Source: Rhizobiales bacterium IMCC20636 (GTDB lineage: Bacteria; Pseudomonadota; Alphaproteobacteria; Rhizobiales; GCA-2746425). Taken from it: a stretch of 64,000 bases of DNA. Positions 1-64,000 of the stretch are shown here, piece by piece (positions within the stretch are counted from its first letter, which is position 1; each line of letters begins with the position of its first letter). Location: assembly GCA_016865015.1 (NCBI GenBank), contig CP018226.1, positions 3,565,001-3,629,000 of the forward strand, in the 5' to 3' direction. The translations under genes were made by a program, and so were the position numbers. The notes below the pieces were generated by a model. The model searched no databases. It was not told the origin of the DNA and saw only the letters and a list, made by a program, of their open reading frames with translations.

Positions 1-809
1 AGCCAAATGGGAAACATCAAAGGCTCCAGATCCGGCAAGATGCGCTGTACGGCAGGTTCCGCATCACCAATATGGGCATCAAGAACTCCAATGCCCAAAC
101 CTTGCTTCACATACTCCCACATCACCAGATAATTCTCCGTCATGACCGGAAAATTGCGTGTGGTGAGATCGAAACCCATCTTGTTGATTGCCTGCATGTA
201 GGCATCGCCGCTGGTGATGTTGATAAATTCCGCCTTCCGGAAATCGTAGGGAAGTTTTGGATTTCCGATCTGATCAAGATAGCCCGGGGTGGCATAAAAC
301 CGAGCGGGCACATCTCTGATCTTTCTGGCTATCAGATCGGGTTCGGTGGGCCGAAAGTTGCGAATGGCAATGTCAGCTTCGCGGCGTCTGAGATCGCTGG
401 TGTTGTGGGATGCGACGATATCGATCTCGATACCAGGCTGCTCGCGGCGCAGTCTGGCAATGATGGGTGGAAGCAGATATGCTGCATAGACTTCGCTCGC
501 AGATATGCGAACTGTACCCTCAATGGATTGTGATTGACCAATGGCGGCCAAAGACACCCGGTTTGCAGCATCCCCCATGGCCCGCACATGATCGAGCAGT
601 TCCAACCCTGCCTGAGTAAGCGTCAACCCGCGCCCTACCCTTTGGAACAGCACGATGCCAAGCTCCGTTTCAAGCGCAGCGACCTGTCGGCCAAGAGTTG
701 GCTGAGCGGCTCCCAAGACCCGTGCAGCGGCCGACAAGGAGCCCTCTTCGGCCGTGATCAGAAACGCCTTTGCGTGGTTCCAGTCAAATTTGATACCATT
801 CCATTCCAT
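1..809 (-). CDS. LysR-family transcriptional regulator (3' end beyond window)
   Basis: The minus-strand frame is open from an ATG at 809 to the window edge, about 269 residues, so the C-terminus is missing. Residues 8-65 form the LysR winged helix-turn-helix (FLITAEEGSLSAAARVLG followed by QPTLGRQVAALE). The remainder is the start of a LysR substrate-binding domain, with the typical GTVRISASE segment after the linker helix. It is transcribed divergently from the oxidoreductase at 911, with 101 bp between them, the usual layout for a LysR regulator and its target. The co-inducer cannot be told from the sequence. Family is certain; control of the neighbour is inferred. Confidence 0.9.
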   Translation of the reverse strand, partial: MEWNGIKFDWNHAKAFLITAEEGSLSAAARVLGAAQPTLGRQVAALETELGIVLFQRVGRGLTLTQAGLELLDHVRAMGDAANRVSLAAIGQSQSIEGTVRISASEVYAAYLLPPIIARLRREQPGIEIDIVASHNTSDLRRREADIAIRNFRPTEPDLIARKIRDVPARFYATPGYLDQIGNPKLPYDFRKAEFINITSGDAYMQAINKMGFDLTTRNFPVMTENYLVMWEYVKQGLGIGVLDAHIGDAEPAVQRILPDLEPLMFPIW

Positions 810-843
810 GCATAAACGCATATCATTTAGTCAAATATAGTCA

Positions 844-860
844 ATTTATCTTTGATAAAT
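844..860. promoter_or_regulatory. LysR-type operator candidate (ATC-N9-GAT palindrome)
   Basis: A perfect palindrome ATTTATC-TTT-GATAAAT lies midway between the divergent LysR gene and the oxidoreductase. It fits the T-N11-A LysR box. Both promoters probably lie in this 101-bp gap. Assignment to this regulator is inferred from position only. Confidence 0.5.
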
Positions 861-910
861 GCATATCTATACATCCGTCCATACACCAACCAATTGCCCG
901 GAGCGGACCA

Positions 911-1894
911 ATGAAAGCGATCACCTACACGAAATACGGTGCACCAGACGTGCTCACACCAGAGCAAGTGACAACACCAACCCCCAGGGACAATGAAGTC
1001 CTTGTCAAAATTCAGGCAACCAGCGTCACCACAGGAGATCAAAAGGCGCGCAGTCTGGACCTGCCAAGAGGATATGGTCTGCTCGGTCGGTTGGTGTTTG
1101 GCATTCTGGCACCAAGACGCCAAATTCTGGGGACGGAGCTTGCAGGCAGGATTGTTGCTGTCGGGCGGAACGTCACCCGGTTCAAGATTGGTGACGACAT
1201 ATTTGCCTATCCCGGAGCCCGCTTAGGCGGTTACGCGGAATATGCCGCGCTGCCAGAGGACGCAGCCATTGCACTGATACCGTCTCAACTCTCCTATAAG
1301 GAAGCCGTTGGACTTTCCTTTGGTCCTGCCACAGCATTGAATTTCCTGCACGACAAGGGGGACATTCAAAGCGGAGAAAATGTGCTCATCGTTGGCGCGT
1401 CTGGCGGGGTCGGTACAGCAGCAGTCCAACTGGCCAAGTATTTTGGAGCACATGTGACAGGTGTGTGCAGCACCACCAATATCGAACTGGTTCTATCTCT
1501 GGGGGCTGACCAGGTCATCGACTACACTCAAGAGGATTTTTCTCAGTCGGGTGCGGATTATGACATTATTCTCGATACAACGGGCACCGTCAGCTATCAA
1601 TCAGCGCAAAAGGCCTTGCGTAGCGGAGGACGCTTTCTGATGGTGTCCGGAGATTTGCCGCAACTCCTGTCAATGAGCTTTGCGAGGAAGCGTGACGGCA
1701 AGAAGGGCATTGCCGGCTATGCTCCCGAAAAGGCGGAAGAACTGGCGTTCATCGCAAAACTTGTGGAAGCAGGCCAATTTTCCCCGGTGATCGATCGATG
1801 CTATCCGCTGGCCGAGATTCAGGACGCGCATGCCTATGTCGATACGGGCCGAAAGAAAGGCAATGTCATCATCAGTGTGGGCGATCAACTCTAG
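911..1894 (+). CDS. NAD(P)-dependent medium-chain dehydrogenase/reductase (quinone oxidoreductase type)
   Basis: This 327-residue protein is a zinc-independent member of the medium-chain dehydrogenase/reductase family. The N-terminal GroES-like half (residues 1-120) contains the GTELAGRIVAVG signature. The Rossmann half has the nucleotide loop GASGGVGTAAVQLAK at about residue 159. Catalytic zinc ligands are not apparent, so an NAD(P)H:quinone or enoyl reductase-like activity is more likely than a classical alcohol dehydrogenase. The ATG at 911 has GGAG 9 nt upstream. It is divergent from a LysR gene that probably controls it in response to an unknown, perhaps electrophilic, compound. The substrate is unknown. 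Confidence 0.85.
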   Translation: MKAITYTKYGAPDVLTPEQVTTPTPRDNEVLVKIQATSVTTGDQKARSLDLPRGYGLLGRLVFGILAPRRQILGTELAGRIVAVGRNVTRFKIGDDIFAYPGARLGGYAEYAALPEDAAIALIPSQLSYKEAVGLSFGPATALNFLHDKGDIQSGENVLIVGASGGVGTAAVQLAKYFGAHVTGVCSTTNIELVLSLGADQVIDYTQEDFSQSGADYDIILDTTGTVSYQSAQKALRSGGRFLMVSGDLPQLLSMSFARKRDGKKGIAGYAPEKAEELAFIAKLVEAGQFSPVIDRCYPLAEIQDAHAYVDTGRKKGNVIISVGDQL

Positions 1895-2257
1895 CTGTGG
1901 TGCCTCAATAGGTTGTGTCGGTTCATACCGAGTTGATTATGAGGTGTTCTGTCGTTTTATCCCACTGTTCGATCTGGGCCAATTCTACATGCGTGTCAAT
2001 ATGGGATGATCGGTGGCTCTCCGAGATGGGTTCTCGGAACAAGTCCGAGAACGACGGCTGGTGTGTCGGAAGGATGACGGAGCGTGTACCGGTAGGGCGT
2101 CTGGCAAAGGCCTGCTACAACATTGCTGGCAGAGCGTTTTTCGGGATGCGAATCTTTTCAAATCCGCGCCTCATTTCATTGCTCACAAAATCATATCCAG
2201 CTCCTCCACCGTCATTCTCCGACTTGTTCGGAGAATCCACTCTGTGAACGCAACGAG
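1895..2257. other. Gene-poor spacer with palindromic repeats
   Basis: No convincing gene is present between the oxidoreductase and the transposase remnant. The stretch holds two copies of a palindromic repeat (2031-2051 and 2214-2236). Overlapping frames on both strands look random and match no family I recognise. Confidence 0.6.
2031..2051. repeat. Interspersed palindromic repeat, copy 1
   Basis: The sequence reads TTCTCGGA-ACAAG-TCCGAGAA, a perfect 8-bp inverted repeat with a 5-nt centre, followed by CGACGG. The same core and flank occur at 39395-39415. It belongs to the five-copy palindrome family found here and at 39-40 kb. Confidence 0.85.
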
Positions 2258-2261
2258 CCAC
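2207..2261. repeat. Interspersed palindromic repeat, copy 2 (about 54-bp unit)
   Basis: The core is ATTCTCCGA-CTTGT-TCGGAGAAT (2214-2236). Relative to the other copies, the G-C pair in the stem is swapped on both arms, a compensatory change. The flanks (CCGTC on one side, CCACTCTGTGA and GAGCCACG on the other) match the copy near 39.4 kb, so the mobile unit is about 54 bp. It lies exactly where similarity to the transposase remnant stops, suggesting it inserted there. Confidence 0.8.
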
Positions 2262-2589
2262 GAAGCTTTGCCTTTTCTCGTCCGGGAAAATATCTGCATA
2301 AGCGACGTGGCACGCACCATTGATGCACAGATGGACATAATTCCAGCCGACGCCAAGACTGTTGCACTGGCCAGTTCTATCGTTGGTGATGCGGTGACCG
2401 GTGCGCTCAAAACGCCTGAGTGTCTTGATGTCGAGGCGGAAAGTTCAGCCTGGCTGGTCGCGAAGAACGGTCTGTCATGGCATCGGGACCTTCAGCTTCA
2501 ATCGCTTGGGTCAATTTGTCCCCAGCCACACACTGCGCCATTTCCGCTCGATGCAAGGGCGTCAGACATGCACTCATACGGATGTTCAT
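2258..2589 (-). pseudogene. Decayed IS481-family transposase remnant
   Basis: On the minus strand an ATG at 2589, with GGAGGG upstream, opens a frame with the typical IS481 N-terminus (ACLTPLHRAEMAQCV). The helix-turn-helix region is then missing, and the frame resumes at EAEGPDAMTDRSSRPARL. Near 2418 the reading frame shifts. The shifted frame continues with RRFERTGHRITNDRTGQ and GVGWNYVHLCINGACHVAYA, matching the start of the IS481 integrase core, and similarity ends at about 2258. The gene therefore has an internal deletion, a frameshift and a lost 3' half, and cannot encode an active transposase. Family identity comes from remembered IS481 consensus motifs, not a search. Confidence 0.75.
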
Positions 2590-2733
2590 TCGGTCCCTCC
2601 AGGACGCATTGAAGTCTGGCAACTCCAAACTTCTCGACCCAGACCGAATGGACAACCTCTTGGCAGGTGATTGAGTGCGCGTGGGCTCAAGCCCATGCGT
2701 TGGGTGCAAACCGCTTGGCAAGACTGACAGGCG

Positions 2734-4821
2734 TCAGGAAACCCTGCGCACGACTTGGCGTTGCAGCACCGGATCATCTGCTACAAAATCCCGGTCCTGT
2801 CGCGCCGCGAGAATAGCCTTCAGATCTGCATTCGGCATGGGTTTACCGAACAGAAAACCCTGCACCAACTGGCACCCCTGCTCGCTCAGGAAGGTGAGTT
2901 GATCTTCCGTTTCCACGCCCTCGGCAAGAACCGGAATATCCAGACTGTTCGCCAGAATGACAGTGGATCTCACGATCGCGGAAGAATGCCTGCTGGTGTG
3001 GATTCCCTTCACAAACTCCCGGTCAATCTTGATCTTGTCGAAGGGGAAATTCTGCAATGTCGACAAGGAGGAATAGCCGGTTCCGTAATCATCCATGGCG
3101 ATTCTCACGCCAAGGTTTTTCAACTGGCGAATAATATGAAGCGTTTGTGCGGTATCAGAGATGATCCCGCTTTCCGTAATCTCCAGTTCCAAACGCGCCG
3201 GCGACAGCCCGGTCTTGAGAAGCGTTTCGTGAACCATGGCCGGAAATTCGGGATCACAGGTCTGCTTGGCGGCAATATTTACAGCAACGCTGATCGCGCG
3301 CGGCCACTCACAGGCCTCTTTGCAGGCCTGATGGAGAACCCATTTTCCAAGAATGTTGATGAAATCTGTCTCTTCGGCAATCGGTATAAAGATATCTGGC
3401 GGCACCATACCACGCTCTGGATGATGCCATCGCAGCAGAGCTTCAACGCCACTGATTTCCCTGCTATTGGCGTCGTTCTGCAGTTGATAGTAGACCTCCA
3501 GCTCACCTTTCTCGATGGCGTTGGTGAGGTCCATCGCCAACACATGTCGCTCTTTGACGGCCGTGTCCATTTTTTCGTCATAACCGATGATGCAGTTTCC
3601 GCCCTGCATTTTTGCCCGATCCATGGCCAAGTCAGCCTTCTCCATCAATTCAAAAGGCTTGATTCCATCGCGGGGGAACAGGGAGAAGCCAACGCTGGCA
3701 CATATTTCAAAGCTCGTCTCTTTCCATAGAACCGGCTCGCGGATGGTGTCCAGAATCTTTCTGCCAAAATCCAACGCTTCACGTTCTGTGAAAACATCGC
3801 TTTTCATAGCAGTGAATTCATCACCGCCAAATCGGCCAAACATCTCACCATTGTCAAGAATATCGGTGATGCGCTGACTGAGGGTGCGCAACAGATGATC
3901 ACCCGCGGCATGTCCGTGAACGTCATTGACGGTCTTATACCGATCAAGGTCAATCGACAGAACCGCAACATTGGCGACCGAATCGGCTGTTTCAGACAGA
4001 GCCTTTTCCAAATATTGGTCGCAACCCAGACGATTGGCGATACCTGTCAACGGGTCATGCAACGCCAAATGCTTGTAGTGCTCAGATGACTCTGCTGCGT
4101 TTTTGAGATCCAGCATGCTGGTGATGAATGTTGTCAGAAAGAGCAAGGCCATCACGATAAGTACGCCCGCACCCAGTATTTCATCTGAGACCAATCGTGT
4201 GACTTCCAGTTCGATATCCAAAGGTGTGAGCGTGAAGCCGGACATGCCTGTAAAGTGCATAAGACCGACGGCAAGGCAAAATGCACCTGCCGCGCCATAG
4301 TGACTATAGCGCGTGTTCGGACGGCCAATTCTATTGGTTGCAAGCATGCCGAATGCGCCGCCAAAAATGATCGAGAACACAACAAATGTTGTATCCCATT
4401 CATAGATACCGGACAGGTAAATTGCTCTCATTCCAGTATAATGCATCAGGCCGATACCCAGCCCCAGGATCAGCCCACCAAGTTCAATGCGGTATGAATG
4501 TCGGCTCGTGGAGGCGACGTAAAAGCCAAGAGTTGTCGTGGCGACGACCAGGAACAGAGAGATGACTGTGAGAACAGGCTCGAACCCAAGAATGAGATCA
4601 CTCTCATAAGCCAGCATGGCGACGAAATGGGTGCTCCAAATCGTACCACCACCAATTAGGCCCGCCAGAGTAAGCCATAGACGCCTGATTGCCTTATCGG
4701 TTCGCCGCACACGGGCAAACAGCCGCACCGTCACAGCTGAGCCAAACAGCAGAGTCACTACGGCCAGCACCAGAAAAACCGGATCATGTTCGTAAATAAC
4801 ACAGCTCATTATGCGTAGCAT
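2734..4821 (-). CDS. MHYT-GGDEF-EAL membrane c-di-GMP turnover protein
   Basis: This 695-residue protein combines a seven-helix MHYT sensor with diguanylate cyclase and phosphodiesterase domains. The MHYT part (residues 1-235) shows three signature repeats, THFVAM, MHYTGM and MHFTGM, at about 64, 126 and 188. They are thought to bind metal and to sense oxygen, CO or NO. The GGDEF domain keeps its active-site motif GRFGGDEF (about 329-336). The EAL domain keeps EALLRW (about 460), the ITESG and DDYGTGYSS motifs, and AEGVET. Both activities may therefore be functional. The ATG at 4821 is preferred because GGAAGGAG precedes it by about 11 nt. The longer frame starts with TTG and runs through that ribosome site. 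It resembles YkoW-type proteins. Confidence 0.93.
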   Translation of the reverse strand: MLRIMSCVIYEHDPVFLVLAVVTLLFGSAVTVRLFARVRRTDKAIRRLWLTLAGLIGGGTIWSTHFVAMLAYESDLILGFEPVLTVISLFLVVATTTLGFYVASTSRHSYRIELGGLILGLGIGLMHYTGMRAIYLSGIYEWDTTFVVFSIIFGGAFGMLATNRIGRPNTRYSHYGAAGAFCLAVGLMHFTGMSGFTLTPLDIELEVTRLVSDEILGAGVLIVMALLFLTTFITSMLDLKNAAESSEHYKHLALHDPLTGIANRLGCDQYLEKALSETADSVANVAVLSIDLDRYKTVNDVHGHAAGDHLLRTLSQRITDILDNGEMFGRFGGDEFTAMKSDVFTEREALDFGRKILDTIREPVLWKETSFEICASVGFSLFPRDGIKPFELMEKADLAMDRAKMQGGNCIIGYDEKMDTAVKERHVLAMDLTNAIEKGELEVYYQLQNDANSREISGVEALLRWHHPERGMVPPDIFIPIAEETDFINILGKWVLHQACKEACEWPRAISVAVNIAAKQTCDPEFPAMVHETLLKTGLSPARLELEITESGIISDTAQTLHIIRQLKNLGVRIAMDDYGTGYSSLSTLQNFPFDKIKIDREFVKGIHTSRHSSAIVRSTVILANSLDIPVLAEGVETEDQLTFLSEQGCQLVQGFLFGKPMPNADLKAILAARQDRDFVADDPVLQRQVVRRVS

Positions 4822-5010
4822 TGTTGGCCGTTCTCCTTCCAAACAACGCTAGCGACATAACGTGAATGACTTGCTAAATCATACAAGCAACTCAATCATC
4901 CAACCTGAGATTGAGTTAACAAAGTCTAAAATATACGGCAAACCGGCGCAAACCAGCGTTCGCGTCCATGCCACAGTCGGCAATTTGCCTGAGTATCAGC
5001 TAACCGCTGA

Positions 5011-6249
5011 TCAGGTGAACCGGTCACTGGCGTAGGGTGCCATATCGATGTTTGGTTTTTGCCCTGAAATCAATTGCGACAGCAATTGTCCGGTTCTGGG
5101 ACCACCTGTGAGGCCGACATGCTGATGGCCAAACCCCAAAAACACATTCGGGGCACCTGGAACCCTATCGATGATCGGAACGGAATCGATGGTCGCGGGC
5201 CTGTGGCCCATCCATTGCGTTTCTTCTTTCCAGGTCAGGCCTGGAATGGCGCGTATTGCGTTTTCCCGTAACAGATCAAGTGGCGCTTTGGATGCCTGAT
5301 TTTCCAGACCACCAAACTCGACCATGCCTGCGACCCGCAACCGTCCCTCCATCGGCGTCGCGATGAATTTCCCGCTAGGAATAAGTGATGGCGAACGCGG
5401 CATTTTATTGGGTTCCAAAAATTCCAGGTGGTATCCGCTTTCTGCTTCGAGCGGGATATTGAAGCCCAGCTTTTTGACCAACCGGGCCGACCACGCACCT
5501 GCAGTGATCGCAACCGCGGATGCTTCAATCGGTGCACCGCTCACCCGCACAGCGGTGACCCGACCGTTTTTGCGGATGAAACCCTCAACATCTCCGACGA
5601 TCACCGTGCCACCTCCGGCGGTGAAATGGGCCGTCAGATCAGTCACATAGGCGCTGGGATCATTGATGCGGCCATGATTGCCAAGACGGGTCGCAAAGGT
5701 TAGATCTGGCGCAAAAATTGGGTCGTAGGCCTTGCGGTCCGCCTCGTTCAGATTGTCCCATTCAAATCCAAGGTCTTTCTTCAGTGACCAGCCGAAACCA
5801 TCTTTTTCAAATGTGCTTCGGTCTTTGTACATGAAGGTAAAGTCACATGGGATAATGCGTTTTTCGGCAGCTGTATCCCGCGCCAATGCGAGGTGATTTT
5901 CAAGACTGTCACCAATAATTGCTCGCAGGGCAGCAGCAATTCTGCGCACCTCACCAGCTTTGCTGCGCGCCAGATAGCGGATCGCCCATGGTGCCAGCTG
6001 TGGCAAGTAGGACCATTTGATAAATAGCGGCTCTTTCGGATCGAACAGCATTTTCGGAATCTTATGGACAATGCCGGGCACTGTGACTGGAATGACAGAT
6101 GAAGAGGCAAGCACACCGGCATTGCCATAGCTTGCCCGGCCTTCCGCATTGCCACGATCAATCAGGATGACAATCTGGCCGGACCGTTGCAGCCAGATGG
6201 CGGTTGATATGCCAACGATGCCGCCACCAATGACGATTACTGGTTTCAT
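5011..6249 (-). CDS. FAD-dependent D-amino-acid dehydrogenase (DadA family)
   Basis: This 412-residue flavoprotein has the DadA/DAO fold. The N-terminus VIVIGGGIVGISTAIWLQRSG is the FAD dinucleotide-binding motif, with the acidic residue of IDRGN at the end of the second strand. GNAGVLASSSVIPV matches the conserved early segment of DadA proteins. The C-terminal GFGHQHVGLTGGPRTG contacts the flavin. The expected reaction is oxidative deamination of a D-amino acid, passing electrons to the respiratory chain. It lies 92 bp downstream of an aminotransferase on the same strand, so the two probably act on related amino acids. The exact substrate is unknown; related flavoproteins act on hydroxyproline or octopine-type compounds. 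Confidence 0.88.
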   Translation of the reverse strand: MKPVIVIGGGIVGISTAIWLQRSGQIVILIDRGNAEGRASYGNAGVLASSSVIPVTVPGIVHKIPKMLFDPKEPLFIKWSYLPQLAPWAIRYLARSKAGEVRRIAAALRAIIGDSLENHLALARDTAAEKRIIPCDFTFMYKDRSTFEKDGFGWSLKKDLGFEWDNLNEADRKAYDPIFAPDLTFATRLGNHGRINDPSAYVTDLTAHFTAGGGTVIVGDVEGFIRKNGRVTAVRVSGAPIEASAVAITAGAWSARLVKKLGFNIPLEAESGYHLEFLEPNKMPRSPSLIPSGKFIATPMEGRLRVAGMVEFGGLENQASKAPLDLLRENAIRAIPGLTWKEETQWMGHRPATIDSVPIIDRVPGAPNVFLGFGHQHVGLTGGPRTGQLLSQLISGQKPNIDMAPYASDRFT

Positions 6250-6341
6250 ACTTTAGGTTTGCGCTCTTCTTGGTCTCAAAATTCTAAGCGTTCGATTAAT
6301 GCCAGATCAGGGTCTGTACTCAATGGCAAAACCAGAGCGGC

Positions 6342-7661
6342 TCACGAATAGGTCTGCTCAAACTCACTGAAACATCGCCTCAAGGCCGCAATCACCGGCT
6401 CTATATCGTCCATGGAGAGGCAAAGTGGTGGTACCATTCTCAGAACGTTCTTGAAGTTTCCGGACTTTGATACGATCAAACCGTGCTCCCGCGTTTTCTC
6501 AAAAATCCATGCTGTCTCGTCAACGGCTGGCTCCCTGGTCGTTCTGTCTCTGACCAGTTCCACGGCCTGCATGAATCCCAATCCGCGCACATCACCGATG
6601 ATATCGAACTCTTGCTGGAGCTGGAGCAGGCCCTCATGCAGTTTGGCACCGACCGTCCTTGCATTTTCAATGAGGTTTTCGTCCCTGATCACTTTCAACA
6701 CAGCCCGGGCGGCCGCACAGGCGACCGGGTTGGCACCATAGGTGTGAAACAAAAACTTGCCAGCCATGGCATCGGCGACCTCGCGCCTGGCCACAACAGC
6801 CCCAATTGGGATGCCATTGCCCATGCCCTTGGCCATGACAACAATATCGGGAATTGTATCATGAATTTCAAAACCCCACATGGCATTGCCGGTCTTGCCA
6901 AATCCTGACTGAACCTCGTCGACAATACAAAGCCCGCCGGCAGCACGGATGCGCTCAAAAGCGCCCTTCATGTAACCTTGCGGCATTGGAATGATGCCGC
7001 CATACCCCTGCACCGGTTCAATCAGCATGCCGGCCAGATGGCCGCTGGTGGCACAGGAAATCGTGCGGTCGAGATCGTCCAGATAAGGCTCCACGCCCTT
7101 GCCAAAAATGCCGCGATACTGGCAAGGCTCTGCTGCAAAACTGACATTTGGCAATTGTGCGATGTTGTGCCGGAAGCCCTGCACACCGGTCACGCCCTGC
7201 GCACCATAAGTCGCGCCATGATAGGAATTGCGAAGGGCAATCACATCCTGATTGCCTGTGCTGACCCGCGCCATCATGAGGGCCAGATCGATCGCTTCAG
7301 CGCCCGAATTAGTGAAGTGAACCACCCAGTCATGGCCATCGGGCATGGTGGCCACAATTTCCTCGGCCAGATGTGCAGGAACGGGATGATAGAACATTGT
7401 GGTGCAATGGGTCAGTTGCTCGACCTGTTGCTTGACCGCATCAACAACCATTGGATGCGCATGTCCGACGCTGATGCACAAATTCATGCCAAGAAGGTCG
7501 GTCAGCTTGTTGCCCAGTTCATCCCAGACATATTGCCCTTTGCCATGTTTCAGGATTAACGGTTTCTGATACGGAACAAAGGCGCGCTGAGAGGCTGCAT
7601 AATAGCGGTCTCGTTTCTCAATAATCTTCTCGGTTGACCAATCGACGGGACTTTCTTGCAT
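6342..7661 (-). CDS. Class III PLP-dependent aminotransferase
   Basis: The 439-residue length is normal for class III (AGXT2/4-aminobutyrate type) aminotransferases. The cofactor site is intact: SGAEAIDLAL binds phosphate, D248 in IVDEVQSGFG contacts the pyridine nitrogen, and K278 in MAKGMGNGIPIGAVV forms the Schiff base. The N-terminal segment DELGNKLTDLLGMNLCISVGH is typical of alanine-glyoxylate aminotransferase 2-like enzymes. The donor is probably an omega-amino acid or alanine, with pyruvate or glyoxylate as acceptor; this cannot be fixed from motifs. It precedes the D-amino-acid dehydrogenase on the same strand and is likely co-transcribed with it. The ATG has a GGAAA-type ribosome site. 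Confidence 0.9.
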   Translation of the reverse strand: MQESPVDWSTEKIIEKRDRYYAASQRAFVPYQKPLILKHGKGQYVWDELGNKLTDLLGMNLCISVGHAHPMVVDAVKQQVEQLTHCTTMFYHPVPAHLAEEIVATMPDGHDWVVHFTNSGAEAIDLALMMARVSTGNQDVIALRNSYHGATYGAQGVTGVQGFRHNIAQLPNVSFAAEPCQYRGIFGKGVEPYLDDLDRTISCATSGHLAGMLIEPVQGYGGIIPMPQGYMKGAFERIRAAGGLCIVDEVQSGFGKTGNAMWGFEIHDTIPDIVVMAKGMGNGIPIGAVVARREVADAMAGKFLFHTYGANPVACAAARAVLKVIRDENLIENARTVGAKLHEGLLQLQQEFDIIGDVRGLGFMQAVELVRDRTTREPAVDETAWIFEKTREHGLIVSKSGNFKNVLRMVPPLCLSMDDIEPVIAALRRCFSEFEQTYS

Positions 7662-7764
7662 CGTTTTTCCATTTCCATTCAGACTATTGCCAGACAGGTT
7701 CTGCCAATTTCCAGCTTAGGTGGCATGATGCCAGATTTGAAAGAAAAAAAGGAAGGCGAACCGT

Positions 7765-8757
7765 CTAAAAGGACAAGCGCGCATCCAGCGGCGAAAGCGG
7801 CGCGGCATCCTGGAGTATGGCGCGCGCGTTGATGCTGTCCTTGTCCATTTGAGCCACAAGGGCATCGATGTCATCGAATTTGGCTTCTCCACGCAGGAAT
7901 TGGTGAAAGGTCACTGTCAGCGTTTCGCCATATAAATCACCTGAAAAATCAAACAGGAACGCTTCAAGCAGTGGTGCGCCATTGTCGAATTGCGGGCGAC
8001 GGCCAAAACTTGCGACGCCTTGATACACCGTGCCATCTTGTCGGCGAACACTGACGGCATAGATGCCCAAAGCCAGCTTGCAATGCGGCGACAGCTCCAT
8101 ATTGGCTGTCGGATAACCCAGATCCCGTCCGCGTTTTTCGCCATGAATGACTTCGGCCTGCACGAACCAACGATATCCCAGTTCGCTGTTGGCTGCGTGA
8201 ATTTCCGCGCTTTCCAAATGCGTTCTGATCGCGCTGGAAGACACCGCCAAGCCATCCGGGAGAGTCACCTGAGGCACGACCGTCACACCAAATCCAGCCT
8301 CTTGCCCGGCAGCGAACAGAAAAGCCGGACTGCCTTCACGCCCCTTTCCGAAATGAAAGTCGTAGCCCACGACCACGTGTGACGCGGACAAATGCCCGAT
8401 CAGAATGTCATCAACAAATGTCTTGGCGTTCAGGCTGGAAAATTCCTTTGAAAACGCCCAGTTCACCACTCCGCTCAACCCGCAGGCCTGCAGCAATGTC
8501 GCTTTTTCCCGGACAGGACTGAGGCGAAACACCGGCTGGGTTGGATTGAAGACGGTTCTTGGATGGGGCTCGAAGGTGAGTGCCAGCACCGGCAACGTGC
8601 CTGCGGCAAGATCAAGTGCGTGTTGTAAAATCACCCGATGACCAGCATGCAATCCGTCAAAGTTTCCGATGACAACCACAGCGCCTTGCAGTCTGGCCGG
8701 AAGTTCTGACGTGCCATCCAGCAGAATAAAATCGGTATCAATGTCAGGCAGCGGCAT
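7765..8757 (-). CDS. ribF: Bifunctional riboflavin kinase/FAD synthetase
   Basis: The product makes FMN from riboflavin and then FAD. The N-terminal nucleotidyltransferase domain carries GNFDGLHAGH (about residues 31-40), with the HxGH-type motif used in adenylyl transfer, and the strand LALTFEPHPRTVF. SSSAIR (about 180) closes the FAD synthetase half. The C-terminal kinase domain has RDLGYPTANMEL and the GVASFGRRPQF segment. The ATG at 8757 (330 residues) gives a normal distance to the first motif. An upstream in-frame TTG at 8802 would add 15 residues, and neither has a strong ribosome site. No FMN riboswitch was seen upstream. It stands alone, apart from ileS or lspA, which accompany it in many bacteria. 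Confidence 0.95.
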   Translation of the reverse strand: MPLPDIDTDFILLDGTSELPARLQGAVVVIGNFDGLHAGHRVILQHALDLAAGTLPVLALTFEPHPRTVFNPTQPVFRLSPVREKATLLQACGLSGVVNWAFSKEFSSLNAKTFVDDILIGHLSASHVVVGYDFHFGKGREGSPAFLFAAGQEAGFGVTVVPQVTLPDGLAVSSSAIRTHLESAEIHAANSELGYRWFVQAEVIHGEKRGRDLGYPTANMELSPHCKLALGIYAVSVRRQDGTVYQGVASFGRRPQFDNGAPLLEAFLFDFSGDLYGETLTVTFHQFLRGEAKFDDIDALVAQMDKDSINARAILQDAAPLSPLDARLSF

Positions 8758-9062
8758 AAAGGTGTCCGGAGGTAGCGGGTCGTCAGGCGTTACAGTGTGC
8801 AAATCATAGTTTGCCTATTGTAAACTTCGGCGCACACTGCCGTGTGGGCTGCGCAAGGTCAAGATGCCATCTGCGCCAAACATGCCGGTGTAATCACGGG
8901 AAAAAGTCAGGGCTTGGCCATTGCATTACCGAAAGCCTGACCCGCCCTGAAACGCACAAGCTTATTGCATCCCATTGAAAAAACCGCAGCCACTTTAACT
9001 AAACTTTCAAGGTCCCCATCTATGTGTCGATCATACTATCTGGTCAACAGTAGAGATCGAAC

Positions 9063-9494
9063 ATGGCGCTAGACCTTACAATGTCTGTACTCATCGTGGA
9101 TGACTACAGCACCATGGTCAAAATCAACCGGACTCTTTTGAGGCAGCTTGGTTTTCGCAACATAGACGAAGCTTCCAATGGTGCTGATGCGTATAAAATG
9201 ATCGAAGAGCGCCATTACGGCCTTGTTCTTTCAGACTGGAACATGATGCCGATGACAGGATATGATTTGTTGACGAGGGTTCGCGAAAACCCGAAAGTTT
9301 CTCAAATCCCGTTTATAATGATCACGGCCGAAGCCAAGACCGAACAGGTTATTGCTGCCAAAAGAGCAGGCGTTAACAATTACATCGTCAAACCCTTCAA
9401 CGTTCAGACTTTGAAAAAGAAACTCGATCATGTCTTCGGACAGGGTGCGTCTCGGCCACCACTTGCCCGAACTGAAGGTATCGCCCAGCGCTAG
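9063..9494 (+). CDS. CheY-like single-domain response regulator
   Basis: This 143-residue protein is a lone receiver domain. All phosphorylation residues are present: D13 and D14 in VDDYS, the acceptor D58 in LVLSDWNMMPMTGYDLL, T89 in MITAEAK and K111 in YIVKPF. The MALDL start and the VNNYIVKPFN segment closely resemble CheY proteins of rhizobial chemotaxis operons. It therefore probably binds the flagellar switch or acts as a phosphate sink. No other chemotaxis gene is within view, so it is an orphan here. A 194-bp inverted-repeat element begins at its stop codon and may have replaced the original 3' end, since the last residues after FGQG look atypical. Confidence 0.92.
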   Translation: MALDLTMSVLIVDDYSTMVKINRTLLRQLGFRNIDEASNGADAYKMIEERHYGLVLSDWNMMPMTGYDLLTRVRENPKVSQIPFIMITAEAKTEQVIAAKRAGVNNYIVKPFNVQTLKKKLDHVFGQGASRPPLARTEGIAQR

Positions 9495-9684
9495 AGCCTT
9501 TCTCCTTTATACGGAAACATTTGACCGGATTTGCGCGTTTGCTGGCAAGGCACGGGCCACCAGCGGCGTTAGCCAGCTTGCCCGATGCGCCGCCCCCGAT
9601 ACTTTTGGGCGCTGCGCTGACTGCCTGGCTGAATGAACTTTTTCGGGGCATCAAATGATTCCGTATAAAGGAGAAAGACTCTAG
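9491..9684. mobile_element. MITE-like element with 34-bp terminal inverted repeats
   Basis: The left end (9491-9524) and the reverse complement of the right end (9651-9684) match at 32 of 34 positions. Both start with CTAGAG and contain CTTTCTCCTTTATACGGAA. The 126-bp interior has a further GCTGGC/GCCAGC inverted repeat and no credible gene. CTAG at both extremities may be part of the repeat or a 4-bp target duplication. The element supplies or overlaps the stop codon of the CheY gene (9492-9494). Size and structure fit a miniature inverted-repeat element; I know of no transposase source in the window. Confidence 0.75.
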
Positions 9685-9818
9685 ATTCTCGAAGAGCAAG
9701 CGGCTTACATAAAGTTAAGTGGCACAGTGCACCCCTCTCCTCTATGTCTGAATAGAAGGCGGTACTGTCTCCCTTGATTGACAGCATCTTGCCACCAAAT
9801 TTGACAAGAGTGATTTTC

Positions 9819-11186
9819 ATGAGACCTTGGACGATTTCCAAATATCTTGCTGCGGCATTGTTTGCTGCCCTTTTTGCTTCCAATGCAGTGGCAGAGACTT
9901 TCAAGATAGCCCCAAATGCAGAATCCAGCGTGTTGAAGAACGGTTTGCAGATTGTGGTTATTCCCGACAATCGCGCACCGGTCGTTACGCATATGCTGTG
10001 GTACAAGGTGGGCTCGGCTGACGAGATCCCCGGCAAGAGTGGCATAGCTCACTTTCTGGAACATTTGCTGTTCAAGGGTACACGAGCCAATCCCGACGGA
10101 GCGTTCTCAAAGCGTATTGCGGAGATTGGCGGACAGGAAAATGCTTTCACATCGAGTGACTATACCGGTTATTTTCAACGCATTGCGCCCACGCATCTGG
10201 CCGAAATGATGGCATTGGAAGCAGATCGCATGCGCAATCTTGTTCTGACCGACGAGGTTGTTCTGCCAGAACGCGATGTGGTGCTTGAAGAACGCAGTTC
10301 ACGCATTGGAAACAATCCTTCTGCACGATTGGGCGAAGCTATCGAGGCGGCTTTCTACAAGAACCATCCCTATCGCTTCCCGGTGATCGGATGGGAGCAT
10401 GAAATCAAGCAGTTGAACCGCGCAGATGCCTTTGCTTTTTACGAAAAATATTACACGCCGGAGAACGCAATTCTTATTGTTGCCGGCGATGTGGTTCCGC
10501 AAGAAGTGTTTGACCTTGCCAAGGCGACCTACGGGACGATTTCGCGAAATGGAGATGCACTGCCAAGACTGCGCCCCGTCGAGCCCCCTATGGAAACAGC
10601 GCGGACAGTCACGCTAACCAGTGATCAGGTCAAACAACCTTCAGTGCGACGATCCTTCATGGCGCCCTCCTACAGCACAGCCGAGGGACCGGAAGCTGCC
10701 GCTCTGGCGCTGCTGACAGAAATTCTGGGTGGCGGGCCCACAAGTCGTCTCTACAAGAGTCTGGTTCTCGATGGTGGTCCAGCCACCGCTGCCGGAAGCT
10801 GGTATCAGGGACAGCAACTCGATAGTGGTAGGGTTTCGGTCTATGCGGTGCCTAGCGGACCTGAAAAGCCGGACATCCTGATTGAAAAAGTGCAGGACAT
10901 TGTTGATGCGATCAAGACCGAAGGCGTTGACCAGACAGAACTGGACAAGGCTCGCAACCGCATGATCGCCGACACGGTTTATGCGCAGGACAATCAGGCC
11001 TCACTGGCCCGGATTATCGGCGTAGGACTGACCACCGGCCTCACTCTGGAAGAGACCCAGAACTGGCCTGAATTGCTGCAATCGGTAACTGTCGATGATG
11101 TTCAGCGCGTGGCGCAAAAATATCTCGACGCCAAGCGTTCCATCACCGGCTATTTGCTGTCGGACGATGATGAAAACCCTTCCTGA
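9819..11186 (+). CDS. M16-family zinc metalloprotease, catalytic subunit
   Basis: This 455-residue exported protease has a Sec signal peptide (LAAALFAALFASNAVA) at its N-terminus. The inverted zinc motif HFLEH lies at residues 78-82, and a distal zinc ligand Glu lies in VVLEERSSR about 76 residues later, as in pitrilysin and mitochondrial processing peptidase. The second domain has GGGPTSRLYKSLV. The ATG at 9819 places the signal sequence correctly. The open frame begins earlier at a TTG that would bury it. The next gene is a paralogue without zinc ligands, so the pair probably forms a heterodimer in the periplasm, as described for the Sphingomonas Sph2681/Sph2682 pair. The substrate is unknown. 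Confidence 0.93.
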   Translation: MRPWTISKYLAAALFAALFASNAVAETFKIAPNAESSVLKNGLQIVVIPDNRAPVVTHMLWYKVGSADEIPGKSGIAHFLEHLLFKGTRANPDGAFSKRIAEIGGQENAFTSSDYTGYFQRIAPTHLAEMMALEADRMRNLVLTDEVVLPERDVVLEERSSRIGNNPSARLGEAIEAAFYKNHPYRFPVIGWEHEIKQLNRADAFAFYEKYYTPENAILIVAGDVVPQEVFDLAKATYGTISRNGDALPRLRPVEPPMETARTVTLTSDQVKQPSVRRSFMAPSYSTAEGPEAAALALLTEILGGGPTSRLYKSLVLDGGPATAAGSWYQGQQLDSGRVSVYAVPSGPEKPDILIEKVQDIVDAIKTEGVDQTELDKARNRMIADTVYAQDNQASLARIIGVGLTTGLTLEETQNWPELLQSVTVDDVQRVAQKYLDAKRSITGYLLSDDDENPS

Positions 11187-11209
11187 TCTCTGGCTTATTG
11201 GAAATGACC

Positions 11210-12559
11210 ATGTTCATTAGACCTGTCGTCGTTAAATCCCTTCTGATTGGCGCATTCACACTTCTGGCCGTCAGTTTTCTGATCAAACCATCCATGGCAG
11301 TGGACGTACAGGAAGTTACAAGCCCCGGCGGTCTTGATTATTGGCTGGTGTCAGACAATACGGTTCCGCTGATTACTGTCAGCTTTTCATTCACTGGCGG
11401 ATCGGTGCTGGATCCTGCGGGCAAGGAAGGCCTGGCGGGCCTGTTGTCTGCGACACTGGATGAAGGCGCTGCGGAGATGGACAGCCAGGCCTTCCAGACA
11501 CAATTGGAAGAAACGGCGGTTCGTCTGTCCTTCGACTCACGTGCTGAACGGTTTTCCGGTGTGATGCGGACACTGTCCTCCAACAAGCAAATCGCCTTTG
11601 AACTGCTGGGCAAGGCCATGTCTCAACCCAGATTCGACGCGGAACCCGTCGCGCGGATGACGTCCCGTATCCAGGCGCGTTTGCGCGGCGATCTGACCGA
11701 CGCAGGCAATATTGCATCTGAAACATGGTTTGCCACGGCTTTCCCGGCACACCCCTATGGCGCTCCGCCCTCGGGCACCATCGACTCACTCGGTCGTATA
11801 GAGCCTGACGATTTGCGTAAGTTGCATGGCCAGATATTCAAGCAAAATGGACTGAAGCTGGCGGTGGTCGGCGACATAGATGTTGAAAGTGCCAGCGCCT
11901 TCATCGATGCAACCTTCGGCGCCTTGCCGGAAGGTCAGGCAATGCCGGAAATCGTGGCGCCTGCACAAATCACTGACAACACTGTTTTTGTGCCGCTGGA
12001 CAAGCCGCAAACCACCATCCGCATGGGTGGCAACAGTATTCTGATTGATGATCCAGATTTCATCACGGCCTATGTTGTGAACCATATTCTGGGCGGTGGC
12101 AGCTTCACATCCCGACTCTACAAGGAAGTGCGGGAAAAACGCGGGCTGGCCTATTCAGTCTTCAGCTATCTCTCGAGCTTCGATGAAAAAGGCTTCTTTT
12201 TTGTCGGTGTCGGAAGCCGAAGTGATCGGGCGGAAGAAGCGCGAGAGGTCATAGTTGCAGAGTTGAAACGGATGGCTGAAGAGGGTCCGACTCTGGACGA
12301 GATGCGCGCAGCCAAGGACTATCTGAAAGGCGCTTACGCATTGCGGTTCGACACCTCTGACAAGATTGCCAATCAACTTGTGGGATTGCAGATTCAGGGA
12401 CGCGGTGCGGATTACATCAATCAGCGCAACGAGTTGATCGAATCCGTCTCGCAGGAAGATGCAATCCGTGTCGCAAAGCGCATCTTTTCAAGCCCGCTGC
12501 TGACGGTGGTGGTTGGCCAACCGGCCATTAAACAAGCCTCGGAAGATATCAAGGGCTGA
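11210..12559 (+). CDS. M16-family protease, non-catalytic partner
   Basis: This protein of about 450 residues has a signal peptide ending near KPSMA. It aligns in layout with the preceding protease, but the HxxEH zinc motif is replaced by GLAGLLSATLDEGAAEM. It therefore cannot bind the catalytic zinc in the usual way. The C-terminal half keeps the substrate-binding R/Y motif GGGSFTSRLYKEVREKRGLAY. It starts 23 bp after the upstream gene's stop, so both are co-transcribed. ATGs at 11204 and 11210 are both possible; the second has GGAA at good spacing. By analogy with two-subunit M16B enzymes it probably holds the substrate while the first subunit cuts. Confidence 0.92.
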   Translation: MFIRPVVVKSLLIGAFTLLAVSFLIKPSMAVDVQEVTSPGGLDYWLVSDNTVPLITVSFSFTGGSVLDPAGKEGLAGLLSATLDEGAAEMDSQAFQTQLEETAVRLSFDSRAERFSGVMRTLSSNKQIAFELLGKAMSQPRFDAEPVARMTSRIQARLRGDLTDAGNIASETWFATAFPAHPYGAPPSGTIDSLGRIEPDDLRKLHGQIFKQNGLKLAVVGDIDVESASAFIDATFGALPEGQAMPEIVAPAQITDNTVFVPLDKPQTTIRMGGNSILIDDPDFITAYVVNHILGGGSFTSRLYKEVREKRGLAYSVFSYLSSFDEKGFFFVGVGSRSDRAEEAREVIVAELKRMAEEGPTLDEMRAAKDYLKGAYALRFDTSDKIANQLVGLQIQGRGADYINQRNELIESVSQEDAIRVAKRIFSSPLLTVVVGQPAIKQASEDIKG

Positions 12560-12576
12560 ATTCGGCCTGGTCCTTT

Positions 12577-12619
12577 CATTGTCAGAAAGCTGTGCATTCT
12601 CAGCACTGCTCTGACAATG
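12577..12619. terminator. Convergent-gene hairpin
   Basis: CATTGTCAG at 12577-12585 pairs with CTGACAATG at 12611-12619 around a 25-nt loop. It lies between the converging M16 gene and the TipF-like gene. It lacks a strong U tract, so termination is plausible but unproven. Confidence 0.4.
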
Positions 12620-13927
12620 TCAGGAAGCGCGTCTTGCCAAGCTGGTCTCAAATGCATAGCCCATTGCAAAGGATGCATTGAGTTCCAGAGCTTCCAGCAC
12701 CATGGCCTCGTTTTCCAGATCGCCGATGATTAGTTTCATGCCGTAGCGGCCTGCAAGCCCCGCCAAATCCGCCGGGTGAAGGTCGAAGGGCGTTTTCTCG
12801 CCCTTCTCAATGGCGTTCAGAGCGTTGATCAGGGGATTGGCCGAAATGCGCACATAGCGGAAGCCGAGTTCGGCCAGCATGCCGTAATCCGCTGCCAGCC
12901 CCACTCTGGCGTTCTTATGCAGGGCATAGCTGTAGCCCCAGCGGGCATAGCGGCGCAGTCTTGCACGCAAGGCGGTGCTTTCACTGTCTCTGGCATTTGC
13001 GGCCAATTGGCTTGTGATCGCCCTGTCAGGAAATTCCAGAATGAAGTTCTGGGCATTATCGCGCTGTGTTTCCAATGCCTCTTCAAAGGCATCCGAAAAC
13101 GGATTGGGAAGCAGGCTTTCCAGGTTCAGCTGACAAATAATGGGCGCTGGCTCACCATCGGGCAGTTTTATTGTGGAGGCTTTGGCTGCCTGAGAAAATG
13201 TCAGAAGATCGATACATGGCAACAAGCCGTTTTCGGCTGCAACCTTACGCAACATGGCCTGATCGCGCTCTCCGGGAACCTGAACATTCGCCGTGGCAAA
13301 GCCTGCCCATACCTGCCTGCGCGGCATGCGGACCACGGGCTCATATGAGAATGAGACTGCGTTGCTGTTCAGGGCGCGGCGCAAGGCTGATAATTTCGTG
13401 GCATCGATGTTGCGATCCTCGACAGCGTCGGCTGCCGATTGATCGGGATCTGCCACCGGCTTCGCCACGGGCGCCTCCGGCGGGCGCTGGCTTGGCAAAG
13501 ACGTCAGGAGACGTCCATGATTTTGCAGGCGGATGTCTACATCGCCCATGGCTTCGACCATGTCTTTGATCAAGGCGCTCAACTCGGCAATATCCGTACG
13601 GGCCTGATAGTCTTCCGCCGAGCCAAGATCCTCCGCCAGAAGATCAACCCGTTCTTCACAGACTTTGAGACGCGAATTCCAAGCATTCCACCCCTTGCGG
13701 GCTGTTGCAACATCCTCAGCGAGACTGTCAATTTCAGCCTCCAGCCGCGCATGATGCTTGCGCTGCATGGCCAAGCCCTGGGTCAAGGAGAATATCAGTA
13801 ATAAAAACCCGGCAATCAGAATGCTGGCGAGCAGTGGCAGATCAAATATCGTGCGCGCGCCAACCGCAATAGCCATAGCGGTTGCGAGCATGAAACAGAA
13901 AATGAGAGTGGTGATGATTCGATCCAT
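12620..13927 (-). CDS. TipF-like membrane protein with degenerate EAL domain
   Basis: This 435-residue protein starts with two transmembrane helices (residues 3-25 and 30-50). A coiled-coil region (about 55-150) with a proline-rich linker follows, then a C-terminal EAL fold (about 190-430). The catalytic EAL motif reads AGF (VWAGFATANV), and other metal ligands are not conserved. It should therefore bind rather than hydrolyse c-di-GMP, if it binds it at all. This architecture matches Caulobacter TipF, which recruits flagellar switch proteins to the pole. The ATG at 13927 begins the first helix; the longer frame adds an unlikely hydrophilic leader. No flagellar structural genes are nearby. Architecture is sure; the TipF role is inferred. 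Confidence 0.75.
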   Translation of the reverse strand: MDRIITTLIFCFMLATAMAIAVGARTIFDLPLLASILIAGFLLLIFSLTQGLAMQRKHHARLEAEIDSLAEDVATARKGWNAWNSRLKVCEERVDLLAEDLGSAEDYQARTDIAELSALIKDMVEAMGDVDIRLQNHGRLLTSLPSQRPPEAPVAKPVADPDQSAADAVEDRNIDATKLSALRRALNSNAVSFSYEPVVRMPRRQVWAGFATANVQVPGERDQAMLRKVAAENGLLPCIDLLTFSQAAKASTIKLPDGEPAPIICQLNLESLLPNPFSDAFEEALETQRDNAQNFILEFPDRAITSQLAANARDSESTALRARLRRYARWGYSYALHKNARVGLAADYGMLAELGFRYVRISANPLINALNAIEKGEKTPFDLHPADLAGLAGRYGMKLIIGDLENEAMVLEALELNASFAMGYAFETSLARRAS

Positions 13928-14160
13928 GTACCGACAATAATGACCATGAAAAATTTGCCAAGTAGAGCTTTCGAGAAAACACCCGTTTGAAAACAATTTG
14001 AACTTCAGGCAAACCATTTGCCGCTCGGAAACGGTTTGTTTACCCTGTTAGACGAAAAATGGGGTTCGACCTTCAGCAGTGATGGACTGCACGCGCCAGC
14101 CATTCGTGCTGGTACCGCGGACAGAGACCATCGGTTCAGCGCAGGCCTGGAACGTATTTG

Positions 14161-15681
14161 ATGCAGCATACCGAGCACGAATTCCCCAATTCAATTCTCC
14201 TGGTCGAGGGAGACGCGGCACAGCAACGCATCATTGGTGCGCTGATCAGCGAGTTCATTTCAAAACAGTCGAAGCAGACCACCAGTCTGGATATGGTATC
14301 GGATCTTGAGGAAGCTCATCAAAAGATCGCTACACTGAGCCCTGCGATTATTCTGGCGGATATGGAAAGTGTTTGCGGCATTCAGGGGGTTGAAGCACTC
14401 ACCTGTGTTGCGCCAAAGGCAAAACTGATCAGTCTGTCCGGGCTGGGAGCTCTGTCTTCTGCGATTGATGCGATGCGAGCAGGTGCGTGGGATTTTCTGA
14501 TCAAGCCTTGTGGAAAATCCACACTGCAAAAACGTATTGGAGAGGCTCTGACAGCCTATCAGAAAGACTGCAGGCGCGAGCTCAAATTAATCCAAAAGAA
14601 AGAAGCGCTGCGGGAAACACCGGCAACGCCCGTCGTCACCGCACCAACAGAGAAAAAGACGGAAAGCGCTGATCTTGCTTTTGAAGGGTTCTGCGGCCGA
14701 TCTGCCACGATGCTGGAACTGTACCAGCAGATTGATCGTGTTGCCCCATCAGCGGCACCTGTGTTTATCACCGGCGAAAGCGGAACTGGCAAGGAAGTGT
14801 GTGCAGAAGCGCTTCATGCAAGATCGGGGCGCGGCGACAAACCCTTTGTGGCGCTGAATTGCAGCGCCATACCGAGAGATCTGATGGAAAGCGAACTTTT
14901 CGGTCATTGCAAAGGTGCCTTTACCGGCGCTGTCTCGGATCATCCCGGTGCGGCCGAACAAGCTGATGGCGGCACTCTGTTCCTTGATGAAATTGGCGAC
15001 ATGGATATGGCGCTTCAGGCAAAGCTGCTGCGCTTTCTTCAAACCGGGACTGTACGACGGATCGGCGATGTCCAGATGCGCCAGGTCAATGTGCGAATCA
15101 TCTGCGCAACACACCGGGATCCCTACAAGGCCATTGCTGACAGGCGGTTTCGAGAAGATCTGTTTTACCGCCTGCATGTTCTGCCGATTTTTGTGCCTCC
15201 CCTGCGCGTTCGCAAGGATGACGTTCTGTTGTTGGCCAACCAGTTCCTCAAAACCTATGTGAACGAAGAAGGTCGTGCCTTCAAAAGCTTTTCTCCCCAG
15301 TCTGAAGCCTGCCTGAAACACTATCATTGGCCAGGGAACGTGCGTGAGCTGCAAAATGTCGTGCGCCATACGATTGTCATGAATGATGGCCGGGCGGTAG
15401 AGAGCCACATGTTGCCGGAATCATTGCGAGCCAGTTCGGTTCCAACGGAAACGCTGGACGCTGGTGTCAAGGCCATGATTACTCATGCAAAGCCCGACGA
15501 GCGCAGTGAGAACAGGAATACCCGGCGCGAATGCCTGCCCTTCTGGCAGCAGGAACAATCCATCATCGAAGCTGCGGTCACACAATATGACGGAAACATT
15601 TCCCGGGCTGCGGCGGCATTGGAGATAAGTCCTTCAACGATCTATCGAAAACGCCAATCCTGGTCGAACCAGAGCGCATAA
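14161..15681 (+). CDS. Sigma-54-dependent response regulator (NtrC family)
   Basis: This 506-residue regulator has a receiver domain (residues 10-125), an AAA+ domain (about 175-415) and a Fis-type helix-turn-helix (about 455-500, NISRAAAALEISPSTIYRK). Walker A is GESGTGKE, the sigma-54 contact loop GAFTGA is intact, and Walker B is GGTLFLDEIGDM. In the receiver, the acceptor Asp (ILADMES) and the Lys (FLIKPCG) are present. The acidic pair, however, reads EGD (LLVEGDAAQQ), so one acidic pocket residue may be missing. It should activate sigma-54 promoters. It is divergent from the TipF-like gene, and no partner histidine kinase is adjacent. The ATG at 14161 is preferred over the TTG just before it. 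Confidence 0.93.
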   Translation: MQHTEHEFPNSILLVEGDAAQQRIIGALISEFISKQSKQTTSLDMVSDLEEAHQKIATLSPAIILADMESVCGIQGVEALTCVAPKAKLISLSGLGALSSAIDAMRAGAWDFLIKPCGKSTLQKRIGEALTAYQKDCRRELKLIQKKEALRETPATPVVTAPTEKKTESADLAFEGFCGRSATMLELYQQIDRVAPSAAPVFITGESGTGKEVCAEALHARSGRGDKPFVALNCSAIPRDLMESELFGHCKGAFTGAVSDHPGAAEQADGGTLFLDEIGDMDMALQAKLLRFLQTGTVRRIGDVQMRQVNVRIICATHRDPYKAIADRRFREDLFYRLHVLPIFVPPLRVRKDDVLLLANQFLKTYVNEEGRAFKSFSPQSEACLKHYHWPGNVRELQNVVRHTIVMNDGRAVESHMLPESLRASSVPTETLDAGVKAMITHAKPDERSENRNTRRECLPFWQQEQSIIEAAVTQYDGNISRAAAALEISPSTIYRKRQSWSNQSA

Positions 15682-15780
15682 AATATTTATCCGATAGTTT
15701 TGTCCCCAAACTTCTTTCGTGCGATGATGGGCTCGGCCTGACGGTCAAATGCCGTTGGCCATCTGTTTTGGGTATTGATC

Positions 15781-16410
15781 ATGAGTTGCCGCAATTTTCA
15801 CCTGCCGTTTTCGAAGTGTTCGCAAATTGCCCTGTTCCTGCTGGCAGTGAGCGCAGCATCAGGCGCGACTGCGGCCAGCCCTTCCCAATTGGCAATCGAA
15901 GCGGAGGCACTGGCACGGCAGGGCAACATGCCGGAAGCCATGGAGCGTATGCAGCAAGCCGCTGATGCCTTGTGGGACCTGCAGCAATTCAAGATTATTG
16001 AAACGCGTTTGCTGAATGACGGCGAACCCCAGCCAACCGCTGTTTTGAAATCGGGCGAAGTGTTGTCCGTCAGTGCCCTTCTGGCCGGATATGGATATCA
16101 GGGAAGCGCAGAGGCTCTTTCGGTTGCAATTGCAGTTGATGTCGACATCCGCCATGGCAGTGGCCGTGTGCTTGCGAGTATGAAAGATTTTGCCTCGGTC
16201 TTACAAACAGTGCCTGGCCGGGTGGCCGAGTTTTCCATTGAGATGAACCTCACAACGCCAGCCTTGCTGGATGGAGACTATGAGGCTGCCTTCACATTGC
16301 GCGATCTGGCATCAGGCCAGTCAGCGCAATTCACGCAAGCGTTCACGATAGATGGCATTCTTGAAGCCGTGCCAGGCCAAAGTGAAGAGAACGGACAGTC
16401 CTCACAGTGA
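15781..16410 (+). CDS. Secreted protein of unknown function
   Basis: I do not recognise a family for this 209-residue protein. The first 32 residues form a signal peptide (IALFLLAVSAASGATAA), so it is probably periplasmic. A short helical segment (SQLAIEAEALARQGNMPEAMERMQQA) resembles one TPR-like hairpin. The rest is predicted beta-rich with alternating hydrophobic residues (ALSVAIAVDVDI, VAEFSIEMNL), like an immunoglobulin-type fold. The stop overlaps the GTG of the acetyltransferase gene by 4 bp, so the two are translationally coupled. The ATG at 15781 is preferred to the TTG two codons upstream. Confidence 0.75.
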   Translation: MSCRNFHLPFSKCSQIALFLLAVSAASGATAASPSQLAIEAEALARQGNMPEAMERMQQAADALWDLQQFKIIETRLLNDGEPQPTAVLKSGEVLSVSALLAGYGYQGSAEALSVAIAVDVDIRHGSGRVLASMKDFASVLQTVPGRVAEFSIEMNLTTPALLDGDYEAAFTLRDLASGQSAQFTQAFTIDGILEAVPGQSEENGQSSQ

Positions 16411-16919
16411 CGCAATACGTGATTGAACCCGCGGATGACAAATCGGGTCCGGGATTGGGGTCATTGATAGCATCCGTATTCAAAGAGTATGACGGATGTC
16501 CCTTCGTCTATGACGAACTCAGAGAGCTTGATGCCGTCTCAACATATTATCGATCCAAGGGTGGTGAGATATGGGTTGCCAAACGGATAGATGGCCCCGC
16601 CAGAAGTCATTTGATCATCGGCTGTCTGGCGATTGTCCCGACTCAGATACCGGGTGTGTTCGAATTGTTCAAAATGTATGTTGCGCAAGATACTCGTGGC
16701 ACCGGACTGGCGCAGAAACTCTATGGCGAAGCCCTGCTCTGGGCGCGTGTAAAGGGTCTGCACACGCTCCGACTGTGGACCGACACCCGGTTTGCCAGTG
16801 GGCACAAATTCTATGAAAAACTTGGATTCGCCAAACAACCGGTTGTGCGTTATCTGGGGGATGCAGGGCAGAGCTGGGAGTATCTGTTTATCTGCAATGC
16901 TCCAAAAACTCCGTCATAG
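16407..16919 (+). CDS. GNAT-family N-acetyltransferase
   Basis: This 170-residue protein carries the GNAT acetyl-CoA binding motif A in VAQDTRGTGLAQKLYGEAL (R/Q-x-x-G-x-G/A type). Motif B follows at LWTDTRFASGHKFYEKLGF, which is normal for single-domain acetyltransferases acting on small molecules or N-termini. It starts with GTG, overlapping the upstream stop by 4 bp. Its own end overlaps the following transporter gene by 23 bp. The tight three-gene arrangement suggests one transcript, but no shared pathway is evident. The acceptor substrate is unknown. Confidence 0.88.
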   Translation: MTQYVIEPADDKSGPGLGSLIASVFKEYDGCPFVYDELRELDAVSTYYRSKGGEIWVAKRIDGPARSHLIIGCLAIVPTQIPGVFELFKMYVAQDTRGTGLAQKLYGEALLWARVKGLHTLRLWTDTRFASGHKFYEKLGFAKQPVVRYLGDAGQSWEYLFICNAPKTPS

Positions 16920-17853
16920 GCCTGCCTTGTCCAATTCCTCGCTCAGCAAACATGATCTGGCTCCGCTGGCAGCGATGACGGTTGCGCTTTTTGCGCTGTC
17001 ACTGCTGGATGTCGGCATCAAGACAGCGTCTCTTGATCTGCAGACCTGGCAGATCGTTGTGATGCGCTACGGTGTGGGCGTGGTGTTTGCATTTATCTAC
17101 TTTGCCTATACCGCAAAGCGCACATCCCTGCGCAGCCGTCTTGCCCATTTGGCCTCGTGGCATTTGCTGTCGACCAGCCTGATGCGGGCCTTGTTCGTCG
17201 TTCTCACTGCAAGCTGTTTCTTCTTTGCGTTGTCCCTGCTTCCGCTGGCACGGGCGGTGACCATCGTGTTCACGGCACCACTTTTCATGGTGTTGCTCTC
17301 CCGGTTGATTCTGGGCGAACCTATTGCCGCGTCGGCTCTGCTTGCCATTGCGATCGGGTTTTGCGGCGTTCTGGTGATTTTTGGTGACGCTTTTCTGGAG
17401 CCATTGGGCGGCGCTATGATCCCCATGGTCAGCGCATTACTGGCCAGCCTGTTTTATGCCTTGTCGATTGTGTTGTCGCGCAAACATACAGCGCATACAG
17501 CTCCCGAAGAGATGGTGATGCTGCAATCCGGCTTTGCCTTTCTCATGGCCCTGCCATTCGGTTTGCTGCCTGTGCCGCAAACCGAATGGGTGGCAATCGA
17601 CGGGCGTATCTGGCTGCTCTTCATGGGGATCGGATTTCTGGGTACAGCCGGTCACTTGATGATTGTCTGGGCGTTAAAGCGTGAAACCGCCTCCCGATTG
17701 GGACCGATCGAATATACCGGCCTGATCTGGGCAACCATATTCGGGTTTTTGATTTTTGGTGAAATTCCAGAGAGTCGCACATTGATCGGGGCCGCTCTGG
17801 TGGTGGTAGCCTGCCTCGTTGCCGGACGAAAAAAACTGCCCCGCCCGGTTTAA
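16897..17853 (+). CDS. EamA/DMT-family transporter
   Basis: About 318 residues form ten predicted transmembrane helices in two EamA repeats. The first repeat runs from LAAMTVALFALSLLDVGI to about residue 160, and the second from about 170 onward, ending with GAALVVVACLVAGRKK. The ETASRLGPIEYTGLIWATIFGF segment in the second repeat is characteristic of drug/metabolite exporters of this group. The ATG at 16897 overlaps the acetyltransferase gene; an in-frame TTG at 16927 just after that gene is an alternative. It is probably an inner-membrane metabolite exporter or importer with unknown substrate. Confidence 0.88.
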   Translation: MLQKLRHRPALSNSSLSKHDLAPLAAMTVALFALSLLDVGIKTASLDLQTWQIVVMRYGVGVVFAFIYFAYTAKRTSLRSRLAHLASWHLLSTSLMRALFVVLTASCFFFALSLLPLARAVTIVFTAPLFMVLLSRLILGEPIAASALLAIAIGFCGVLVIFGDAFLEPLGGAMIPMVSALLASLFYALSIVLSRKHTAHTAPEEMVMLQSGFAFLMALPFGLLPVPQTEWVAIDGRIWLLFMGIGFLGTAGHLMIVWALKRETASRLGPIEYTGLIWATIFGFLIFGEIPESRTLIGAALVVVACLVAGRKKLPRPV

Positions 17854-17934
17854 GGCAGCGATCATCAAGTCTCCGACTCTCAAAACACAGGTCAGATCTG
17901 CAAACATTTTTGACCTGCATTCAGCGATCCATGG

Positions 17935-17963
17935 TTGACACTGGCACTGCTATTCACTATCTC
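17935..17963 (+). promoter_or_regulatory. groESL promoter (sigma-70 type)
   Basis: TTGACA at 17935-17940 is followed after a 17-nt spacer by TATCTC at 17958-17963. The predicted transcription start falls just before the CIRCE element, the usual layout for HrcA-repressed groESL operons. Confidence 0.65.
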
Positions 17964-17974
17964 CGGTCAGTCCG

Positions 17975-18001
17975 TTAGCACTCTCCCTATAGGAGTGCTA
18001 G
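17975..18001. promoter_or_regulatory. CIRCE element (HrcA operator)
   Basis: TTAGCACTC and GAGTGCTAG flank a 9-nt spacer, matching the CIRCE consensus at all but the last base. HrcA binds this site and represses groESL until heat shock. It lies 61 bp upstream of groES. Confidence 0.93.
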
Positions 18002-18062
18002 TAAAGTTCGAAAACAACGTTTCGCATCCCTCGGGGATGCCAAGCAGAAGGAAACGAAGACG

Positions 18063-18350
18063 ATGAAATTCCGTCCTCTCCACGACCGTGTGGTTGTTCG
18101 CCGCGTAGAGTCCGAGGAAAAGACCGCCGGTGGTATCATTATTCCAGATACTGCTAAGGAAAAGCCTCAAGAAGGCGAAATCGTTGCAGTGGGCGCAGGC
18201 GCACGCGATGAATCCGGCAAGGTTCAACCTTTGGACGTCAAAGCTGGCGACCGTGTTCTTTTCGGCAAATGGTCCGGCACCGAAGTCAAACTCGACGGTG
18301 AAGATCTGCTGATTATGAAAGAATCCGACATTATGGGCGTTGTTGGCTAA
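18063..18350 (+). CDS. groES: Co-chaperonin GroES
   Basis: The 95-residue protein is a full-length GroES. It begins with [15 protein letters not shown], has the mobile loop around [19 protein letters not shown] that docks on GroEL, and ends with ESDIMGVVG. Seven copies cap the GroEL ring during ATP-driven protein folding in the cytoplasm. It is the first gene of the groESL operon, 59 bp before groEL, and is preceded by a CIRCE operator. Base composition and codon use (strong preference for a few codons) fit a highly expressed gene. Confidence 0.98.
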
Positions 18351-18391
18351 GCCACAGCGCCTTTCATTATATCTAGATTTTCACGACTTGA

Positions 18392-20059
<1,668 letters not shown>

Positions 20060-20082
20060 GGTCCGCTACCACAATAAATCTG

Positions 20083-20110
20083 AAAAGGCGGCCAATTGGC
20101 CGCCTTTTTT
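20083..20110 (+). terminator. groESL intrinsic terminator
   Basis: AAAAGGCGGCC and GGCCGCCTTTT form an 11-bp stem around AATT-type centre bases, followed by a run of T. It is 24 bp after the groEL stop. The A-rich left flank could also serve the converging aldo/keto reductase gene. Confidence 0.93.
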
Positions 20111-20176
20111 GTTACACAGCGATGCAAGATCAAAACCCGGGATAAATCGTTCGATCCCCGCCCTCAGGTTGTCTGC

Positions 20177-21160
20177 TCAGGATTCTACGCCTTTCATCCC
20201 TTCGACAGTGTACCGATCGCCTGCAACAGAATCGGGATTGACCGAGGCATTGAGTGCTCCGATCTCATCTTTGGTGAGGATCAAATTGACCGCTGCCGTA
20301 TTTTCCTCAAGATATTTCAGCCGTTTGGTGCCTGGGATCGGAACAATGTCATTCCCCTTTGCCAGCAGCCATGCCAATGCTATCTGGGCGGCTGTGGCCT
20401 CATGCTGTATGGCGACTGACTGAAGAACATCAATGATCGGACGGTTCGCTTCCATGTTATCTGCCTGAAAACGTGGCAGGCTCGCCCGAAAATCACCTTC
20501 AGAGAAATTTGTGTTCGCTGCAAATGTGCCAGTCAGGAAACCGCGCCCCAAAGGCGAATAAGGCACAAAGCCAACGCCAAGCGCTCGGCATGTCGGCAAT
20601 ATCTCCTTCTCCACGTGACGCGTCCACAGCGAATATTCGGTCTGGATAGCCGCAACTGGGTGGATGGCGTGGGCGCGCCTCAAAGTATCAGCACCCATCT
20701 CACACAGGCCGATGTGACCAATCTTGCCTTCTGAAACCAGCTGCGAGAGGCTGTCCATGGTTTCTTCAACCGGATAATCCGGATTGAGCCGATGCACATA
20801 GAAAAGGTCGATGCGTTCCACACCCAGGCGCGTGAGAGATGCCTCGCAGGCCTGCCGCATATAAGCCTCGCTGTTGTCGACCCGGCGTTCATAGCTTCCC
20901 GGTGCACGGACAATGCCGAATTTCGAGGCGATGATCATCGGCGCTGAACTCTCGCGCAGAAACTGTCCGATTAGTTCTTCATTGTGGCCGAAGCCATATG
21001 TATCGGCCGTATCAAGAAAATTGATGCCGAGATCAGATGCGCGATGAAGCACCTTGAGCGACTCGGCATCTTCGCGCGAGCCGTAAAACTCGCTCATCCC
21101 CATACATCCAAGTCCAAGCGCGGAAACCGTCAGGCCTGCTGACAATTGTCGGTGTTTCAT
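20177..21160 (-). CDS. Aldo/keto reductase (AKR13-like)
   Basis: This 327-residue oxidoreductase has the (beta/alpha)8 AKR fold. The tetrad residues are visible: Asp and Tyr in NFLDTADTYGFGHNEELIG, Lys in IIASKFG, and His in IDLFYVHRLN. The C-terminal NADPH pocket reads VPIPGTKRLKYLEEN. The AKR13/YakC-type group reduces aldehydes and ketones with NADPH. The ATG at 21160 has AGGAGACGCT directly upstream. It is convergent with groEL and not clearly linked to any neighbour. The physiological substrate is unknown. Confidence 0.93.
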   Translation of the reverse strand: MKHRQLSAGLTVSALGLGCMGMSEFYGSREDAESLKVLHRASDLGINFLDTADTYGFGHNEELIGQFLRESSAPMIIASKFGIVRAPGSYERRVDNSEAYMRQACEASLTRLGVERIDLFYVHRLNPDYPVEETMDSLSQLVSEGKIGHIGLCEMGADTLRRAHAIHPVAAIQTEYSLWTRHVEKEILPTCRALGVGFVPYSPLGRGFLTGTFAANTNFSEGDFRASLPRFQADNMEANRPIIDVLQSVAIQHEATAAQIALAWLLAKGNDIVPIPGTKRLKYLEENTAAVNLILTKDEIGALNASVNPDSVAGDRYTVEGMKGVES

Positions 21161-21645
21161 AGCGTCTCCTGTAAATTGCAGGCAGAAGGTTAGGCTTCCC
21201 CCATAGGAAAATAAATCTCAAAATCGAAACCGGCTACTGAGCTCATCGAATTTGGGCGGTACGAGCCTGTCCAACGCAATTGCCCGGACCGCCGTAACGC
21301 GAACCTTCGCATCCAAACCACGGTTTGACATGATCGAGCCGCGCAGTATTTTGGAATACTGAGACTGATTTCCGGTAATTTTTCAAACACAGCTTCGTCA
21401 CACTCACACACAGGGTTGTGAGGTGAATGCGCATTTCTGTGAGGTCGCAAAACGCCATCGGCAGAGTTCTGCGGTTTCGCTCTGATCGCCTCACGCGTCT
21501 GTGAATGTTCAGGTTTTGCGAACGGATTGTTGCCGTTTAAATCCCGAAATCTTTTCCCTAAATCCAACTCATCGAGAGGCCAACACCACTCGCAACAAAC
21601 ACAAACAAGACGACACTCGAAAATCAACAAGAAGGAAAAACAATC
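21161..21645. other. Long leader region upstream of the small-peptide repeats
   Basis: This 485-bp stretch holds no credible gene. It contains one promoter-like sequence (21325-21352). Its last 60 bp are A-rich and end in the ribosome site AAGAAGGAAAAACAATC of the first small-peptide gene. If the promoter is real, the peptides have a 5' leader of nearly 300 nt, long enough for regulation or a small RNA. Confidence 0.4.
21325..21352 (+). promoter_or_regulatory. Possible promoter for the small-peptide cluster
   Basis: TTGACA at 21325-21330 and TATTTT at 21347-21352 are separated by 16 nt. This is the best sigma-70-like match I noticed before the peptide genes. It was found by eye, so confidence is low. 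Confidence 0.3.
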
Positions 21646-21807
21646 ATGACTTTTCGTAAAATCGCAGCTCCCGTTCTGATCCTCTCCTCAATCGTTCTGG
21701 GCGCATCCGCTGCCAATGCTGGCGTGTACAACCCGGCCAATGACAGCTCCCCCGATGCCATGACCCCAGGTTACACTGGTCTGGCCAAAGACCTGTCCGG
21801 CAAATAA
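21646..21807 (+). CDS. Small secreted peptide, tandem copy 1
   Basis: This is a 53-residue product of a gene present three times in tandem. Residues 1-25 form a clear Sec signal peptide: Lys5, then the hydrophobic core APVLILSSIVLGASA, ending in ANA. The predicted mature peptide has 28 residues (GVYNPANDSSPDAMTPGYTG followed by LAKDLSGK). It is polar, free of cysteine and rich in Asp, Ser and Pro. The ribosome site is AGAAGGA. Compared with the other copies it differs only in the signal peptide (V10, V17, S21), while the mature part is unchanged. I recognise no family. A conserved hairpin follows the gene. Confidence 0.8.
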   Translation: MTFRKIAAPVLILSSIVLGASAANAGVYNPANDSSPDAMTPGYTGLAKDLSGK

Positions 21808-21828
21808 GCCAACACACCCTCACGGGAA

Positions 21829-21877
21829 GCCGATTGTCTCAAGCTGAACCCCTCCCTGAACAGTTGAGACAACCGGC
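21829..21877 (+). terminator. Intercistronic hairpin after peptide copy 1
   Basis: GCCGATTGTCTCAA (21829-21842) pairs with TTGAGACAACCGGC (21864-21877), a 14-bp stem with one A-C mismatch and a 21-nt loop. The same structure follows copy 2. It lacks a U tract, so it may protect or process the messenger rather than end transcription. Confidence 0.6.
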
Positions 21878-21922
21878 AACCGGGACGACGAAGAACGTCA
21901 AACAAGAACAAGGAATAATAAA

Positions 21923-22084
21923 ATGACATTTAGCAAGATCGCAGCTCCAATCCTGATCCTCTCCTCCATTGCACTGGGTGCAACTGCCGCCACTGCAGGC
22001 GTTTACAACCCAGCCAATGACAGCTCACCAGATGCCATGACACCAGGTTACACTGGTCTGGCCAAAGACCTGTCCGGCAAATAA
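21923..22084 (+). CDS. Small secreted peptide, tandem copy 2
   Basis: This 53-residue copy has the signal peptide MTFSKIAAPILILSSIALGA ending in TAATA, and the same 28-residue mature peptide as copies 1 and 3. Differences from copy 3 are only Ser4 for Arg and Thr24 for Asn, both in the signal peptide. Many codons in the mature region differ silently between copies 1 and 2, so the mature sequence appears to be under purifying selection. The ribosome site AAGGAATAATAAA is shared with copy 3. The start lies 277 bp after the start of copy 1. Confidence 0.82.
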   Translation: MTFSKIAAPILILSSIALGATAATAGVYNPANDSSPDAMTPGYTGLAKDLSGK

Positions 22085-22105
22085 GCCAAACTGCTCTCAC
22101 CGGAA

Positions 22106-22152
22106 GCCGATTGTCTCAAGCTGAACCCTCCCCAACAGTTGAGATAACCGGC
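22106..22152 (+). terminator. Intercistronic hairpin after peptide copy 2
   Basis: GCCGATTGTCTCAA (22106-22119) pairs with TTGAGATAACCGGC (22139-22152). Relative to the first hairpin a C became T, turning a G-C pair into G-U. The stem is thus kept while the loop has changed length. Confidence 0.6.
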
Positions 22153-22197
22153 AACCGGGACGACGAAGAACGTCAAACAAGAACAAGGAATAATAAA

Positions 22198-22359
22198 ATG
22201 ACATTTCGCAAGATCGCAGCACCAATCCTGATCCTCTCCTCCATTGCACTGGGTGCAACTGCCGCCAATGCAGGCGTGTACAACCCGGCCAATGACAGCT
22301 CACCAGATGCCATGACCCCGGGTTACACCGGTCTGGCCAAAGATCTGTCCGGCAAATAA
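22198..22359 (+). CDS. Small secreted peptide, tandem copy 3
   Basis: This third 53-residue copy has signal peptide MTFRKIAAPILILSSIALGA ending in TAANA, followed by the invariant 28-residue mature peptide. It starts 275 bp after copy 2. The 90 bp upstream are nearly the same as upstream of copy 2, so the duplicated unit is gene plus hairpin and leader. The 3' flank is different: the paired hairpin is missing and another inverted repeat (22400-22438) follows. The function is unknown. Three copies point to high dosage of a short periplasmic or extracellular peptide. Confidence 0.82.
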   Translation: MTFRKIAAPILILSSIALGATAANAGVYNPANDSSPDAMTPGYTGLAKDLSGK

Positions 22360-22399
22360 GTCAGCCGAACAACGCAACGCTTACGCTTGTTGCGAGAAG

Positions 22400-22438
22400 G
22401 ATCCCGCTGCCTGAAACCCCTAACAGGGCGGCGGGATC
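22400..22438 (+). terminator. Possible terminator of the small-peptide cluster
   Basis: GATCCCGC (22400-22407) pairs with GCGGGATC near 22431-22438, with an inner CCTG/CAGG pairing around AAACCCCTAA. It is GC-rich but has no U tract. It lies 41 bp after the third peptide gene. The remaining 150 bp to hisG hold nothing else I can support. Confidence 0.45.
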
Positions 22439-22586
22439 TGAGCTTTACCGCTCACATCAACACCACTGACCAGATGGCCGCCAAGACCAATAACAAAATG
22501 GCTCATGGTCCGGTGAATCCATAATTCAAGAGGCGGACAAGCCGCCCTGTCAGGAGATAAAGACATGTTCTTCAGAGGAAAGACTT

Positions 22587-23327
22587 CTAGAGAGATACCG
22601 CAGACGCAAGCACCTTCGGATCGCCCCCAATACGCTGCACAATATCTGTCGCAAGTTCCAGACTTGCAGATGTCCATGCCGCAGTTCTTGATCCAATCAA
22701 GTTGGCTTGCGATTTCAGAACCACGCCATCGGCCAAAATCTTGAGGTGATTGGCAACAAGCGTTGTTCCCGTGCTGGTGATATCGACAATAATGTCGGCG
22801 GTGCCAGCAGCAGGTGCACCTTCTGTGGCACCCAGACTTTCAACAATCCGATAGACACCCAGACCGTGGCTGGCAAAATAACTCTGGGTCAGCATCCAGT
22901 ATTTCGTCGCCACCCTTAGACGGCGGCCATAGTTGCGTCTGAATCCGGCAGCCACATCATCCAGATCTTCCATGGTGTTGACGTCAATCCAGCTTTCCGG
23001 AACCGCAACAACCACATCTGCATGACCGAATCCGAGCGGCTTCAACAGGACGATCTTGTCGTCCACATTGCGCAAGGTTTCGCGCACCAGATCTTCGCCG
23101 GTGACGCCCAGATGAATGACACCGCGCATGGCTTCGCGGGCAATCTCGCCTGCCGACAGGAATGCAATATCTGCGGTTCGACCACCGGATAGCCCTTCAA
23201 GCTGACCGAAATAACTGCGGGATGATCCGAGTGCCTTGATCGTGAATCCGGCATTCTTGAACACGGCTTCAGATTGTTCTTTCAGCCGACCCTTTGACGG
23301 GATGGCAATAGTGAGATCAGCCATCAT
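22587..23327 (-). CDS. hisG: ATP phosphoribosyltransferase catalytic subunit (short form)
   Basis: HisG condenses ATP and PRPP in the first step of histidine synthesis. At about 246 residues it is the short form that lacks the regulatory ACT-like domain and needs HisZ, which is encoded directly upstream. The start LTIAIPSKGRLKEQSEAVF and the PRPP loop TADIIVDITSTGTTLVANHL are typical. The start region overlaps the hisZ stop: ATG codons at 23327 and 23324 lie inside the last hisZ codons, so translation is coupled. A GTG at 23333 is a less likely start. Histidine feedback should act on the HisG-HisZ complex. Confidence 0.95.
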   Translation of the reverse strand: MMADLTIAIPSKGRLKEQSEAVFKNAGFTIKALGSSRSYFGQLEGLSGGRTADIAFLSAGEIAREAMRGVIHLGVTGEDLVRETLRNVDDKIVLLKPLGFGHADVVVAVPESWIDVNTMEDLDDVAAGFRRNYGRRLRVATKYWMLTQSYFASHGLGVYRIVESLGATEGAPAAGTADIIVDITSTGTTLVANHLKILADGVVLKSQANLIGSRTAAWTSASLELATDIVQRIGGDPKVLASAVSL

Positions 23328-24474
23328 TGACACCCCATTTTGGCAGACGATCCAACCACAGCGAAAAGCCGACGGCGGGAACCGGATCTTCAGACCCGAG
23401 AATTTCCATCAGCCGGTCATACCGCCCTCCCCCCGCAACAGGACGGGCCGCACCATCGGCAAACAGTTCAAATACAAATCCGGTGTAGTAATCCAGAGAT
23501 CTGGCAAACCCGGAAGCGAATGAAAAATCGAGCGGGATGGACGGACCCAGCTTTGCGGAAAACTCGGTCAGGCGGTCTGTGAATTGCGCCAGTCTTTTTC
23601 CGAACGTCACCTGATGCTTCTGTTCAAAACCGGCCAGTCTTGCGGGCATATCGAGCGCAGGACCGTTCAAGAGAAGATAGTCCGTCAAAACCGCTGTCAG
23701 ACGAGCCTTGTCTTCGTCGCTCAAACCAAAATCCTGCGGGCCATACATTTCCAGATACCGGCCAGCAATTTCATTGGCGCTGCGCCCTGCATGCAGGGAC
23801 AGGCCCTGTGCCAGCATCATATCTGCTACGGCTTGTTGAAGCCGGTCAGGCTCGCGCACAAGTTTGTTCATATCGGCAGGCAAAGGCGTTTCTTCAGCCT
23901 CATTAGCAGACAGTATCTTTTGAAGGGTTGCGGCATCCAAACCCCGACCAAACGCTCGTATCAGGCGATTACGCAAGCCCGGCGGCACCTCCAGTGACAC
24001 CAGCAGCTGATGAAACAGGGACGGATCACCCAGCTTCAGGGTCAGCACGGTGTCCGGATCAGGCATCAGTGCGGCATCAACAGCAATTGCCATGATATCA
24101 GCGTCGACCAGATGAGGAGTTTCAGTCCGTCCCAGATGTTCAACACCGGCTTGCAGAAACTCCTGCGGACCTTCTTCACGCTGCCGGAAGACCGGGCCCA
24201 GATAGCCGTAGCGCCGTGGCAGATCGGTTCTGGATTTCAGGTGATGCAGGCAGACCGGAATGGTAAAATCAGGGCGCAGGCACAATTCTTCGCCTGCGCT
24301 GCCAGTGGAGGTAAACATGCGGCGGCGCAAATCTTCTCCTGCTGTTTCCAAAAATGGATCAGCGTCCTGGAGAATGGCGGTTTCGATACGTTCGCACTGA
24401 AAGCGCTCGAAAAGCGCATCGAAGGCCTTTACTGAGCGGCCGCTTGCGGAACTTGTTGTTTCATCAGGCAACAT
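23317..24474 (-). CDS. hisZ: ATP phosphoribosyltransferase regulatory subunit
   Basis: This 385-residue protein is a catalytically inactive histidyl-tRNA synthetase paralogue that binds and regulates short HisG. It has the class II core, with motif 2-like LCLRPDFTIPVCLHHL and RRYGYLGPVFRQREEGPQEF, and the histidine-A motif region around SLDYYTGFVFELF followed by AGGGRYDRLMEILG. The anticodon-binding domain of true HisS is missing, as expected. It sits between hisS and hisG on the same strand, 11 bp after hisS and overlapping hisG. This hisS-hisZ-hisG order is common in Hyphomicrobiales. Confidence 0.95.
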   Translation of the reverse strand: MLPDETTSSASGRSVKAFDALFERFQCERIETAILQDADPFLETAGEDLRRRMFTSTGSAGEELCLRPDFTIPVCLHHLKSRTDLPRRYGYLGPVFRQREEGPQEFLQAGVEHLGRTETPHLVDADIMAIAVDAALMPDPDTVLTLKLGDPSLFHQLLVSLEVPPGLRNRLIRAFGRGLDAATLQKILSANEAEETPLPADMNKLVREPDRLQQAVADMMLAQGLSLHAGRSANEIAGRYLEMYGPQDFGLSDEDKARLTAVLTDYLLLNGPALDMPARLAGFEQKHQVTFGKRLAQFTDRLTEFSAKLGPSIPLDFSFASGFARSLDYYTGFVFELFADGAARPVAGGGRYDRLMEILGSEDPVPAVGFSLWLDRLPKWGVNDG

Positions 24475-24485
24475 GAGACGCGCCT

Positions 24486-26021
24486 TTAATCCTGCTGATA
24501 CTTCGCCATGATTGCGGCGACTTGTGTGATGAGATCGGCTCGCTTGATTGTCGACTGGCCGGGATTTTCAGACCTCCACTGCTCATTGTCCGTGATATCT
24601 GCCGACAGTTTCTTGCCGAGGAACAGATCCTTGATCTGCAACTCGCCAGCGGCACGCTCGTCGGAGCCTTCGATAATGGCAACTGGTGCGTTCCGTTTGT
24701 CAGCATAGGACAATTGCTTGCCAAAATTCTTGGGATTGCCAAGAAACATTTCAGCCCGAATGCCCGCATCGCGCAATTCGCGTGTCATTGCCTGATAGGA
24801 GGCCATCTGATCGCGGTCCATCACCAGAACCACAACTGGCCCGAGTTGCCGTTCATCTGCAAGCAGGTTTTTCTGCCGCAACGCCGTCAGCAATCGCGAC
24901 ACGCCGATTGAGAAGCCCGTTGCCGGCACCGCTTCACCACGGAAACGCCCGACCAGGCCATCATAGCGCCCGCCCCCGGCGACCGAGCCAAACTGCACCG
25001 GTTTGCCCTTGTCGTTTTCAACTTCGAAGGTCAGCGCTGCTTCGTAAACCGGTCCGGTGTAATATTCCAGACCGCGCACGATATAGGGTGCGATGGCAAT
25101 AACGCTGCTGTCATAATCTGCCGACTGTGTTAGCGCAGCAATGGTTTCCAGTTCTGCCACCCCTGCGGCAAAACTGTCATTGCTCATGAAAGCGGATGCT
25201 TTCAAGGCTGCAAGTGTCGCAGAATTTGCGTCCGCATCGTCGCTTTCCAGCGCACGAAAATCGACAAACCCCATGATCGTTTCGGTCTGGCCTTCATCAA
25301 GCCCCGCACCATTGGTGAAATCGCCGCTTTCATCCATCCGGCCCTTGCCGAGCAGCTTCTTGACTTCATCTGCCGGGAATTTGTCGAGCTTGTCGATCGC
25401 GCGCAGCACAGCCAGACGCGTTCCAGCGTGATCAGCACCGGTCAGACCAGCGCTCTCCATGACACCATCAAGCAGTTTTCGATTGTTGACGTAGATGACA
25501 AAGTCGCGATCAGCGCCACCCTGTTTCAGGCCGAGTTTTGCCAGTGTATCCGCCGCCATCATGCAGATTTCAGCATCTGCCGCGACTGATGCAGTGCCAA
25601 CAGTATCAGCGTCAAACTGCATGAATTGACGAAACCGGCCCGGGCCCGGTTTTTCGTTGCGGAACACCCATCCGGCGCGATAGCTGCGATAGGGCTTTGG
25701 CAGATCCTGATAATTTTCCGCAACATAACGCGCCAATGGCGCAGTCAGATCATAGCGCAAACTCAGCCATTGATCATCGTCATCCTGCAACGAAAAGACA
25801 CCTGCATTGGGACGATCCGTGTCTGGCAGAAACTTGCCGAGCGCATCGGTGAACTCAAACAGAGGTGTTTCAACCGGGTCAAATCCATAGAGTTCATAGA
25901 CCTCGCGAATGACTTCCATCACGGCGTTGGCCGCATGGATTTCATGGACTTCGCGATCTGCGAAACCGCGTGGTTTACGGGCCTTGACCTTCTCGGCCTT
26001 CCTGTTCTGTTTCGTGCTCAT
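24486..26021 (-). CDS. hisS: Histidine-tRNA ligase
   Basis: This 511-residue class II synthetase charges tRNA-His. Motif 2 is visible in [22 protein letters not shown], the histidine-binding loops are [11 protein letters not shown] and [12 protein letters not shown], and motif 3 is [12 protein letters not shown]-terminal anticodon-binding domain follows (about 415-511). The stretch from about 190 to 300 is longer than in E. coli HisS, as in other alphaproteobacterial and eukaryote-like enzymes, which recognise tRNA-His lacking the usual G-1. It heads the operon with hisZ and hisG, linking histidine charging with histidine synthesis. Confidence 0.96.
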
Positions 26022-26120
26022 GAGGTACGCAATCGGTTGGCTTGAAATATGAGCGTTGTCCTAACCCATTGCCCGAACTGCGGCAAGCATGGATGCAGCC
26101 AGAACTAGTGCGCCCTGCCT

Positions 26121-26762
26121 TCAAACAGGCCTTTTAAAGGCGTCACGCGCCTTTTCGATCTTGGCGCGACAAATGCAGCCTTCCAGATGGTCATTGACCA
26201 ATCCCATAGCCTGCATGAAGGCATAGACAGTGGTCGGACCGACAAATGACCAGCCGCGCTTTTTTAAATCTTTTGATATCGCAATCGAAACATCCGTCTT
26301 GCCAAGTGTGCGGGCGGTGGCATGGTCCAATATTTTGGGACGTTGGTCCGGGGTTGGTTCATAGCTCCAGAAATAAGCCGCCAGCGTGCCAAATTCGGCC
26401 TGCATTTCCAGAGCGCGTTTGGCATTGTTGATGGTGGACCGGATTTTGCCCTGATGGCGGACAATGCCGACATCCTGCAACAGGCGGGCGACGTCTTCTT
26501 CGCCAAATTGCGCCACGGTGTTCATCTCGAAATTGGCAAAGGCCGCGCGAAAATTTTCGCGTTTGCGCAAGATCGTCAACCAGGACAGACCTGACTGGAA
26601 ACCCTCCAGGCAAATCTTTTCAAACAGGCGTCTGTCCTCATCGACGGGCCAGCCCCATTCCGTGTCGTGATACAGCAGATAATCGTCCTTGTTGTCATGC
26701 CACCAGCAACGGATCTGACCATCAGGACCTTCAATCAAACCATCAGGAACAGTCTGGGTCAT
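26121..26762 (-). CDS. tag: DNA-3-methyladenine glycosylase I
   Basis: This 213-residue enzyme excises 3-methyladenine from alkylated DNA. The TAG-family signature is clear: RCWWHDNKDDYLLYHDTEWG near the N-terminus, the LFEKICLEGFQSGLSWLTIL segment, and KRGWSFVGPTTVYAFMQAMG. The zinc snap ligands are present as Cys in IRCWW, His in YHDTEWG, and His and Cys in DHLEGCICRA. The length is slightly above the E. coli enzyme because of a short C-terminal extension. It is a single gene downstream of the divergent L,D-transpeptidase promoter region. No ada-type operator was seen. Confidence 0.95.
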   Translation of the reverse strand: MTQTVPDGLIEGPDGQIRCWWHDNKDDYLLYHDTEWGWPVDEDRRLFEKICLEGFQSGLSWLTILRKRENFRAAFANFEMNTVAQFGEEDVARLLQDVGIVRHQGKIRSTINNAKRALEMQAEFGTLAAYFWSYEPTPDQRPKILDHATARTLGKTDVSIAISKDLKKRGWSFVGPTTVYAFMQAMGLVNDHLEGCICRAKIEKARDAFKRPV

Positions 26763-27018
26763 CTAAGCGTCCTTTCAAAACATTCACACAGAGAACAGAT
26801 AAACACAGTTCGACACTTTCCATGGAATTGGCACAGATCAAGTGCATTTTACCCCCAACTTATGTGCTCCAAATGCAACAGACATTCATCGACATGCATG
26901 GGTGAAGATAAATTTGAGCGATTCCAACTGTCCCTATACTGGCATTCACTGACAATGCATGTCAGGAGATTTTTCAGGGCGGATCGCGCCTGACTTGAAT
27001 TCTGACCGGGGACAACTG

Positions 27019-27639
27019 ATGAAACGACTGATTGTTGCGCTAATCGCGATTAGCTTCATGCCAGTTTGGCTAACCGTTTCTGCACATGCGCAGCAAACGG
27101 AAATTTTCAATCCATCTACACGGACCTACATGAAGGTCGATGTATTTCGCGCACGTCAAGGCAAGCCTGCGCGCAAATATAATCGCCGCGAAGTGCGTCT
27201 GCGTACTGCTGAACAGCCGGGAACGATCATTGTCGATCCCAAGAAGAAATTCCTGTATCTGGTGACCGATGATCGCCGCGCCATTCGTTACGGCATTGGC
27301 GTCGGGCGCGAAGGCTTTGGTTGGTCCGGGATTGTCAATGTAAAGCGCAAAGCGGAATGGCCAGCATGGCGTCCACCCGCTGAAATGATTGTACGGGAAC
27401 GCAAAAATGGCCGTCGCCTTCCGGCCGTCATGAAGGGCGGACCTGAAAATCCGCTTGGCGCGCGGGCGCTCTATCTCTTCCAGGGTAACAAAGACACGCT
27501 TTATCGCATTCACGGCACAAATGAGCCATGGTCGATTGGTCACAACGTGTCGTCAGGTTGCATACGCATGCTGAACAAGGATGTCGAAGATTTGTACACC
27601 CGGGTCAAACTGGGCGCGAAAGTTATTGTAAAAGGCTGA
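27019..27639 (+). CDS. Periplasmic L,D-transpeptidase (YkuD domain)
   Basis: This 206-residue exported enzyme should cross-link peptidoglycan at meso-DAP residues or attach proteins to it. The signal peptide is MKRLIVALIAISFMPVWLTV ending in SAHA. The YkuD domain covers about residues 68-206 and ends with the catalytic motif HGTNEPWSIGHNVSSGCIRM, which contains the active His, Ser, Gly and Cys. The ATG at 27019 has GGGGA upstream and sets the signal peptide at the N-terminus. The first open codon at 26959 would add 20 polar residues. It is a single-gene unit with its own terminator. Hyphomicrobiales usually have many such paralogues, important for polar growth. Confidence 0.94.
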   Translation: MKRLIVALIAISFMPVWLTVSAHAQQTEIFNPSTRTYMKVDVFRARQGKPARKYNRREVRLRTAEQPGTIIVDPKKKFLYLVTDDRRAIRYGIGVGREGFGWSGIVNVKRKAEWPAWRPPAEMIVRERKNGRRLPAVMKGGPENPLGARALYLFQGNKDTLYRIHGTNEPWSIGHNVSSGCIRMLNKDVEDLYTRVKLGAKVIVKG

Positions 27640-27659
27640 TTTTCAATCTTTTCAGAATC

Positions 27660-27701
27660 AAAAAACCGGCGGTGTTTCAAACGAAGCACCGCCGGTTTTT
27701 T
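27660..27701. terminator. Bidirectional intrinsic terminator
   Basis: AAAAACCGGCGGTG pairs with CACCGCCGGTTTTTT around a 12-nt loop. It follows the L,D-transpeptidase gene by 20 bp. The A run on the left makes it work in the other direction too, ending the converging gene that stops at 27720. Confidence 0.93.
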
Positions 27702-27719
27702 GTTCAATAACTTATCGCT

Positions 27720-28124
27720 CTAACGGCGCTCAAGCGTCTGGCGCACACCGCGAGCCAGATGCTGCGCCTGCTCTTCATCAAACCCGAAATCAACGTAACC
27801 GCCATTCGGAATTTCGATGCGCAGAAACAGGTTGCGCTGTCCATCGGACCTTGTCGCAGCACCAACGGCAAATGTCTTGACCGGCAAGGCACCGGCGGGA
27901 GAGAAAGCCCGCTGACCCGACTTTTCACCTGCAGCGATGGCGCGGTTGTTCTCAGCCGCTGACTTTGCGGTCATCACAGCTGACAGCAAGGTTGAGGCCT
28001 GTTCCTTGGGAACCACCAAGCGAACATTTCCAGCACCAGCGACCTGCAGCGTCACATAGGACACACTGCCGTCATCGCTTGCGCCAACATTAATGACTTT
28101 TTCTAGTTGATTGCCTTCAATCAT
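27720..28124 (-). CDS. Conserved-looking protein of unknown function
   Basis: I do not recognise a family for this 134-residue cytoplasmic protein. It has no signal peptide or membrane helix. The sequence alternates beta strands (VSYVTLQVAGAGNVRLVVP, RNLFLRIEIPNGGYVDFGF) with helices rich in Ala, Glu and Gln, ending in DEEQAQHLARGVRQTLERR. The ATG at 28124, with AGAGAG upstream, is preferred. An in-frame TTG at 28160 would give 146 residues. It shares a terminator with the convergent L,D-transpeptidase gene and follows glcF on the opposite side by 43 bp in the same direction, so it could be read through from glcDEF. Confidence 0.7.
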   Translation of the reverse strand: MIEGNQLEKVINVGASDDGSVSYVTLQVAGAGNVRLVVPKEQASTLLSAVMTAKSAAENNRAIAAGEKSGQRAFSPAGALPVKTFAVGAATRSDGQRNLFLRIEIPNGGYVDFGFDEEQAQHLARGVRQTLERR

Positions 28125-28202
28125 GACAAAGCTCTCTACTGCTACCTGATAATTTTCCAATTGATGGCGGGTTTAGCAGAAGGTTTGAAAAGTTTCGACC
28201 CT

Positions 28203-29582
28203 TTATTCTGCTGCTTCGAATAAAGCCACCGGTGCGCGGCTCCGCCCGGTGCCCAGGGACGGGTTTTCAAAGCCCCTGTCATTCAATATGTCCGGCATGT
28301 CACCACCATAGGCCCAATTCAGTAAAACCGCAGTGTGCAGGATCGGCAATTCCGTGCCGCTGCCAATCTGTGTCATGCAGCCAATATTACCCGTCGCGAT
28401 GATATCCGGACGCGTGCGCTCGATATTGGCGATTTTCCGGTCGCGCAATTGTCGGGCAATATCGGGCTGCAAGATGTTGTAAACACCAGCCGATCCACAA
28501 CACAGATGCCCCTCAGGCACCTCCATGACCTTGAAACCGGCAGCCTCCAGAAGCTTCTTTGGCTGAGTCTTGATTTGCTGCCCATGTTGCATGGAGCAGG
28601 CCGAATGATAGGCGATGGTCAGATCAAAGCCGCGCTGCGGTGTGCCCAGCTCAATTCCCGACACATACTCGGTCACATCCTTCGCAAGGGCCGAAACCTT
28701 TGCAGCCTTTTCGGCATAGGCGGCATCTTCGCGCAGCATATGACCATAGTCCTTGATCGTGGTACCACAGCCCGACGCTGTTATGATAATAGCATCCAGC
28801 CCCTCGCCCTCTATCTCGCGCCACCAGGCATCGATATTGGCTTTTGCCTGATGATGGCTGTCTTCTTCCTTGCCCATATGATGCACCAATGCACCGCAGC
28901 AACCCTCACCTTTAGGCAACACGATTTCCACGCCAGCCCGGTTCAACAGGCTGACCGTGGCATCATTGATCCCGGGGTTGAGGACAGGTTGGGCGCAGCC
29001 GGTCAAAAGAGCAACACGCCCCGCCGGCTTGTCTGCCGGTTTGAAGACATCCCCGGGAGACATCTGGCTGCGGGCCTCAATGCGCGACGGCGCGAGTTCC
29101 AGCATCGCGCCGATCTGCTTGAAGGGACCACCCGTTTTCTTCAATAGCCCGGCAAATGGTTTAGCATAGAATGCCCCGGCCAGAGCCACACGGAACCGAC
29201 CGGGATAGGGAAGAACATTGGACAGCACTGCGCGCATCAACCGCTGATGCCAGGATCGGGTATAGGTCTTTTCGATGTGTGAGCGGGCGTGATCAACCAG
29301 ATGCATGTAGTTCACACCGGACGGGCACGTGGTCATGCAGGACAGGCAGGACAGACACCGATCAATATGCTTGACCACCTTGTCGTCGGCTGGCCTGTCA
29401 TTTTCCAGCATATCCTTGATCAGATAGATACGCCCGCGCGGGCTGTCCAGTTCATCACCCAGCAATTGGTAGGTCGGGCATGTGGCCGTGCAGAACCCGC
29501 AATGCACGCAGGTTCGGAGAATCTTTTCAGACGCGGCAACTTGCGGGTCTTGAAGCTGCTCCGCGGTAAAATTTGTCTGCAT
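28203..29582 (-). CDS. glcF: Glycolate (or D-lactate) oxidase iron-sulfur subunit
   Basis: This 459-residue subunit carries two 4Fe-4S binding motifs near its N-terminus, CVHCGFCTATCP and CLSCLSCMTTCPSGV. Two CCG domains follow (GEGCCGALVHH, GHLCCGSAGVYN). It passes electrons from the flavin subunits to the respiratory chain. It is the last gene of glcDEF, 9 bp after glcE. The length is about 50 residues above the E. coli protein because of its C-terminal tail. The enzyme oxidises glycolate to glyoxylate; closely related complexes use D-lactate, and the lutABC genes nearby make either substrate possible. Confidence 0.94.
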   Translation of the reverse strand: MQTNFTAEQLQDPQVAASEKILRTCVHCGFCTATCPTYQLLGDELDSPRGRIYLIKDMLENDRPADDKVVKHIDRCLSCLSCMTTCPSGVNYMHLVDHARSHIEKTYTRSWHQRLMRAVLSNVLPYPGRFRVALAGAFYAKPFAGLLKKTGGPFKQIGAMLELAPSRIEARSQMSPGDVFKPADKPAGRVALLTGCAQPVLNPGINDATVSLLNRAGVEIVLPKGEGCCGALVHHMGKEEDSHHQAKANIDAWWREIEGEGLDAIIITASGCGTTIKDYGHMLREDAAYAEKAAKVSALAKDVTEYVSGIELGTPQRGFDLTIAYHSACSMQHGQQIKTQPKKLLEAAGFKVMEVPEGHLCCGSAGVYNILQPDIARQLRDRKIANIERTRPDIIATGNIGCMTQIGSGTELPILHTAVLLNWAYGGDMPDILNDRGFENPSLGTGRSRAPVALFEAAE

Positions 29583-29591
29583 GATAAAGCC

Positions 29592-30785
29592 CTAAACGCC
29601 GGAATACATGAAGCCGGGATTGAAGATATTCTGGGGGTCAAATGTGTTCTTGATCTGGGACGTAATTCTCATCACGGCAGCGGGTTGCGGATGGAACACC
29701 TCAATGCGACTGCGCAAATCTGCCGGTCCCCGCATCAAGGTGGCATGACCGCCGGTTTCAGCAAGCAATTTCCGCAACGCAGAGGCGCCTGCATCAGCAT
29801 GGGTCTGCGGATCGATTGCAACCCAGATCAACCCACCACTCCAGTCGAAAAAATACCGAGTGTCATGTGTGCTGGCGAAGCGCGCCATAAAGTCGGCACC
29901 TTTTGTGGGGGCTACCGAAATCTTCCAGACCGCATGGTCAGTGGGTTCTGCAAGCGGACCACAATCACGAATGCCCTGCCACAAGACTGCGCTTTCAGCT
30001 TCTGCAATTTCTTCAGCCTTGCCAAACTCGGACAGATATTTTGCCATCTGATCAAGACGATACCGCAACTGAGTTTCAAAGCCTTCAAGCCGAATCAGCG
30101 TTTTGGCTTGGTCCCCATCGAGTCCGGCTGGCAGATGTGCGGCACCGCTGGCTTCAAATTGTGATTTCATGGCCTCGCACAGGGCGGCAATGGCTTTGTC
30201 ATCTGCAAGGTTTGAAAATTGCAGCGTTGCGCTGTGGATCGGTTTTGGCAGAACCTTGAAGGTGACTTCACTGAGGATTCCCAGGGTGCCCCAGGAGCCA
30301 GACAGCAGTTTGACCAGATCAAGGCCGGTGACATTCTTCATGACCCGGCCTCCGTTTTTTATCAGTTCTCCCTTGCCGTTGACGAAACGCACACCAATCA
30401 GGCTGTCTCTGGCCGCACCGGAGATGATGCGGCGCGGACCCGAAATATTACCCGCTGCCACAGCACCAATGGTGGGTTCCTTGTCCGTGCCGTAGAGCCG
30501 CCGATGATCCATCGGTTCAAATGTCAGGGCCTGGCCATGTTCGGCAAGAGCGGCTTCCACCACAGATACCGGCGTTCCCGCCTTGGCCGAAAAGACCATT
30601 TCAGCAGGCTCGAGCAAGGTGATGCCGGACAAATTTGAGGTACTGAGCGTTGTGGCGCTTTGCACCGTGCGGCCAAGGCCAGATCTGGTTCCATTGCCCC
30701 GCACAAACAACGGTGTTGCATCGCTCATTGCCTGCTGAACCATGGAGACAAGCTCAGCCTCACTTGCTGGCGTCAAATCACTCAT
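29592..30785 (-). CDS. glcE: Glycolate oxidase FAD-binding subunit
   Basis: This 397-residue FAD-linked subunit has the N-terminal PCMH-type domain (VRGNGTRSGLGR; GTVAAGNISGPRR-like segment GAVAAGNISGPRRIISGAARD; TGLDLVKLLSGSWGTLGILSEVTFKVLP). A C-terminal domain with HPQPAAVMRITSQIKNTFDPQNIFNPG follows. The ATG at 30785 overlaps the glcD stop (ATGA), giving coupled translation. The longer open frame reads back into glcD and is not used. It associates with GlcD and GlcF at the inner membrane. Confidence 0.94.
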   Translation of the reverse strand: MSDLTPASEAELVSMVQQAMSDATPLFVRGNGTRSGLGRTVQSATTLSTSNLSGITLLEPAEMVFSAKAGTPVSVVEAALAEHGQALTFEPMDHRRLYGTDKEPTIGAVAAGNISGPRRIISGAARDSLIGVRFVNGKGELIKNGGRVMKNVTGLDLVKLLSGSWGTLGILSEVTFKVLPKPIHSATLQFSNLADDKAIAALCEAMKSQFEASGAAHLPAGLDGDQAKTLIRLEGFETQLRYRLDQMAKYLSEFGKAEEIAEAESAVLWQGIRDCGPLAEPTDHAVWKISVAPTKGADFMARFASTHDTRYFFDWSGGLIWVAIDPQTHADAGASALRKLLAETGGHATLMRGPADLRSRIEVFHPQPAAVMRITSQIKNTFDPQNIFNPGFMYSGV

Positions 30786-32227
30786 GCTGCCTGCCCCGAA
30801 ACTCGACCATCCAGTGGAAACACTTTTGCAGGGTTGAGTTGCCATGCCGGATCAAACACGGCCCGCACAAGCATTTGCTGGCGCAAATCCTCTTCGGTAA
30901 ACTGAACCCGCATCAAATCGCGTTTCTCAATACCCACACCATGCTCGCCCGTCAGGCAGCCACCGACCTCAACGCACAGGGTCAGAATATCATTGCCTGC
31001 GTCTTCTGCCTTTTGCCGTTCCGCAGGATCGTTGACATCGTAGAGGATCAACGGATGCAAATTTCCATCTCCGGCATGAAACACATTGGCCACGCGCAGT
31101 CCGTAATGATCAGTGATTTGGGCCATACGTGCCAGCACATACGGCAATTGTCCTGTGGGAATTGTGCCATCCATACAGATGTAATCAGCGACGCGGCCTG
31201 TGGCACCAAAGGCCGATTTGCGCCCCTTCCAGATGGCCGCTGCCTCCATCGCTGACTGGCTTTCCTTGATGGTCTTGACCCCGTGCCGCCTGGCGATTTC
31301 AATGATCTTGCCAAGTTGCTCGCGCATTTCCGCCTCTGAGCCTTCAACTTCGATGATCAGCAGCGCTGCGACATCCATCGGATAGCCAGCCTTTGCAAAA
31401 GCTTCGCAGATTTCAATGGCCAGCTTGTCCATGAATTCCATGGCAACAGGAACCAGACCCGCTGCGATAATGCTGGCGACACATTCCCCGGCGCTTTCAG
31501 CGGTCTCGAAGCCAAACAGGACCGGTCGCGCGCCCTCGGGCTTTGGCAGAATGCGAACGACGGCTTCGGTGATAATGCCGATCTGGCCTTCAGAGCCGCA
31601 CACCAGACCGAGCAAATCATAGCCCGGCGCATCGAGATGCTCGCCGCCGATATCCAGCACCGTGCCGTCAAGCATCACCATCTTCACGCCCAGAAGATTG
31701 TTGGTGGTGACACCATATTTCAAACAATGCGCACCGCCTGAATTCATGCCGATATTTCCGGCAATGGTGCAGGCCAGTTGTGATGATGGGTCCGGCGCGT
31801 AGAAAAAACCGTCGGGACCGACATGGTCCGAAACATTGAGATTGGTGATCCCTGCCTGAACGGTTGCCGTGCGGTTGCTGTAATTCACATCAAGAACACG
31901 GCTCATTTTTGCAACGCCGATGACGATTGCATCTTCCTGGGGAATGGCACCACCTGACAAGGATGTTCCAGCACCGCGTGGAATGACCGGCACACCGGCC
32001 TTGTTGCAATACTTCAGGACAGCGGCAACCTGTTCTGTGGTCTGTGGCAGGACCACAGCGAGGGGAACGCGGCGATAGGCTGTGAAGGCATCTGTCTCGT
32101 AGGGAACCAATTCAGTGGGATCACTGATGACACCCTCACCCGATACCAGTTTCTGCAAGTCCTGAACGATCTCCTGCCTGCGCGCAAGAATGTCCATATT
32201 CGGTTCTGGTATTGCAATTGTGCCCAT
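30782..32227 (-). CDS. glcD: Glycolate oxidase FAD-linked catalytic subunit
   Basis: The 481-residue flavoprotein belongs to the GlcD/D-lactate dehydrogenase family. The FAD site is VIPRGAGTSLSGGAIPQEDA, followed by GGAHCLKYGVTTNNLLGVKM. Catalytic residues sit in GDGNLHPLILYD and the C-terminal CLTGEHGVGIEKRDLM. The ATG has GGGAGG 5 nt upstream. Its promoter overlaps an operator-like sequence also found before the FadR-type regulator gene of the lut operon, so glycolate and lactate use is probably co-regulated. It is the first gene of glcDEF. Confidence 0.95.
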   Translation of the reverse strand: MGTIAIPEPNMDILARRQEIVQDLQKLVSGEGVISDPTELVPYETDAFTAYRRVPLAVVLPQTTEQVAAVLKYCNKAGVPVIPRGAGTSLSGGAIPQEDAIVIGVAKMSRVLDVNYSNRTATVQAGITNLNVSDHVGPDGFFYAPDPSSQLACTIAGNIGMNSGGAHCLKYGVTTNNLLGVKMVMLDGTVLDIGGEHLDAPGYDLLGLVCGSEGQIGIITEAVVRILPKPEGARPVLFGFETAESAGECVASIIAAGLVPVAMEFMDKLAIEICEAFAKAGYPMDVAALLIIEVEGSEAEMREQLGKIIEIARRHGVKTIKESQSAMEAAAIWKGRKSAFGATGRVADYICMDGTIPTGQLPYVLARMAQITDHYGLRVANVFHAGDGNLHPLILYDVNDPAERQKAEDAGNDILTLCVEVGGCLTGEHGVGIEKRDLMRVQFTEEDLRQQMLVRAVFDPAWQLNPAKVFPLDGRVSGQAA

Positions 32228-32250
32228 AACGGCCTCCCTAATTCCAAAAT

Positions 32251-32291
32251 ATTTTGACAGAGAACCCCCAGGTGGTCAATTTTTTTTACCA
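32251..32291 (-). promoter_or_regulatory. glcD promoter with FadR-type operator
   Basis: On the minus strand, TTGACC (32279-32274) and CAAAAT (32256-32251) are 17 nt apart. TGGT (32273-32276) and ACCA (32288-32291) form an inverted repeat with 11 nt between. CAGGTGGTCAAT is shared exactly with the gntR promoter. The -35 box lies inside the operator, so bound regulator would block RNA polymerase. Confidence 0.6.
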
Positions 32292-32446
32292 CTTCGAGAG
32301 TCTGGGAAGCCCAAATCAATTCTTATGTATCATCAGCAATGGGACAATGGGGTTGACGCGGCGCGCAATACATTTGAAAACTCAGATGGGTGCGCTAATT
32401 ACTCCGATCTATACGATCGGACGTCTGATTGATTGAGGTGGAAAAT

Positions 32447-32836
32447 ATGAAGAATATAATTCTCGCAGGCCTGATAAGTGCACTGGTGCCATTTGCTGCG
32501 TTCGCAGAAGGCGATATTGAAGACGGCGAAAAGGTCTTCAAGAAATGCAAAGCATGCCACATGGTTGGCCCGGATGCCAAAAATCGTGTGGGACCGATGC
32601 TCAATGGTGTTGTTGGACGCGCATCCGCGCAGGTTGACGGCTACAAATATTCCAAGGCCATGAAAGCAGCCGAGTTAACCTGGGACGAGGAAACCCTGTC
32701 AGCCTATCTGGCCAATCCTCGCAAGGCTGTCAAAGGAACCAAGATGGCCTTTGCCGGACTGAAAAAGGACGACGATCGGGAAAACATCATCGCCTATCTG
32801 GCGCAGTTTGATGCGGACGGCAACATAGTCGAATAG
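32447..32836 (+). CDS. Class I cytochrome c (cytochrome c2 type), periplasmic
   Basis: This 129-residue protein has a signal peptide (MKNIILAGLISALVPFAAFA) and one heme site, CKACH, at about residue 37. The Met ligand is in GTKMAFAGL, as in mitochondrial-type cytochrome c and c2. It should carry electrons in the periplasm. The ATG at 32447 has GAGGTGG upstream. It is divergent from glcD, sharing a 219-bp intergenic region that contains the operator-like repeat. It may therefore accept electrons from, or be co-regulated with, glycolate/lactate oxidation; this is inference from position. A CCGATC-TATAC-GATCGG palindrome (about 32404-32420) lies just upstream. Confidence 0.94.
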   Translation: MKNIILAGLISALVPFAAFAEGDIEDGEKVFKKCKACHMVGPDAKNRVGPMLNGVVGRASAQVDGYKYSKAMKAAELTWDEETLSAYLANPRKAVKGTKMAFAGLKKDDDRENIIAYLAQFDADGNIVE

Positions 32837-32877
32837 GGTTTGGGTCAGACCTGAAACCAAACCTGACACCGGTTTTC

Positions 32878-32925
32878 AAAGCCGCGAATATGCCATCTTG
32901 CAGAGGGTGTGTTCGCGGCTTTTTT
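32878..32925 (+). terminator. Cytochrome c gene terminator
   Basis: AAAGCCGCGAA (32878-32888) pairs with TTCGCGGCTTT (32912-32922), and the T run continues. The loop is 23 nt. It lies 42 bp after the cytochrome stop and could also serve the converging lutC. Confidence 0.85.
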
Positions 32926-32943
32926 GTTTATTTCTGTAGAGCA

Positions 32944-33660
32944 TCAGTCCTCTACCACGAATATCTGCAGAGCCCGCGGGCCATGGGCTCCCAGCAGCAA
33001 TGTCTGTTCAATGTCACCCGATCTGGAAGGTCCAGTGATCATGTTGACGGTGCGCGGCATGTTGCCCTTGCCGTATTTTTCCCGAACTGCGGTCCAGGCC
33101 GTTTCGTAATCGCCTGAGATATCGCTGGCCCGGATCACCACACAATGTGTTTCCGGCAGAAAATTGAGGGTTGTGGGATTGTCGCTCCCGGATTCAAGTA
33201 TCAAGGTTCCAGACTCGGCTGCACCGGCAAAAGCATGAGACAATCCAACCGGGTCATCTCCGACCGATGGACCGTTTGAAATCTCGAAGTCAGGAAGCTT
33301 GTCCCAACCCGCCTGCTTCAGAAACGGAGCATTACCCATCCGCACTTTCTTGGGCAGATTTCGATCCCGCAGATACTCGGCAAGCGCTGTCGGTAAATCT
33401 TCGATACTCTTGATGCGGGTAATGCTGGCCTGAACCTTGACGGCCTGCTCACAAAACAGGTCCACTTGCTTGTCATGAGGTTTGCGCGCGCGTGCCGGAA
33501 TGAGACCTACCGGGCTTCTGGACAGCCGGTCTGCGACCCGGGCCACGCGGACCGGATCTTCTGGATTTCTGACGTTCTTGCGAATTTTCGCGAGGATGCT
33601 GGCACGCCCATTGGGCGTAGCACGGTTGCTGCTGGCGCTGCGTCTGTTCATATTGCCCAT
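32944..33660 (-). CDS. lutC: Lactate utilization protein C (LUD domain)
   Basis: This 238-residue LUD-domain protein is the third subunit of the LutABC L-lactate dehydrogenase complex. After a basic, low-complexity N-terminus (MNRRSASSNRATPNGRAS), the LUD fold includes GVSHAFAGAAESGTLILESG-like residues (LSHAFAGAAESGTLILESG), NFLPETHCVVIRASDI, and the C-terminal ITGPSRSGDIEQTLLLGAHG. It starts 4 bp after lutB. ATGs at 33660 and 33651 are both possible. It has no cofactor motif of its own and probably stabilises the Fe-S subunits. Confidence 0.92.
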   Translation of the reverse strand: MGNMNRRSASSNRATPNGRASILAKIRKNVRNPEDPVRVARVADRLSRSPVGLIPARARKPHDKQVDLFCEQAVKVQASITRIKSIEDLPTALAEYLRDRNLPKKVRMGNAPFLKQAGWDKLPDFEISNGPSVGDDPVGLSHAFAGAAESGTLILESGSDNPTTLNFLPETHCVVIRASDISGDYETAWTAVREKYGKGNMPRTVNMITGPSRSGDIEQTLLLGAHGPRALQIFVVED

Positions 33661-33664
33661 CCCA

Positions 33665-35104
33665 TCATGCGGCCTGCCCGACTTTCGAGTTTCTGCGTCG
33701 CGCGGCCCATTGTTGCTGGAACGTCTGGCCTTCCGGCACGGGCAAATCCCGGTGCTCGGTCCAACCGCCAGCCAGGGGCAGCCGTTTGAAAGACCCTTTG
33801 CGGCTCCCGATCATCCCCAACATATTGATCACCAGTCGCGATCCGGCATGATAGAGTTTCGGGTGTTTCGCCATCCATGCCCAGAGCAGCAAACCACGCC
33901 GCATACCATCCGGTGTGAGGTGGCGTTCGAATTCCTTCTCGCGCCAGTGCCGCATCATTTTCGGCAGAGGAATACGCATCGGGCAAACGCTTTCACAACG
34001 ACCGCAAAATGTTGAGGCATTGGGCAAGTGGCCGCCCTTCTCCACGCCAATCAGTGTTGGTGTCAGAACCGCCCCCATGGGGCCTGGATAAACCCAGCCA
34101 TAAGAGTGGCCGCCAACTGCATTATAGACCGGGCAATGGTTCATGCAGGCACCGCATCTGATACAGCGCAGCATGTCCTGAAACTCGGTGCCCAACATAT
34201 CCGAACGGCCATTATCCAGCAAAACAACGTGATATTCTTCCGGCCCGTCAGGGTCTTCCGCACGGCGTGGTCCGGTGGAAAATGTCGTATAGACCGACAT
34301 GTCCTGGCCAGTGGCAGAGCGTGCGAGCACCCGCAAGATCTGACTGACATCTTCCAGCGTGGGGACGATCTTCTCGATGGATGCAAGCACAATGTGGACG
34401 CGGGGCAAAATCTGGGTGAGATCGCCATTGCCCTCATTGGTGACAATGATTGATGTGCCGGTTTCAGCCACCAGAAAGTTGGCACCGGTGATGCCGACGT
34501 CAGCGGCCAGAAACTTGTCACGCAGAACGGAGCGGGCTTCCGACAAAAGGCTGGTCGGGTCTTCCAGATTGCGCCCTGGCGGCAGGTGCCTGTGGCTGCG
34601 CCTGAAATCCGCCTCGACTTCTTCCTTGTTGACATGCACCGCCGGCGCAATGATGTGGCTGGGTGCCTCACCGCGCAGCTGAATAATGTATTCGCCAAGA
34701 TCGGTTTCAATGGGCTCGATGCCATTGCGTTCCAGATGCTCATTGATCGCGATTTCCTCCGCGATCATGGACTTTCCCTTGGTCACCGTTTTGGCGTTGG
34801 CGCGCTTGCAGATGTCGAGAATGATGTTGCGCGCGTCCTGTGCCCCTGCGGCCCAGTGAACACGCCCACCTGTTTCCTGCACCTTTTCTTCGTAGTTCTC
34901 CAGATACAGATCCAGATGGTCCAGCACGTGATCCTTGATCTCTTTTGCGCGATCACGGAGCGCTTCAAATTCCGGCAAATTGGCCGCCGCGTTGGCACGC
35001 TTGTCTATGAAGCCGCGTTCCACATTGCCCATGGCCTTCTGCAAATTAGCATCTTTCAGGGCTTCTGAGGATTTTTCCTTAAAATAGGGTGAGGTAATCT
35101 GCAT
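33665..35104 (-). CDS. lutB: Lactate utilization protein B (Fe-S)
   Basis: The 479-residue subunit contains an N-terminal LUD domain (to about 300) and a ferredoxin-like region. Its 4Fe-4S motifs are CIRCGACMNHCPVYNAVGGH and CGRCESVCPMRIPLP. The C-terminal helical part contains RHWREKEFE. Together with LutA and LutC it oxidises L-lactate to pyruvate in Bacillus-type Lut systems. It lies 8 bp downstream of lutA and 4 bp before lutC, so the three are one operon. The length matches the family. Confidence 0.95.
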   Translation of the reverse strand: MQITSPYFKEKSSEALKDANLQKAMGNVERGFIDKRANAAANLPEFEALRDRAKEIKDHVLDHLDLYLENYEEKVQETGGRVHWAAGAQDARNIILDICKRANAKTVTKGKSMIAEEIAINEHLERNGIEPIETDLGEYIIQLRGEAPSHIIAPAVHVNKEEVEADFRRSHRHLPPGRNLEDPTSLLSEARSVLRDKFLAADVGITGANFLVAETGTSIIVTNEGNGDLTQILPRVHIVLASIEKIVPTLEDVSQILRVLARSATGQDMSVYTTFSTGPRRAEDPDGPEEYHVVLLDNGRSDMLGTEFQDMLRCIRCGACMNHCPVYNAVGGHSYGWVYPGPMGAVLTPTLIGVEKGGHLPNASTFCGRCESVCPMRIPLPKMMRHWREKEFERHLTPDGMRRGLLLWAWMAKHPKLYHAGSRLVINMLGMIGSRKGSFKRLPLAGGWTEHRDLPVPEGQTFQQQWAARRRNSKVGQAA

Positions 35105-35112
35105 CAGCGTCT

Positions 35113-35931
35113 CTAGCCCTTTTTGTCGTTACGAGTTTTACCAATGGGAGGCACATCGGTCATACCAGCCAGCACTTCTGCAACATGGCGCACATCCACA
35201 TTGCTGCCTTCGCGCTTGAGTTTGCCGGCCATATTCATCAGACACCCCAGATCGCCTGCCAACAGGGTTGTGGCTGCTGTGTCTTCAATGTTTTTGGTTT
35301 TCTTCTGCACGATCGCATTGGAGATATCGGGATATTTGATACAGAATGTGCCACCGAAACCGCAGCATACTTCGCTGTCCTTCATTTCTTTCAAAGTCAG
35401 ACCGTCAACGGCTTCCAACAAACGTCTTGGCTGTTTTTCAACACCCAGTTCGCGCAAACCGGAACAGCTGTCATGATAAGTCACAACACCGTCAAAATGC
35501 GCGGTCACAGGATTTCGGCCGAGGATGTCGGTGAGGAAACTGGTTAACTCAAACGTCTTGTCAGCCAGTTTGCGGGCGCGCTGATGCCAATCCGAGCCCT
35601 CTTCAAACAATTCCAGATAATGCACTTTTATCATCGCCGCGCAGGAGCCCGATGGAGCGACCACCGCGTCATAGGCCTCAAACGATTTGATCACCTGCAT
35701 GGCAATGTCGCGTGTGTCGGCTTTATCACCCGAATTATAGGCTGGTTGCCCGCAACAGGTCTGGGCGGGCGGCACGGAGATGGTGCAACCGGCATCTTCC
35801 AGCAACTTCACACTAGCAAACCCGATTGACGGGCGAAACAGATCAACCAGGCAGGTGACGAAGAGGGCAACGTTTTTAGGCGTTTCGATAGCAGTGGTGT
35901 GCGGTGATGAATTGGTGTCTGATACGCTCAT
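35113..35931 (-). CDS. lutA: Lactate utilization protein A (CCG domains)
   Basis: This 272-residue subunit consists of two cysteine-rich CCG domains: CTISVPPAQTCCGQPAYNSG in the first half and EMKDSEVCCGFGGTFCIKYP in the second. They probably bind an unusual Fe-S cluster, as in heterodisulfide reductase HdrB and GlcF. It begins 3 bp after the regulator gene and is followed by lutB after 8 bp. The leader of about 15 polar residues before NVALFVTCLVDLFRP is longer than in Bacillus LutA. Confidence 0.94.
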   Translation of the reverse strand: MSVSDTNSSPHTTAIETPKNVALFVTCLVDLFRPSIGFASVKLLEDAGCTISVPPAQTCCGQPAYNSGDKADTRDIAMQVIKSFEAYDAVVAPSGSCAAMIKVHYLELFEEGSDWHQRARKLADKTFELTSFLTDILGRNPVTAHFDGVVTYHDSCSGLRELGVEKQPRRLLEAVDGLTLKEMKDSEVCCGFGGTFCIKYPDISNAIVQKKTKNIEDTAATTLLAGDLGCLMNMAGKLKREGSNVDVRHVAEVLAGMTDVPPIGKTRNDKKG

Positions 35932-35934
35932 GTT

Positions 35935-36741
35935 CTACTTTGCTTTGGCTGCGGTGGCGGCGGGATCGGAACTGTTCTGGGTGCTGTGTTGTGCAAGCCG
36001 CATTCTGGAAATTGCTTCGCGCTGTCCGACTGTTTCCACTTCCTTTGCAGCTGTCGCCACAAAATCCATATGTGCCTCGGCTGCCTTACGGGCGGCTTGC
36101 GGATCACGCTCCATGATACCGGCGTAAATTGCCTTGTGCTGCGCCAGCAGAGCATTGCGGGACCCATTGTGACTGTAAAGGCGGCTGCGGTTGATAAACA
36201 CACCCTGTTCCAGCAATCGGTAGCAGGAGCGCAGCATGTGCAGCAACACAATATTGTGGGCGCATTCACCAATTGCCTGGTGAAACTGGACGTCGACTGC
36301 TGCTTCGGCAGAGAAATCCTGCAATTCATGGCTGTCTATCATTGTCTGCATCAGCCGTGTCAGAAGCTCGCAGTCGGCCTCAGTCGCACGACTGGCTGCC
36401 ATCTCGGCTGTGATGCCTTCAATCTGCCGGCGGAATTCAACATAATCAGCAGTTGCCTTGGGGTGTTTGCGGATAAGATTCACAATCGGTTCCTGAAACA
36501 CCGTACCAACAACATCTGCCACCACGGTGCCTTCTCCCGGCCGCGTCACCAGCAATCTGCGGGCTTCAAGCTCTTGCAGCGCCTCGCGCAACACCGGTCG
36601 CGAAACGTTGAGGGATTTTGACAAGGCACGTTCACCCGGTATCCGGTCTCCCGGTTTCAAAACGCCTTGCAGCACCAGTTCTTCAATCTGATGGATCACC
36701 TCGTCAGCGGTGCGGCTGTTTGGAATCTGTGAAAATATCAT
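35935..36741 (-). CDS. FadR/GntR-family regulator of the lut (and probably glc) operon
   Basis: This protein of about 268 residues has an N-terminal GntR winged helix (PGERALSKSLNVSRPVLREALQELEARRLL) and a C-terminal all-helical FCD domain (YVEFRRQIEGITAEMAA; HQAIGECAHNIVLLHML). It belongs with PdhR, LldR and GlcC regulators that sense 2-oxo or 2-hydroxy acids. The ATG at 36741 puts MIFSQIPNSRTADEV directly before the first helix, as in PdhR. An earlier GTG at 36777 overlaps the likely -10 box. The gene is first in the gntR-lutABC operon and is probably autoregulated through the palindrome at 36795-36821, also found before glcD. Confidence 0.9.
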   Translation of the reverse strand: MIFSQIPNSRTADEVIHQIEELVLQGVLKPGDRIPGERALSKSLNVSRPVLREALQELEARRLLVTRPGEGTVVADVVGTVFQEPIVNLIRKHPKATADYVEFRRQIEGITAEMAASRATEADCELLTRLMQTMIDSHELQDFSAEAAVDVQFHQAIGECAHNIVLLHMLRSCYRLLEQGVFINRSRLYSHNGSRNALLAQHKAIYAGIMERDPQAARKAAEAHMDFVATAAKEVETVGQREAISRMRLAQHSTQNSSDPAATAAKAK

Positions 36742-36776
36742 GCCGGACTGATTTGACCCTGCTTTGTTAAACCCCA

Positions 36777-36821
36777 CATTACCGCCACCGCAGACAGGTG
36801 GTCAATAAAATTGCCCACCTG
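36777..36821 (-). promoter_or_regulatory. gntR-lutABC promoter and operator
   Basis: CAGGTGGTCAAT and ATTGCCCACCTG form a nearly perfect 27-bp palindrome (36795-36821) with a single asymmetric pair in the arms. TTGACC within it (36805-36800) would be the -35 box, and GTAATG (36782-36777) a weak -10, 17 nt away. TGGT-N11-CCCA matches the spacing of TGGT-N11-ACCA before glcD. Confidence 0.6.
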
Positions 36822-36955
36822 TACACAACACACCGCTGAACGAGACGAAAGTGCTCTCGGAAATCGATCAGTCGGCAAAACTTTGCAAAACCAGTCCTTT
36901 CATTTTCATCCAATGATGATGATATGAGACCAGCCACCGAATCGGAGCTATCAGC

Positions 36956-38233
36956 ATGTCCAACATCATTTCCACTCATCCTGAGCGAGCACGGGTTCTC
37001 GACGAAGTTCACGCGCGTCCATTTGAACCCATCACATCACCCAGGACAGTTCGCCATGTGTCGTTGCTCAGCGGGCCGGAAGGCGCTGCAGCGCTGCGTG
37101 AGGCTGTATGCCAATATGCCAGGAAGGCCGGCGTTGCACCGCCTGCTGATGATGCGCGCTATTGTGTGCTGGATGGCTTTGGCGGCAGATTGCGCTGGGA
37201 ACAGCATTCCGAATTTAGTTCTTTGACGTGGGACGCACCACCACGGAATTCCCATGACGGACTGGCCTTGGTCATCGAGCAGGCCAAACAGCCATTGGGT
37301 CAGATCATCTCCATGACACGTATCGACGTTCTGGAAAGCAGCAGTGATGTGGATTTCGAGAAAATCTATGACAAGCGATCCCTGTGTGTCTCCGAAGTGC
37401 ATCAGGGTCTGGCGCTGATCGCTACGGATTTCCGGCAAAGCGCTGATGGTGCGACCGGCATGAGCATTCTCAATCAGGGCGCGAGCGATATTGCTGTCGG
37501 CGGACTGGTCCAGCGGCTTCTGGAAATCGAGACTTACCGGACACTGGCGCTACTGGGTCTGCCACTTGCGCAGCGCACCGCACCAATTGTCGGTGACATT
37601 GAGGATAGTCTGGCAAACATCACGGCGAATTTGAAAGACAATCTGCAGGGCGTGAGCGAACAGCTGCTTGATGAAATTACGCGTCTGTCTGCGGATCTGG
37701 AAGCCAATGCTGCCGCATGCCTGTTTCGCTTTGGCGCAAGCAAGGCCTATCATGAGATCGTTCGCCTGCGGCTCGATGCCATTCAGGAAGTCAGCTATCA
37801 GCACCATCCGACCTTGGACGCTTTCCTGATCCGGCGCATGCAGCCGGCGATGCAGACCATTCGGGCCTTGGAAGAACGCCAGGCTAACCTGTCCCGCAAA
37901 CTGTCACGCGCAGCCAATTTGTTGCGCACCCGCGTTGATGTGGGGCTTGAGCGGCAGAACCGGGATTTGCTGGCCTCCATGAACGACCGCGCCAAACAGC
38001 AATTCCGTCTGCAACAAACCGTTGAAGGCCTATCGATTGCTGCCATCAGCTATTATGTGGTTGGACTGATTGCCTATCTCTTGAAAGGCATCGAGCCGCC
38101 GCTTCAGGCGCTGTTCGGCACGCCCTATATCAGCAATATTCTGACAGCTGCGTCGGTGCCGTTTGTGTTGGCAGGCATGTGGTATGTGGTGCGCCGTATC
38201 CGGCAATCTCATGCTGAAGAGAAGTCAGACTAG
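36956..38233 (+). CDS. DUF3422 family membrane protein
   Basis: This 425-residue protein belongs to the DUF3422 family found mainly in alpha- and betaproteobacteria. It starts with HPERARVLDEVHARPFEPI, the family's most conserved segment. A long helical middle part follows (ENLEDSLANITANLKDNL-type heptads from about 210 to 355), with two C-terminal transmembrane helices (GLSIAAISYYVVGLIAYLL and NILTAASVPFVLAGMWYVV). The function is unknown; the topology suggests a cytoplasmic domain anchored at the inner membrane. It is divergent from the gntR-lut operon and shares its 215-bp upstream region. Confidence 0.9.
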   Translation: MSNIISTHPERARVLDEVHARPFEPITSPRTVRHVSLLSGPEGAAALREAVCQYARKAGVAPPADDARYCVLDGFGGRLRWEQHSEFSSLTWDAPPRNSHDGLALVIEQAKQPLGQIISMTRIDVLESSSDVDFEKIYDKRSLCVSEVHQGLALIATDFRQSADGATGMSILNQGASDIAVGGLVQRLLEIETYRTLALLGLPLAQRTAPIVGDIEDSLANITANLKDNLQGVSEQLLDEITRLSADLEANAAACLFRFGASKAYHEIVRLRLDAIQEVSYQHHPTLDAFLIRRMQPAMQTIRALEERQANLSRKLSRAANLLRTRVDVGLERQNRDLLASMNDRAKQQFRLQQTVEGLSIAAISYYVVGLIAYLLKGIEPPLQALFGTPYISNILTAASVPFVLAGMWYVVRRIRQSHAEEKSD

Positions 38234-38387
38234 CGGGATGGGTTGGCAGCTCTAGGCGCGCATCAGACCCTCAAGCTCACCTGATTATCCAATTCGGCAT
38301 TTGGACAGGTGCGTTGTATTGATCAAGCCAAGCCTCTAAAATCATCCGACAATTCGGACAACAAACCAATATTTCAAGGAGACCGGG

Positions 38388-39218
38388 ATGAATTCGATTC
38401 CTGACGTGACATTTAATGACGGCCAGACGATGCCCAGTCTTGGATTTGGTTGCTGGACACTGAGTGAAAAGGAAGCTGCAGCTGCGATCTTGAGCGCTCT
38501 CAAGATCGGCTACCGGTTGATTGATGGTGCCTATATCTATGGCAACGAGGCACAGATGGGCGAGGCACTGCGTGCCTCCGAGCTGAAACGCGATGAGATT
38601 TTCCTGACAACCAAGGTCTGGAATGCGGATCAGGGACGAGGCAAAACCCGCGCATCGGTAGAACGGAGCCTGAAAGCTATCGGTGTGGACCAGCTCAATC
38701 TAGTTCTGATCCATTGGCCAGTTCCAAAGAACGATCTCTATGTTGAAACGTGGCAGACCCTGATTGAGCTGAAAAATGAAGGGTTGGTTCGCTCCATCGG
38801 TGTGTCAAACTTCAATGCCGACCATCTTGAGCGCATCATCGGCGAAACCGGTGAGGTTCCGGTGCTGAACCAGATTGAAGTCAATCCGGCTTTGCAGCAA
38901 ACCGAACTTCGAGCGGCCTGCGCGGCGCAGAACATCATTGTGCAAGCCTGGACTCCCCTCGGCAATGGGCGGAACTTCGACTCTGCGCCGATCCGGGATG
39001 CTGCTGCACGTACGGGCAAAAGTCCGGCACAAATCATCCTGCGCTGGCATATGCAACTTGGCAATACAACCATCCCACGGTCTACAAACCCGAAGCGGCA
39101 GGCAGACAATCTCGACATTTTTGATTTCGAGCTGACCGCAGACGAGATGTCTGCGATCGCAACCCTTGACGAAGGTGTGCGCTGCGGTCCGGACCCACTG
39201 GTGTTCAGCGGCGACTGA
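38388..39218 (+). CDS. Aldo/keto reductase (2,5-diketo-D-gluconate reductase-like)
   Basis: This 276-residue enzyme is an AKR5-type reductase. The catalytic tetrad is seen in YRLIDGAYIYGNE (Asp, Tyr), FLTTKVWN (Lys) and LVLIHWPVP (His). SIGVSNFNADHLERI and the NADPH-binding STNPKRQADNLDIFDF segments follow. The length is normal. It reduces aldehydes or keto-sugars with NADPH, with the physiological substrate unknown. AAGGAG lies 10 nt before the ATG. It appears monocistronic. It belongs to a different AKR subgroup from the reductase next to groEL. Confidence 0.93.
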   Translation: MNSIPDVTFNDGQTMPSLGFGCWTLSEKEAAAAILSALKIGYRLIDGAYIYGNEAQMGEALRASELKRDEIFLTTKVWNADQGRGKTRASVERSLKAIGVDQLNLVLIHWPVPKNDLYVETWQTLIELKNEGLVRSIGVSNFNADHLERIIGETGEVPVLNQIEVNPALQQTELRAACAAQNIIVQAWTPLGNGRNFDSAPIRDAAARTGKSPAQIILRWHMQLGNTTIPRSTNPKRQADNLDIFDFELTADEMSAIATLDEGVRCGPDPLVFSGD

Positions 39219-39366
39219 AGAGATACCGAATGTGATACGGGCCGATGTCAGCGCTGGCATTGGCCCGTGCAAGAGCGTATCGGACATTCGATGCACAGCC
39301 ATTCCGACTGGATGCCTGGCAATAATGCTGAGCGTTATTTCCTGGATGCACCGGGCCATTGTCAAT

Positions 39367-39421
39367 GCGTGGCTCCTTGTGGTCACAGAGTGGGTTCTCG
39401 GAACAAGTCCGAGAACGACGG
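39367..39421. repeat. Interspersed palindromic repeat, copy 3 (about 54-bp unit)
   Basis: The core TTCTCGGA-ACAAG-TCCGAGAA is at 39395-39415. GTGGCTC and TCACAGAGTGG before it and CGACGG after it match the reverse complement of copy 2 at 2.2 kb. The two copies thus define the outer limits of the repeat. Confidence 0.85.
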
Positions 39422-39659
39422 CGGTGGGGCTGGGTGAGAGGCTGTGAGCCATTCAATGCGATGTGAATTTCCACAATTTCGCACTTCACCAATCGCTGTG
39501 CCCTTAATCCTAAAATCGCTCCGCCCGTAGTCCTATACCAGGCATCTGCCATACACACTCCCCCGACAAGCTGCATCCCTCTTCGGCACACATTCTGTCA
39601 GCCCCTTTTGCCACATACTCCGTCCCCTCGCCGCCACTCACTCCGTCATACTCTCCGTC

Positions 39660-39682
39660 ATGCTCGGACTTGTTCCGAGCAT
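39660..39682. repeat. Interspersed palindromic repeat, copy 4
   Basis: ATGCTCGGA-CTTGT-TCCGAGCAT has perfect 9-bp arms and is preceded by CTCCGTC, as in copy 5. It lies inside unit 1 of the tandem duplication. Confidence 0.88.
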
Positions 39683-39864
39683 CCATCTCCAGCTAGCCGC
39701 TGATTCGGCCAAGACCGGGCGATAGAATTCCCCGCAAACCGCCGATAAATTGCCCCGGCATCAGCCATACGCAATGGCCCGACAAGCTGCATCCCTCTTC
39801 GGCACATATTCTGTCCGCCATTTTCGTCACGTACTCCGTCCCCCTCGCCGCCACGCTCTCCGTC

Positions 39865-39887
39865 ATGCTCGGACTTGTTCCGAGCAT
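39865..39887. repeat. Interspersed palindromic repeat, copy 5
   Basis: It has the same core as copy 4 (ATGCTCGGA-CTTGT-TCCGAGCAT) and lies inside unit 2 of the tandem duplication, so it probably arose with that duplication rather than by separate insertion. Confidence 0.88.
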
Positions 39888-40012
39888 CCATTTTCAGCCA
39901 GCCGCCGATTTGGCAATATTTATAATTAGCCAAGACCGCACGGTGGGATTCCCCGCAAAACACCGATGAATTGCCCCGGCATCAGCCATGACAAACTATT
40001 GAGGCGCCAAAT

Positions 40013-40324
40013 CTACGTGCAGCAGTATTTCAGTTGAGGGCTGTCATTGCAGCAATCGGTCATGAGAAAACTCAGTAATGCGCCGATGCGTGAGAAATCA
40101 ACTGTGTAACGCAAGCTGCGGGACTGTCTTTCCACCTGAACAAACCCGGCTTTTGACAAGGCAGCCAGGTGAAACGAGGCTCGCGAAGGCGTCGCGCCAA
40201 CCATCTGGGCGATGTCTCCCGCGTTCAGCCCTTCGGGACCTGCGGTGACCAACGCGCGGATGACTTTCAGCCGGTCTGCGTTCGACAGGGCCTGAAACAT
40301 TGCGGCGGCTTCTTCTTCGATCAT
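40013..40324 (-). CDS. ArsR-family metalloregulator-like repressor
   Basis: This 103-residue protein is an ArsR/SmtB winged-helix repressor. The recognition region is NAGDIAQMVGATPSRASFHLAALSKAGFV. It lacks the classical CVC metal site in the recognition helix. Instead the C-terminus is cysteine-rich (MTDCCNDSPQLKYCCT), so it could sense arsenite or another thiophilic metal through its tail. It is divergent from a DUF6428 gene whose product also ends in cysteine pairs. Two copies of the inverted repeat ATTTCAA-N6-TTGAA lie between the genes and are the likely operators, one of them touching its own start codon. Confidence 0.9.
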   Translation of the reverse strand: MIEEEAAAMFQALSNADRLKVIRALVTAGPEGLNAGDIAQMVGATPSRASFHLAALSKAGFVQVERQSRSLRYTVDFSRIGALLSFLMTDCCNDSPQLKYCCT

Positions 40325-40344
40325 ATTTCAACAACTCTTGAATT
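40325..40344. promoter_or_regulatory. ArsR operator candidate, proximal to arsR
   Basis: ATTTCAA-CAACTC-TTGAATT directly abuts the start codon of the ArsR gene. It matches the second site downstream except for swapped bases at the outer end of one arm. Confidence 0.6.
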
Positions 40345-40367
40345 ATAATTTCCACTATGCCATACAT

Positions 40368-40387
40368 ATTTCAATATTCGTTGAAAT
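40368..40387. promoter_or_regulatory. ArsR operator candidate, proximal to the DUF6428 gene
   Basis: ATTTCAA-TATTCG-TTGAAAT is a perfect 7-bp inverted repeat with a 6-nt centre. It ends 16 bp before the DUF6428 start and overlaps nothing else. The AT-rich inverted repeat fits ArsR/SmtB operators. Confidence 0.7.
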
Positions 40388-40403
40388 GACAGGAGAAACA
40401 CAG

Positions 40404-40922
40404 ATGACTTTCACCGCACTGCTGTCCAGTCTTGAACCATTTGATGCCACAGCGCCGCTGGTCTTCAAAATCGATGATCGAATAATCGGCGCAGGCTATC
40501 ATGTCACCGAACTTCGCCATTCGATGTCAACCGGTATCGATTGCGGCGGCAACGTCGATCGTTGGCAAGAAGCCCGACTTCAACTACTCGATGGGACCGG
40601 TGACACCCATATGAGTGTTGGCAAATTCAGAGACATTGTCACAAAGAGCCTCGGCAGACTTCCAGAACTGGCGCAGATCCCGTTGTTGGTTGAGTTTGCG
40701 CCAGACAATGCAGGTCTCAAACTGATGCTCCTGGAGGACCCTGTGCTGCAGGATGGTCAGGTCACACTCAGACTGCGAGACTCCAAGGCCGTCTGCAAAC
40801 CTGCACAGCGCAACGGCGCGCTCAGTGCTCCGAGCGATGCCTGTTGTGGCGTGACGCCCTCTGCAAGTGCCTGCTGCGGTTCAAACACGCCACCAACCGC
40901 TCCTGTAGCGTGTTGCGCATGA
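40404..40922 (+). CDS. DUF6428 family protein with cysteine-rich tail
   Basis: This 172-residue cytoplasmic protein matches, from memory, the DUF6428 family often found in arsenic-resistance neighbourhoods of alphaproteobacteria. The core (residues 1-130) includes AGYHVTELRHSMSTGIDCGG and DTHMSVGKFRDIV. The last 35 residues form a tail with three Cys-Cys pairs (DACCGV, SACCGS, VACCA) separated by Ser/Pro/Thr linkers, which looks suited to binding a soft metal or metalloid. The ATG at 40404 has AGGAG 8 nt upstream; earlier in-frame codons cover the operator. It is divergent from an ArsR gene and probably induced by its ligand. The core function is unknown. Confidence 0.82.
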   Translation: MTFTALLSSLEPFDATAPLVFKIDDRIIGAGYHVTELRHSMSTGIDCGGNVDRWQEARLQLLDGTGDTHMSVGKFRDIVTKSLGRLPELAQIPLLVEFAPDNAGLKLMLLEDPVLQDGQVTLRLRDSKAVCKPAQRNGALSAPSDACCGVTPSASACCGSNTPPTAPVACCA

Positions 40923-41037
40923 TTGCTGGCGAACCGGGTCACACTCTCTGATCCGGTTCGCCTTTGAACAGCTGATTTTTGCAGGCAGAGGGACAATTCT
41001 TGCTCGCCCTTCTCTGTGCACGGCGTTATGGTGAGCC

Positions 41038-41658
41038 ATGTCAAACATCGATTCACTTTTCGTCACCCGCCTTTACCGTGCACCACTGTCTGAGGTTGGC
41101 AAATCGCCAGATGCAGCAGAGTTGGAAGCCTCATGCCTGTCGATAGCCGTTGATGATGAGGCGGGCCAGAACTGGTGCGAGGAAAACGACTTTCCCGGTT
41201 ACACAAGCTACGCCTCGCTGGCCGATTTGCCGTGGCGGTTTCCGGTGTTCAAGGATCTGGTGAAAGCACTGGACAAGCATGTGGCGGCATTTGCCAAGGA
41301 TTTGCAGTTCGACGTGGGCGACAAGAAGATCAAGCTGGATTCGATGTGGATCAACATCTTGCCGCCCGGTGGTGTGCACACCTCGCACATCCACCCGCAC
41401 AGCGTGATCAGCGGCACAACCTATGTCGCCATGCCCGATGGTGCCAGTGCGATCAAGTTCGAGGATCCTCGTCTGCCAATGATGATGGCTGCGCCCGGAC
41501 GCAAGCCCAAGGCGCGCAACGAATTGCGCAGCTTCATTTATGTCGCGCCAGAGATTGGTGATGTGCTGCTCTGGGAAAGCTGGCTGCGCCATGAAGTCCC
41601 GCTCAACATGGCAGATGATGACCGCATCAGCGTGAGTTTCAACTACGGATGGGAATAG
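41038..41658 (+). CDS. 2OG-Fe(II) oxygenase family protein (TIGR02466 type)
   Basis: This 206-residue protein has the double-stranded beta-helix of 2-oxoglutarate/Fe(II) oxygenases. Iron ligands are visible as His...His in HTSHIHPHSVISGTTYV and a distal His in SWLRHEVPLN, with a following Arg in DDRISVSFNYGW that should bind 2-oxoglutarate. The overall order (GYTSYASLADLPWRFPVF, then LDSMWINILPPGG) matches the TIGR02466 group of unknown substrate. It seems monocistronic and converges on the OsmC gene with a hairpin between. A hydroxylase role is expected, but the target is not known. Confidence 0.88.
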   Translation: MSNIDSLFVTRLYRAPLSEVGKSPDAAELEASCLSIAVDDEAGQNWCEENDFPGYTSYASLADLPWRFPVFKDLVKALDKHVAAFAKDLQFDVGDKKIKLDSMWINILPPGGVHTSHIHPHSVISGTTYVAMPDGASAIKFEDPRLPMMMAAPGRKPKARNELRSFIYVAPEIGDVLLWESWLRHEVPLNMADDDRISVSFNYGWE

Positions 41659-41690
41659 GCGCTTTGGCCGCGGTCACCGCATCTGCTTGC

Positions 41691-41727
41691 TGTCATTGAA
41701 ACAGACAGAGCCACTGGTTCAATGACA
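41691..41727. terminator. Convergent-gene hairpin
   Basis: TGTCATTGAA (41691-41700) pairs perfectly with TTCAATGACA (41718-41727), with a 17-nt loop. It sits between the ends of the converging oxygenase and OsmC genes. There is no long U tract. Confidence 0.5.
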
Positions 41728-41745
41728 TCGTTGCACAGCGGGTCT

Positions 41746-42150
41746 TCAGTCTTTTCGCCGGATACTGCCAACAAGCTCCATCGCCTCAGCCAGCGTGTTT
41801 GAGATCGTTCCATATTTACGCAAATTCCGATGCAGCAATTCCAGTCGCTGATCAGTCTCATCTGTATCGACCACAATTTCGTAGTCTATACGTACCATCA
41901 TGGGCGGACTGTCCTGCCGGATTCCGTGCAGAGTGATATTCATATCCCGCAGCTTGAAGTCCAGCATGGGAACCACCCGTTCAGCCCCTTTCAACATGCA
42001 GGCGGCAAGGCTTGCCAGCAGCATTTCAGCTGGATTGAAGGCATCATCACGTCCCGCCATGTCTGTATCAAGTACAATCCGCGCTTCTTTGGTACGGGCC
42101 TCGGAGCCGTGGCTGTCGATCCGGCGAGCGGTTACATGGTATTCAAGCAT
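41746..42150 (-). CDS. OsmC-family protein
   Basis: This protein of about 134 residues belongs to the OsmC/Ohr superfamily of thiol-dependent peroxidases. NPAEMLLASLAACMLKGAERV contains the conserved peroxidatic-type cysteine (AAC), and residues from DFKLRDMNITL onward form the second half. Only one of the usual two cysteines is visible, as in YhfA-like subtypes. The ATG at 42150 has AGGA at good distance; 42159 is an alternative. Longer frames run into the thioredoxin gene. It is last in the arsR-arsP-thioredoxin-osmC cluster and may handle organic peroxides or reactive sulfur species. Confidence 0.85.
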   Translation of the reverse strand: MLEYHVTARRIDSHGSEARTKEARIVLDTDMAGRDDAFNPAEMLLASLAACMLKGAERVVPMLDFKLRDMNITLHGIRQDSPPMMVRIDYEIVVDTDETDQRLELLHRNLRKYGTISNTLAEAMELVGSIRRKD

Positions 42151-42211
42151 ATCTGTCATTCCTAAAGGCAATTCGGACGTTGCGGAAAAGCGTTGCTGGT
42201 GTGGCGTCAGC

Positions 42212-42448
42212 TTAAGCTGAAAGCCATTGTTCCAGCTTCGACGTCTCCGGCAAGCCGCCTGCATGAACAAGCTTGCCGTCAACTGCGATTCCCGGGGTGG
42301 ACATAACACCAGCCAAGGCGATGGATTTGACGTCCGAGACCTTTTCCACGTCGACTCTGAGACCAAGTCTGGTGGCAGCCTCTCTCACCATGGCTTCGGT
42401 GGTTTCACACTTTTTGCAGCCAGGGCCGTAGATTGTAATGGATTTCAT
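42212..42448 (-). CDS. Small thioredoxin-like protein (redox-active disulfide)
   Basis: This 78-residue protein starts MKSITIYGPGCKKCETTEAM, with the CxxC redox pair (CKKC) after the first strand. It continues with ALAGVMSTPGIAVDGKLVHAGG, where the cis-proline (TPGI) faces the active site. The size fits the thioredoxin_3 group, which is frequently encoded next to ArsP/DUF318 permeases. It starts 11 bp after the permease stop, so the two are co-transcribed. It may reduce or relay thiols to the membrane permease; that role is inferred from gene pairing. Confidence 0.92.
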   Translation of the reverse strand: MKSITIYGPGCKKCETTEAMVREAATRLGLRVDVEKVSDVKSIALAGVMSTPGIAVDGKLVHAGGLPETSKLEQWLSA

Positions 42449-42459
42449 GGCAGGACCTT

Positions 42460-43518
42460 TCAGAGAAGAAAATTGAACAGATAGCCGGTCGCGAGGATGC
42501 CTAGGGATACCACTGCGATGAAGATCGCGATCAACCGAAGCGTCAGCACCTGTTTGAGGATGATCATTTCGGGCAGCGACAGTGCGATCACCGACATCAT
42601 GAAGGCCAATGTGGTGCCAAGGGCCGCGCCTTTGCCCAACAACGCCTCGGCAATGGGAATGACGCCCGCAGCGTTGGTGTACATCGGCACTCCGATCAGC
42701 ACAGCAGATGGGACCGACCACCATGCCTCACCACCCATGATTTTCAGCATCATCGCCTCGGGAACATAGCCATGAATGGCCGCGCCTATGGCGATGCCCA
42801 CCAGGACCCAGATCCAGACCTTGCCGACAATCTCGCGGACCTGCTCGAGACCGATTTTAATCCGTTCAATTGGCGTCAGTTTCTCTTCAGGCAGGTCGCC
42901 CACGGGACCGGCGTTTAGCGCGCGCACCCAGTCCTGCAGATAACGTTCCAGTCTCATGCGTCCCAGCACGTAGCCGGAAACCGTTGCAATGGTGAAACCG
43001 AAGACCAGATAGATCGTGGCGATTTTCCAGCCGACCAGACCATAGAGCAGCCCAAGGCCAACAGGCCCCACCATTGGCCCTGCAATCAGAAAAGAGAATG
43101 TGACGCCCAGCGGAATGCCCGCAGAAACGAAGCCAATAAACAGTGGCACCGAAGAGCAGGAACAAAATGGCGTCAAAACTCCCAGAAGCGCTGCCATCGG
43201 ATAGCCCCAGATCTGGCGCTTTCCAGCAAGGATGGCACGTGTTTTTTCAGGGCTGAACCAACTGCGCAGCACACCGGTCACAAAGACGATAGCCGTCAGG
43301 AGCATCAGCACCTTTGGTACATCATAGGCAAAAAAGGCAATGGCTGAGCCCGTATGGCTATCGCGCGCAACCGGGAACAGGGATGTCACCCATTCCGAGA
43401 GAGGAATCAGCTGCCCGTACACCAACCACCAGATGACAGCAGCGGCCAGCACGCTCAAATACCAGACCCAGTCCGGCATTTCATGGCGATGCGAGATTCC
43501 CTGTGTTTCAGTGGTCAT
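42460..43518 (-). CDS. ArsP-like permease (UPF0718/DUF318)
   Basis: This 352-residue membrane protein has about eight to ten predicted helices. The conserved loop LTPFCSCSSVPLFIGFVSAG carries the family's cysteine pair, and the second half mirrors it with SAVLIGVPMYTNAAGVIPI. ArsP proteins of this family export trivalent organoarsenicals, while other members have unknown roles. The gene overlaps the upstream arsR by 4 bp and is followed by the thioredoxin-like gene. With ArsR control, efflux of an arsenical or another soft-metal compound is likely. The helical loop between the halves (about 185-230) is cytosolic and charged. Confidence 0.88.
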   Translation of the reverse strand: MTTETQGISHRHEMPDWVWYLSVLAAAVIWWLVYGQLIPLSEWVTSLFPVARDSHTGSAIAFFAYDVPKVLMLLTAIVFVTGVLRSWFSPEKTRAILAGKRQIWGYPMAALLGVLTPFCSCSSVPLFIGFVSAGIPLGVTFSFLIAGPMVGPVGLGLLYGLVGWKIATIYLVFGFTIATVSGYVLGRMRLERYLQDWVRALNAGPVGDLPEEKLTPIERIKIGLEQVREIVGKVWIWVLVGIAIGAAIHGYVPEAMMLKIMGGEAWWSVPSAVLIGVPMYTNAAGVIPIAEALLGKGAALGTTLAFMMSVIALSLPEMIILKQVLTLRLIAIFIAVVSLGILATGYLFNFLL

Positions 43519-43802
43519 GCCATTTCCTGTTCAAGTAACTTTTCCGCGTTCAACACCGCAGTGATGACAGCCATGATTTCTGGTGCAAGATCGGGGTTGC
43601 GCCGAAAGCGCACCCATTGCGCATCGCGCCGATCCAGCACCAGACCAGCTTCGCGCAACACCTTCATATGTCGTGACATCCTGCTTTGGCTGGCATCAAG
43701 CCGCACCATCAGTTCGCAGACGCAATGCTCCCCCCCGTCCCAAACAATGGCAAGGGCGGCACGGCGGGTCGAATCACAAAGGGCGGTCAGAATTTCCTGC
43801 AT
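43515..43802 (-). CDS. ArsR-family arsenic-type repressor
   Basis: This 95-residue ArsR/SmtB repressor contains HCVCELMVRLDASQSRMSRH, that is, the As(III)-binding CVC motif directly before the recognition helix, as in E. coli ArsR. It should release DNA upon arsenite or antimonite binding. It is the first gene of arsR-arsP-thioredoxin-osmC, and its stop overlaps the permease start. A palindrome with ATGCGCC and GGCGCAT arms just upstream of its start is the probable operator. Confidence 0.94.
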   Translation of the reverse strand: MQEILTALCDSTRRAALAIVWDGGEHCVCELMVRLDASQSRMSRHMKVLREAGLVLDRRDAQWVRFRRNPDLAPEIMAVITAVLNAEKLLEQEMA

Positions 43803-43812
43803 GAATTTATAT

Positions 43813-43830
43813 TATGCGCCTGGGCGCATA
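43813..43830. promoter_or_regulatory. ArsR operator candidate before the arsR-arsP cluster
   Basis: TATGCGCC and GGCGCATA form a perfect 8-bp inverted repeat with a TG centre, 10 bp before the arsR start codon. The position fits autorepression. Confidence 0.6.
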
Positions 43831-43952
43831 TGCGCTTTGATCCATATCAATTCGCGCTCCACTTGAATATCTGCAGCAGGCCCGGCGACCTTATTCAATG
43901 AAGGTGGAGGCTTTCGTGTTTACAGAGAGGCAGAGCAGGATTCTATCCCTTG

Positions 43953-44279
43953 TCATGCTTCAAAATTCGTTGAAAATTTCATCAGCAGCAATCCGGCAAC
44001 GATGAGGGTGGCAGCGATGATACGTGCGGGATTGATCAGTTCACCCAAGAAGAAAATACCAACAAGAAAAGTACCGACCGCGCCAATGCCTGTCCACATC
44101 ACATAGGACGTTCCAAGCGGCAGAGTTCTCATGGCCAGCGACAGCAGGCCAAAACTGCCAATCATTGTCACGACTGTCACAATTGAAGGGACAAGCCGTG
44201 TGAAACCATCGGATTGTTTGAGTGTGTAGGCCCACAATATTTCGAGAATTCCGGCGATAACGAGATAAACCCAAGCCAT
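43953..44279 (-). CDS. gdx: Guanidinium exporter (SMR family)
   Basis: This 108-residue protein is a four-helix small multidrug resistance transporter of the SugE/Gdx branch. AWVYLVIAGILEILWAYTLK contains the essential glutamate (E13) in helix 1. The family motif appears in LPLGTSYVMWTGIGAVGTFL, followed by ELINPARIIAATLIVAGLL. A guanidine-II riboswitch in its leader, with two ACGA-loop hairpins, strongly supports guanidinium rather than drugs as the substrate. It is a proton-coupled antiporter working as an inverted dimer in the inner membrane. AGGAG lies 8 nt before the ATG. Confidence 0.93.
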   Translation of the reverse strand: MAWVYLVIAGILEILWAYTLKQSDGFTRLVPSIVTVVTMIGSFGLLSLAMRTLPLGTSYVMWTGIGAVGTFLVGIFFLGELINPARIIAATLIVAGLLLMKFSTNFEA

Positions 44280-44298
44280 GTATTGGCTCCTGACATTA

Positions 44299-44348
44299 TG
44301 GGTCGTCCCAGTTTATCTATCCCTGTGATGGGGAGCGGTCGTCCGCTC
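44299..44348 (-). promoter_or_regulatory. Guanidine-II (mini-ykkC) riboswitch
   Basis: On the minus strand GAGCGG-ACGA-CCGCTC (44348-44333) and TGGG-ACGA-CCCA (44310-44299) form two hairpins with ACGA tetraloops, 22 nt apart. This is the diagnostic structure of the guanidine-II riboswitch, whose paired loops dimerise around guanidine. The second hairpin ends about 10 nt before the AGGAG ribosome site of gdx, so ligand binding probably frees translation. Confidence 0.9.
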
Positions 44349-44464
44349 GAAGCGGATATATACCATCGTGTGCCGGTTTCAAGAAGAACCATCCGAACAA
44401 TCGCATAAACAGATAACTACACATGGTTGCTTCAGCTGTCAGGCTTGCGACATGATTCTTGCGC

Positions 44465-46054
44465 TTAAAACAGTTTGCCCTGATTTTCGGTTGGCTTTTC
44501 TCTTGCAGCCTTTTTGGGTTTGGGCTTTGGTGCCTGTGGTGCAGCGGCTCCATCCTGAACGACTGCCGCAACCCTGCCATCCGCGAATTCCAGCGAGATG
44601 TGCTGATGCAGACTGGTTTGTGAGGCAGCTCTGATCGGCTGACCGTCTCCATCGCGCACCAGCGCAAAGCCGCGCTGCAGGACGCTTTGGTAGGACACCA
44701 GTTTCAACAATTGGGCCTGACCATCCAGCTTTTGCGACAGCCTGCTGAAACTGCTTACAAAGGCACGGTCCATGCGGGCCTTGCGATCCTGCAGAGCAGT
44801 CCGGCCAAGGGATGTCTGGCGCAGGAGCAGTTCGGGCTTCAGAGTACCGACACGGCGCCAATCATTGCGCCGGCGCTCCACGATCCGGGCCATGATTGTT
44901 CCAAGCCGCAACGTCGCCTGGGTTTTGCGGTCCCGTGCGCGGGCGAAATGGATCGCCAGCATCCGCGGACTCACCTGGCTTCCAGCCTTGATGAGTTTTG
45001 TTCTGTGCGCCACCGTATTGGCCGACAGGGCCGAGGTCAGGCGTTGGGCGGCCGTATCAAATCTCTGCCGCGGCATGCCGAATAGACTGTCCAGCGCCGG
45101 CATGGCACGGGCGAGGCTGCGCAGCGCCTGACGGTGTCGGTCCAGACTGCGCTGCATCGCTTGCACATTTCGAAGATGGAGCGTTGCGACAGTATTTTCC
45201 AGATCGTGACGCACCGGCACCGCCATTTCGGCAGCACCGGTCGGGGTCGGCGCACGCTGATCGGCGACGTGATCGATCAGGGTCCAGTCGGTTTCATGAC
45301 CAACAGCGGAAATGACCGGAATTGTCGAGGCGGCAACGGCCCGGACAACAGCTTCATCGTTGAACCCCCAGAGATCCTCCAGACTGCCGCCACCGCGTGC
45401 CACGATCAGCAGATCGGGCCTTGCTATGCCGGTGCCATCCAGTTGATTGAAACCATTGATGGCTGCGGCCACTTCCCGTCCGCTCGTTTCGCCCTGGACG
45501 CGAACAGGCCAGACCAGAACATGGGTTGGAAAGCGATCCCGCAGCCGATGAAGAATATCGCGGATAACCGCGCCGGTGGGTGAGGTGACAACACCAATGG
45601 TTTTCGGCAGAAACGGAATCGGTTGCTTGCGCTCAGCATCAAACAGGCCTTCGGCCGCCAGTTTCTTGCGGCGCTCTTCCAGCAGCGCCATCAGCGCACC
45701 CACGCCTGCCGGCTCAATGCGTTCGATCACAATCTGGTATTTCGAAGAGCCCGGATAGGTCGTCAGCTTTCCGGTGGCGATGACCTCCATACCCTCTTCG
45801 GGACGGATTTTAAGTTTTGAAAATACGCCGCGCCAGATCACCGCTTCCAGACGGGCGCGGTCATCCTTCATGGAAAAATAAGCGTGTCCGGACGAATGCG
45901 GCCCGCGATAACCTGAAATCTCGCCACGGACGCGCACATAGCCGTAAGTGTCCTCGACAGTGCGTTTCAGAGCGGCAGAGATTTCCGTGACCGAAAATTC
46001 AGCCACATTGCTGTCCTGTGACTCCGATCCGGGCAAACTATCTGTTCTGCTCAT
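44465..46054 (-). CDS. xseA: Exodeoxyribonuclease VII large subunit
   Basis: This protein of about 529 residues degrades single-stranded DNA together with XseB. The N-terminal OB-fold ([20 protein letters not shown]) binds DNA. The nuclease core includes [39 protein letters not shown] and [20 protein letters not shown]. Coiled-coil helices fill residues 270-420. The tail after 480 is basic and low in complexity ([20 protein letters not shown]). The ATG at 46054 is preferred; two upstream ATGs would extend into the rsmE promoter region. xseB is not in the window. It is divergent from rsmE. Confidence 0.96.
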
Positions 46055-46156
46055 GGGTGACCCTGAATGGCTGTCTTGCATGCTGCGATTCGAAAAAGTT
46101 GACCGAACCTGTCTGTGTGTGTCACCCAATTTGCCATTGCGTCAAGAAAGAGAACC

Positions 46157-46909
46157 ATGGGCGAACGTTACGATTTCCGAACCAAACGACTTTATGTGGA
46201 TGAAGACCTTGCGGCCGGCAAGGGGATTGAGGCAGATCGTGCCCAGTCCAATTATCTGCTGAATGTGTTGCGGCTGAAAGCTGGAAGTCCGATTCTTCTG
46301 TTCAATGGCAGGGATGGAGAATGGTTGGCCGACATTCAGCCAACCGGACGCAAGGCATGCCAGCTTGTGCCCAGAAAACAATTGCGCGCCCAGCCTGCCC
46401 CGTATGATCTGATGCTGTGTTTTGCACCGTTGAAACAGGCGCGGCTTGATTACATGGTGCAAAAGGCGGTTGAAATGGGCGCGGGATTCTTGCAGCCCGT
46501 TATCACCCGGTACACACAGGTACAGAAACTCAACAATGAGCGGATGCAGGCAAATCTGCTTGAAGCGGCGGAACAATGCGGCATTCTGTCGGTTCCTGTA
46601 CTAGGCGAGCCCGTTGCGCTGGACGCAATGCTGGACAATTGGCTATCCAATGACCCTGATCGTGTGCTTATCTTTTGCGATGAACTGGTAGAAGGCTCCG
46701 ATGGCCTGACGGGACTGCAGTCTTTGAGTGGTCAAAAGCTGGCAGTCCTGATTGGGCCGGAAGGTGGGTTTACCGAGGACGAGCGCGATTTGCTTCGTGC
46801 CAAACCCTTTGTTCACGCGCTCTCACTGGGTCCGCGAATCCTGCGGGCGGACACCGCTGCAGTGGCCGCCATGGCTATCGTTCAGGCTTTTATCGGTGAT
46901 TACCGATAA
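46157..46909 (+). CDS. rsmE: 16S rRNA m3U1498 methyltransferase
   Basis: This 250-residue SPOUT methyltransferase modifies U1498 of 16S rRNA. The N-terminal PUA-like domain (residues 1-75) includes NYLLNVLRLKAGSPILLFNG. The knotted SAM-binding domain has LMLCFAPLKQARLDYMVQKA, KAVEMGAGFLQPVITRYTQV, LAVLIGPEGGFTEDERDLL and LGPRILRADTAAVAAMAI. The ATG at 46157 follows AAGAAAGAG; the longer frame reads into the xseA promoter region. It lies 65 bp before gshA on the same strand and may be co-transcribed with it. Confidence 0.96.
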   Translation: MGERYDFRTKRLYVDEDLAAGKGIEADRAQSNYLLNVLRLKAGSPILLFNGRDGEWLADIQPTGRKACQLVPRKQLRAQPAPYDLMLCFAPLKQARLDYMVQKAVEMGAGFLQPVITRYTQVQKLNNERMQANLLEAAEQCGILSVPVLGEPVALDAMLDNWLSNDPDRVLIFCDELVEGSDGLTGLQSLSGQKLAVLIGPEGGFTEDERDLLRAKPFVHALSLGPRILRADTAAVAAMAIVQAFIGDYR

Positions 46910-46974
46910 AGGGTTGCCATTGTCTGCAATCGCGCAGTATGGTCGCGCCGCTTTGGCAAGAAGGAATTCGGAAT

Positions 46975-48348
46975 ATGGCCCGGGATACTGCTGACGATAC
47001 ACCGCTTGAGGGCCGCGCTGCGCTGATTGAAGCGTTGAGCGAAGGCTGCAAGCCAAAAGAAGCCTGGCGCATTGGCACCGAGCACGAGAAATTCGGCTTC
47101 TATACCGAAGATTTTTCGCCCGTTCCCTATGAGGGTGAGCGCGGCGTAAAGGCCCTGCTTGATGGCATGAAGGCGAATCTCGGCTGGGAAGGCATTTACG
47201 ACCACGACCGGATCATCGGGTTGATCGACCCCGTCGGCGGCGGTGCCATATCACTGGAGCCGGGCGGGCAGTTTGAACTGTCTGGCGCACCCCTTGAGAC
47301 GCTGCATCAAACCTGCCGCGAAGTACATGGGCATCTGGCACATGTGCGGGAAATCGCCGATGCGTTGGGAATCGGATTTCTGGGCCTTGGCGCCAGTCCG
47401 AAATGGACGCTGGAAGAAACGCCGCAAATGCCGAAATCGCGCTACGACATCATGCGCAATTACATGCCAAAAGTTGGCAAGCACGGTCTGGACATGATGC
47501 ATCGGACCTGCACTATTCAGGTGAATCTGGATTTTGACAGCGAAGCCGATATGGTTCGCAAGATGCGGGTTGGCCTGTCTTTGCAGGCCGTCGCAACAGC
47601 GTTGTTTGCCAATTCACCGTTTCTGGACGGCAAACCCAATGGATTGCTGTCCTATCGCGGCGAAATCTGGCGTGATGTGGATAATAACCGGTCCGGTCTG
47701 CTGCCCTTCGCCTTTGATGAAGGCTTCGGGTTTGAATCCTATGTGGATTATGCCCTTGATGTACCGATGTATTTTATCAAGCGCGACGTCAATTATATTG
47801 ATGCAACCAGCATCACGTTCCGGGAATATATCAACGGCAAACGTCCGGTCGGCGCTGAAAAAGAAACCGTCACACAGGGTGACTGGAAAAATCATCTGTC
47901 CACAGTGTTTCCCGATGTGCGCCTGAAAAGCTTTCTGGAAATGCGCGGCGCTGACGGCAATCCATGGCGCCGTATTTGTGCGTTACCGGCTTTCTGGGTC
48001 GGCCTGTTGTATGATGAAGAGACGCTGGCCGAGACTGAAGACTATCTTGCCGACTGGACCAATGAAGAACGCCAGACGATGCGTGATACGGTTCCCAAAC
48101 ACGCGCTGAACACACCCTTCCGTCGTGGTACGGTGCATGATGTGGCCAAACGCGTGGTCACCCTGTCCCATCAGGGTCTGAGACGGCGCGGTCAACTGAA
48201 TGGTGCCGGCTTTGATGAAGGCCAGTATCTGACGCCGATTGACGAGACAGTTGCCTCCGGAAAAACACCAGCCGAGATCATGCTGGGGAAATATCACGGC
48301 GAATGGGGCGGGAACATTGATCGGGTCTTCGAAGATTTTGCCTATTGA
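46975..48348 (+). CDS. gshA: Glutamate-cysteine ligase, plant/alphaproteobacterial type
   Basis: This 457-residue enzyme makes gamma-glutamylcysteine, the first step of glutathione synthesis. It belongs to the GCS2 group shared by plants and alphaproteobacteria, shown by RIGTEHEKFGFYTEDFSPVP, GGGAISLEPGGQFELSGAPL, MMHRTCTIQVNLDFDSEADM and the WRDVDNNRSGLLPF segment. Redox-sensitive cysteines of the plant enzyme are not obvious. The ATG at 46975 has AAGGA upstream; the longer frame adds an unlikely basic leader. It is followed after 84 bp by selO, whose product also affects redox proteins. Confidence 0.95.
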   Translation: MARDTADDTPLEGRAALIEALSEGCKPKEAWRIGTEHEKFGFYTEDFSPVPYEGERGVKALLDGMKANLGWEGIYDHDRIIGLIDPVGGGAISLEPGGQFELSGAPLETLHQTCREVHGHLAHVREIADALGIGFLGLGASPKWTLEETPQMPKSRYDIMRNYMPKVGKHGLDMMHRTCTIQVNLDFDSEADMVRKMRVGLSLQAVATALFANSPFLDGKPNGLLSYRGEIWRDVDNNRSGLLPFAFDEGFGFESYVDYALDVPMYFIKRDVNYIDATSITFREYINGKRPVGAEKETVTQGDWKNHLSTVFPDVRLKSFLEMRGADGNPWRRICALPAFWVGLLYDEETLAETEDYLADWTNEERQTMRDTVPKHALNTPFRRGTVHDVAKRVVTLSHQGLRRRGQLNGAGFDEGQYLTPIDETVASGKTPAEIMLGKYHGEWGGNIDRVFEDFAY

Positions 48349-48432
48349 AACCCCATGTCGGCACGACATCAATGCGCTGATTGACGTGACACTCACACAT
48401 CGCCTGAAGCGTTATGGCGTGAAGGACAACGA

Positions 48433-49872
48433 TTGACCATTCAGGCCGAAACCATCCACGCAGATCTTGGGCCGGACTTCTTTGACGAAGTTTCTGCGGC
48501 GTCATTTCCGGATCATATCTTGCGCTATCGCAATCAGCGAGCAGCTGAAAGTGTGGGGCTGGGAGATTTGTCGGACCAGGACTGGCTTGCGCATTTCGGG
48601 CGGTTTGCGCCCCTGCCCGGCAGTTTTGAAACACCTTTAGCGCTGCGCTATCATGGCCACCAGTTTCGCTCCTACAATCCGGATTTGGGTGATGGCCGTG
48701 GGTTTCTGTTTGCGCAATTGCGCGACATCAATGACGGCCGATTGCTGGATCTGGGCACCAAAGGGTCCGGTCAGACGCCCTGGTCACGCCGGGGCGACGG
48801 ACGGCTGACGCTGAAAGGCGGCGTGCGCGAAATTCTGGCAACTGAAATGCTGGAAGCGCTTGGCGTCAACACATCCAAGACTTTTTCCATTGTGGAGACC
48901 GGCGAGGAACTGGTGCGCGGCGATGAGCCCTCCCCGACGCGCTCAGCCGTCATGGTGCGCCTGTCGCACAGTCACATCAGAATTGGCAGCTTTCAGCGCC
49001 AGTCAGCACTGAAGCGCACAGATAATATTGAAAATCTGATGGATCATACCATCCGGCACTATATGCCCGATGTCTGGCGCGAGGACCGCACAGAGCGCAT
49101 TCTGGCATTTTTGGCCCGGGTCACCGAAAATGTTGCAGCCACCGGTGCTGCCTGGACAGCCGCCGGATTTGTCCATGGTGTCTTGAACACTGACAACATC
49201 AATGTGACCGGCGAGAGTTTTGACTATGGGCCGTGGCGGTTTCTGCCAACTTACGACCCGGCTTTTACCGCAGCTTATTTTGACAGCACCGGGCTCTATT
49301 CTTTTGGCCGACAACCGGAAACGCTGCTCTGGAATCTGGCACGTCTGGCAGAATGTTTTCTGGAACTTGCCGAAGCCGATGTGTTGGAGGATGCTTTGTC
49401 GGGCTATTGGACCCAGTTCCAGTCAGGGCTCTCCGGCCGTTTTTGTGACCGCCTGGGCATTGAGCCGATAGAGGGAAAAGACCCAACCGAAGCCGGTATT
49501 GATTTGCTCAAAGCCCTGATTGAGTTCTGGACCGCGACTCAGGCGCCGTTTGAGCAGGTGCTGTTTGATTTGCGTGGCGGCGCTGAAGCATCCGACCGTC
49601 TCACAGCAAGTCCGATTGCCGAGCTTTACACCCATGAAAGTTTTGCAGCCGTCACGTCTCTTCTGAAGACTTCCTTCCAGATGCGTGGTGATGCCAATCT
49701 TGGCCACCGGTATTTTCAACGCAGCACGCCACGCACCATGCTGATTGAAGATGTCGAATCCATCTGGGATCCCATTGCCAAATCTGATGACTGGTCGCTG
49801 TTCCAGACCTGTCTGGAAGACATCGCAGAGATGCGAGATGCCTATGCAACAGGTGATCGTGCCAAGGCATGA
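48433..49872 (+). CDS. selO: Protein adenylyltransferase SelO (YdiU family)
   Basis: This 479-residue pseudokinase transfers AMP to Ser, Thr or Tyr of target proteins and is linked to the oxidative-stress response in E. coli. Key segments are ALRYHGHQFRSYNPDLGDGR, LDLGTKGSGQTPWSRRGDGR (with the family's ATP-site Lys), GGVREILATEMLEALGVNTS and VHGVLNTDNINVTGESFDYG (catalytic and metal-binding Asn/Asp). The C-terminus ends RDAYATGDRAKA without the selenocysteine/cysteine found in eukaryotic SelO. The start codon is TTG with AAGGA 6 nt before it, and no in-frame ATG lies near, so low translation is likely. Confidence 0.92.
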   Translation: MTIQAETIHADLGPDFFDEVSAASFPDHILRYRNQRAAESVGLGDLSDQDWLAHFGRFAPLPGSFETPLALRYHGHQFRSYNPDLGDGRGFLFAQLRDINDGRLLDLGTKGSGQTPWSRRGDGRLTLKGGVREILATEMLEALGVNTSKTFSIVETGEELVRGDEPSPTRSAVMVRLSHSHIRIGSFQRQSALKRTDNIENLMDHTIRHYMPDVWREDRTERILAFLARVTENVAATGAAWTAAGFVHGVLNTDNINVTGESFDYGPWRFLPTYDPAFTAAYFDSTGLYSFGRQPETLLWNLARLAECFLELAEADVLEDALSGYWTQFQSGLSGRFCDRLGIEPIEGKDPTEAGIDLLKALIEFWTATQAPFEQVLFDLRGGAEASDRLTASPIAELYTHESFAAVTSLLKTSFQMRGDANLGHRYFQRSTPRTMLIEDVESIWDPIAKSDDWSLFQTCLEDIAEMRDAYATGDRAKA

Positions 49873-49988
49873 ACGGCTGATTTTAGCGTTTATCTCATTC
49901 ATGTGATTGATGGATAGGTCAATAGTCCTGACTGGACCGGAAACAGACGTCGGCGCATCATCGCGGCGATATCATCAGGATTATTCCA

Positions 49989-50921
49989 TTGAGCATTGCA
50001 TACAAATCGCCCCCGGCGCTGACCGATCAGGCTTTCGGGTTGCAGGAATTGGGGCTTTACGCCGGCATTGTCTTTCTGTGGGGCACAAGCTGGTTTCCGC
50101 TCAAACTGCAAATTGGCGTGGTTGCACCCCATGTCTCGCTGACCTGGCGCTTTGTGATTGCAGCCGCGATCATGATGATGCTGGTATCCCTCACAAAAAG
50201 ACCACTTCGGTTTCCAGCCAGAACGCATCTGCGCTTCGCATTGCTTGGAATTTTTCTGTTCTCAACCAATTTCGCGCTGTTTTACTATGGCGCTCAATGG
50301 ATTACGTCCGGGCTGTTATCGGTGGTGTTTTCGCTGGCATCCATCGTCAATATCGGATTTGCCCTGATTTTGTACGGTCAGGTTCCGACCCGGCGCGTGA
50401 TGTGGGGCGCGCTTCTGGGAATCACCGGGATTGCGGCTCTGTTCTGGCCGGAAATCATGGCACACGATGCTGATCCCGGCACCCTTTTCGGCCTGTTGCT
50501 GTGCTTTGGTGGAACCGTATCATTCTGCATCGGCAATCTGTTTTCCGCCCAACTGCAGCGCAGCGGTGTTTCTGTGATGTCCGGCAATGCGTGGGGCATG
50601 GTCTACGGAGCCAGCTTCAGTGCCGTGATCGCGTTCATAAGCGGCGCCGAGTTCATCATCGAACCGACAGCGAGCTACATTCTCTCGTTGTTGTGGTTGG
50701 CAGTGCCCGGCACCGTGTTTGCATTCTGGTGCTATCTGACCCTGCTGGGGCGTATCGGCTCGGCACGCGCAGGCTACGCCACGATCATGTTCCCGATTAT
50801 CGCCCTGCTGGTCTCGACACTGGTTGAGAACTACCAATGGTCACTGTTGGCCGGTCTTGGTGTTGCTTTGGCCCTTGCCGGGAACGGGCTGGTATTGTCT
50901 GCACGAAAGAAGACGGTTTGA
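49989..50921 (+). CDS. EamA/DMT-family transporter
   Basis: This 310-residue inner-membrane protein has ten predicted helices in two EamA repeats. The first begins at LGLYAGIVFLWGTSWFPLKL. The second begins near DADPGTLFGLLLCFGGTVSF and ends with AGLGVALALAGNGLVL. The FLWGTSWF segment in helix 1 and YYGAQWITSGLLSVVFSL are common in amino-acid or metabolite exporters of this family. The start is TTG with CAGGA 8 nt upstream, as no suitable ATG is available. It follows selO by 116 bp and converges with the nSTAND gene. The substrate is unknown. Confidence 0.88.
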   Translation: MSIAYKSPPALTDQAFGLQELGLYAGIVFLWGTSWFPLKLQIGVVAPHVSLTWRFVIAAAIMMMLVSLTKRPLRFPARTHLRFALLGIFLFSTNFALFYYGAQWITSGLLSVVFSLASIVNIGFALILYGQVPTRRVMWGALLGITGIAALFWPEIMAHDADPGTLFGLLLCFGGTVSFCIGNLFSAQLQRSGVSVMSGNAWGMVYGASFSAVIAFISGAEFIIEPTASYILSLLWLAVPGTVFAFWCYLTLLGRIGSARAGYATIMFPIIALLVSTLVENYQWSLLAGLGVALALAGNGLVLSARKKTV

Positions 50922-50959
50922 GGCCTCACTGACGAAGCATGACCGGATGGGCGTTCCGG

Positions 50960-53900
50960 TTACCTCCTGGACGTTTGCGGTTCCAGATAGGAGTCGATCT
51001 GCTGCTGCGTAAGCCGTCGGGGCGCTATTCTCTCAGCAAATTGCTTCAGTACTTCTGTGTTTGGAAATATTGGCCAAAAGCCAAGCGTTCCATCCGCAGA
51101 TGCGGCAGCGAGCGCTGTCCCGTCATTCGCAAATTCCGCGGTTACCAGTTGCTTCCCTGCCAATGTAAATCGGGCAATTGTGCCACCCTCGGCAACATCA
51201 AAAATGCTGGTGCCCTGCTCAGTTACAAAGGCAATGCGTTTGCCGTCAGCGCTGAATGAAGCTGCGGATGGGCTGCGCAGGTTCGGACCAACCCGAAATG
51301 TCTGCAAGCTTTCCGGATCGAGCAAGTTGCCGATAACAAAATCGTCTGAACCCTGAACCGGTTCATCTGAAAGACTGAAGAATGAAAGGCTGCCTACCGC
51401 GACAATGGACACCATCTGCTCATCAGGGTGAAGTGCCAGAATTGTCTTTGCACCGTCAAAAGCGTCAAGCTGGGCAACTCGAGCGTTGAACATGTAGGGC
51501 CGGCCCCCTTCGGGCGTGGGCAGTATCTGCATTGAAAGCCAGTTTATGGCAAACAGCCTGTCGCCGGATCGAGAAACGGCGGTGATATTATCGCCCTTGC
51601 CATTGAACTCCATGAGATATCCAACAGAATCCGTTCCGTCGGGCGGCTCCTGCACCCCAACCCAGGCGACCAGTTTGGGGTCACCACTGAGATCATAAAG
51701 TTCGACATGGCTGGGGTTTGAAAAATAAAGTGCAGCACGCGATTGATCCTGTGCGAACGCAACCGCACCTGGAGACTTGATTGTCATGGAGGAAGCAGGA
51801 AAGCGGCGGTTACCTATCTGAAACTCAAAGGACAACAGCGAGCTGTCTGGCTCCAGAATCGCTACCGGGCGCTCTCCAGCGAATCCGGTGGCCAAGACCC
51901 TTGGATAATCCACATCCAGTTCGCGGTCTGCAACCAATTCCTGACCTTCACTGAGGTTCCAAGAACCCAGTAGCCCGCTGGAAGTTGAACGCAAAAAGCG
52001 TTCACCGCTTGGTGAGATGGAGAGCAAGATGGGCGCGCCCTCTAGAAGCAATTCCCCCTCGACCAAATTTGCGGACACCTGTGCGGTGCTGATTTTCGGA
52101 GCATCAGCAATTCGGGATGGTCCGATGCGTTTGGCAGCTATGGCCGTCTCGAGAGACCAGATGCGCACCGTGCCATCCGCAGCAGTCGAGACAATCCGGG
52201 TACTGTCAGGGCTGAACTGCGCGGAAGTGGCCCAATCCTCATGCCCACTCAGTATCAGAGCCTCTCCGCTGCCATCAGACGACCACACACGCACCGTGCC
52301 ATCTTCACCTCCAGATACAATCCGGGTACCGTCAGGGCTGAACTCAGCGGACAAGACTAAACCCTCATGCCCGCTCAGCATCAATGCCTTCCCGCTGCCG
52401 TCAGAAGGCCACACACGCACCATACCATCGTCTCCAGCAGATACGATCTGCGTACCGTCAGGGCTAAACCGTGCGGACATGACCGGACCCGTCGCTTGTT
52501 CGCTCAGTATCGTTGCCCCTCCGATGCCATCAAACACCCGCAACCGCACCGTGCCGTTTGCGTCAGCAGATACAATCTGCGTACGGTCAGGGCTAAACTG
52601 TGCGGAAAGGACCCGCTCCTTTTCGGCGTCCAGCATCAACTCCTCTCCGCTACCATCGGACATCCACACACGCACGGTGCCGTCTAAACCAACAGATACA
52701 ATCCGAGTGCCATCAAGACTAAACTTTGCAGAAAAGACCCGCCCCTCGTGGCCGCTCAGTATCAAAGCCTCTCCGCTGCCATCAGACGGCCACACACGCA
52801 CGGTGCCGTCTTCACCAGCAGACACGATGCGGGTACCGTCAGGACTAAACTGTGCGGACAAGACCCAAGCCTCATGGCCACTCAGTATAAAAGCCTCCCC
52901 GCTGCCATCTGATGGCCACACGCGCACAGTGCCATTTTCACCAGCCAATACAATCCGGGAACCGTCAGGACTAAACTGTGCAGACGAAAACTGGACATTG
53001 TCATCCCTGAACACGATCTGCTCCCTCAGGGCGTAGAGGGCCGAGTAGGTAGCTCGTTCGGCTTCCGGAACATACGGCAGTTCTGTTTGATCCTGCAGCA
53101 CTTCCAACGCCATTGCGAGACCGGAAGCGGCATCACCAGATGCAGTGGCCTCACCTGATCTTTGAGCCAGCAATTGAGAACGCAATTGCTTGTTCTCATC
53201 CTGCTCTTCGATGAGTCTGGTCAAGCTCTCTTGAGCTCTTGCGCTGGCAAGAATTGCATCTGCCGTCGCATTTTCCGCTCTCTCGCGCTCTTGTTCTGCG
53301 ATGGCGGTTTGCACCTTTGCTTCATTGAGCGCGAGCTTGAGTTCTTCAGTTTCCGCAAGCGTTGTCAGAATGAAAATTCCCAACCCAATCACACCAATGA
53401 CCAGGAAGCCAAGCAGGCTCTTGGTGAGCTTTTGTCGGCGCAGATTGTCGGCGCTGGCATTCAACAACTCGGCCACGTCCCCAAAGCGTCCGCCATAGCG
53501 CTCTGCCCAGGCTGGACTGCGCCCGACCATCCAGAATTCGCGTTCTGTTGTCACAGCTGGCGACAGAACGGCTGACTTGTCTTCAGCATATCCATCGGCG
53601 GCGACAAGTAATGTCTTCCAGATCAGGCCGTCCTTGAATTCCTCCTGCAACCAACCAATTTTCGGGTCGGCTATCTGTTTCCAGCAGCGGATCAAAGCTT
53701 CATGGCTGATGCTGATCTCATCACTAGGACTCAATGGTGCCGCGCCATAGGGCCGCAAGAATGAAACGCCATCCTCACGAAGGGGAGCCAGCATTTGTGC
53801 CAATCTTTCAGGCTCGATATCGGATTTGTCACTCAGTTCCTGAAGGGTCTGGCGTTGGCGAATGGCGTTTCCATCCGCGTCAATTTCAGTCAATGCACGA

Positions 53901-54898
53901 AACACGGTTTCCATCACCAGGCGGGCATCCTCGTGCTTTGCGACAATGCTGTTCAGAACCTCATCAGCATGGTCCGACAGAAATTGAACCACGCCCTTTG
54001 TCTTGCGATAATCCTCCAGCGACAGAACCCAGTTCAACTCATCTTCAGTACCATTGCTGCCCTGTTTCGACAGCCTGCGTTGCATGACCATCAAGCCATG
54101 CTGGATAAGCGGCAACTGGTCCTGGCTGGATCCTGCATCCGCGATCAGACGTTCCGCCAGATCCATTGCCACCTGTCCACCATAGAGCACGGCCGGCTCC
54201 CGAATAGCTCTTATAAGGGCAGCACGACGCATCGGCGGCAGCAGGTATTGCGTGTCGTTGATGGCCTCGGCCAATTCATTGAAGCGGGCGCAGGCCCCCA
54301 GATATTCTGACCGCATGGTCAGAATGATGTGCAGCCCCTCTGGCTTCTGTCTCTGAATGCCGGTCAGAACATCAATAAACAGCTCTGCCTCGGTTCCAGG
54401 GTGTTCACGCGCGAAGGCGAATATTTCTTCAAACTGATCTACCAATATGCAAAGATGATCATGTTCATTTCGCCGCAATTCCTTTATAAGCGGCCCGGAA
54501 GCATCTGCTCCCAGGTTCAGAATCCGGCGAATATGGGTCACCCGATCCTTGCCGCCGCTCTCGCACAGTTCCGAAAATGCCGCCGCCAGGTTATGCAAAG
54601 GCGCATTGCCTGGCTCCAATGTGGCCGTACGCCAGCTGCCGCCACCTCGGCCAACATCCTGCATCAATCTGGGCAGCACGCCAGCGCGCACCAGTGAGCT
54701 TTTGCCACTGCCGGAATCGCCGTGTACCGACACAAAACGATTGTCGACAAGTTTGCCGACCACATGCTCGATGATGTTTTCACGACCAAAGAAAATCGCC
54801 CATTCATCCTCGCGAAACGGGCGCAGCCCGGGATAAGGAAAATCCGGAAGCGGGACTTCATACTGCGCATCAAAACCCGGGGCGGCCTGCATGCTCAT
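50960..54898 (-). CDS. nSTAND NTPase with transmembrane helix and WD40 repeats
   Basis: This 1312-residue protein is a STAND-class signalling ATPase. The N-terminal nSTAND1 domain begins PYPGLRPFREDEWAIFFGRE. It has Walker A GDSGSGKS (60-67), Walker B LCILVDQFEEIF (D154) and a helical winged region to about 480. One transmembrane helix (about 494-514) and a coiled coil (515-590) follow. Residues about 638-925 hold seven WD40 repeats of 42 residues, nearly identical (SAQFSPDGTRIVSAGEDGTV type). A more diverged beta-propeller-like region fills the rest. The start overlaps the upstream TIR gene by 4 bp. STAND proteins bind a trigger, oligomerise and switch on linked effectors; here the TIR protein is the obvious partner. 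Confidence 0.93.
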   Translation of the reverse strand: MSMQAAPGFDAQYEVPLPDFPYPGLRPFREDEWAIFFGRENIIEHVVGKLVDNRFVSVHGDSGSGKSSLVRAGVLPRLMQDVGRGGGSWRTATLEPGNAPLHNLAAAFSELCESGGKDRVTHIRRILNLGADASGPLIKELRRNEHDHLCILVDQFEEIFAFAREHPGTEAELFIDVLTGIQRQKPEGLHIILTMRSEYLGACARFNELAEAINDTQYLLPPMRRAALIRAIREPAVLYGGQVAMDLAERLIADAGSSQDQLPLIQHGLMVMQRRLSKQGSNGTEDELNWVLSLEDYRKTKGVVQFLSDHADEVLNSIVAKHEDARLVMETVFRALTEIDADGNAIRQRQTLQELSDKSDIEPERLAQMLAPLREDGVSFLRPYGAAPLSPSDEISISHEALIRCWKQIADPKIGWLQEEFKDGLIWKTLLVAADGYAEDKSAVLSPAVTTEREFWMVGRSPAWAERYGGRFGDVAELLNASADNLRRQKLTKSLLGFLVIGVIGLGIFILTTLAETEELKLALNEAKVQTAIAEQERERAENATADAILASARAQESLTRLIEEQDENKQLRSQLLAQRSGEATASGDAASGLAMALEVLQDQTELPYVPEAERATYSALYALREQIVFRDDNVQFSSAQFSPDGSRIVLAGENGTVRVWPSDGSGEAFILSGHEAWVLSAQFSPDGTRIVSAGEDGTVRVWPSDGSGEALILSGHEGRVFSAKFSLDGTRIVSVGLDGTVRVWMSDGSGEELMLDAEKERVLSAQFSPDRTQIVSADANGTVRLRVFDGIGGATILSEQATGPVMSARFSPDGTQIVSAGDDGMVRVWPSDGSGKALMLSGHEGLVLSAEFSPDGTRIVSGGEDGTVRVWSSDGSGEALILSGHEDWATSAQFSPDSTRIVSTAADGTVRIWSLETAIAAKRIGPSRIADAPKISTAQVSANLVEGELLLEGAPILLSISPSGERFLRSTSSGLLGSWNLSEGQELVADRELDVDYPRVLATGFAGERPVAILEPDSSLLSFEFQIGNRRFPASSMTIKSPGAVAFAQDQSRAALYFSNPSHVELYDLSGDPKLVAWVGVQEPPDGTDSVGYLMEFNGKGDNITAVSRSGDRLFAINWLSMQILPTPEGGRPYMFNARVAQLDAFDGAKTILALHPDEQMVSIVAVGSLSFFSLSDEPVQGSDDFVIGNLLDPESLQTFRVGPNLRSPSAASFSADGKRIAFVTEQGTSIFDVAEGGTIARFTLAGKQLVTAEFANDGTALAAASADGTLGFWPIFPNTEVLKQFAERIAPRRLTQQQIDSYLEPQTSRR
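52126..52987 (-). repeat. Seven 126-bp tandem repeats coding for WD40 blades
   Basis: Seven in-frame units of about 126 bp encode the blades of the nSTAND protein. Most share long identical stretches such as GACGGCACGGTGCGTGTGTG-type codons for DGTVRVW. The similarity at DNA level implies recent amplification or gene conversion. Units 3, 4 and 7 are the most diverged. Boundaries are approximate. Confidence 0.85.
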
Positions 54899-55983
54899 AG
54901 GCCTGCCCCCTGCAGCCAGGGTGGAATAGCTGAGGTCCAGGACTCATCCTGCGCCTTGAACCAATGCACGCCGAGACGGCGCGCATTGGTCAGGATGCGT
55001 TGCCGCGTTTCGGCAAGGCCGGCCTTGTCAACCACGGCGCAGGGCATCAATTTATCTGAAAATGCCCGTGCCTGATGCCGCTCATTGCGACCGACGACCA
55101 CAAGATCTGCATCCAGCATGCGGGTGTCATCCGTACCGACCAGTAGCAGCGCATCACACCCTTTTAGGATTTCGATGCGCCCTTTGCTGATTTTCTGGGT
55201 GTCCGCCAGATCCGTGGTGATCGGGTCAGGCTCGCTTGGATAGACCTGAAAGCCTGCCGACTCCAGATCGGACCAGACATCCTCCCAGACCTCGGAATTT
55301 TCCTGACTGCCATGCAGGTAAATAGCCTGCCCACCATCTGCTGCCAGCCGCAGAGCCTCTGTCTTCTGGCGCTGTTTTTCCTCGACGAGCGTGCGAAGGT
55401 CTTTCAGATGCACCATCAGATTGCCGATATAATCAACCAGCGTTCCGCGAAATGGGTCACCTGAGGTTGGTTTGGGTTGCGGCCATTCAAACGGCCGTGC
55501 ATTGACCTTGGCGCGATCGTAAAAACACTGCCCGACCAGCCTGTGACCACGACTGTCGACCAGCACTTCCGGCCAGTCGCTGTCCTGTGTTGGCAGAATA
55601 TGGGCCACAGCAAGTCGCCCATTCACCTGCAACTCATTTTGTTTTTGAGCGTCCAGCCACCAGTTCCGTTCATCGGCACACCAGCCGGATTTCAGATAGT
55701 GTGGTGTCATCAGGATCGCCAGTATGGCTGAACCAGCGATGTCTGCTTTCAATTGTTCTGTCAGCGGCGCCATGGGATCGAGTGCCTGCTCAGGACGCGC
55801 ATGCTGATCACGAAAGACCTTTATTCCGGAAAGCTGGTCCTGCATCAATTGCAGTTCCTGTTCCAGCTCACGGGCGAAGCCTTCCGACCATTGCTTCAAC
55901 AACGAATGACCATCACCATCCGCATCCCCATGGCTGTAGGTGATGAAGACATCATGCTCGAATGGTTCGCCGACGAAAGACAT
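54895..55983 (-). CDS. TIR-domain protein with second TIR-like domain
   Basis: This 362-residue protein begins with a TIR domain (residues 7-150). HDVFITYSHGDADGDG is strand A, and SAILAILMTPHYLKSGWCAD precedes the putative catalytic Glu105 in WCADERNWW. TIR domains of this kind cleave NAD+. Residues about 215-360 form a second domain with AIYLHGSQENSEVWEDVWSD and ILKGCDALLLVGTDDTRM, resembling a diverged TIR or flavodoxin-like fold. The ATG at 55983 starts just before the TIR domain; the longer frame adds 20 residues without support. The stop overlaps the nSTAND start by 4 bp, so both proteins are made together. It is probably the NAD-depleting or signal-making effector. Confidence 0.9.
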   Translation of the reverse strand: MSFVGEPFEHDVFITYSHGDADGDGHSLLKQWSEGFARELEQELQLMQDQLSGIKVFRDQHARPEQALDPMAPLTEQLKADIAGSAILAILMTPHYLKSGWCADERNWWLDAQKQNELQVNGRLAVAHILPTQDSDWPEVLVDSRGHRLVGQCFYDRAKVNARPFEWPQPKPTSGDPFRGTLVDYIGNLMVHLKDLRTLVEEKQRQKTEALRLAADGGQAIYLHGSQENSEVWEDVWSDLESAGFQVYPSEPDPITTDLADTQKISKGRIEILKGCDALLLVGTDDTRMLDADLVVVGRNERHQARAFSDKLMPCAVVDKAGLAETRQRILTNARRLGVHWFKAQDESWTSAIPPWLQGAGL

Positions 55984-56067
55984 GCACTCACTTTCAAAAA
56001 AACCGGCTTCAGATAAGAATGCGACCTGTAGTATGTATCCCATCGGTTGTATTGGGAAGGGCCAGGA

Positions 56068-58047
56068 CTAGTTACGCGACAGGATGCGCTTTCTGAAAAG
56101 TTTCAGGCGCGACAGGAATGGCGGTCGAACCCCACGATTTGCAGGCGTACTGGCACCTCCAGGCCCACTGGCCGCCTCCGTAGCGACGCGGGGCATATCG
56201 TTTGGCCAACGATAGGACAGCAGTCGGGATTTCGGGTAGTTGGATTCCTTGACCTGATTGGACTGGTTGCCACCCAGAACCTTGATGTGTGTGGCGGTTT
56301 CACTGACATAGAACGCTACATGACCAGATTGCTGCCCTGCGGATGGGCGGGAAAACACGGTGATACAACCGGGAACCGGATCGCTCAGCTTGCGGCCCCA
56401 ACCCTCCCAGGACCGCGCCCGCGCGGAATTGGTGCCCTTCAACCCGACCCGGCTGATGCACCAGTTGACGAAGGAGGAACACCAGGCGGTTTCATCAATT
56501 CTGGCCAGATTTCCGGGCAGAGTGGTTGAGGCATGGTATTCCAAAATGCGGGGATTGTTGCGTATCGAACCGGACTGTTCGCTCGTGCCCAGTTCACGTT
56601 TTGCCATGTCGAACCAGGGTGTATCGCCACTCGCATCCATTGCCGGCTCGACAGGATCGGGTATGTCTGATCCCACCAGCAGGATTGAATCTCCGGGGAA
56701 AATCCTGTTTGGATTGGTGATCTGGGGGTTCCATGCGCGGATCTGATCTGTCGTCAGGCCAACCTTACTGGCAATATTCTGCAGAGTGTCGCCGGGTTGA
56801 ACGAAGTAAATGGTTTCCTCGCCAGCTTCACCTTCGCCGACACTGGTGGCGCTGTCCTCACCCTCCAAAGGTTCAATCACCGGTTCTGCTGCCGGTGCTT
56901 TTGGCTTTCCTTTTGGCCAGCGATAGCCCAGCAAATCATCCTTGCCGTAATAGGATTCCTTGACCTGGTTCGATTGGTTGCCGCCCAGAACACGTATGCG
57001 CTCAGCTGTTTCCTTGACGAAAAAGGCGACATGACCCGAATTCGGTCCGGCGCTGGGACGGGCGAACACGACAATGCAGCCCTCTTGCGGCGTATCCAGC
57101 TTGTTGCCCCATTTGAGCCAGGATCGGGCCATGGCAGAATCGGTGCCTTTCAATCCGCTGCCTTCAACGCACCAGTTTACGAAGGAAGAACACCAGGGCG
57201 TTTCGTCGGTGCTGGCGAGTTTTTTGCTGAGTGTGGTTGAGCGATGGTAATCCAGAATGCGGGAATTGTTGTGCAGCTTGCCCTTCACTTCCGAAATTCC
57301 CAGTTCCCCTTTCGCCTTGCCATACCAGGGCGCGTCGATCATCGCGACCTCTGGCGTATCGGCATCCATTGGGCGCGCGGTTTCTTCATCAACCGGCACA
57401 GCACCTACAAAGCGGATCATATCGCCAGGATAGAGCAGATTGTGGTCAGCAATATGCGGGTTCATATGCAGCAAAGCCTCAATGCTAAGGCCATTTTTTG
57501 CAGCGATTCCACTGAAGGAATCTCCCGGCCGAACAATATAGAAATACGCCTCTAGAACTTCACTGCTGACAGGCTGGGCAGCTGCGATGGTAGCGCCAGC
57601 TCCATCTGCGCTATCAAATAAACTGCGCTCAGCCTTGCGGCGACGAACGAGCCCCGGCAATGTGACCTTCTTGCCATTGATGGTCCCCTTTACCCATCGC
57701 AGGAATTCCTTCGATGCGCCCTTGGCGTCTCCCGCATTGAGCTTGTTCAGCAGGGTCGAACTTCCGAAATTTCCAAGCCCGGTGTTAAAGGCAAAAGAGA
57801 CCAGAGCAGCAAAGGCATTGTTGCTGACAGTGACCGCAATCCTGTTTCGCACGCCAGTTGCAAATTTCTCCAGATCGGTTCGCAATATCTGGTCTGCTTC
57901 AGCCTCGGAAATGGTTTCACCCACTTTGACTTCAGGGCCGGTATGGCCGTAACCGATGGTCGGAATGCCAACGGGATCAATATATCCGGTCAGCCGCAAG
58001 CCCTCGAAATGCTTGATAAGCTCGATACCCTTCTGGTTGATTGGCAC
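56068..58047 (-). CDS. Modular cell-wall hydrolase: GH24 lysozyme, 2 LysM, 2 NlpC/P60-like domains
   Basis: This 659-residue protein starts with a T4-type GH24 lysozyme (1-145) with the complete E-x8-D-x5-T active site (E15, D24, T30). LysM (169-214) follows, then a TIGR02594-type cysteine peptidase/amidase domain (239-377; Cys286 in ETPWCSSFVNW, His339 in SGHVAFFV). A second LysM (413-458) and a second peptidase domain (476-614; Cys523, His576) complete it, with a basic tail. No signal peptide is seen. The start is GTG at 58047 with GGGAGG 7 nt upstream; a TTG at 58134 is much weaker. It lies 44 bp after the protease gene in the same operon. It may cut both glycan and peptide bonds of peptidoglycan. 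Confidence 0.88.
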   Translation of the reverse strand: MPINQKGIELIKHFEGLRLTGYIDPVGIPTIGYGHTGPEVKVGETISEAEADQILRTDLEKFATGVRNRIAVTVSNNAFAALVSFAFNTGLGNFGSSTLLNKLNAGDAKGASKEFLRWVKGTINGKKVTLPGLVRRRKAERSLFDSADGAGATIAAAQPVSSEVLEAYFYIVRPGDSFSGIAAKNGLSIEALLHMNPHIADHNLLYPGDMIRFVGAVPVDEETARPMDADTPEVAMIDAPWYGKAKGELGISEVKGKLHNNSRILDYHRSTTLSKKLASTDETPWCSSFVNWCVEGSGLKGTDSAMARSWLKWGNKLDTPQEGCIVVFARPSAGPNSGHVAFFVKETAERIRVLGGNQSNQVKESYYGKDDLLGYRWPKGKPKAPAAEPVIEPLEGEDSATSVGEGEAGEETIYFVQPGDTLQNIASKVGLTTDQIRAWNPQITNPNRIFPGDSILLVGSDIPDPVEPAMDASGDTPWFDMAKRELGTSEQSGSIRNNPRILEYHASTTLPGNLARIDETAWCSSFVNWCISRVGLKGTNSARARSWEGWGRKLSDPVPGCITVFSRPSAGQQSGHVAFYVSETATHIKVLGGNQSNQVKESNYPKSRLLSYRWPNDMPRVATEAASGPGGASTPANRGVRPPFLSRLKLFRKRILSRN

Positions 58048-58091
58048 GCTCTTTCCTCCCTGTTTCAGCCCTTGACTGGCTTGAAGATGGC

Positions 58092-59723
58092 CTATGTCCT
58101 GTGAGGCTTTGCTCTCCTGATCGACTGAATCCAAATGCCCTCATTGGCCGGATAAGTACCGGGATGACCATTCAATCTGTTCATTTTCTTGGAACCGGCA
58201 TGATGCAGGGCGATGGCCAACCAATTGCCGTTGAAGACCGGACTGCCGGAACTGCCGGGTTCAGTCGGCGTGTGGTAATGAATTCGCAGCGGGCTTGAAT
58301 CTTCCTCATTTTCCATCAAGCCGCTTTCATAATCGAGCAGCTTGTTGTCCTGAAACGAGAAGCTGATTTCGCCGCCACCGGGATGCCCGATGATATAGAC
58401 CCTTTGAGGTCGGTCCGGCTTCAGAATTGGCAGGTTTGGGCTGAATTTCAGGGGACGCAATTTTCCGCGAAGATCTGTATCCAGTCTCAAAAGGGCTGCA
58501 TCGTGCTGGTTCGGTGGCGATTGCCAGACCACTTCAGTGACCGAGTAGGTCTCGCCCTTTACAGCCTCGGCAACCTCGAAACTGACCAGAACTTCAGAAT
58601 AATTGGCCGCATTGCCAATGGGTGGTTCGCTGACCACATGGGCATTGGTCAAGACAAACAATTCATCGCCCAGATCGGGATTGAGGTCACTACCCCTGAC
58701 CAGAAAACCGGTGCCAACGCCGCGGCCATTCTGCCGAATTAACGCGACCGACTGCGCCGTTCGAAAGCCGTTCTGCATGAAAGTGTATGTCATCGGTCCG
58801 GTGTCACCGAGAACCTTTTCGTAGCTTGCCTCGGGGACGGATGCCATCTTGTACAATTCTTCGGAATTGAGGGAAAACTCGCCGCCCGGCTTTTCGAGCA
58901 GCTGCGCGCGCATGGGGGCGAGCAATTCGCGCCCTCCATCGGTATCATCCAACTTCCACAAGTCAGTCAGTTGACGCACCGTCCCGCCCAGGGAAAAGGC
59001 ATCTGCCTTGTGCGCATATTTGCCGAACCAGTCAGTGGCTTCCTCATCGCGGCCAAGTGCTATCAGCGCTTCTCCTGCAATCGCCAGATCCCATGTGTCA
59101 CTCTTGCCCTCGGTTTGTTTCTTTTTGACCCGGTCGAGAATATCTGCAGCTGATTTCAGGGCAAATTTTCGCTCCTTGGTCTGCAAGGTCAGCCCTCGGT
59201 CCCAGCAGGCCAGAGCCACAGTGTTGATGCCCTGATAAAGCGCATCCGGATCATCGGCATAGACATCCATATAACTTTGATAGGCCTTGCGCAGTGCTGT
59301 CGCCGCGACCTTGTCGCGGGTGCCGCGCGCTGCCACAGCGCGCTCCTTCCACGCACGACCAAGAATGCCGCGCGCATCATCGAGTTCCGCCTTTGAGCCT
59401 TCTTTGGTGGAGAGCAGATCTTCAAGAACGCGAATGGCCGGCAATGTCTGACCGTTTTCGATCAGTGCCTGGGCATATTGCCGGTTCACTTTTGTGTCGT
59501 CACAGCCATCGATCATGAAGGCATCAGCCATCCGCCCCAACTGGTCGAACCGTCGGCTGCTGCGCAGAGCGTCCAGTGCCTCATGGGCGAGCGTTGCGGC
59601 AATTGTCTCCGGCTCCCTTCTCATCTGACCTTCAACGTCCTGACAGGCACCTTCCAGAATGTCAGCGTCGTCCTGCGCAGCGGCGTCTTTCAGTTTGCCG
59701 ACGAGTTTTTTCAATTTCGACAT
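58092..59723 (-). CDS. Helical-repeat (TRAFs-binding-like) trypsin-like serine protease
   Basis: This 543-residue protein has two parts. Residues 1-300 are helical hairpins resembling TPRs of the MAP3K TRAFs-binding type (NRQYAQALIENGQTLPAIRV, ARGILGRAWKERAV). Residues about 315-535 are a trypsin-fold protease with catalytic His362 (LTNAHVVS), Asp408 (QHDAALLRLD) and Ser492 (PGSSGSPVFN). GHPGGGEISFS forms the oxyanion side. There is no signal peptide, so it should act in the cytoplasm. The ATG at 59723 is preferred. It overlaps the hydrolase stop region (59737) only marginally, with a 13-bp gap. It may activate or degrade partners when the nSTAND sensor fires; that is inference from context. 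Confidence 0.88.
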   Translation of the reverse strand: MSKLKKLVGKLKDAAAQDDADILEGACQDVEGQMRREPETIAATLAHEALDALRSSRRFDQLGRMADAFMIDGCDDTKVNRQYAQALIENGQTLPAIRVLEDLLSTKEGSKAELDDARGILGRAWKERAVAARGTRDKVAATALRKAYQSYMDVYADDPDALYQGINTVALACWDRGLTLQTKERKFALKSAADILDRVKKKQTEGKSDTWDLAIAGEALIALGRDEEATDWFGKYAHKADAFSLGGTVRQLTDLWKLDDTDGGRELLAPMRAQLLEKPGGEFSLNSEELYKMASVPEASYEKVLGDTGPMTYTFMQNGFRTAQSVALIRQNGRGVGTGFLVRGSDLNPDLGDELFVLTNAHVVSEPPIGNAANYSEVLVSFEVAEAVKGETYSVTEVVWQSPPNQHDAALLRLDTDLRGKLRPLKFSPNLPILKPDRPQRVYIIGHPGGGEISFSFQDNKLLDYESGLMENEEDSSPLRIHYHTPTEPGSSGSPVFNGNWLAIALHHAGSKKMNRLNGHPGTYPANEGIWIQSIRRAKPHRT

Positions 59724-59736
59724 GATGTGTCTCCAA

Positions 59737-60696
59737 TCAGATTCCAAGCATGGATTTCAAACGGGAACTGACCACCTGGCCGCGGAAATACTTGTCCAGA
59801 CTGTGGGTCCACCAGCCATCGTGGTTCTGTCGCTGATCCTCGACCACTGTTGCGCCATTCTTGCGATAATCACTGGCCAGATGCGGGTCGAGCCGTGACA
59901 CCACATCCATTGGGTCGAAGACATTGAGCCATTCCCCGGCAACCTTGCTGGATGGAAAACCATCCTTGCGCGACCATTCAGGTTTCAGCTTGGCCTGAAC
60001 TTCATCAATGCCAAGCGGGCTTCCAAGCGTTATCAATGCGTCGATCCCTGAACAATCAGCGACACGTTTCAGGCAGTCATAAGCGATGATTGTTCCCATC
60101 GAATGGGAGACAACAATGTGAGGACCGCTCTTTGCAGCGCCGCGATTAACCGCTGCAACGAACCGTTTGCGAATTTCATCCTGGACCAAAAATGTCTCGC
60201 CTGGCCGGGGTGTAAATTCGCTGTTGAAAAGATAATGGTGTACATCGCGCAGAAACCGCTTCAGGAACTCGTCTTTGACAAAGCCCGGCAATGGTATCCA
60301 TTCCAGATCACTTGCCACAGTCCCCGCACTGGCCCCGTCTCCCTCCAGTCTGGTCTCGTCGTCTTCAAGTGCTTCTCCCGTTTTTGAATCGACCCCCATA
60401 CGATCAGACATGGATTCAATCCACGCTCTTTCCAGTGGATCGCCTGCCTCGGGAATGTCGACTTTCTCGGTATCATGAGCGCCCATTTCCAGGTTTTCTG
60501 AGGCCGACTCCAGCTCCCCTTCGCGCATCGGTTCCGCATAGAGAACATCCGCCCAATAGACCATTTCACTTGTCACCCCTTCTGCATCCAGATCCAGCGG
60601 CGATGCAGCTCTCAACAAAGCTCCCCGCCAGATCCGATGCAGTTCCTCAGCCGCAGGCTTGTTGGAAATCCCATGAATAAATGTCAGATGTGCCAT
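59737..60696 (-). CDS. Alpha/beta hydrolase (lipase/PGAP1-like)
   Basis: This 319-residue protein has an alpha/beta-hydrolase fold. LTFIHGISNKP supplies the oxyanion HG motif, and the nucleophile Ser199 lies in IVVSHSMGTIIAYDCL (a GxSxG variant with Ser in the first position). Asp in WLNVFDPMDVVSRL and His in GWWTHSLDKYF probably complete the triad. Residues 55-130 form an acidic insert (EALEDDETRLEGDGASAG). No signal peptide is present. The gene overlaps the truncated TIR gene by 50 bp in another frame and has GGGAG before its ATG. Related hydrolases act on phospholipids or esters; the substrate here is unknown. Confidence 0.86.
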   Translation of the reverse strand: MAHLTFIHGISNKPAAEELHRIWRGALLRAASPLDLDAEGVTSEMVYWADVLYAEPMREGELESASENLEMGAHDTEKVDIPEAGDPLERAWIESMSDRMGVDSKTGEALEDDETRLEGDGASAGTVASDLEWIPLPGFVKDEFLKRFLRDVHHYLFNSEFTPRPGETFLVQDEIRKRFVAAVNRGAAKSGPHIVVSHSMGTIIAYDCLKRVADCSGIDALITLGSPLGIDEVQAKLKPEWSRKDGFPSSKVAGEWLNVFDPMDVVSRLDPHLASDYRKNGATVVEDQRQNHDGWWTHSLDKYFRGQVVSSRLKSMLGI

Positions 60697-60952
60697 GCTG
60701 TTCTCCCGTGGGTTTTAGGTGTGAACTTGTGGTGCTTTTTTGCACGAAGCGGCTCATGCGTTCGCCGAGCAAAAGGAGGAAGGCGTCAGCCGCATCAGGG
60801 GCTGTGCCAAGTTGAGGAACAAAGAATTTGCCCGCGCACAGGCTTTGGGGCGCAAAGGAGACCTTTGCGTCGCTCTTGCCGGCTTCCAGTGCCTGCTTCA
60901 ACACCCGCGCCGAAGCCTCGTCTGGCGAATGGTAGGATAGAAATATCCTCAC
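60647..60952 (-). CDS. Truncated TIR-domain protein (first gene of the conflict operon)
   Basis: The 101-residue product starts VRIFLSYHSPDEASARVLKQ, a typical TIR strand A and helix A, then VSFAPQSLCAGKFFVPQLG and DAFLLLLGERMSRF (strand C). It stops there, before the helix that carries the catalytic glutamate in full TIR domains, and about 30 unrelated residues follow. The start is GTG at 60952 with GGGGGAG 5 nt upstream. The 3' end overlaps the hydrolase gene by 50 bp. It is either a remnant of a longer TIR gene left by a deletion that fused it to the hydrolase unit, or a short non-enzymatic TIR adaptor. The abrupt end at strand C favours a remnant. Confidence 0.7.
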   Translation of the reverse strand: MRIFLSYHSPDEASARVLKQALEAGKSDAKVSFAPQSLCAGKFFVPQLGTAPDAADAFLLLLGERMSRFVQKSTTSSHLKPTGEQHGTSDIYSWDFQQACG

Positions 60953-60998
60953 AACCGCTCCCCCTTGCGCAGGCCTTTGGTTAGCCTGCACCCAGTGG

Positions 60999-61027
60999 AT
61001 TAAAACCCAAAATTGCAAATTGAGCAA
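60999..61027 (-). promoter_or_regulatory. Possible promoter of the TIR-nSTAND operon
   Basis: On the minus strand TTGCTC (61027-61022) and TTTAAT (61004-60999) are 17 nt apart. The start would fall just upstream of a leader hairpin (GCAGGC/GCCTGC, 60969-60989) that precedes the first ribosome site. Identified by eye only. Confidence 0.35.
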
Positions 61028-61075
61028 GATTATCGGATTTCGAGTCTTTGGTGACGTCTTTGTTTAGCGTCAGAT

Positions 61076-61987
61076 TTACAGCGCGGCTGTCAGTGGTTTG
61101 GCGATCTGGAGGTCTTCTTCGACGGTGACGTTGCCGAGGCTTTCGCTGATGTGACAGGCCAGTGCATCCATCAATGGCGTCCAGTGATGCCAGGAGCGCA
61201 GCAGACCGATATTACAGGAGGGCAGTTCGGGGAACCCTTCTGCCTCGGTGAGAATACGCATGCCAGGACGGATGGCGGATTCGGGCAAAACGGCGACGGC
61301 CAAACCGGCCAGAACGGTGGCGCCAACGGCGGTTGAATTCCAGCTGGAATACAGCACCCTGTGGGCTTGCCCATTGCGCTCAAGGGCGGCAATGGCAGAG
61401 CGCCGCCACTCGCAGGTGGCACGGCCCAAAGCCAATGGCAGTACGCCTTCCTCATGCTGATGGTGGCGGCTGGAGGTCACCCAATATAGTGGCTCACGGC
61501 GGATCATCTCAGCCGGCCGATGGTCCGGAATATAGGTGATGATGGCCAGATCCAGTTGATTGGATTTCAGATGATCCGCCAGCACCGGGGTTGGTGCGCA
61601 TTCGACAGTCACTTCCACCTGAGGGTTTGATCTTGCAAAACGCGCCAGGATTTCCGGTAAAAACCGGTCTGCATAATCGTCTGGCGTGCCAAGACGGACA
61701 TGACCGGACAGTGCGGCATCATCGAACACAGCCAGGGTTTCGTCATTCAAACGCAGCATCTTGCGGGCATAGCCAAGCAACTTCACGCCTTCTTCGCTGA
61801 GGCGGCTGTTGCGGCCATCCCGGGTGAAAAGCGGCTTGCCAACACGCTCCTCCAGACGCCGCATCTGCATGGAAACAGCGGACTGGGTCCGGAACACCGT
61901 ATCGGCTGCGCGGGTAAAACTACCGGATTCGGCAATCGCAACAAATGTCCTGAGTTGATCCAAATCCAGCAAAGCAGCCATGTTCAT
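61076..61987 (-). CDS. LysR-family regulator, LrhA/PecT-like
   Basis: This 303-residue regulator has the winged helix in LDLDQLRTFVAIAESGSFTR and RTQSAVSMQMRRLEERVGKP, with LLGYARKMLRLNDETLAVF forming the linker helix, a sequence very like E. coli LrhA. The substrate-binding domain starts at GHVRLGTPDDYADRFLPEIL and includes GATVLAGLAVAVLPES. LrhA-type regulators control motility, adhesion and stress traits. The gene is divergent from a DUF1127 gene, 129 bp away, and ends 123 bp before the conflict operon on the same strand. The ATG at 61987 is used; ATG at 61981 (MAALLDL) is an alternative. Confidence 0.92.
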   Translation of the reverse strand: MNMAALLDLDQLRTFVAIAESGSFTRAADTVFRTQSAVSMQMRRLEERVGKPLFTRDGRNSRLSEEGVKLLGYARKMLRLNDETLAVFDDAALSGHVRLGTPDDYADRFLPEILARFARSNPQVEVTVECAPTPVLADHLKSNQLDLAIITYIPDHRPAEMIRREPLYWVTSSRHHQHEEGVLPLALGRATCEWRRSAIAALERNGQAHRVLYSSWNSTAVGATVLAGLAVAVLPESAIRPGMRILTEAEGFPELPSCNIGLLRSWHHWTPLMDALACHISESLGNVTVEEDLQIAKPLTAAL

Positions 61988-62116
61988 CTAATCCATCAAA
62001 AAATCTCATATATCAAATTAGAAACATTCACTGGTCTTATCAATTGAAAAAGATCATGTGTCGCGCGATACGACTCAATCGATTCACTTCCACATGGCCT
62101 AACATAGGAGATTGCC

Positions 62117-62518
62117 ATGTCTGCGATACCCGGAAACAGTTTTGATACATCCCTCGCCCCGACGGTTGCCAAGAGCGCCTCGATGGTGAATGCCGCAGTG
62201 CTTTCCATCGTGAAGCGCGCCTCCGCCGCGTTGAATTTCTGGTCCTATCGCCGCACAATGACACAGCTTGTGACGCTTGATGACCATATGCTGAAAGACA
62301 TTGGCGTAACCCGTGGCGATATCCGGAAATCCTCCGCCCTGCCCTATTCGGATGATCCGACCACACAGCTTCGAATTTTGGCGATGGAGCGGAGTGCTTC
62401 TGATCTGGTGTGGACAAAAAATGCGGAAGAGCGTCGGAGGCTGCAAGTGCAGCGCCCCAGAGCTTCAGGCTGTGAACCCTACAGATCCAGTGATCAGCGT
62501 GACGTAAAACTTCGCTGA
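62117..62518 (+). CDS. DUF1127-domain protein with long C-terminal tail
   Basis: This 133-residue protein contains the DUF1127 motif YRRTMTQLVTLDDHMLKDIG followed by VTRGDIRKSSAL (about 55-85). Such domains are usually small, arginine-rich and about 45-75 residues long. Here there are about 50 residues on each side, the C-terminal ones basic (AEERRRLQVQRPRASGCEPY). Some DUF1127 proteins bind RNA or influence phosphate and carbon metabolism in rhizobia. The ATG at 62117 has AGGAG 7 nt upstream. It is divergent from the LysR regulator and ends before a strong terminator. Confidence 0.88.
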   Translation: MSAIPGNSFDTSLAPTVAKSASMVNAAVLSIVKRASAALNFWSYRRTMTQLVTLDDHMLKDIGVTRGDIRKSSALPYSDDPTTQLRILAMERSASDLVWTKNAEERRRLQVQRPRASGCEPYRSSDQRDVKLR

Positions 62519-62621
62519 TCGCCTGCCGGAAAAGCCAACGGGGCAGCGAGCCCCCTCATGATGTGCAGATGCGCCATCTCCATCTTGGTCCATCTGCATG
62601 GCTGCCCCAATTGGCTTTACG

Positions 62622-62653
62622 AACCGCCCGGTCCTTACACCGGGCGGTTTTTT
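62622..62653. terminator. Intrinsic terminator
   Basis: AACCGCCCGGT pairs with ACCGGGCGGTT around CCTTAC, followed by a run of T. It lies between the converging DUF1127 and kinase genes, about 100 bp after the first and 25 bp after the second. Confidence 0.92.
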
Positions 62654-62677
62654 CGTTTGCGCGCCTGAGAAGAATTC

Positions 62678-64000
62678 TTATTCAGCCAGAACGCGCGTAT
62701 TGGGAAAGATGACCCGGATCAGGGTGCCCTTGGATGGGGTGCTTTCGATCAGGAATTGCGCCCGGTTGGCCTCAACCAGCGCCTTGGTCAATGGCAGGCC
62801 GAGACCGGTGCCGCCTGTGGACATGTTCTTGCGGCCAGCGCCGCCCGGTTGCTCCGGATGTTCGATCTGACGAAACGGTTCCATTGCCTTGGCCAGATCC
62901 GCTTCCCCCATACCGACGCCGGTATCACGAACGCGGATAATCAAAGAGCCGTCCTTCTCGACCACAGCAGAGACAATCACCTGTCCGCCTTCGGCTGTGA
63001 ACTTGATGGAGTTGGACAGAAGATTCAGTGCGATCTGCCGCACCGTCTTGGCATCGGCCACCACACGCGGCAAATCATCGCTGAAACTCGTGCGGATTAT
63101 AACCCGCCCTTCATTCGCCTGCGGCTGCATCAGCGCCACGCATTCCTTCAGAACCGCCACCAGATCAACAGCCGTGAAGCTCAATTCAAGCTGTCCGGCC
63201 TCAATCTTGGAGATGTCGAGCATGTCATTCACCAGATTGATGACATGTGCGCCGGACGTATGAATATCGTTGATGTAATCCTTGTAACGCGGGTTCCCGA
63301 TCGGGCCGAAACGCTCTTCCAGCATGACTTCCGAAAATCCCAGAATGGCATTCAACGGAGTGCGGATTTCGTGGCTGATCTTGGCGAGAAAATCCGACTT
63401 GGCGGTATTGGCTTTTTCAGCATTGTGGCGTGCGGCGATCAGATCGTCTTCGGCACGCTTCCACTGGGTGATGTCACGCAGCACCACGCAAAGGCGCATT
63501 TCCGAGACATCATCAGGATTTTCTTCACCAACCCGGCCGACGGTCATGAACAGGGGCATATAGCCGCCCTTTGCGGTCTGGCCGATAACCTCGCGCCCGT
63601 CATTGAGGACTGATGCAACACCTGCACCTGTGATCCCGGCCAGATAGTCACGGGCGGGTTTGTGGCTTTCCAGCGCAAGCAATGTCGTCAGATCGCGGCC
63701 AACAAGATTGGCCTGATCTTCATCAAACAGTGCTTCTGCACCATGATTGAGGGCAAGAATCTTTCCATCCACATCGATCATCAGCACACCTTCGGTGGCT
63801 GTGTTCAAAATGGCCAGAAGTTCATCTGCGGTCCAGATGCGATCACCCACCGCCATATGTGAGGCCGGTGCCAAATCCGCAGAATTGACAGGGTGAACGG
63901 TCAACAGGCTTGCCGGTTGTCCCTCCCAATCGATCCCGCTGATCGCGGCGCGCACCTTGTGGGCCGCATCGTCTTTTCCGGTCAGCTTCATGATGCCATC
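62678..64000 (-). CDS. PAS-domain sensor histidine kinase, PdhS/CbrA-like (5' part beyond window)
   Basis: The frame is open to the right edge, so only the C-terminal 440 residues are seen. A PAS domain (IWTADELLAILNTATEGVLM to LCVVLRDITQW) is followed by a HisKA domain with HEIRTPLNAILGFSEVM and an HATPase domain with NLLSNSIKF, DTGVGMGEADL and GTGLGLPLTKAL. The sequence ends IRVIFPNTRVLAE. The H box, the YINDIHTSGAHVINLVNDML segment and the ending closely resemble PleC/DivJ-homologous kinases PdhS of Brucella and CbrA of Sinorhizobium, which control DivK and the cell cycle. The first visible ATG at 63991 is unlikely to be the true start. Exact orthology is inferred. Confidence 0.9.
   Translation of the reverse strand, partial: DGIMKLTGKDDAAHKVRAAISGIDWEGQPASLLTVHPVNSADLAPASHMAVGDRIWTADELLAILNTATEGVLMIDVDGKILALNHGAEALFDEDQANLVGRDLTTLLALESHKPARDYLAGITGAGVASVLNDGREVIGQTAKGGYMPLFMTVGRVGEENPDDVSEMRLCVVLRDITQWKRAEDDLIAARHNAEKANTAKSDFLAKISHEIRTPLNAILGFSEVMLEERFGPIGNPRYKDYINDIHTSGAHVINLVNDMLDISKIEAGQLELSFTAVDLVAVLKECVALMQPQANEGRVIIRTSFSDDLPRVVADAKTVRQIALNLLSNSIKFTAEGGQVIVSAVVEKDGSLIIRVRDTGVGMGEADLAKAMEPFRQIEHPEQPGGAGRKNMSTGGTGLGLPLTKALVEANRAQFLIESTPSKGTLIRVIFPNTRVLAE

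Follow-up and report, generated by a model that had tools for sequence, protein, structure and literature searches.

A window of 64,000 nucleotides from Rhizobiales bacterium IMCC20636, the whole stretch of DNA analysed here, contains three short genes that follow one another on the plus strand and encode the same small peptide. The array raises the question of what it supplies to the cell, and whether the peptide is its only product. The genes, which were defined by ORF calls, genome copies and codon comparison, and the cassette that encloses them, which was delimited by blastn, are as follows:

21646..21807, plus strand: peptide gene copy 1, 53 aa, with a mature part of 28 aa
21923..22084, plus strand: peptide gene copy 2, 53 aa
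22198..22359, plus strand: peptide gene copy 3, 53 aa
21365..22516, plus strand: entire dispersed cassette, consisting of an upstream region, three ORF-hairpin units and a terminal hairpin

The start-to-start distances of the three ORFs are 277 and 275 bp. In each copy the mature part reads GVYNPANDSSPDAMTPGYTGLAKDLSGK, which includes three Asp and two Lys residues and lacks Cys, and is preceded by a predicted Sec-type signal sequence whose last three residues are A-N-A or A-T-A. The signal parts differ by a few residue changes, and the codon differences between the copies are silent. An earlier note on this DNA had described three 53-aa ORFs with an identical 28-aa mature part and silent codon differences; their positions and identity are confirmed here, as is the absence of cysteine from the mature sequence. 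The AlphaFold model of the 53-mer consists of the signal helix and coil only, with a mean pLDDT of 65, and no fold was predicted for the mature part.

A different tandem array is found at 52164-52981 of the window, with a 126-bp unit in 6.5 copies and 75% matches. These are probably repeats within a coding region, WD40-like by eye.

Copies, selection and distribution of the peptide

The genome to which the window belongs, a single contig of 4.79 Mb, carries ten full copies of the peptide gene at four dispersed loci:

window locus: three peptide-gene copies
near 257.1-257.5 kb: two peptide-gene copies
near 263.4-263.9 kb: two peptide-gene copies
near 1413.0-1413.7 kb: three peptide-gene copies

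A comparison of all pairs of the ten copies gave 210 synonymous and 0 nonsynonymous codon differences in the mature region, against 247 synonymous and 97 nonsynonymous differences in the signal region, so the ORF pattern is not due to chance. The purifying selection that the earlier note had proposed from the window copies is extreme in the mature part. Between species, the mature part has a pN/pS of 0.09-0.13 when the closer genomes are compared, and the changes there are confined to few sites: the first residue is G or N, and Y to F and K to L changes occur in G003. Versus the most distant genome, the ratio is 0.024 for the mature part and 0.63 for the signal part. Random nonsynonymous drift in the mature part of relatives, which the earlier note had set against its own reading, was tested and is absent, with pN/pS values from 0.024 to 0.13.

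Family-level comparisons were made with five genomes of one bacterial family, namely the window genome (G000) and G001 to G004. Peptide arrays are present in all five, often at matching positions, and the homologues that the earlier note had suggested looking for are thereby found. The contigs of the G001 draft assembly (L046, L047, L048, L049) end within or next to array copies; because the arrays break the assembly in this way, copy numbers in draft genomes are underestimates. Beyond the family, 398 genomes from the order and 385 from the class were searched with profiles and returned no credible relative of the peptide, and none was found among viral contigs, phages and plasmids. Searches of Pfam, NCBIfam, PHROGs and the PDB gave no profile match above cut-off, and the exact peptide strings found no mention in the literature searched.

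Several candidates from these searches were rejected. The 53-aa query matched sequences in other families of the order at E 0.006-1, none of which combines a signal sequence with the motif where the locus was read, and the profile matches in the order and class likewise lack both at the loci read out; these rejections rest mainly on the poor E-values, as a few of the loci had been read in a frame other than that of the match. The matches to PHROG 11263, with a best E of 0.011, and to Pfam DPC1, with an E of 0.028, fall short of significance, and the PDB motif matches, to Phi92 gp126 and a peroxiredoxin, are short chance matches. The earlier note had seen no resemblance to known families, and the family, phage, plasmid and structure searches bear this out. 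As far as the data show, the peptide appears to be an orphan family restricted to one lineage within the genomes examined, and neither the peptide nor its combination with hairpins seems to match anything described in the resources searched. Strict selection, together with the retention of about ten copies in the lineage, implies that the organism probably depends on the peptide.

The core of the peptide recurs in a second predicted secreted protein of 139-140 aa, whose genes lie at:

G000 C1, about 4743962-4744384 (L045:6963-7385): gene for the three-motif protein
L050:9987-10406 and L053:7920-8339: three-motif protein gene in other genomes

This protein contains three diverged copies of the core separated by flexible linkers, with two Cys in the middle motif. 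It is conserved, the changes being mostly silent, and in G002 and G003 its gene lies between groEL and hisG, in the interval that also holds the window array. The repetition of the core with flexible linkers in a second protein suggests that the core is a recognition module; that a partner recognises it is a guess from the conservation pattern. In G004, the ORF at L056:7142-7474, directly after an array copy, keeps the array signal sequence but continues into a mature part of unrelated sequence, which looks like reuse of signal sequences.

Synteny, concerted evolution and expression signals

Three loci of the genome have syntenic counterparts in other species:

window locus: between the groEL and hisG regions
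second syntenic locus: adjoining an amidase gene and a LysR gene
third syntenic locus: adjoining an aspartate-type aminotransferase gene

In a tree computed from the first copy of each array plus 225 nt of upstream DNA in four genomes, the rows group by genome (3 changes, the minimum possible) and not by locus (7 changes), with some weak branches (49/90 for the G000 group). Within one genome, copies from different loci share 90-96% identity over ~0.6-1.15 kb, including noncoding upstream DNA, and syntenic copies in the nearer species are ~84% identical. In the window genome, the cassette at 21365-22516 and the 1413-kb locus show 92% homology that ends at unrelated flanks (blastn). Because the copies cluster by genome despite occupying syntenic loci, we infer from the pattern over four genomes that they evolve in concert. 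Gene conversion is the simplest cause of this homogenisation, and repeated duplication at the same sites may be an alternative one.

The neighbouring genes vary by locus and include those for an aldo/keto reductase, HisG, an alanine symporter, an amidase, LysR, an aminotransferase, an FMN reductase and a TRAP transporter. Since the neighbours are unrelated between loci, each array looks autonomous. No modification enzyme, peptidase, dedicated exporter or dedicated receptor is adjacent to the loci examined.

Codon adaptation (CAI) was computed against the ribosomal and elongation-factor genes of the window genome. All ten peptide genes have values of 0.78-0.82, near those of groEL (0.845) and the EF-G/EF-Tu genes; the other genes in the window that encode at least 150 aa reach at most 0.741, and the three-motif gene has 0.705. 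The adaptation of the mature part alone is only mildly above random. The high-dose product put forward by the earlier note is supported by these values and by the layout of ten copies at multiple loci.

Two elements precede the first ORF of the window array:

21499..21530, plus strand: putative operator/promoter box CTGTGAATGTTC-N8-CGAACGNATTGT, once per array, recognised by conservation upstream of arrays
21573..21592, plus strand: small 5' leader hairpin (CGAG.GG-loop-CC.CTCG), predicted in most arrays

When as many as three mismatches are allowed, the box occurs exactly four times in the genome, one occurrence per array, and a control pattern gave 0 matches. In the window genome it precedes the first ORF and is absent from the gaps between ORFs; one box per array and none between the ORFs suggests that each array gives rise to one polycistronic transcript. 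The leader hairpin is weak on its own (z -1.5), and its stem is replaced in G004 C119. No intrinsic terminator was found at the array. The conserved upstream region at 21365-21500 also contains several GTGAG/TCAC motifs that resemble repeated regulator sites.

Hairpins between and after the peptide genes

The DNA between the ORFs and after the last of them is predicted to fold, when transcribed, into the following structures:

21819..21886, plus strand: inter-ORF hairpin 1, loop AACCCCUCCCUGAA (CCCCUCCC at 21849); z -3.5, covarying stem, loop motif
22097..22161, plus strand: inter-ORF hairpin 2, loop AACCCUCCCCAA; z -4.6, covarying stem, loop motif
22399..22440, plus strand: terminal hairpin, downstream of peptide gene copy 3, with CCCCUAA in its C-rich loop, U-tract absent; z -5.4, compensatory changes

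A single strong hairpin is predicted in each inter-ORF gap, with z from -2.5 to -6.7, and the terminal hairpin reaches z -5.4 in the window and -8.2 at the 1413-kb locus. When 12 inter-ORF hairpins, drawn from four genomes, were aligned, 97.4% of the cells of the stem were paired and 5 pairs had changed on both sides. The covariation score was reached by none of 500 shuffles, and the signal is lost when the partner is shifted by one to three columns. The terminal stem shows compensatory changes at four pairs. Because copies are homogenised within genomes, the independent covariation events are few, corresponding to roughly three to four lineages. In the fifth genome (G004), the hairpin and its loop motif are kept on a stem whose sequence is unlike the others.

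The loops share a C-rich motif. CCUCC or CCCUC (the CUCCUCCC/CCCCUCCC motif) occurs in 17 of the 18 inter-ORF loops, as opposed to 2.4% of dinucleotide shuffles folded alike; the motif is lost in one hairpin, at the asp locus of G002. The loops of G001-G003 carry CUCCUCCC or UCCUCCC, and those of the window genome carry CCCCUCCC or CCCUCCCC, not the canonical CCUCCUCCC, of which no exact instance was found in the window. One inter-ORF hairpin of G003 (L055:7770-7850) has its loop segment CUCUCCUCCCAAAG tandemly duplicated, and the motif is present there twice. Under a looser criterion, 25 hairpins were found outside the arrays in 529 kb of the window genome, mostly weaker and with unlike loops. 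Rfam returned no relevant match for the hairpins even at E up to 10; its DUF2815 RNA (E 0.85) and nhaA-I (E 6) hits fall far under their cut-offs. The earlier note was right about selection and a high dose, and it overlooked the hairpins, the dispersed loci and the concerted evolution. The roles it had put forward for the peptide, in signalling, in a matrix or in metal handling, are candidates that these analyses do not tell apart.

Candidate functions and comparison with known systems

The best reading, to which we give about an even chance, is that polycistronic arrays yield both a high-dose, predicted-exported peptide and mRNA-derived, sRNA-like hairpins. The transcript of an array would be built as a leader followed by a peptide ORF and hairpin repeated two or three times, read from one conserved upstream region. 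Its first product would be an abundant, Sec-exported, Cys-free peptide of 28 aa, the ~20-residue core of which (VYNPxNDxSPDAMTPGxTGLA) may act as a recognition module outside the cytoplasm. Its second would be stable hairpins whose C-rich loop (CUCCUCCC/CCCCUCCC) could pair with Shine-Dalgarno sequences: the transcript may be processed into sRNA-like regulators that work as NfeR1 or CcsR do, and the hairpins, whether processed or not, could occupy Shine-Dalgarno sequences. The dose would come from several genes in tandem at each of three or four loci, with gene conversion or repeated duplication keeping the copies alike. From sequence we infer that the array is transcribed as one polycistronic unit and processed, that its hairpins pair with ribosome-binding sites, and that the peptide is exported and recognised by a partner.

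More tentatively, the arrays could represent a new type of bifunctional locus in which secreted-peptide ORFs alternate with anti-Shine-Dalgarno hairpins on one transcript, at several sites that evolve in concert, so that one regulatory event would release an extracellular peptide together with intracellular translational repressors.

That the arrays exist for a high-dose exported peptide alone, with the hairpins serving to separate and protect cistrons as 3' stabilisers or processing sites and having no regulatory effect on other genes, is a serious possibility, which we consider somewhat doubtful. It accounts for the extreme conservation of the mature part, the dose and the codon bias, and strong hairpins free of a U-tract after each ORF are well suited to 3' protection. 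A stabiliser, however, needs no particular loop, and here the C-rich motif is kept in 17 of 18 cases while stems are replaced. A conserved loop on replaced stems argues for a loop function beyond 3' protection, and for this reason the dual reading is ranked above the peptide-only one, though not by much. Small, secreted, tandem multi-copy precursor genes, and a companion gene with three core motifs on flexible linkers, also recall precursor peptides that are cleaved and modified before release as a natural product, be it a RiPP, a bacteriocin or a pheromone. This we judge improbable, because a modification enzyme, a peptidase and a dedicated exporter are absent beside the loci examined, the peptide has no Cys, and no known family is matched; moreover, the product is near-identical between species, unlike strain-specific pheromones or bacteriocins.

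Two further explanations take the repeats themselves as the point of departure, and both appear very improbable. In the type I toxin-antitoxin loci Ldr and Ibs of E. coli, long repeats occur both in tandem and at dispersed sites and each of them codes for a small peptide; the tandem and dispersed small-ORF copies with structured RNA seen here have a similar architecture. The arrays differ from them in having a cleavable signal and a hydrophilic, strictly conserved mature part in place of a hydrophobic membrane peptide; no promoter-like site was found on the opposite strand of the array, and there is no sign of an antisense RNA. A selfish or neutral cassette that spreads, is homogenised by recombination and has no role in the cell would fit the sharp-edged units and the 95-96% identity that some of the genome's loci share. 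It is at odds with the synteny of the loci across species, with codons biased like those of highly expressed genes and with the lack of a transposase in the unit, and selection on the mature part, whose pN/pS is near zero, already refutes it for the most part.

Among systems already described, rRNA operons are an example of multi-copy, high-dose genes at several syntenic loci that are kept alike by recombination. The arrays share this within-genome homogenisation of syntenic loci and differ in their product, which would be a small exported peptide plus hairpin RNA. If both halves work, they would offer a clean model for the coupling of an exported peptide to RNA control in a bacterium, and also a model of concerted evolution in protein genes across dispersed loci.

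For the hairpins, the closest parallel is with the alpha-r14 sRNAs, including NfeR1, whose defining hairpins vary in the stem and hold CCUCCUCCC constant in the loop (PMC10746234); the SmelA075 and SmelA099 models are related to them (PMC3927594). The alpha-r14/NfeR1/cuckoo RNAs resemble the arrays in setting a constant C-rich anti-Shine-Dalgarno loop on stems that vary greatly, in a genome of the Hyphomicrobiales type (PMC10746234, PMC3927594), and the feature that stems vary while structure and loop are kept is found in the arrays too. Cuckoo/alpha-r14, however, comprises several adjacent hairpins in a noncoding RNA with a loop of exactly CCUCCUCCC, whereas the arrays place one hairpin after each protein-coding ORF and have CUCCUCCC or CCCCUCCC loops.

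The second parallel is CcsR1-4 of Rhodobacter, sRNAs that derive from a 3' UTR and share a transcript with the DUF1127 gene ccaF1; such a pairing of DUF1127 gene and sRNA is frequent in alphaproteobacteria (PMC10253847, PMC8625941). The window itself contains a DUF1127-domain protein gene (62237-62326; Pfam PF06568), one of three in the genome, with no CCUCCUCCC hairpin just downstream, and none was found near any of the three. The ccaF1-CcsR1-4 locus of Rhodobacter sphaeroides (CIN1 type) resembles the arrays in joining a small protein gene to several related 3'-UTR-type hairpin RNAs (PMC10253847, PMC8625941). Its protein is a DUF1127 RNA-binding protein, whereas that of the arrays is a signal-bearing peptide with no Pfam match above cut-off; and unlike in the CcsR/CIN1 case, ORF and hairpin alternate in the arrays and several dispersed loci evolve in concert. 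The CcsR/CIN1 type is also marked by an RpoH-dependent promoter and by RNase E processing of a common precursor; on this point the arrays show the conserved upstream box. We therefore claim no membership in these families and suggest by analogy that the arrays work like sRNA loci with anti-Shine-Dalgarno loops. Their interleaved hairpins would then extend the anti-Shine-Dalgarno sRNAs of the NfeR1/CcsR type from noncoding and DUF1127-linked loci to loci for a secreted peptide.

Follow-up and report, generated by a model that had tools for sequence, protein, structure and literature searches.

A divergent arsR-DUF6428 gene pair with twin operator-like sites, a candidate stand-alone module for handling trivalent arsenic

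In the 64-kb stretch of DNA analysed here (the window), a gene for a small ArsR-type repressor and a gene for a protein of the family DUF6428 (PF20001) diverge from a short intergenic region, and both products end in cysteine pairs. The locus raises the question of what the DUF6428 protein does and to which ligand the pair responds. The answer that we prefer, and consider moderately probable, is that DUF6428 is an arsenite-inducible protein that handles As(III)/Sb(III) and that would form a stand-alone two-gene module with an arsenite/antimonite-responsive ArsR. The pair recurs in many bacteria, often inside arsenic-resistance clusters, which makes DUF6428 probably an arsenic-handling protein. 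The aligned sensor site and the gene neighbours point to As(III)/Sb(III) as the ligand; that the tail binds this ligand, and that the protein serves to buffer it or hand it over, is proposed more tentatively.

The gene pair and its intergenic region

The locus comprises the following features:

40013-40324, minus strand: ArsR/SmtB-family repressor, 103 aa, with C-terminal DCC-x8-CC (Cys91, 92, 101, 102)
40325-40344, no strand: putative operator 1, ATTTCAA-N6-TTGAA(TT) (40325-40342 without the bracketed TT), immediately next to the start codon of arsR and spanning the region of its ribosome-binding site
40345-40374, minus strand: sigma-70-like promoter sequence directed toward arsR, TTGAAA-18-AATTAT, which agrees with the consensus at 9 of 12 positions (shuffled mean 0.3) and is no more than a consensus match
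40368-40387, no strand: putative operator 2, ATTTCAA-N6-TTGAAAT, whose 7-bp arms are perfect and which ends 16 bp short of the start of DUF6428
40404-40922, plus strand: DUF6428 (PF20001) protein, 172 aa, ATG at 40404 preceded by AGGAG
40404-40823, plus strand: folded core of DUF6428, residues 1-140 (AlphaFold mean pLDDT 93.4)
40824-40919, plus strand: tail of DUF6428, residues 141-172, predicted to be disordered (pLDDT block means 44-56) and containing the three Cys-Cys pairs

A sequence-only reading of this DNA had described two Cys-Cys pairs ending the repressor, three ending the divergent DUF6428 protein and two copies of ATTTCAA-N6-TTGAA between the genes, and all of this was confirmed, including coordinates and motifs. 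The starts of operators 1 and 2 are 43 bp apart. In the window the exact pattern has three matches, all between arsR and DUF6428 (operator 2 reads on both strands), compared with a mean of 0.02 matches in shuffled windows, and none of 100 shuffles reached three. The word operator is used on the strength of position, symmetry and conservation, and the sites should be taken as putative. The -35 element of the sigma-70-like match toward arsR sits inside operator 2. An upstream TTG would extend the DUF6428 frame to 40338; since this TTG falls inside operator 1 and AGGAG precedes the ATG, 40404 was taken as the start.

As an observation in its own right, the sequence of operator 1 is an inverted repeat that encloses the ribosome-binding region of arsR (AAGAG; 40322-40344, minus strand), so that a hairpin is possible in the arsR message too. 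A wider regulon was considered and set aside: the sole other place with the exact pattern in the 4.79-Mb genome, 703205-703222, is close to ORFs resembling an integrase and IclR and to an ABC ATPase (as judged by eye), with no arsenic genes in the vicinity, and the genome's ACR3 locus (L128) has neither an ArsR match nor an operator match in 12.5 kb.

The repressor and its putative sensor site

The window ArsR, whose C-terminus reads DCCNDSPQLKYCCT, matches the Pfam families HTH_20 and HTH_5 above cut-off, which places it in the ArsR/SmtB winged-helix family, and it scores 58 bits against NF033788 HTH_metalloreg (cut-off 55). Its top match among solved structures is 6j05 (E 2.3e-14), described as AfArsR, an arsenite sensor of Acidithiobacillus ferrooxidans (PMC8470949). 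An ungapped alignment brings Cys91-Cys92 of the window ArsR into register with Cys95-Cys96 of 6j05, at the end of the last helix. According to the passages on this site, Cys95 and Cys96 of AfArsR are essential for As(III) while Cys102 assists (PMC8470949; PMC11868830), the arrangement is named Type 2, and a relative that lacks the third cysteine responds to methylarsenite and not to arsenite (PMC11868830). The further cysteines of the window ArsR, Cys101/102, stand at +9/+10 from the first pair and that of AfArsR at +6/+7; with this second pair the window ArsR would have three or four thiols at its disposal. The testable marks of the AfArsR type are thus seen in the window sequence, except for the exact spacing of the third ligand, and the window ArsR is most likely a sensor of trivalent arsenic/antimony.

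The DUF6428 protein

The window protein clearly belongs to DUF6428, scoring 62.9 bits against the Pfam cut-off of 28.7. Its cysteines are residues 47 and 131 in the core and 147/148, 157/158 and 170/171 in the tail, so that three Cys-Cys pairs are packed into the final 26 residues. In the core, Y32, H33, T35, E36, D46, C47, W54, D63, F75, I78, E97, L124, A129, C131 and P133 are invariant in all 74 aligned sequences.

Such a core could belong to an enzyme acting on a trivalent arsenical, for example by a thiol-dependent conversion, with the tail as a capture arm and His33, Glu36, Asp46, Cys47, Glu97 and Cys131 as the site. We consider this unlikely. The 15 invariant columns, many of them polar, the confidently predicted compact core, the stand-alone copies, which lack a neighbouring pump or reductase and so suggest self-sufficient activity, and a natural fusion to the acetyltransferase ArsN2 (see below) all speak for it; on the other side, a scan of the 74 cores matched DUF6428 in every case and otherwise gave stray weak matches, each in 1-3 members, and no enzyme family, and a sequence search found no solved structure.

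No confident match came out of the fold searches, whether these used the complete model (Foldseek best E 0.079; VIA best Z 2.2, rmsd 3.1, 56 aligned) or the core only (Foldseek E 0.14; VIA best Z 2.2, rmsd 3.1, 59 aligned). Among viral models, a Rhodococcus phage protein matched with E 4.7e-5 and TM 0.49; it has no Pfam family and offers no function. These results are no proof of a new fold and indicate nothing either way. DUF6428 gave nothing in PADLOC and PHROGs, and a literature search by its name returned no paper; in the retrieved portions of the literature on arsK with a hypothetical protein, vicinal cysteines in ars operons, aqpS loci and ars proteins of unknown function, no description of DUF6428 was noticed.

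Pairing and cysteine tails among relatives

A scan of genome contigs with the single window DUF6428 sequence found no relative; a search of the contigs of 84,980 species with a six-row alignment found 312, of which the best 80 were kept; the counts below refer to these 80, which are the relatives most like the window and not a random sample. In all 80, an arsR gene lies divergently just upstream of DUF6428. At least one Cys-Cys pair follows the conserved CKP in every one of the 80 DUF6428 proteins (one pair in 13, two in 56, three in 11). The partner ArsRs likewise all have the first Cys-Cys pair, and 72 of the 80 have the second, the other 8 having further single cysteines. Conservation of the tail among DUF6428 proteins, which the earlier reading had named as a check, therefore held, and with tails in 80 of 80 the objection that they are absent in close relatives fails.

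The tails of these 80 proteins and of the window contain 336 cysteines in 2312 residues, only 14 of them unpaired, and the 161 Cys-Cys pairs compare with a shuffled mean of 35.3 (maximum 51 in 2000 rounds); for the window tail alone, the probability of at least three pairs is about 0.002. The two closest relatives of the window (L045 and L046) have each lost one cysteine, from different pairs, as if two tail pairs might be enough. The Cys-Cys tails are a family-wide trait and no peculiarity of the window pair.

The earlier reading had also taken the matching of the two tails as a clue in itself, and this did not stand. Twelve further ArsRs in the same arsenic loci, which are not divergent partners of DUF6428, all have two Cys-Cys pairs, so that the tail would belong to the ArsR type; they were found by similarity to the window ArsR, and the set is biased thereby. 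Conversely, a partner ArsR may lack the tail: in four Deinococcota loci (L037, L042, L129 and L130), DUF6428 is a separate gene immediately preceded by an ArsR gene, and the product of the latter has an N-terminal CC-x6-C-x-C cluster and no Cys-Cys tail, while the DUF6428 protein keeps at least one pair. That differently built cysteine sensors share the same DUF6428 partner suggests that the ligand (arsenic), and not tail matching, is the common factor.

DUF6428 might instead modulate its own ArsR, competing for or donating As(III) and so setting the induction threshold, much as the weak co-regulator ArsD. The strict divergent pairing would suit such a role, as would the correlated divergence of the two proteins (r 0.90 between ArsR and DUF6428 distances over 81 pairs, a value as high in 0 of 2000 permutations), and in ArsD C-terminal vicinal pairs are described as acting in regulation (PMC4562236). 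However, correlated distances are expected for any neighbours inherited together, the Deinococcota partner is a different ArsR in tandem, in some loci with a small gene between, and the fusion to ArsN2 points to the chemical side. We regard modulation as distinctly improbable.

The fusions are found on plasmids of Deinococcus aetherius and D. ficus, with DUF6428 as the second half:

L035, 5482-6492: ArsN2-DUF6428 fusion protein
L036, 5479-6468: ArsN2-DUF6428 fusion protein

Three further observations concern single loci. In L009 (547-1407, minus strand) an ArsR that partners DUF6428 is fused to a GNAT acetyltransferase, a mirror of the ArsN2-DUF6428 fusions. A small Deinococcota gene whose product ends in a cysteine motif (CxC...CC, CSTC, CPTC) occurs at L129 5759-5968, L130 5726-5884 and L036 5296-5469, where it separates the upstream regulator gene from DUF6428 or from the ArsN2-DUF6428 fusion. 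The pair in the record of Oceanobacillus sp. HTM 045 (L069, 6001-6408) groups with alphaproteobacterial ones, which may reflect transfer or a mislabelled assembly.

Arsenic-cluster and stand-alone groups

Among the best 80 of the 312 relatives, 50 have one or more matches to arsK, arsH, arsC, ACR3, aquaporin, arsN2 or MFS within 6 kb; by hand count, 46 of these cluster loci have arsC, ACR3 or arsH, and 4 have arsK only. Annotated arsenic genes were likewise present in 13 of 16 annotated plasmid loci chosen for diversity, the exceptions being those of Rhizobium tropici (L039), Thermus oshimai (L129) and Deinococcus taeanensis (L130). The other 30 relatives and the window make up 31 stand-alone loci, and no arsenic gene of the reference set occurs within 6 kb of any of them. 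A tree built from the cores, with tails omitted, separates the two kinds by one change with full support; the method is a quick one, and long rows meet where the two kinds join.

The groups also differ in their operators. Twin strict operators are present in 29 of the 31 stand-alone loci (28 of 30 relatives and the window), spaced 38-44 bp in the relatives, and the two exceptions (L077 and L092) have a single strict operator. In the cluster kind, one strict site was found in 31 of 50 loci and none in 19, many of the latter with near variants as judged by eye. The half-sites themselves are alike in the two groups.

Across the 31 stand-alone loci, arsR and DUF6428 are the only ORF clusters that reach 31 of 31; other conserved neighbours occur only among near-identical genomes. 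The pair is present in one of five genomes of the window's genus (the window included), in 27 of 297 of the order and in 12 of 398 of the phylum sample, and the stand-alone pair appears to be a self-contained, patchily spread module. Since arsenic genes are absent nearby in all 31 loci, the ligand proposed for this group is deduced from its sister group and the sensor site.

This leaves room for the view that only the sister group serves arsenic and that the stand-alone group senses another thiophilic metal, such as Cu(I), Hg(II) or Cd(II). The lack of adjoining arsenic genes would fit, and so would the cysteine spacing of the ArsRs, which is CC-x8-CC in most stand-alone members and CC-x6-C in many cluster members. 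Both groups nevertheless have a vicinal pair at the AfArsR position, besides the similar half-sites, and with only arsR and DUF6428 common to the 31 loci, no metal-transport gene was prominent among the ORF clusters as judged by eye; we therefore rate another metal as very unlikely. The proposal of the earlier reading that sensor and target share a thiophilic ligand is supported by the AfArsR-type site and by the arsenic-cluster neighbours of 50 of the 80 relatives, and can be narrowed to trivalent As/Sb as the probable ligand.

A further claim, which we consider unlikely as it stands, is that in alphaproteobacteria, many of them of the Rhodobacteraceae kind, the stand-alone pair suffices by itself for arsenic detoxification and needs no pump: the tail would capture trivalent arsenicals and the conserved His/Glu/Cys core would sequester them or convert them chemically.

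Other genes of the window and genome

A second arsenic-type gene group lies 0.8 kb beyond DUF6428 and was found beside none of the 80 relatives:

41746-43802, minus strand: second arsenic-type gene group, with the four genes below
43515-43802, minus strand: ArsR with HCVCEL box
42460-43518, minus strand: ArsP_1 permease
42212-42457, minus strand: MTH895/ArsE-like thioredoxin
41746-42150, minus strand: OsmC

The locus is not a canonical ars operon, in which arsR accompanies an As(III) pump, an arsenate reductase or both: arsenic reference proteins derived from plasmids matched nowhere in the window, and ArsP_1 lies in this separate group on the other strand. The aldo-keto reductase, 2OG-Fe(II) oxygenase, OsmC, thioredoxin and ArsP_1 of the window had no match in the 80 loci at E 1e-12. 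Elsewhere in the genome an ACR3 pump is encoded at 1142992-1143972. A genome scan gave no match to PF06953 (ArsD), the window DUF6428 included, and only fragments of ArsA (PF02374; 34-44 of 305 positions), so that a hand-over in the style of ArsD to ArsA is unavailable.

On the other side of the pair, the span 39538-39989 consists of two tandem copies of a non-coding block of about 216 bp, each with the palindrome ATGCTCGGACTTGTTCCGAGCAT, and a related inverted copy lies at 39391-39421.

Proposed mechanism

Vicinal thiols are the usual ligand of As(III). In the mechanism that we propose, a ligand-free ArsR dimer would hold both ATTTCAA-N6-TTGAA sites and repress both divergent genes. The DNA would be released once Cys91-Cys92, with Cys101/102 helping, had bound As(III), Sb(III) or a methylated trivalent arsenical. 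The flexible tail of the induced DUF6428, with its vicinal cysteine pairs, would then capture trivalent arsenic, and the core with its invariant Cys47, Cys131, His33 and Glu36 would receive or hold it. DUF6428 might thereby buffer free As(III) or pass it to an exporter encoded elsewhere, for which the ACR3 pump of the genome could be the recipient. The role of buffer or chaperone, already suggested by the sequence-only reading, is what we infer; the many invariant polar residues of the core exceed the need of a passive buffer, which counts against pure buffering.

From its genomic context, DUF6428 appears to be an arsenic-associated family that is widespread and uncharacterised; the window pair is a stand-alone, twin-operator variant. 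Many ars clusters of Agrobacterium, Rhizobium, Sinorhizobium, Roseomonas and Deinococcus have an unassigned part for which the family is now a concrete candidate. The stand-alone group raises the question of how a repressor and one small protein act against arsenic with no adjoining pump, and the divergent promoter with its two defined operator-like sites is a potential part for arsenic biosensors.

Comparison with known systems

ArsD is described as an As(III) metallochaperone and weak repressor (PMC4562236; PMC2440759). DUF6428 resembles it, as far as these accounts describe ArsD, in being small, in its C-terminal vicinal cysteine pairs and in its predicted control by an ArsR. It differs in having no Pfam ArsD match (only DUF6428 was reported at E 0.01), in lacking the N-terminal Cys12/Cys13/Cys18 site given for ArsD (its first cysteine is residue 47) and in that no full-length ArsA partner matched in the window's genome. 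As profile, N-terminal site and partner all fail, DUF6428 is not ArsD.

Within DUF6428 (PF20001), the window copy belongs to the stand-alone, twin-operator group and not to the arsenic-cluster group. Sister DUF6428-ArsR pairs lie inside ars clusters with arsK, arsH, arsC, ACR3 or arsN2 (e.g. L033, L041 and L043), whereas the window pair has none of these adjoining. For Agrobacterium tumefaciens 5A, Table 1 of PMC7965956 gives a 7.0-fold induction of arsR2 (AT5A_25685) by 100 uM As(III). By gene order (compare L033), AT5A_25685 may be the ArsR paired with DUF6428; no gene AT5A_2569x is named in the searched main text of that paper.

With AfArsR, the window repressor shares the winged-helix ArsR family and the vicinal cysteine pair ending the last helix. 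Unlike AfArsR, it has a second cysteine pair at +9/+10 in place of a single cysteine at +6/+7, and it faces a divergent DUF6428 gene across two operator-like sites.

Follow-up and report, generated by a model that had tools for sequence, protein, structure and literature searches.

A signal-less GH24-LysM-CHAP peptidoglycan hydrolase as a putative self-lysis effector of a STAND/TIR/protease cassette in Rhizobiales bacterium IMCC20636

The window analysed, a stretch of 64,000 nucleotides of the genome of Rhizobiales bacterium IMCC20636, carries a cassette of five co-directional genes which encode, in this order, an alpha/beta-hydrolase, a TPR-S-trypsin protein, a lysozyme, a TIR-domain protein and an nSTAND1 NTPase equipped with a transmembrane (TM) helix and WD40 repeats (Table 1). 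The genes are separated by gaps of 10, 44 and 84 bp, the STAND gene overlaps the TIR gene by 4 bp, and the intergenic spaces contain no terminator-like site on the minus strand. A preliminary description of this DNA had placed the hydrolase next to the lysozyme, the third gene; the hydrolase is indeed a member of the cassette, but the TPR-S-trypsin gene intervenes, and the trypsin, TIR and nSTAND1-WD40 genes had gone unmentioned. A STAND protein with C-terminal repeats, a TIR protein and a protease are thereby combined in one operon, as generally found in NTP-dependent conflict systems.

Table 1. Features of the lysozyme cassette (window coordinates)
Feature	Position	Strand	Remarks
Accessory insertion	50922..61075	minus	between DMT transporter and LysR genes
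nSTAND1 NTPase-one TM helix-seven 42-residue WD40 repeats	50960..54898	minus	1312 aa
TM helix of STAND protein, LLGFLVIGVIGLGIFILTT	53360..53416	minus	residues 495-513
TIR-domain protein	54895..55983	minus	362 aa
GH24-(LysM-TIGR02594/CHAP)x2 peptidoglycan hydrolase (lysozyme)	56068..58047	minus	659 aa, putative lytic effector
Basic C-terminal tail of lysozyme, VRPPFLSRLKLFRKRILSRN	56071..56130	minus	last 20 residues, charge +7
TIGR02594 (CHAP/NlpC-P60 type) peptidase 2	56206..56619	minus	residues 477-614, C523/H576
LysM 2	56680..56808	minus	residues 414-456
TIGR02594 (CHAP/NlpC-P60 type) peptidase 1	56917..57330	minus	residues 240-377, C286/H339
LysM 1	57409..57546	minus	about residues 168-213
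GH24 (phage lysozyme) domain	57610..58041	minus	residues 3-146, E15/D24/T30
TPR-S (putative sensor)-trypsin-like protease	58092..59723	minus	Pfam TPR-S, Trypsin_2
Alpha/beta-hydrolase	59737..60696	minus	S199, D261 or D264, H298
Truncated TIR-like ORF	60647..61027	minus	126 aa, overlaps hydrolase start

The reading frame of the lysozyme is complete, and its coordinates and frame were confirmed. Translation starts at a GTG at position 58047, preceded on the 5′ side by a GGAGG ribosome-binding site, and the 82% identical ortholog of a congeneric genome (locus L031) carries an ATG at the corresponding codon. The N-terminal part belongs to the Pfam family Phage_lysozyme (GH24, 6.1e-46) and matches endolysins of the PDB at 1e-31; its Glu-8-Asp-5-Thr catalytic spacing corroborates the complete triad described before. 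Two stretches each match LysM (7.6e-25), CHAP (1.1e-16) and the NCBIfam model TIGR02594 (2.7e-74; 247.7 bits at a curated cut-off of 70.55), and NLPC_P60 is marginal. Thus the two LysM domains of the preliminary description hold, as do the two peptidase domains with intact Cys and His, but the label NlpC/P60-like for the latter is better replaced by TIGR02594 of the CHAP/NlpC-P60 superfamily. The duplication of the LysM-peptidase unit is equally evident, with 122 of 217 positions (56%) being identical between the two units and 92 of 138 between the peptidase domains by themselves. The C-terminal tail is unchanged in L031, the linker just before it being 52% identical. A docking or membrane-binding role of the tail is possible; a strongly amphipathic segment was considered and rejected, its moment being unremarkable (rank 126 of 646). 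The exact architecture of the lysozyme was found in two genomes only, with one full-length ortholog. Elsewhere in the order its relatives are partial-length matches, around which no cassette was present at the loci inspected. Several of these partial relatives adjoin a gene of about 1300 codons that has the appearance of a putative phage/GTA tail gene.

The catalytic residues of the protease and the hydrolase are strictly preserved. The triad H363/D409/S493 of the TPR-S-trypsin, counted from the Ile codon preceding the ATG (ATG-based numbers are lower by one), is invariant in 10 relatives, and the potential triad of the hydrolase in 11. The protease is closest to the V8/Spl proteases. For the TIR gene, comparison with L031 led to a corrected start at MSFVGEPF. 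The C-terminal part of its product (window 55000-55320) resembles a second TIR/SLOG-like domain that is not named by Pfam. The STAND protein, with an nSTAND1 match of 5.8e-78, contains a single TM helix between the NTPase and the WD40 array. Basic residues flank this helix on the NTPase side, which suggests that the NTPase is cytoplasmic and the propeller extracytoplasmic. The seven WD40 repeats (window 52164-52981) correspond to a 126-bp tandem repeat with 6.5 copies. The C-terminal half of the STAND protein diverges fastest within the cassette, at 59-64% identity versus 86% for the NTPase, as would befit a sensor. Upstream of the hydrolase, the truncated TIR-like ORF has a counterpart in L031 (6807-7420) which is broken by frameshifts; this ORF is probably decaying, and the cassette seems to be losing one TIR gene.

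The cassette of ca. 10 kb constitutes a clean insertion, which a genome has either entirely or not at all. In two congeners without it, the flanking DMT transporter and LysR genes are immediate neighbours with spacers of 14 bp (G040) and 34 bp (G145); in another congener (G080, containing L031) they enclose the full set of genes in the same order, at 71-93% identity across the cassette. Neither a tRNA gene nor a GC anomaly was found at the cassette. Beside its flank lies a SelO-like gene (window 48433-49872), in place of which the sister genome has a short SelO fragment and a glyoxalase-like gene. Comparison with L031 indicated purifying selection on all five cassette genes (dN/dS of 0.06-0.15). 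For the lysozyme the ratio is 0.10 overall, 0.03-0.07 in the GH24 and peptidase domains and 0.25-0.40 in the linkers.

Hydropathy analysis of the lysozyme revealed neither a signal peptide nor a membrane helix, with a 19-residue maximum of 1.34; the first 40 residues, which reach 0.48 at most, do not form a hydrophobic N-terminus, in line with what had been claimed earlier. Phage endolysins are commonly devoid of a signal peptide, so that its absence is to be expected of a domesticated endolysin and poses no puzzle. Within the cassette no SAR anchor, signal or holin route for the lysozyme was found, and neither a holin nor a spanin was recognised near it, which counts against a lysis model with respect to the access to the wall. 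Non-Sec export had been put forward as an alternative. Its contractile variants appear unlikely, and export of the lysozyme by a T6SS or related contractile system was rejected, because T6SS and phage-type sheaths (PF05943 and PF04984) are absent from the complete genome. The HK97-type capsid family PF05065 is also absent from the genome, the Caulobacter control being positive, and no second match to the lysozyme exists in its own genome at E ≤ 0.001. Both findings argue against a lysis gene, or its remnant, of a prophage or gene transfer agent (GTA), and the lack of a second match renders a chance placement of the lysozyme in the cassette improbable.

A related cassette is present on a Sinorhizobium K101 plasmid in the order GH108 muramidase, hydrolase, TPR-S-trypsin and TIR-nSTAND1-TM. 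Its hydrolase shares 49% and its protease 42% identity with the counterpart in the window. The muramidase (206 aa) likewise has no signal, and in content the cassette resembles that of the window, with a different muramidase family. The genome G418 has a TPR-S-trypsin gene with an overlapping GH108 gene, and a patatin-like gene near the pair. Beside the hydrolase-trypsin pair the effector position is thus occupied by a GH24-CHAP enzyme, by a GH108 enzyme or by no wall hydrolase. Most hydrolase-protease pairs are of the last kind, and the wall hydrolase is consequently an optional part. A tree of the proteases sets the GH24 clade (100/100) apart from that of Sinorhizobium, to which G641, without any wall hydrolase, is sister (99/99). 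From these separate positions, with the deep nodes of the tree being weak, we conclude that wall hydrolases were probably recruited at least twice into such cassettes. The GH108 proteins of G418 and Sinorhizobium share 38% identity, and related companion genes accompany both; they may therefore reflect one ancestral recruitment rather than two.

Considering the gene content of the cassette, we favour with moderate confidence the lysozyme as the cell-wall-lytic executioner of an abortive-infection-like STAND/TIR/protease conflict cassette and hence as a putative self-lysis effector. The preliminary description had envisaged a lysis effector in the cytoplasm that depends on membrane damage for its access. 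The cytoplasmic lysis effector is the best-supported proposal, owing to the STAND/TIR/protease genes and to the related cassette with a signal-less GH108 enzyme in the same role; that the lysozyme kills its own cell, how it gains access to the wall and in which order the parts are activated is what we infer from the sequences. In this scenario the lysozyme, a domesticated enzyme of the endolysin type, would rest latent in the cytoplasm, where no substrate is available. Sensing of invasion or damage would be the task of the nSTAND1-WD40 protein, anchored in the membrane, and of the TIR protein, and their signal would be passed to the TPR-S-trypsin. The active protease, together with the alpha/beta-hydrolase, would then break the inner membrane and/or process the effector. 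A breach of the membrane would give the lysozyme access to the wall, upon which the GH24 domain and the two CHAP-type domains would cut glycan strands and peptide cross-links. The infected cell would thus lyse before the invader has finished, and the infection be aborted. Cleavage of the lysozyme or its partner by the trypsin is a tentative element of this scheme, to which we give less than an even chance; a Glu-specific cleavage, suggested by the V8/Spl-like character of the protease and the acidic linkers of the lysozyme, is only an idea.

Within the self-lysis proposal, the hydrolase is the only candidate in the cassette for the step at the membrane. Acting as a substitute for a holin, it would be a lipase which is activated by the trypsin and perforates the inner membrane for the lysozyme. 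Profile comparisons relate it weakly to lipases, group XV phospholipase A2, LCAT and PGAP1, it is the only candidate killer in stand-alone protease-hydrolase pairs, and the patatin-like gene near the GH108-trypsin pair of G418 points in the same direction. However, every one of the lipase matches is marginal, the sequence does not point to any particular lipid substrate, and the family is found with proteases without any wall hydrolase. Pairs of hydrolase and TPR-S-trypsin occur on Rhizobiaceae plasmids and in two other Pseudomonadota genomes. On Agrobacterium plasmids such a pair lies between ParB-type and DEAD/DEAH helicase genes, and genes of matching annotation enclose a caspase-hydrolase pair on another Agrobacterium plasmid. 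These plasmid loci (L077, L078 and L081) have the appearance of a defence hotspot with interchangeable protease modules. Elsewhere, members of the hydrolase family are accompanied by a caspase, CHAT, subtilisin or caspase-like STAND-WD40 protein; no partner protease was recognised at three loci (L057, L184 and L186). One relative (L056, 5792-8497) is apparently fused to a subtilisin-like (S8) protease. As it accompanies proteases with or without a wall hydrolase, the family, judged by these neighbourhoods, follows the protease and is not a dedicated helper of the lysozyme. The earlier claim that the pairing of a lipase-like hydrolase with the lysozyme serves to open the membrane is accordingly unsupported in that form. 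Membrane damage by the hydrolase is possible, and as the membrane-damaging step of the cassette, or a holin substitute, we regard it as doubtful. Still less likely is the complete scheme in which a protease-switched lipase would act as holin and the cytoplasmic lysozyme with its duplicated LysM-CHAP unit as endolysin, such that an NLR-like cassette would turn the lysis chemistry of phages on the phage.

Outside the self-lysis proposal, the lysozyme might be a constitutive enzyme of wall remodelling or division whose place in the operon is fortuitous and whose way into the periplasm has gone unrecognised. Many cell-wall remodelling enzymes contain LysM and CHAP-type units, and the SpmX model matches the GH24 part. 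Nevertheless, this reading is improbable in view of the lacking signal or membrane segment, the co-location with TIR, STAND and protease genes, and the absence of lysozyme and cassette alike from two congeners in which the flanking genes are kept; moreover, it is mainly as parts of phage baseplates that TIGR02594 units are known. To the same low degree we credit a module for the release of particles or toxins, or an antibacterial enzyme that would reach neighbouring cells after self-lysis or by an unknown exporter. Such a role would agree with LypABC, an NLR-trypsin cassette co-opted for particle release, and with the presence of GH24 domains in GTA endolysins as well (the BgtA model match stays below its cut-off), but the complete genome lacks the capsid and sheath components mentioned above, and no candidate for an immunity protein was recognised beside the lysozyme gene. 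Least probable is a passenger role, in which a defence island would have captured, by accident, an endolysin of phage origin that has no function in the cassette. In its favour, both catalytic modules have phage relatives and most related cassettes contain no wall hydrolase; against it, all domains of the lysozyme are under purifying selection with an unchanged tail, its gene is internal to the operon in two genomes, and the GH108 case is parallel.

Effectors of the lysozyme-like and papain-like peptidoglycan peptidase type were already proposed for alphaproteobacterial trypsin/NucA systems (Kaur et al. 2020, PMC7159879). The cassette of the window shares with their System 3 (NucA/trypsin, EAD1) the mostly alphaproteobacterial distribution, the trypsin core and, in some operons, a STAND NTPase, and a Sinorhizobium meliloti locus (L080) joins its hydrolase family to a NucA/CHAT/S8/trypsin operon. 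In contrast, it has no NucA endonuclease and no recognised EAD1, nor did Pfam or NCBIfam reveal any nuclease domain among its proteins; its trypsin bears TPR-S instead of a TM segment or EAD1, and TIR and nSTAND1-WD40 proteins are added. Lacking NucA, the cassette stands outside System 3, and would work similarly. New are the fusion of both wall-cutting activities in one protein, the duplicated peptidase unit and its embedding with TIR, nSTAND1-WD40 and hydrolase genes, the effector type as such having been proposed (PMC7159879). A STAND/NLR-like NTPase and a trypsin-like protease also characterise the CARD-NLR systems and LypABC of Caulobacter, an NLR-trypsin lysis hub serving GTA release which contains no wall hydrolase and whose lytic effector was not identified (PMC13236601). 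The window cassette differs by its additional TIR protein and hydrolase, and a CARD or Death-like domain was undetected by Pfam. In Hachiman and AVAST, a trypsin-like protease is likewise encoded with a toxic hydrolase; there the protease was shown to gate a pro-nuclease, and such pairs were acquired by STAND systems (PMC12799240), whereas here the partner is a peptidoglycan hydrolase and the gating putative. By analogy, these protease-gated nucleases (PMC12799240) and LypABC (PMC13236601) may be considered the closest tested precedents for the proposed trypsin activation step. The caspase-alpha/beta-hydrolase pairs of MoxR-vWA systems (Kaur et al. 2020) also couple an alpha/beta-hydrolase, which may be of the same family, to a protease, and on plasmids a caspase with a relative of the cassette hydrolase is found at a site that corresponds to the site of the trypsin-hydrolase pair; the window differs by its TPR-S-trypsin and by the added wall hydrolase and TIR/STAND proteins. 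With the lysis by phage holins and endolysins the cassette has in common a GH24/CHAP wall hydrolase without signal and thus of predicted cytoplasmic location, but no holin, spanin or HK97-type capsid is recognised and the surrounding genes are of the immune type. No Thoeris model (ThsA and the TIR protein ThsB) scored above its cut-off in the cassette, and PADLOC returned weak trypsin-domain matches only (LmuA, 1.7e-6).

Known effectors of bacterial STAND/NLR systems attack DNA, NAD or membranes. A tested wall-hydrolase effector of a STAND or TIR defence system was not found in the literature covered, which included few subscription papers. With its signal-less wall hydrolase and the matching cassette that carries an unrelated muramidase, the locus offers a concrete candidate for such an executioner. 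A wall-lytic executioner of this kind would represent the missing step of LypABC and other NLR-trypsin lysis hubs.
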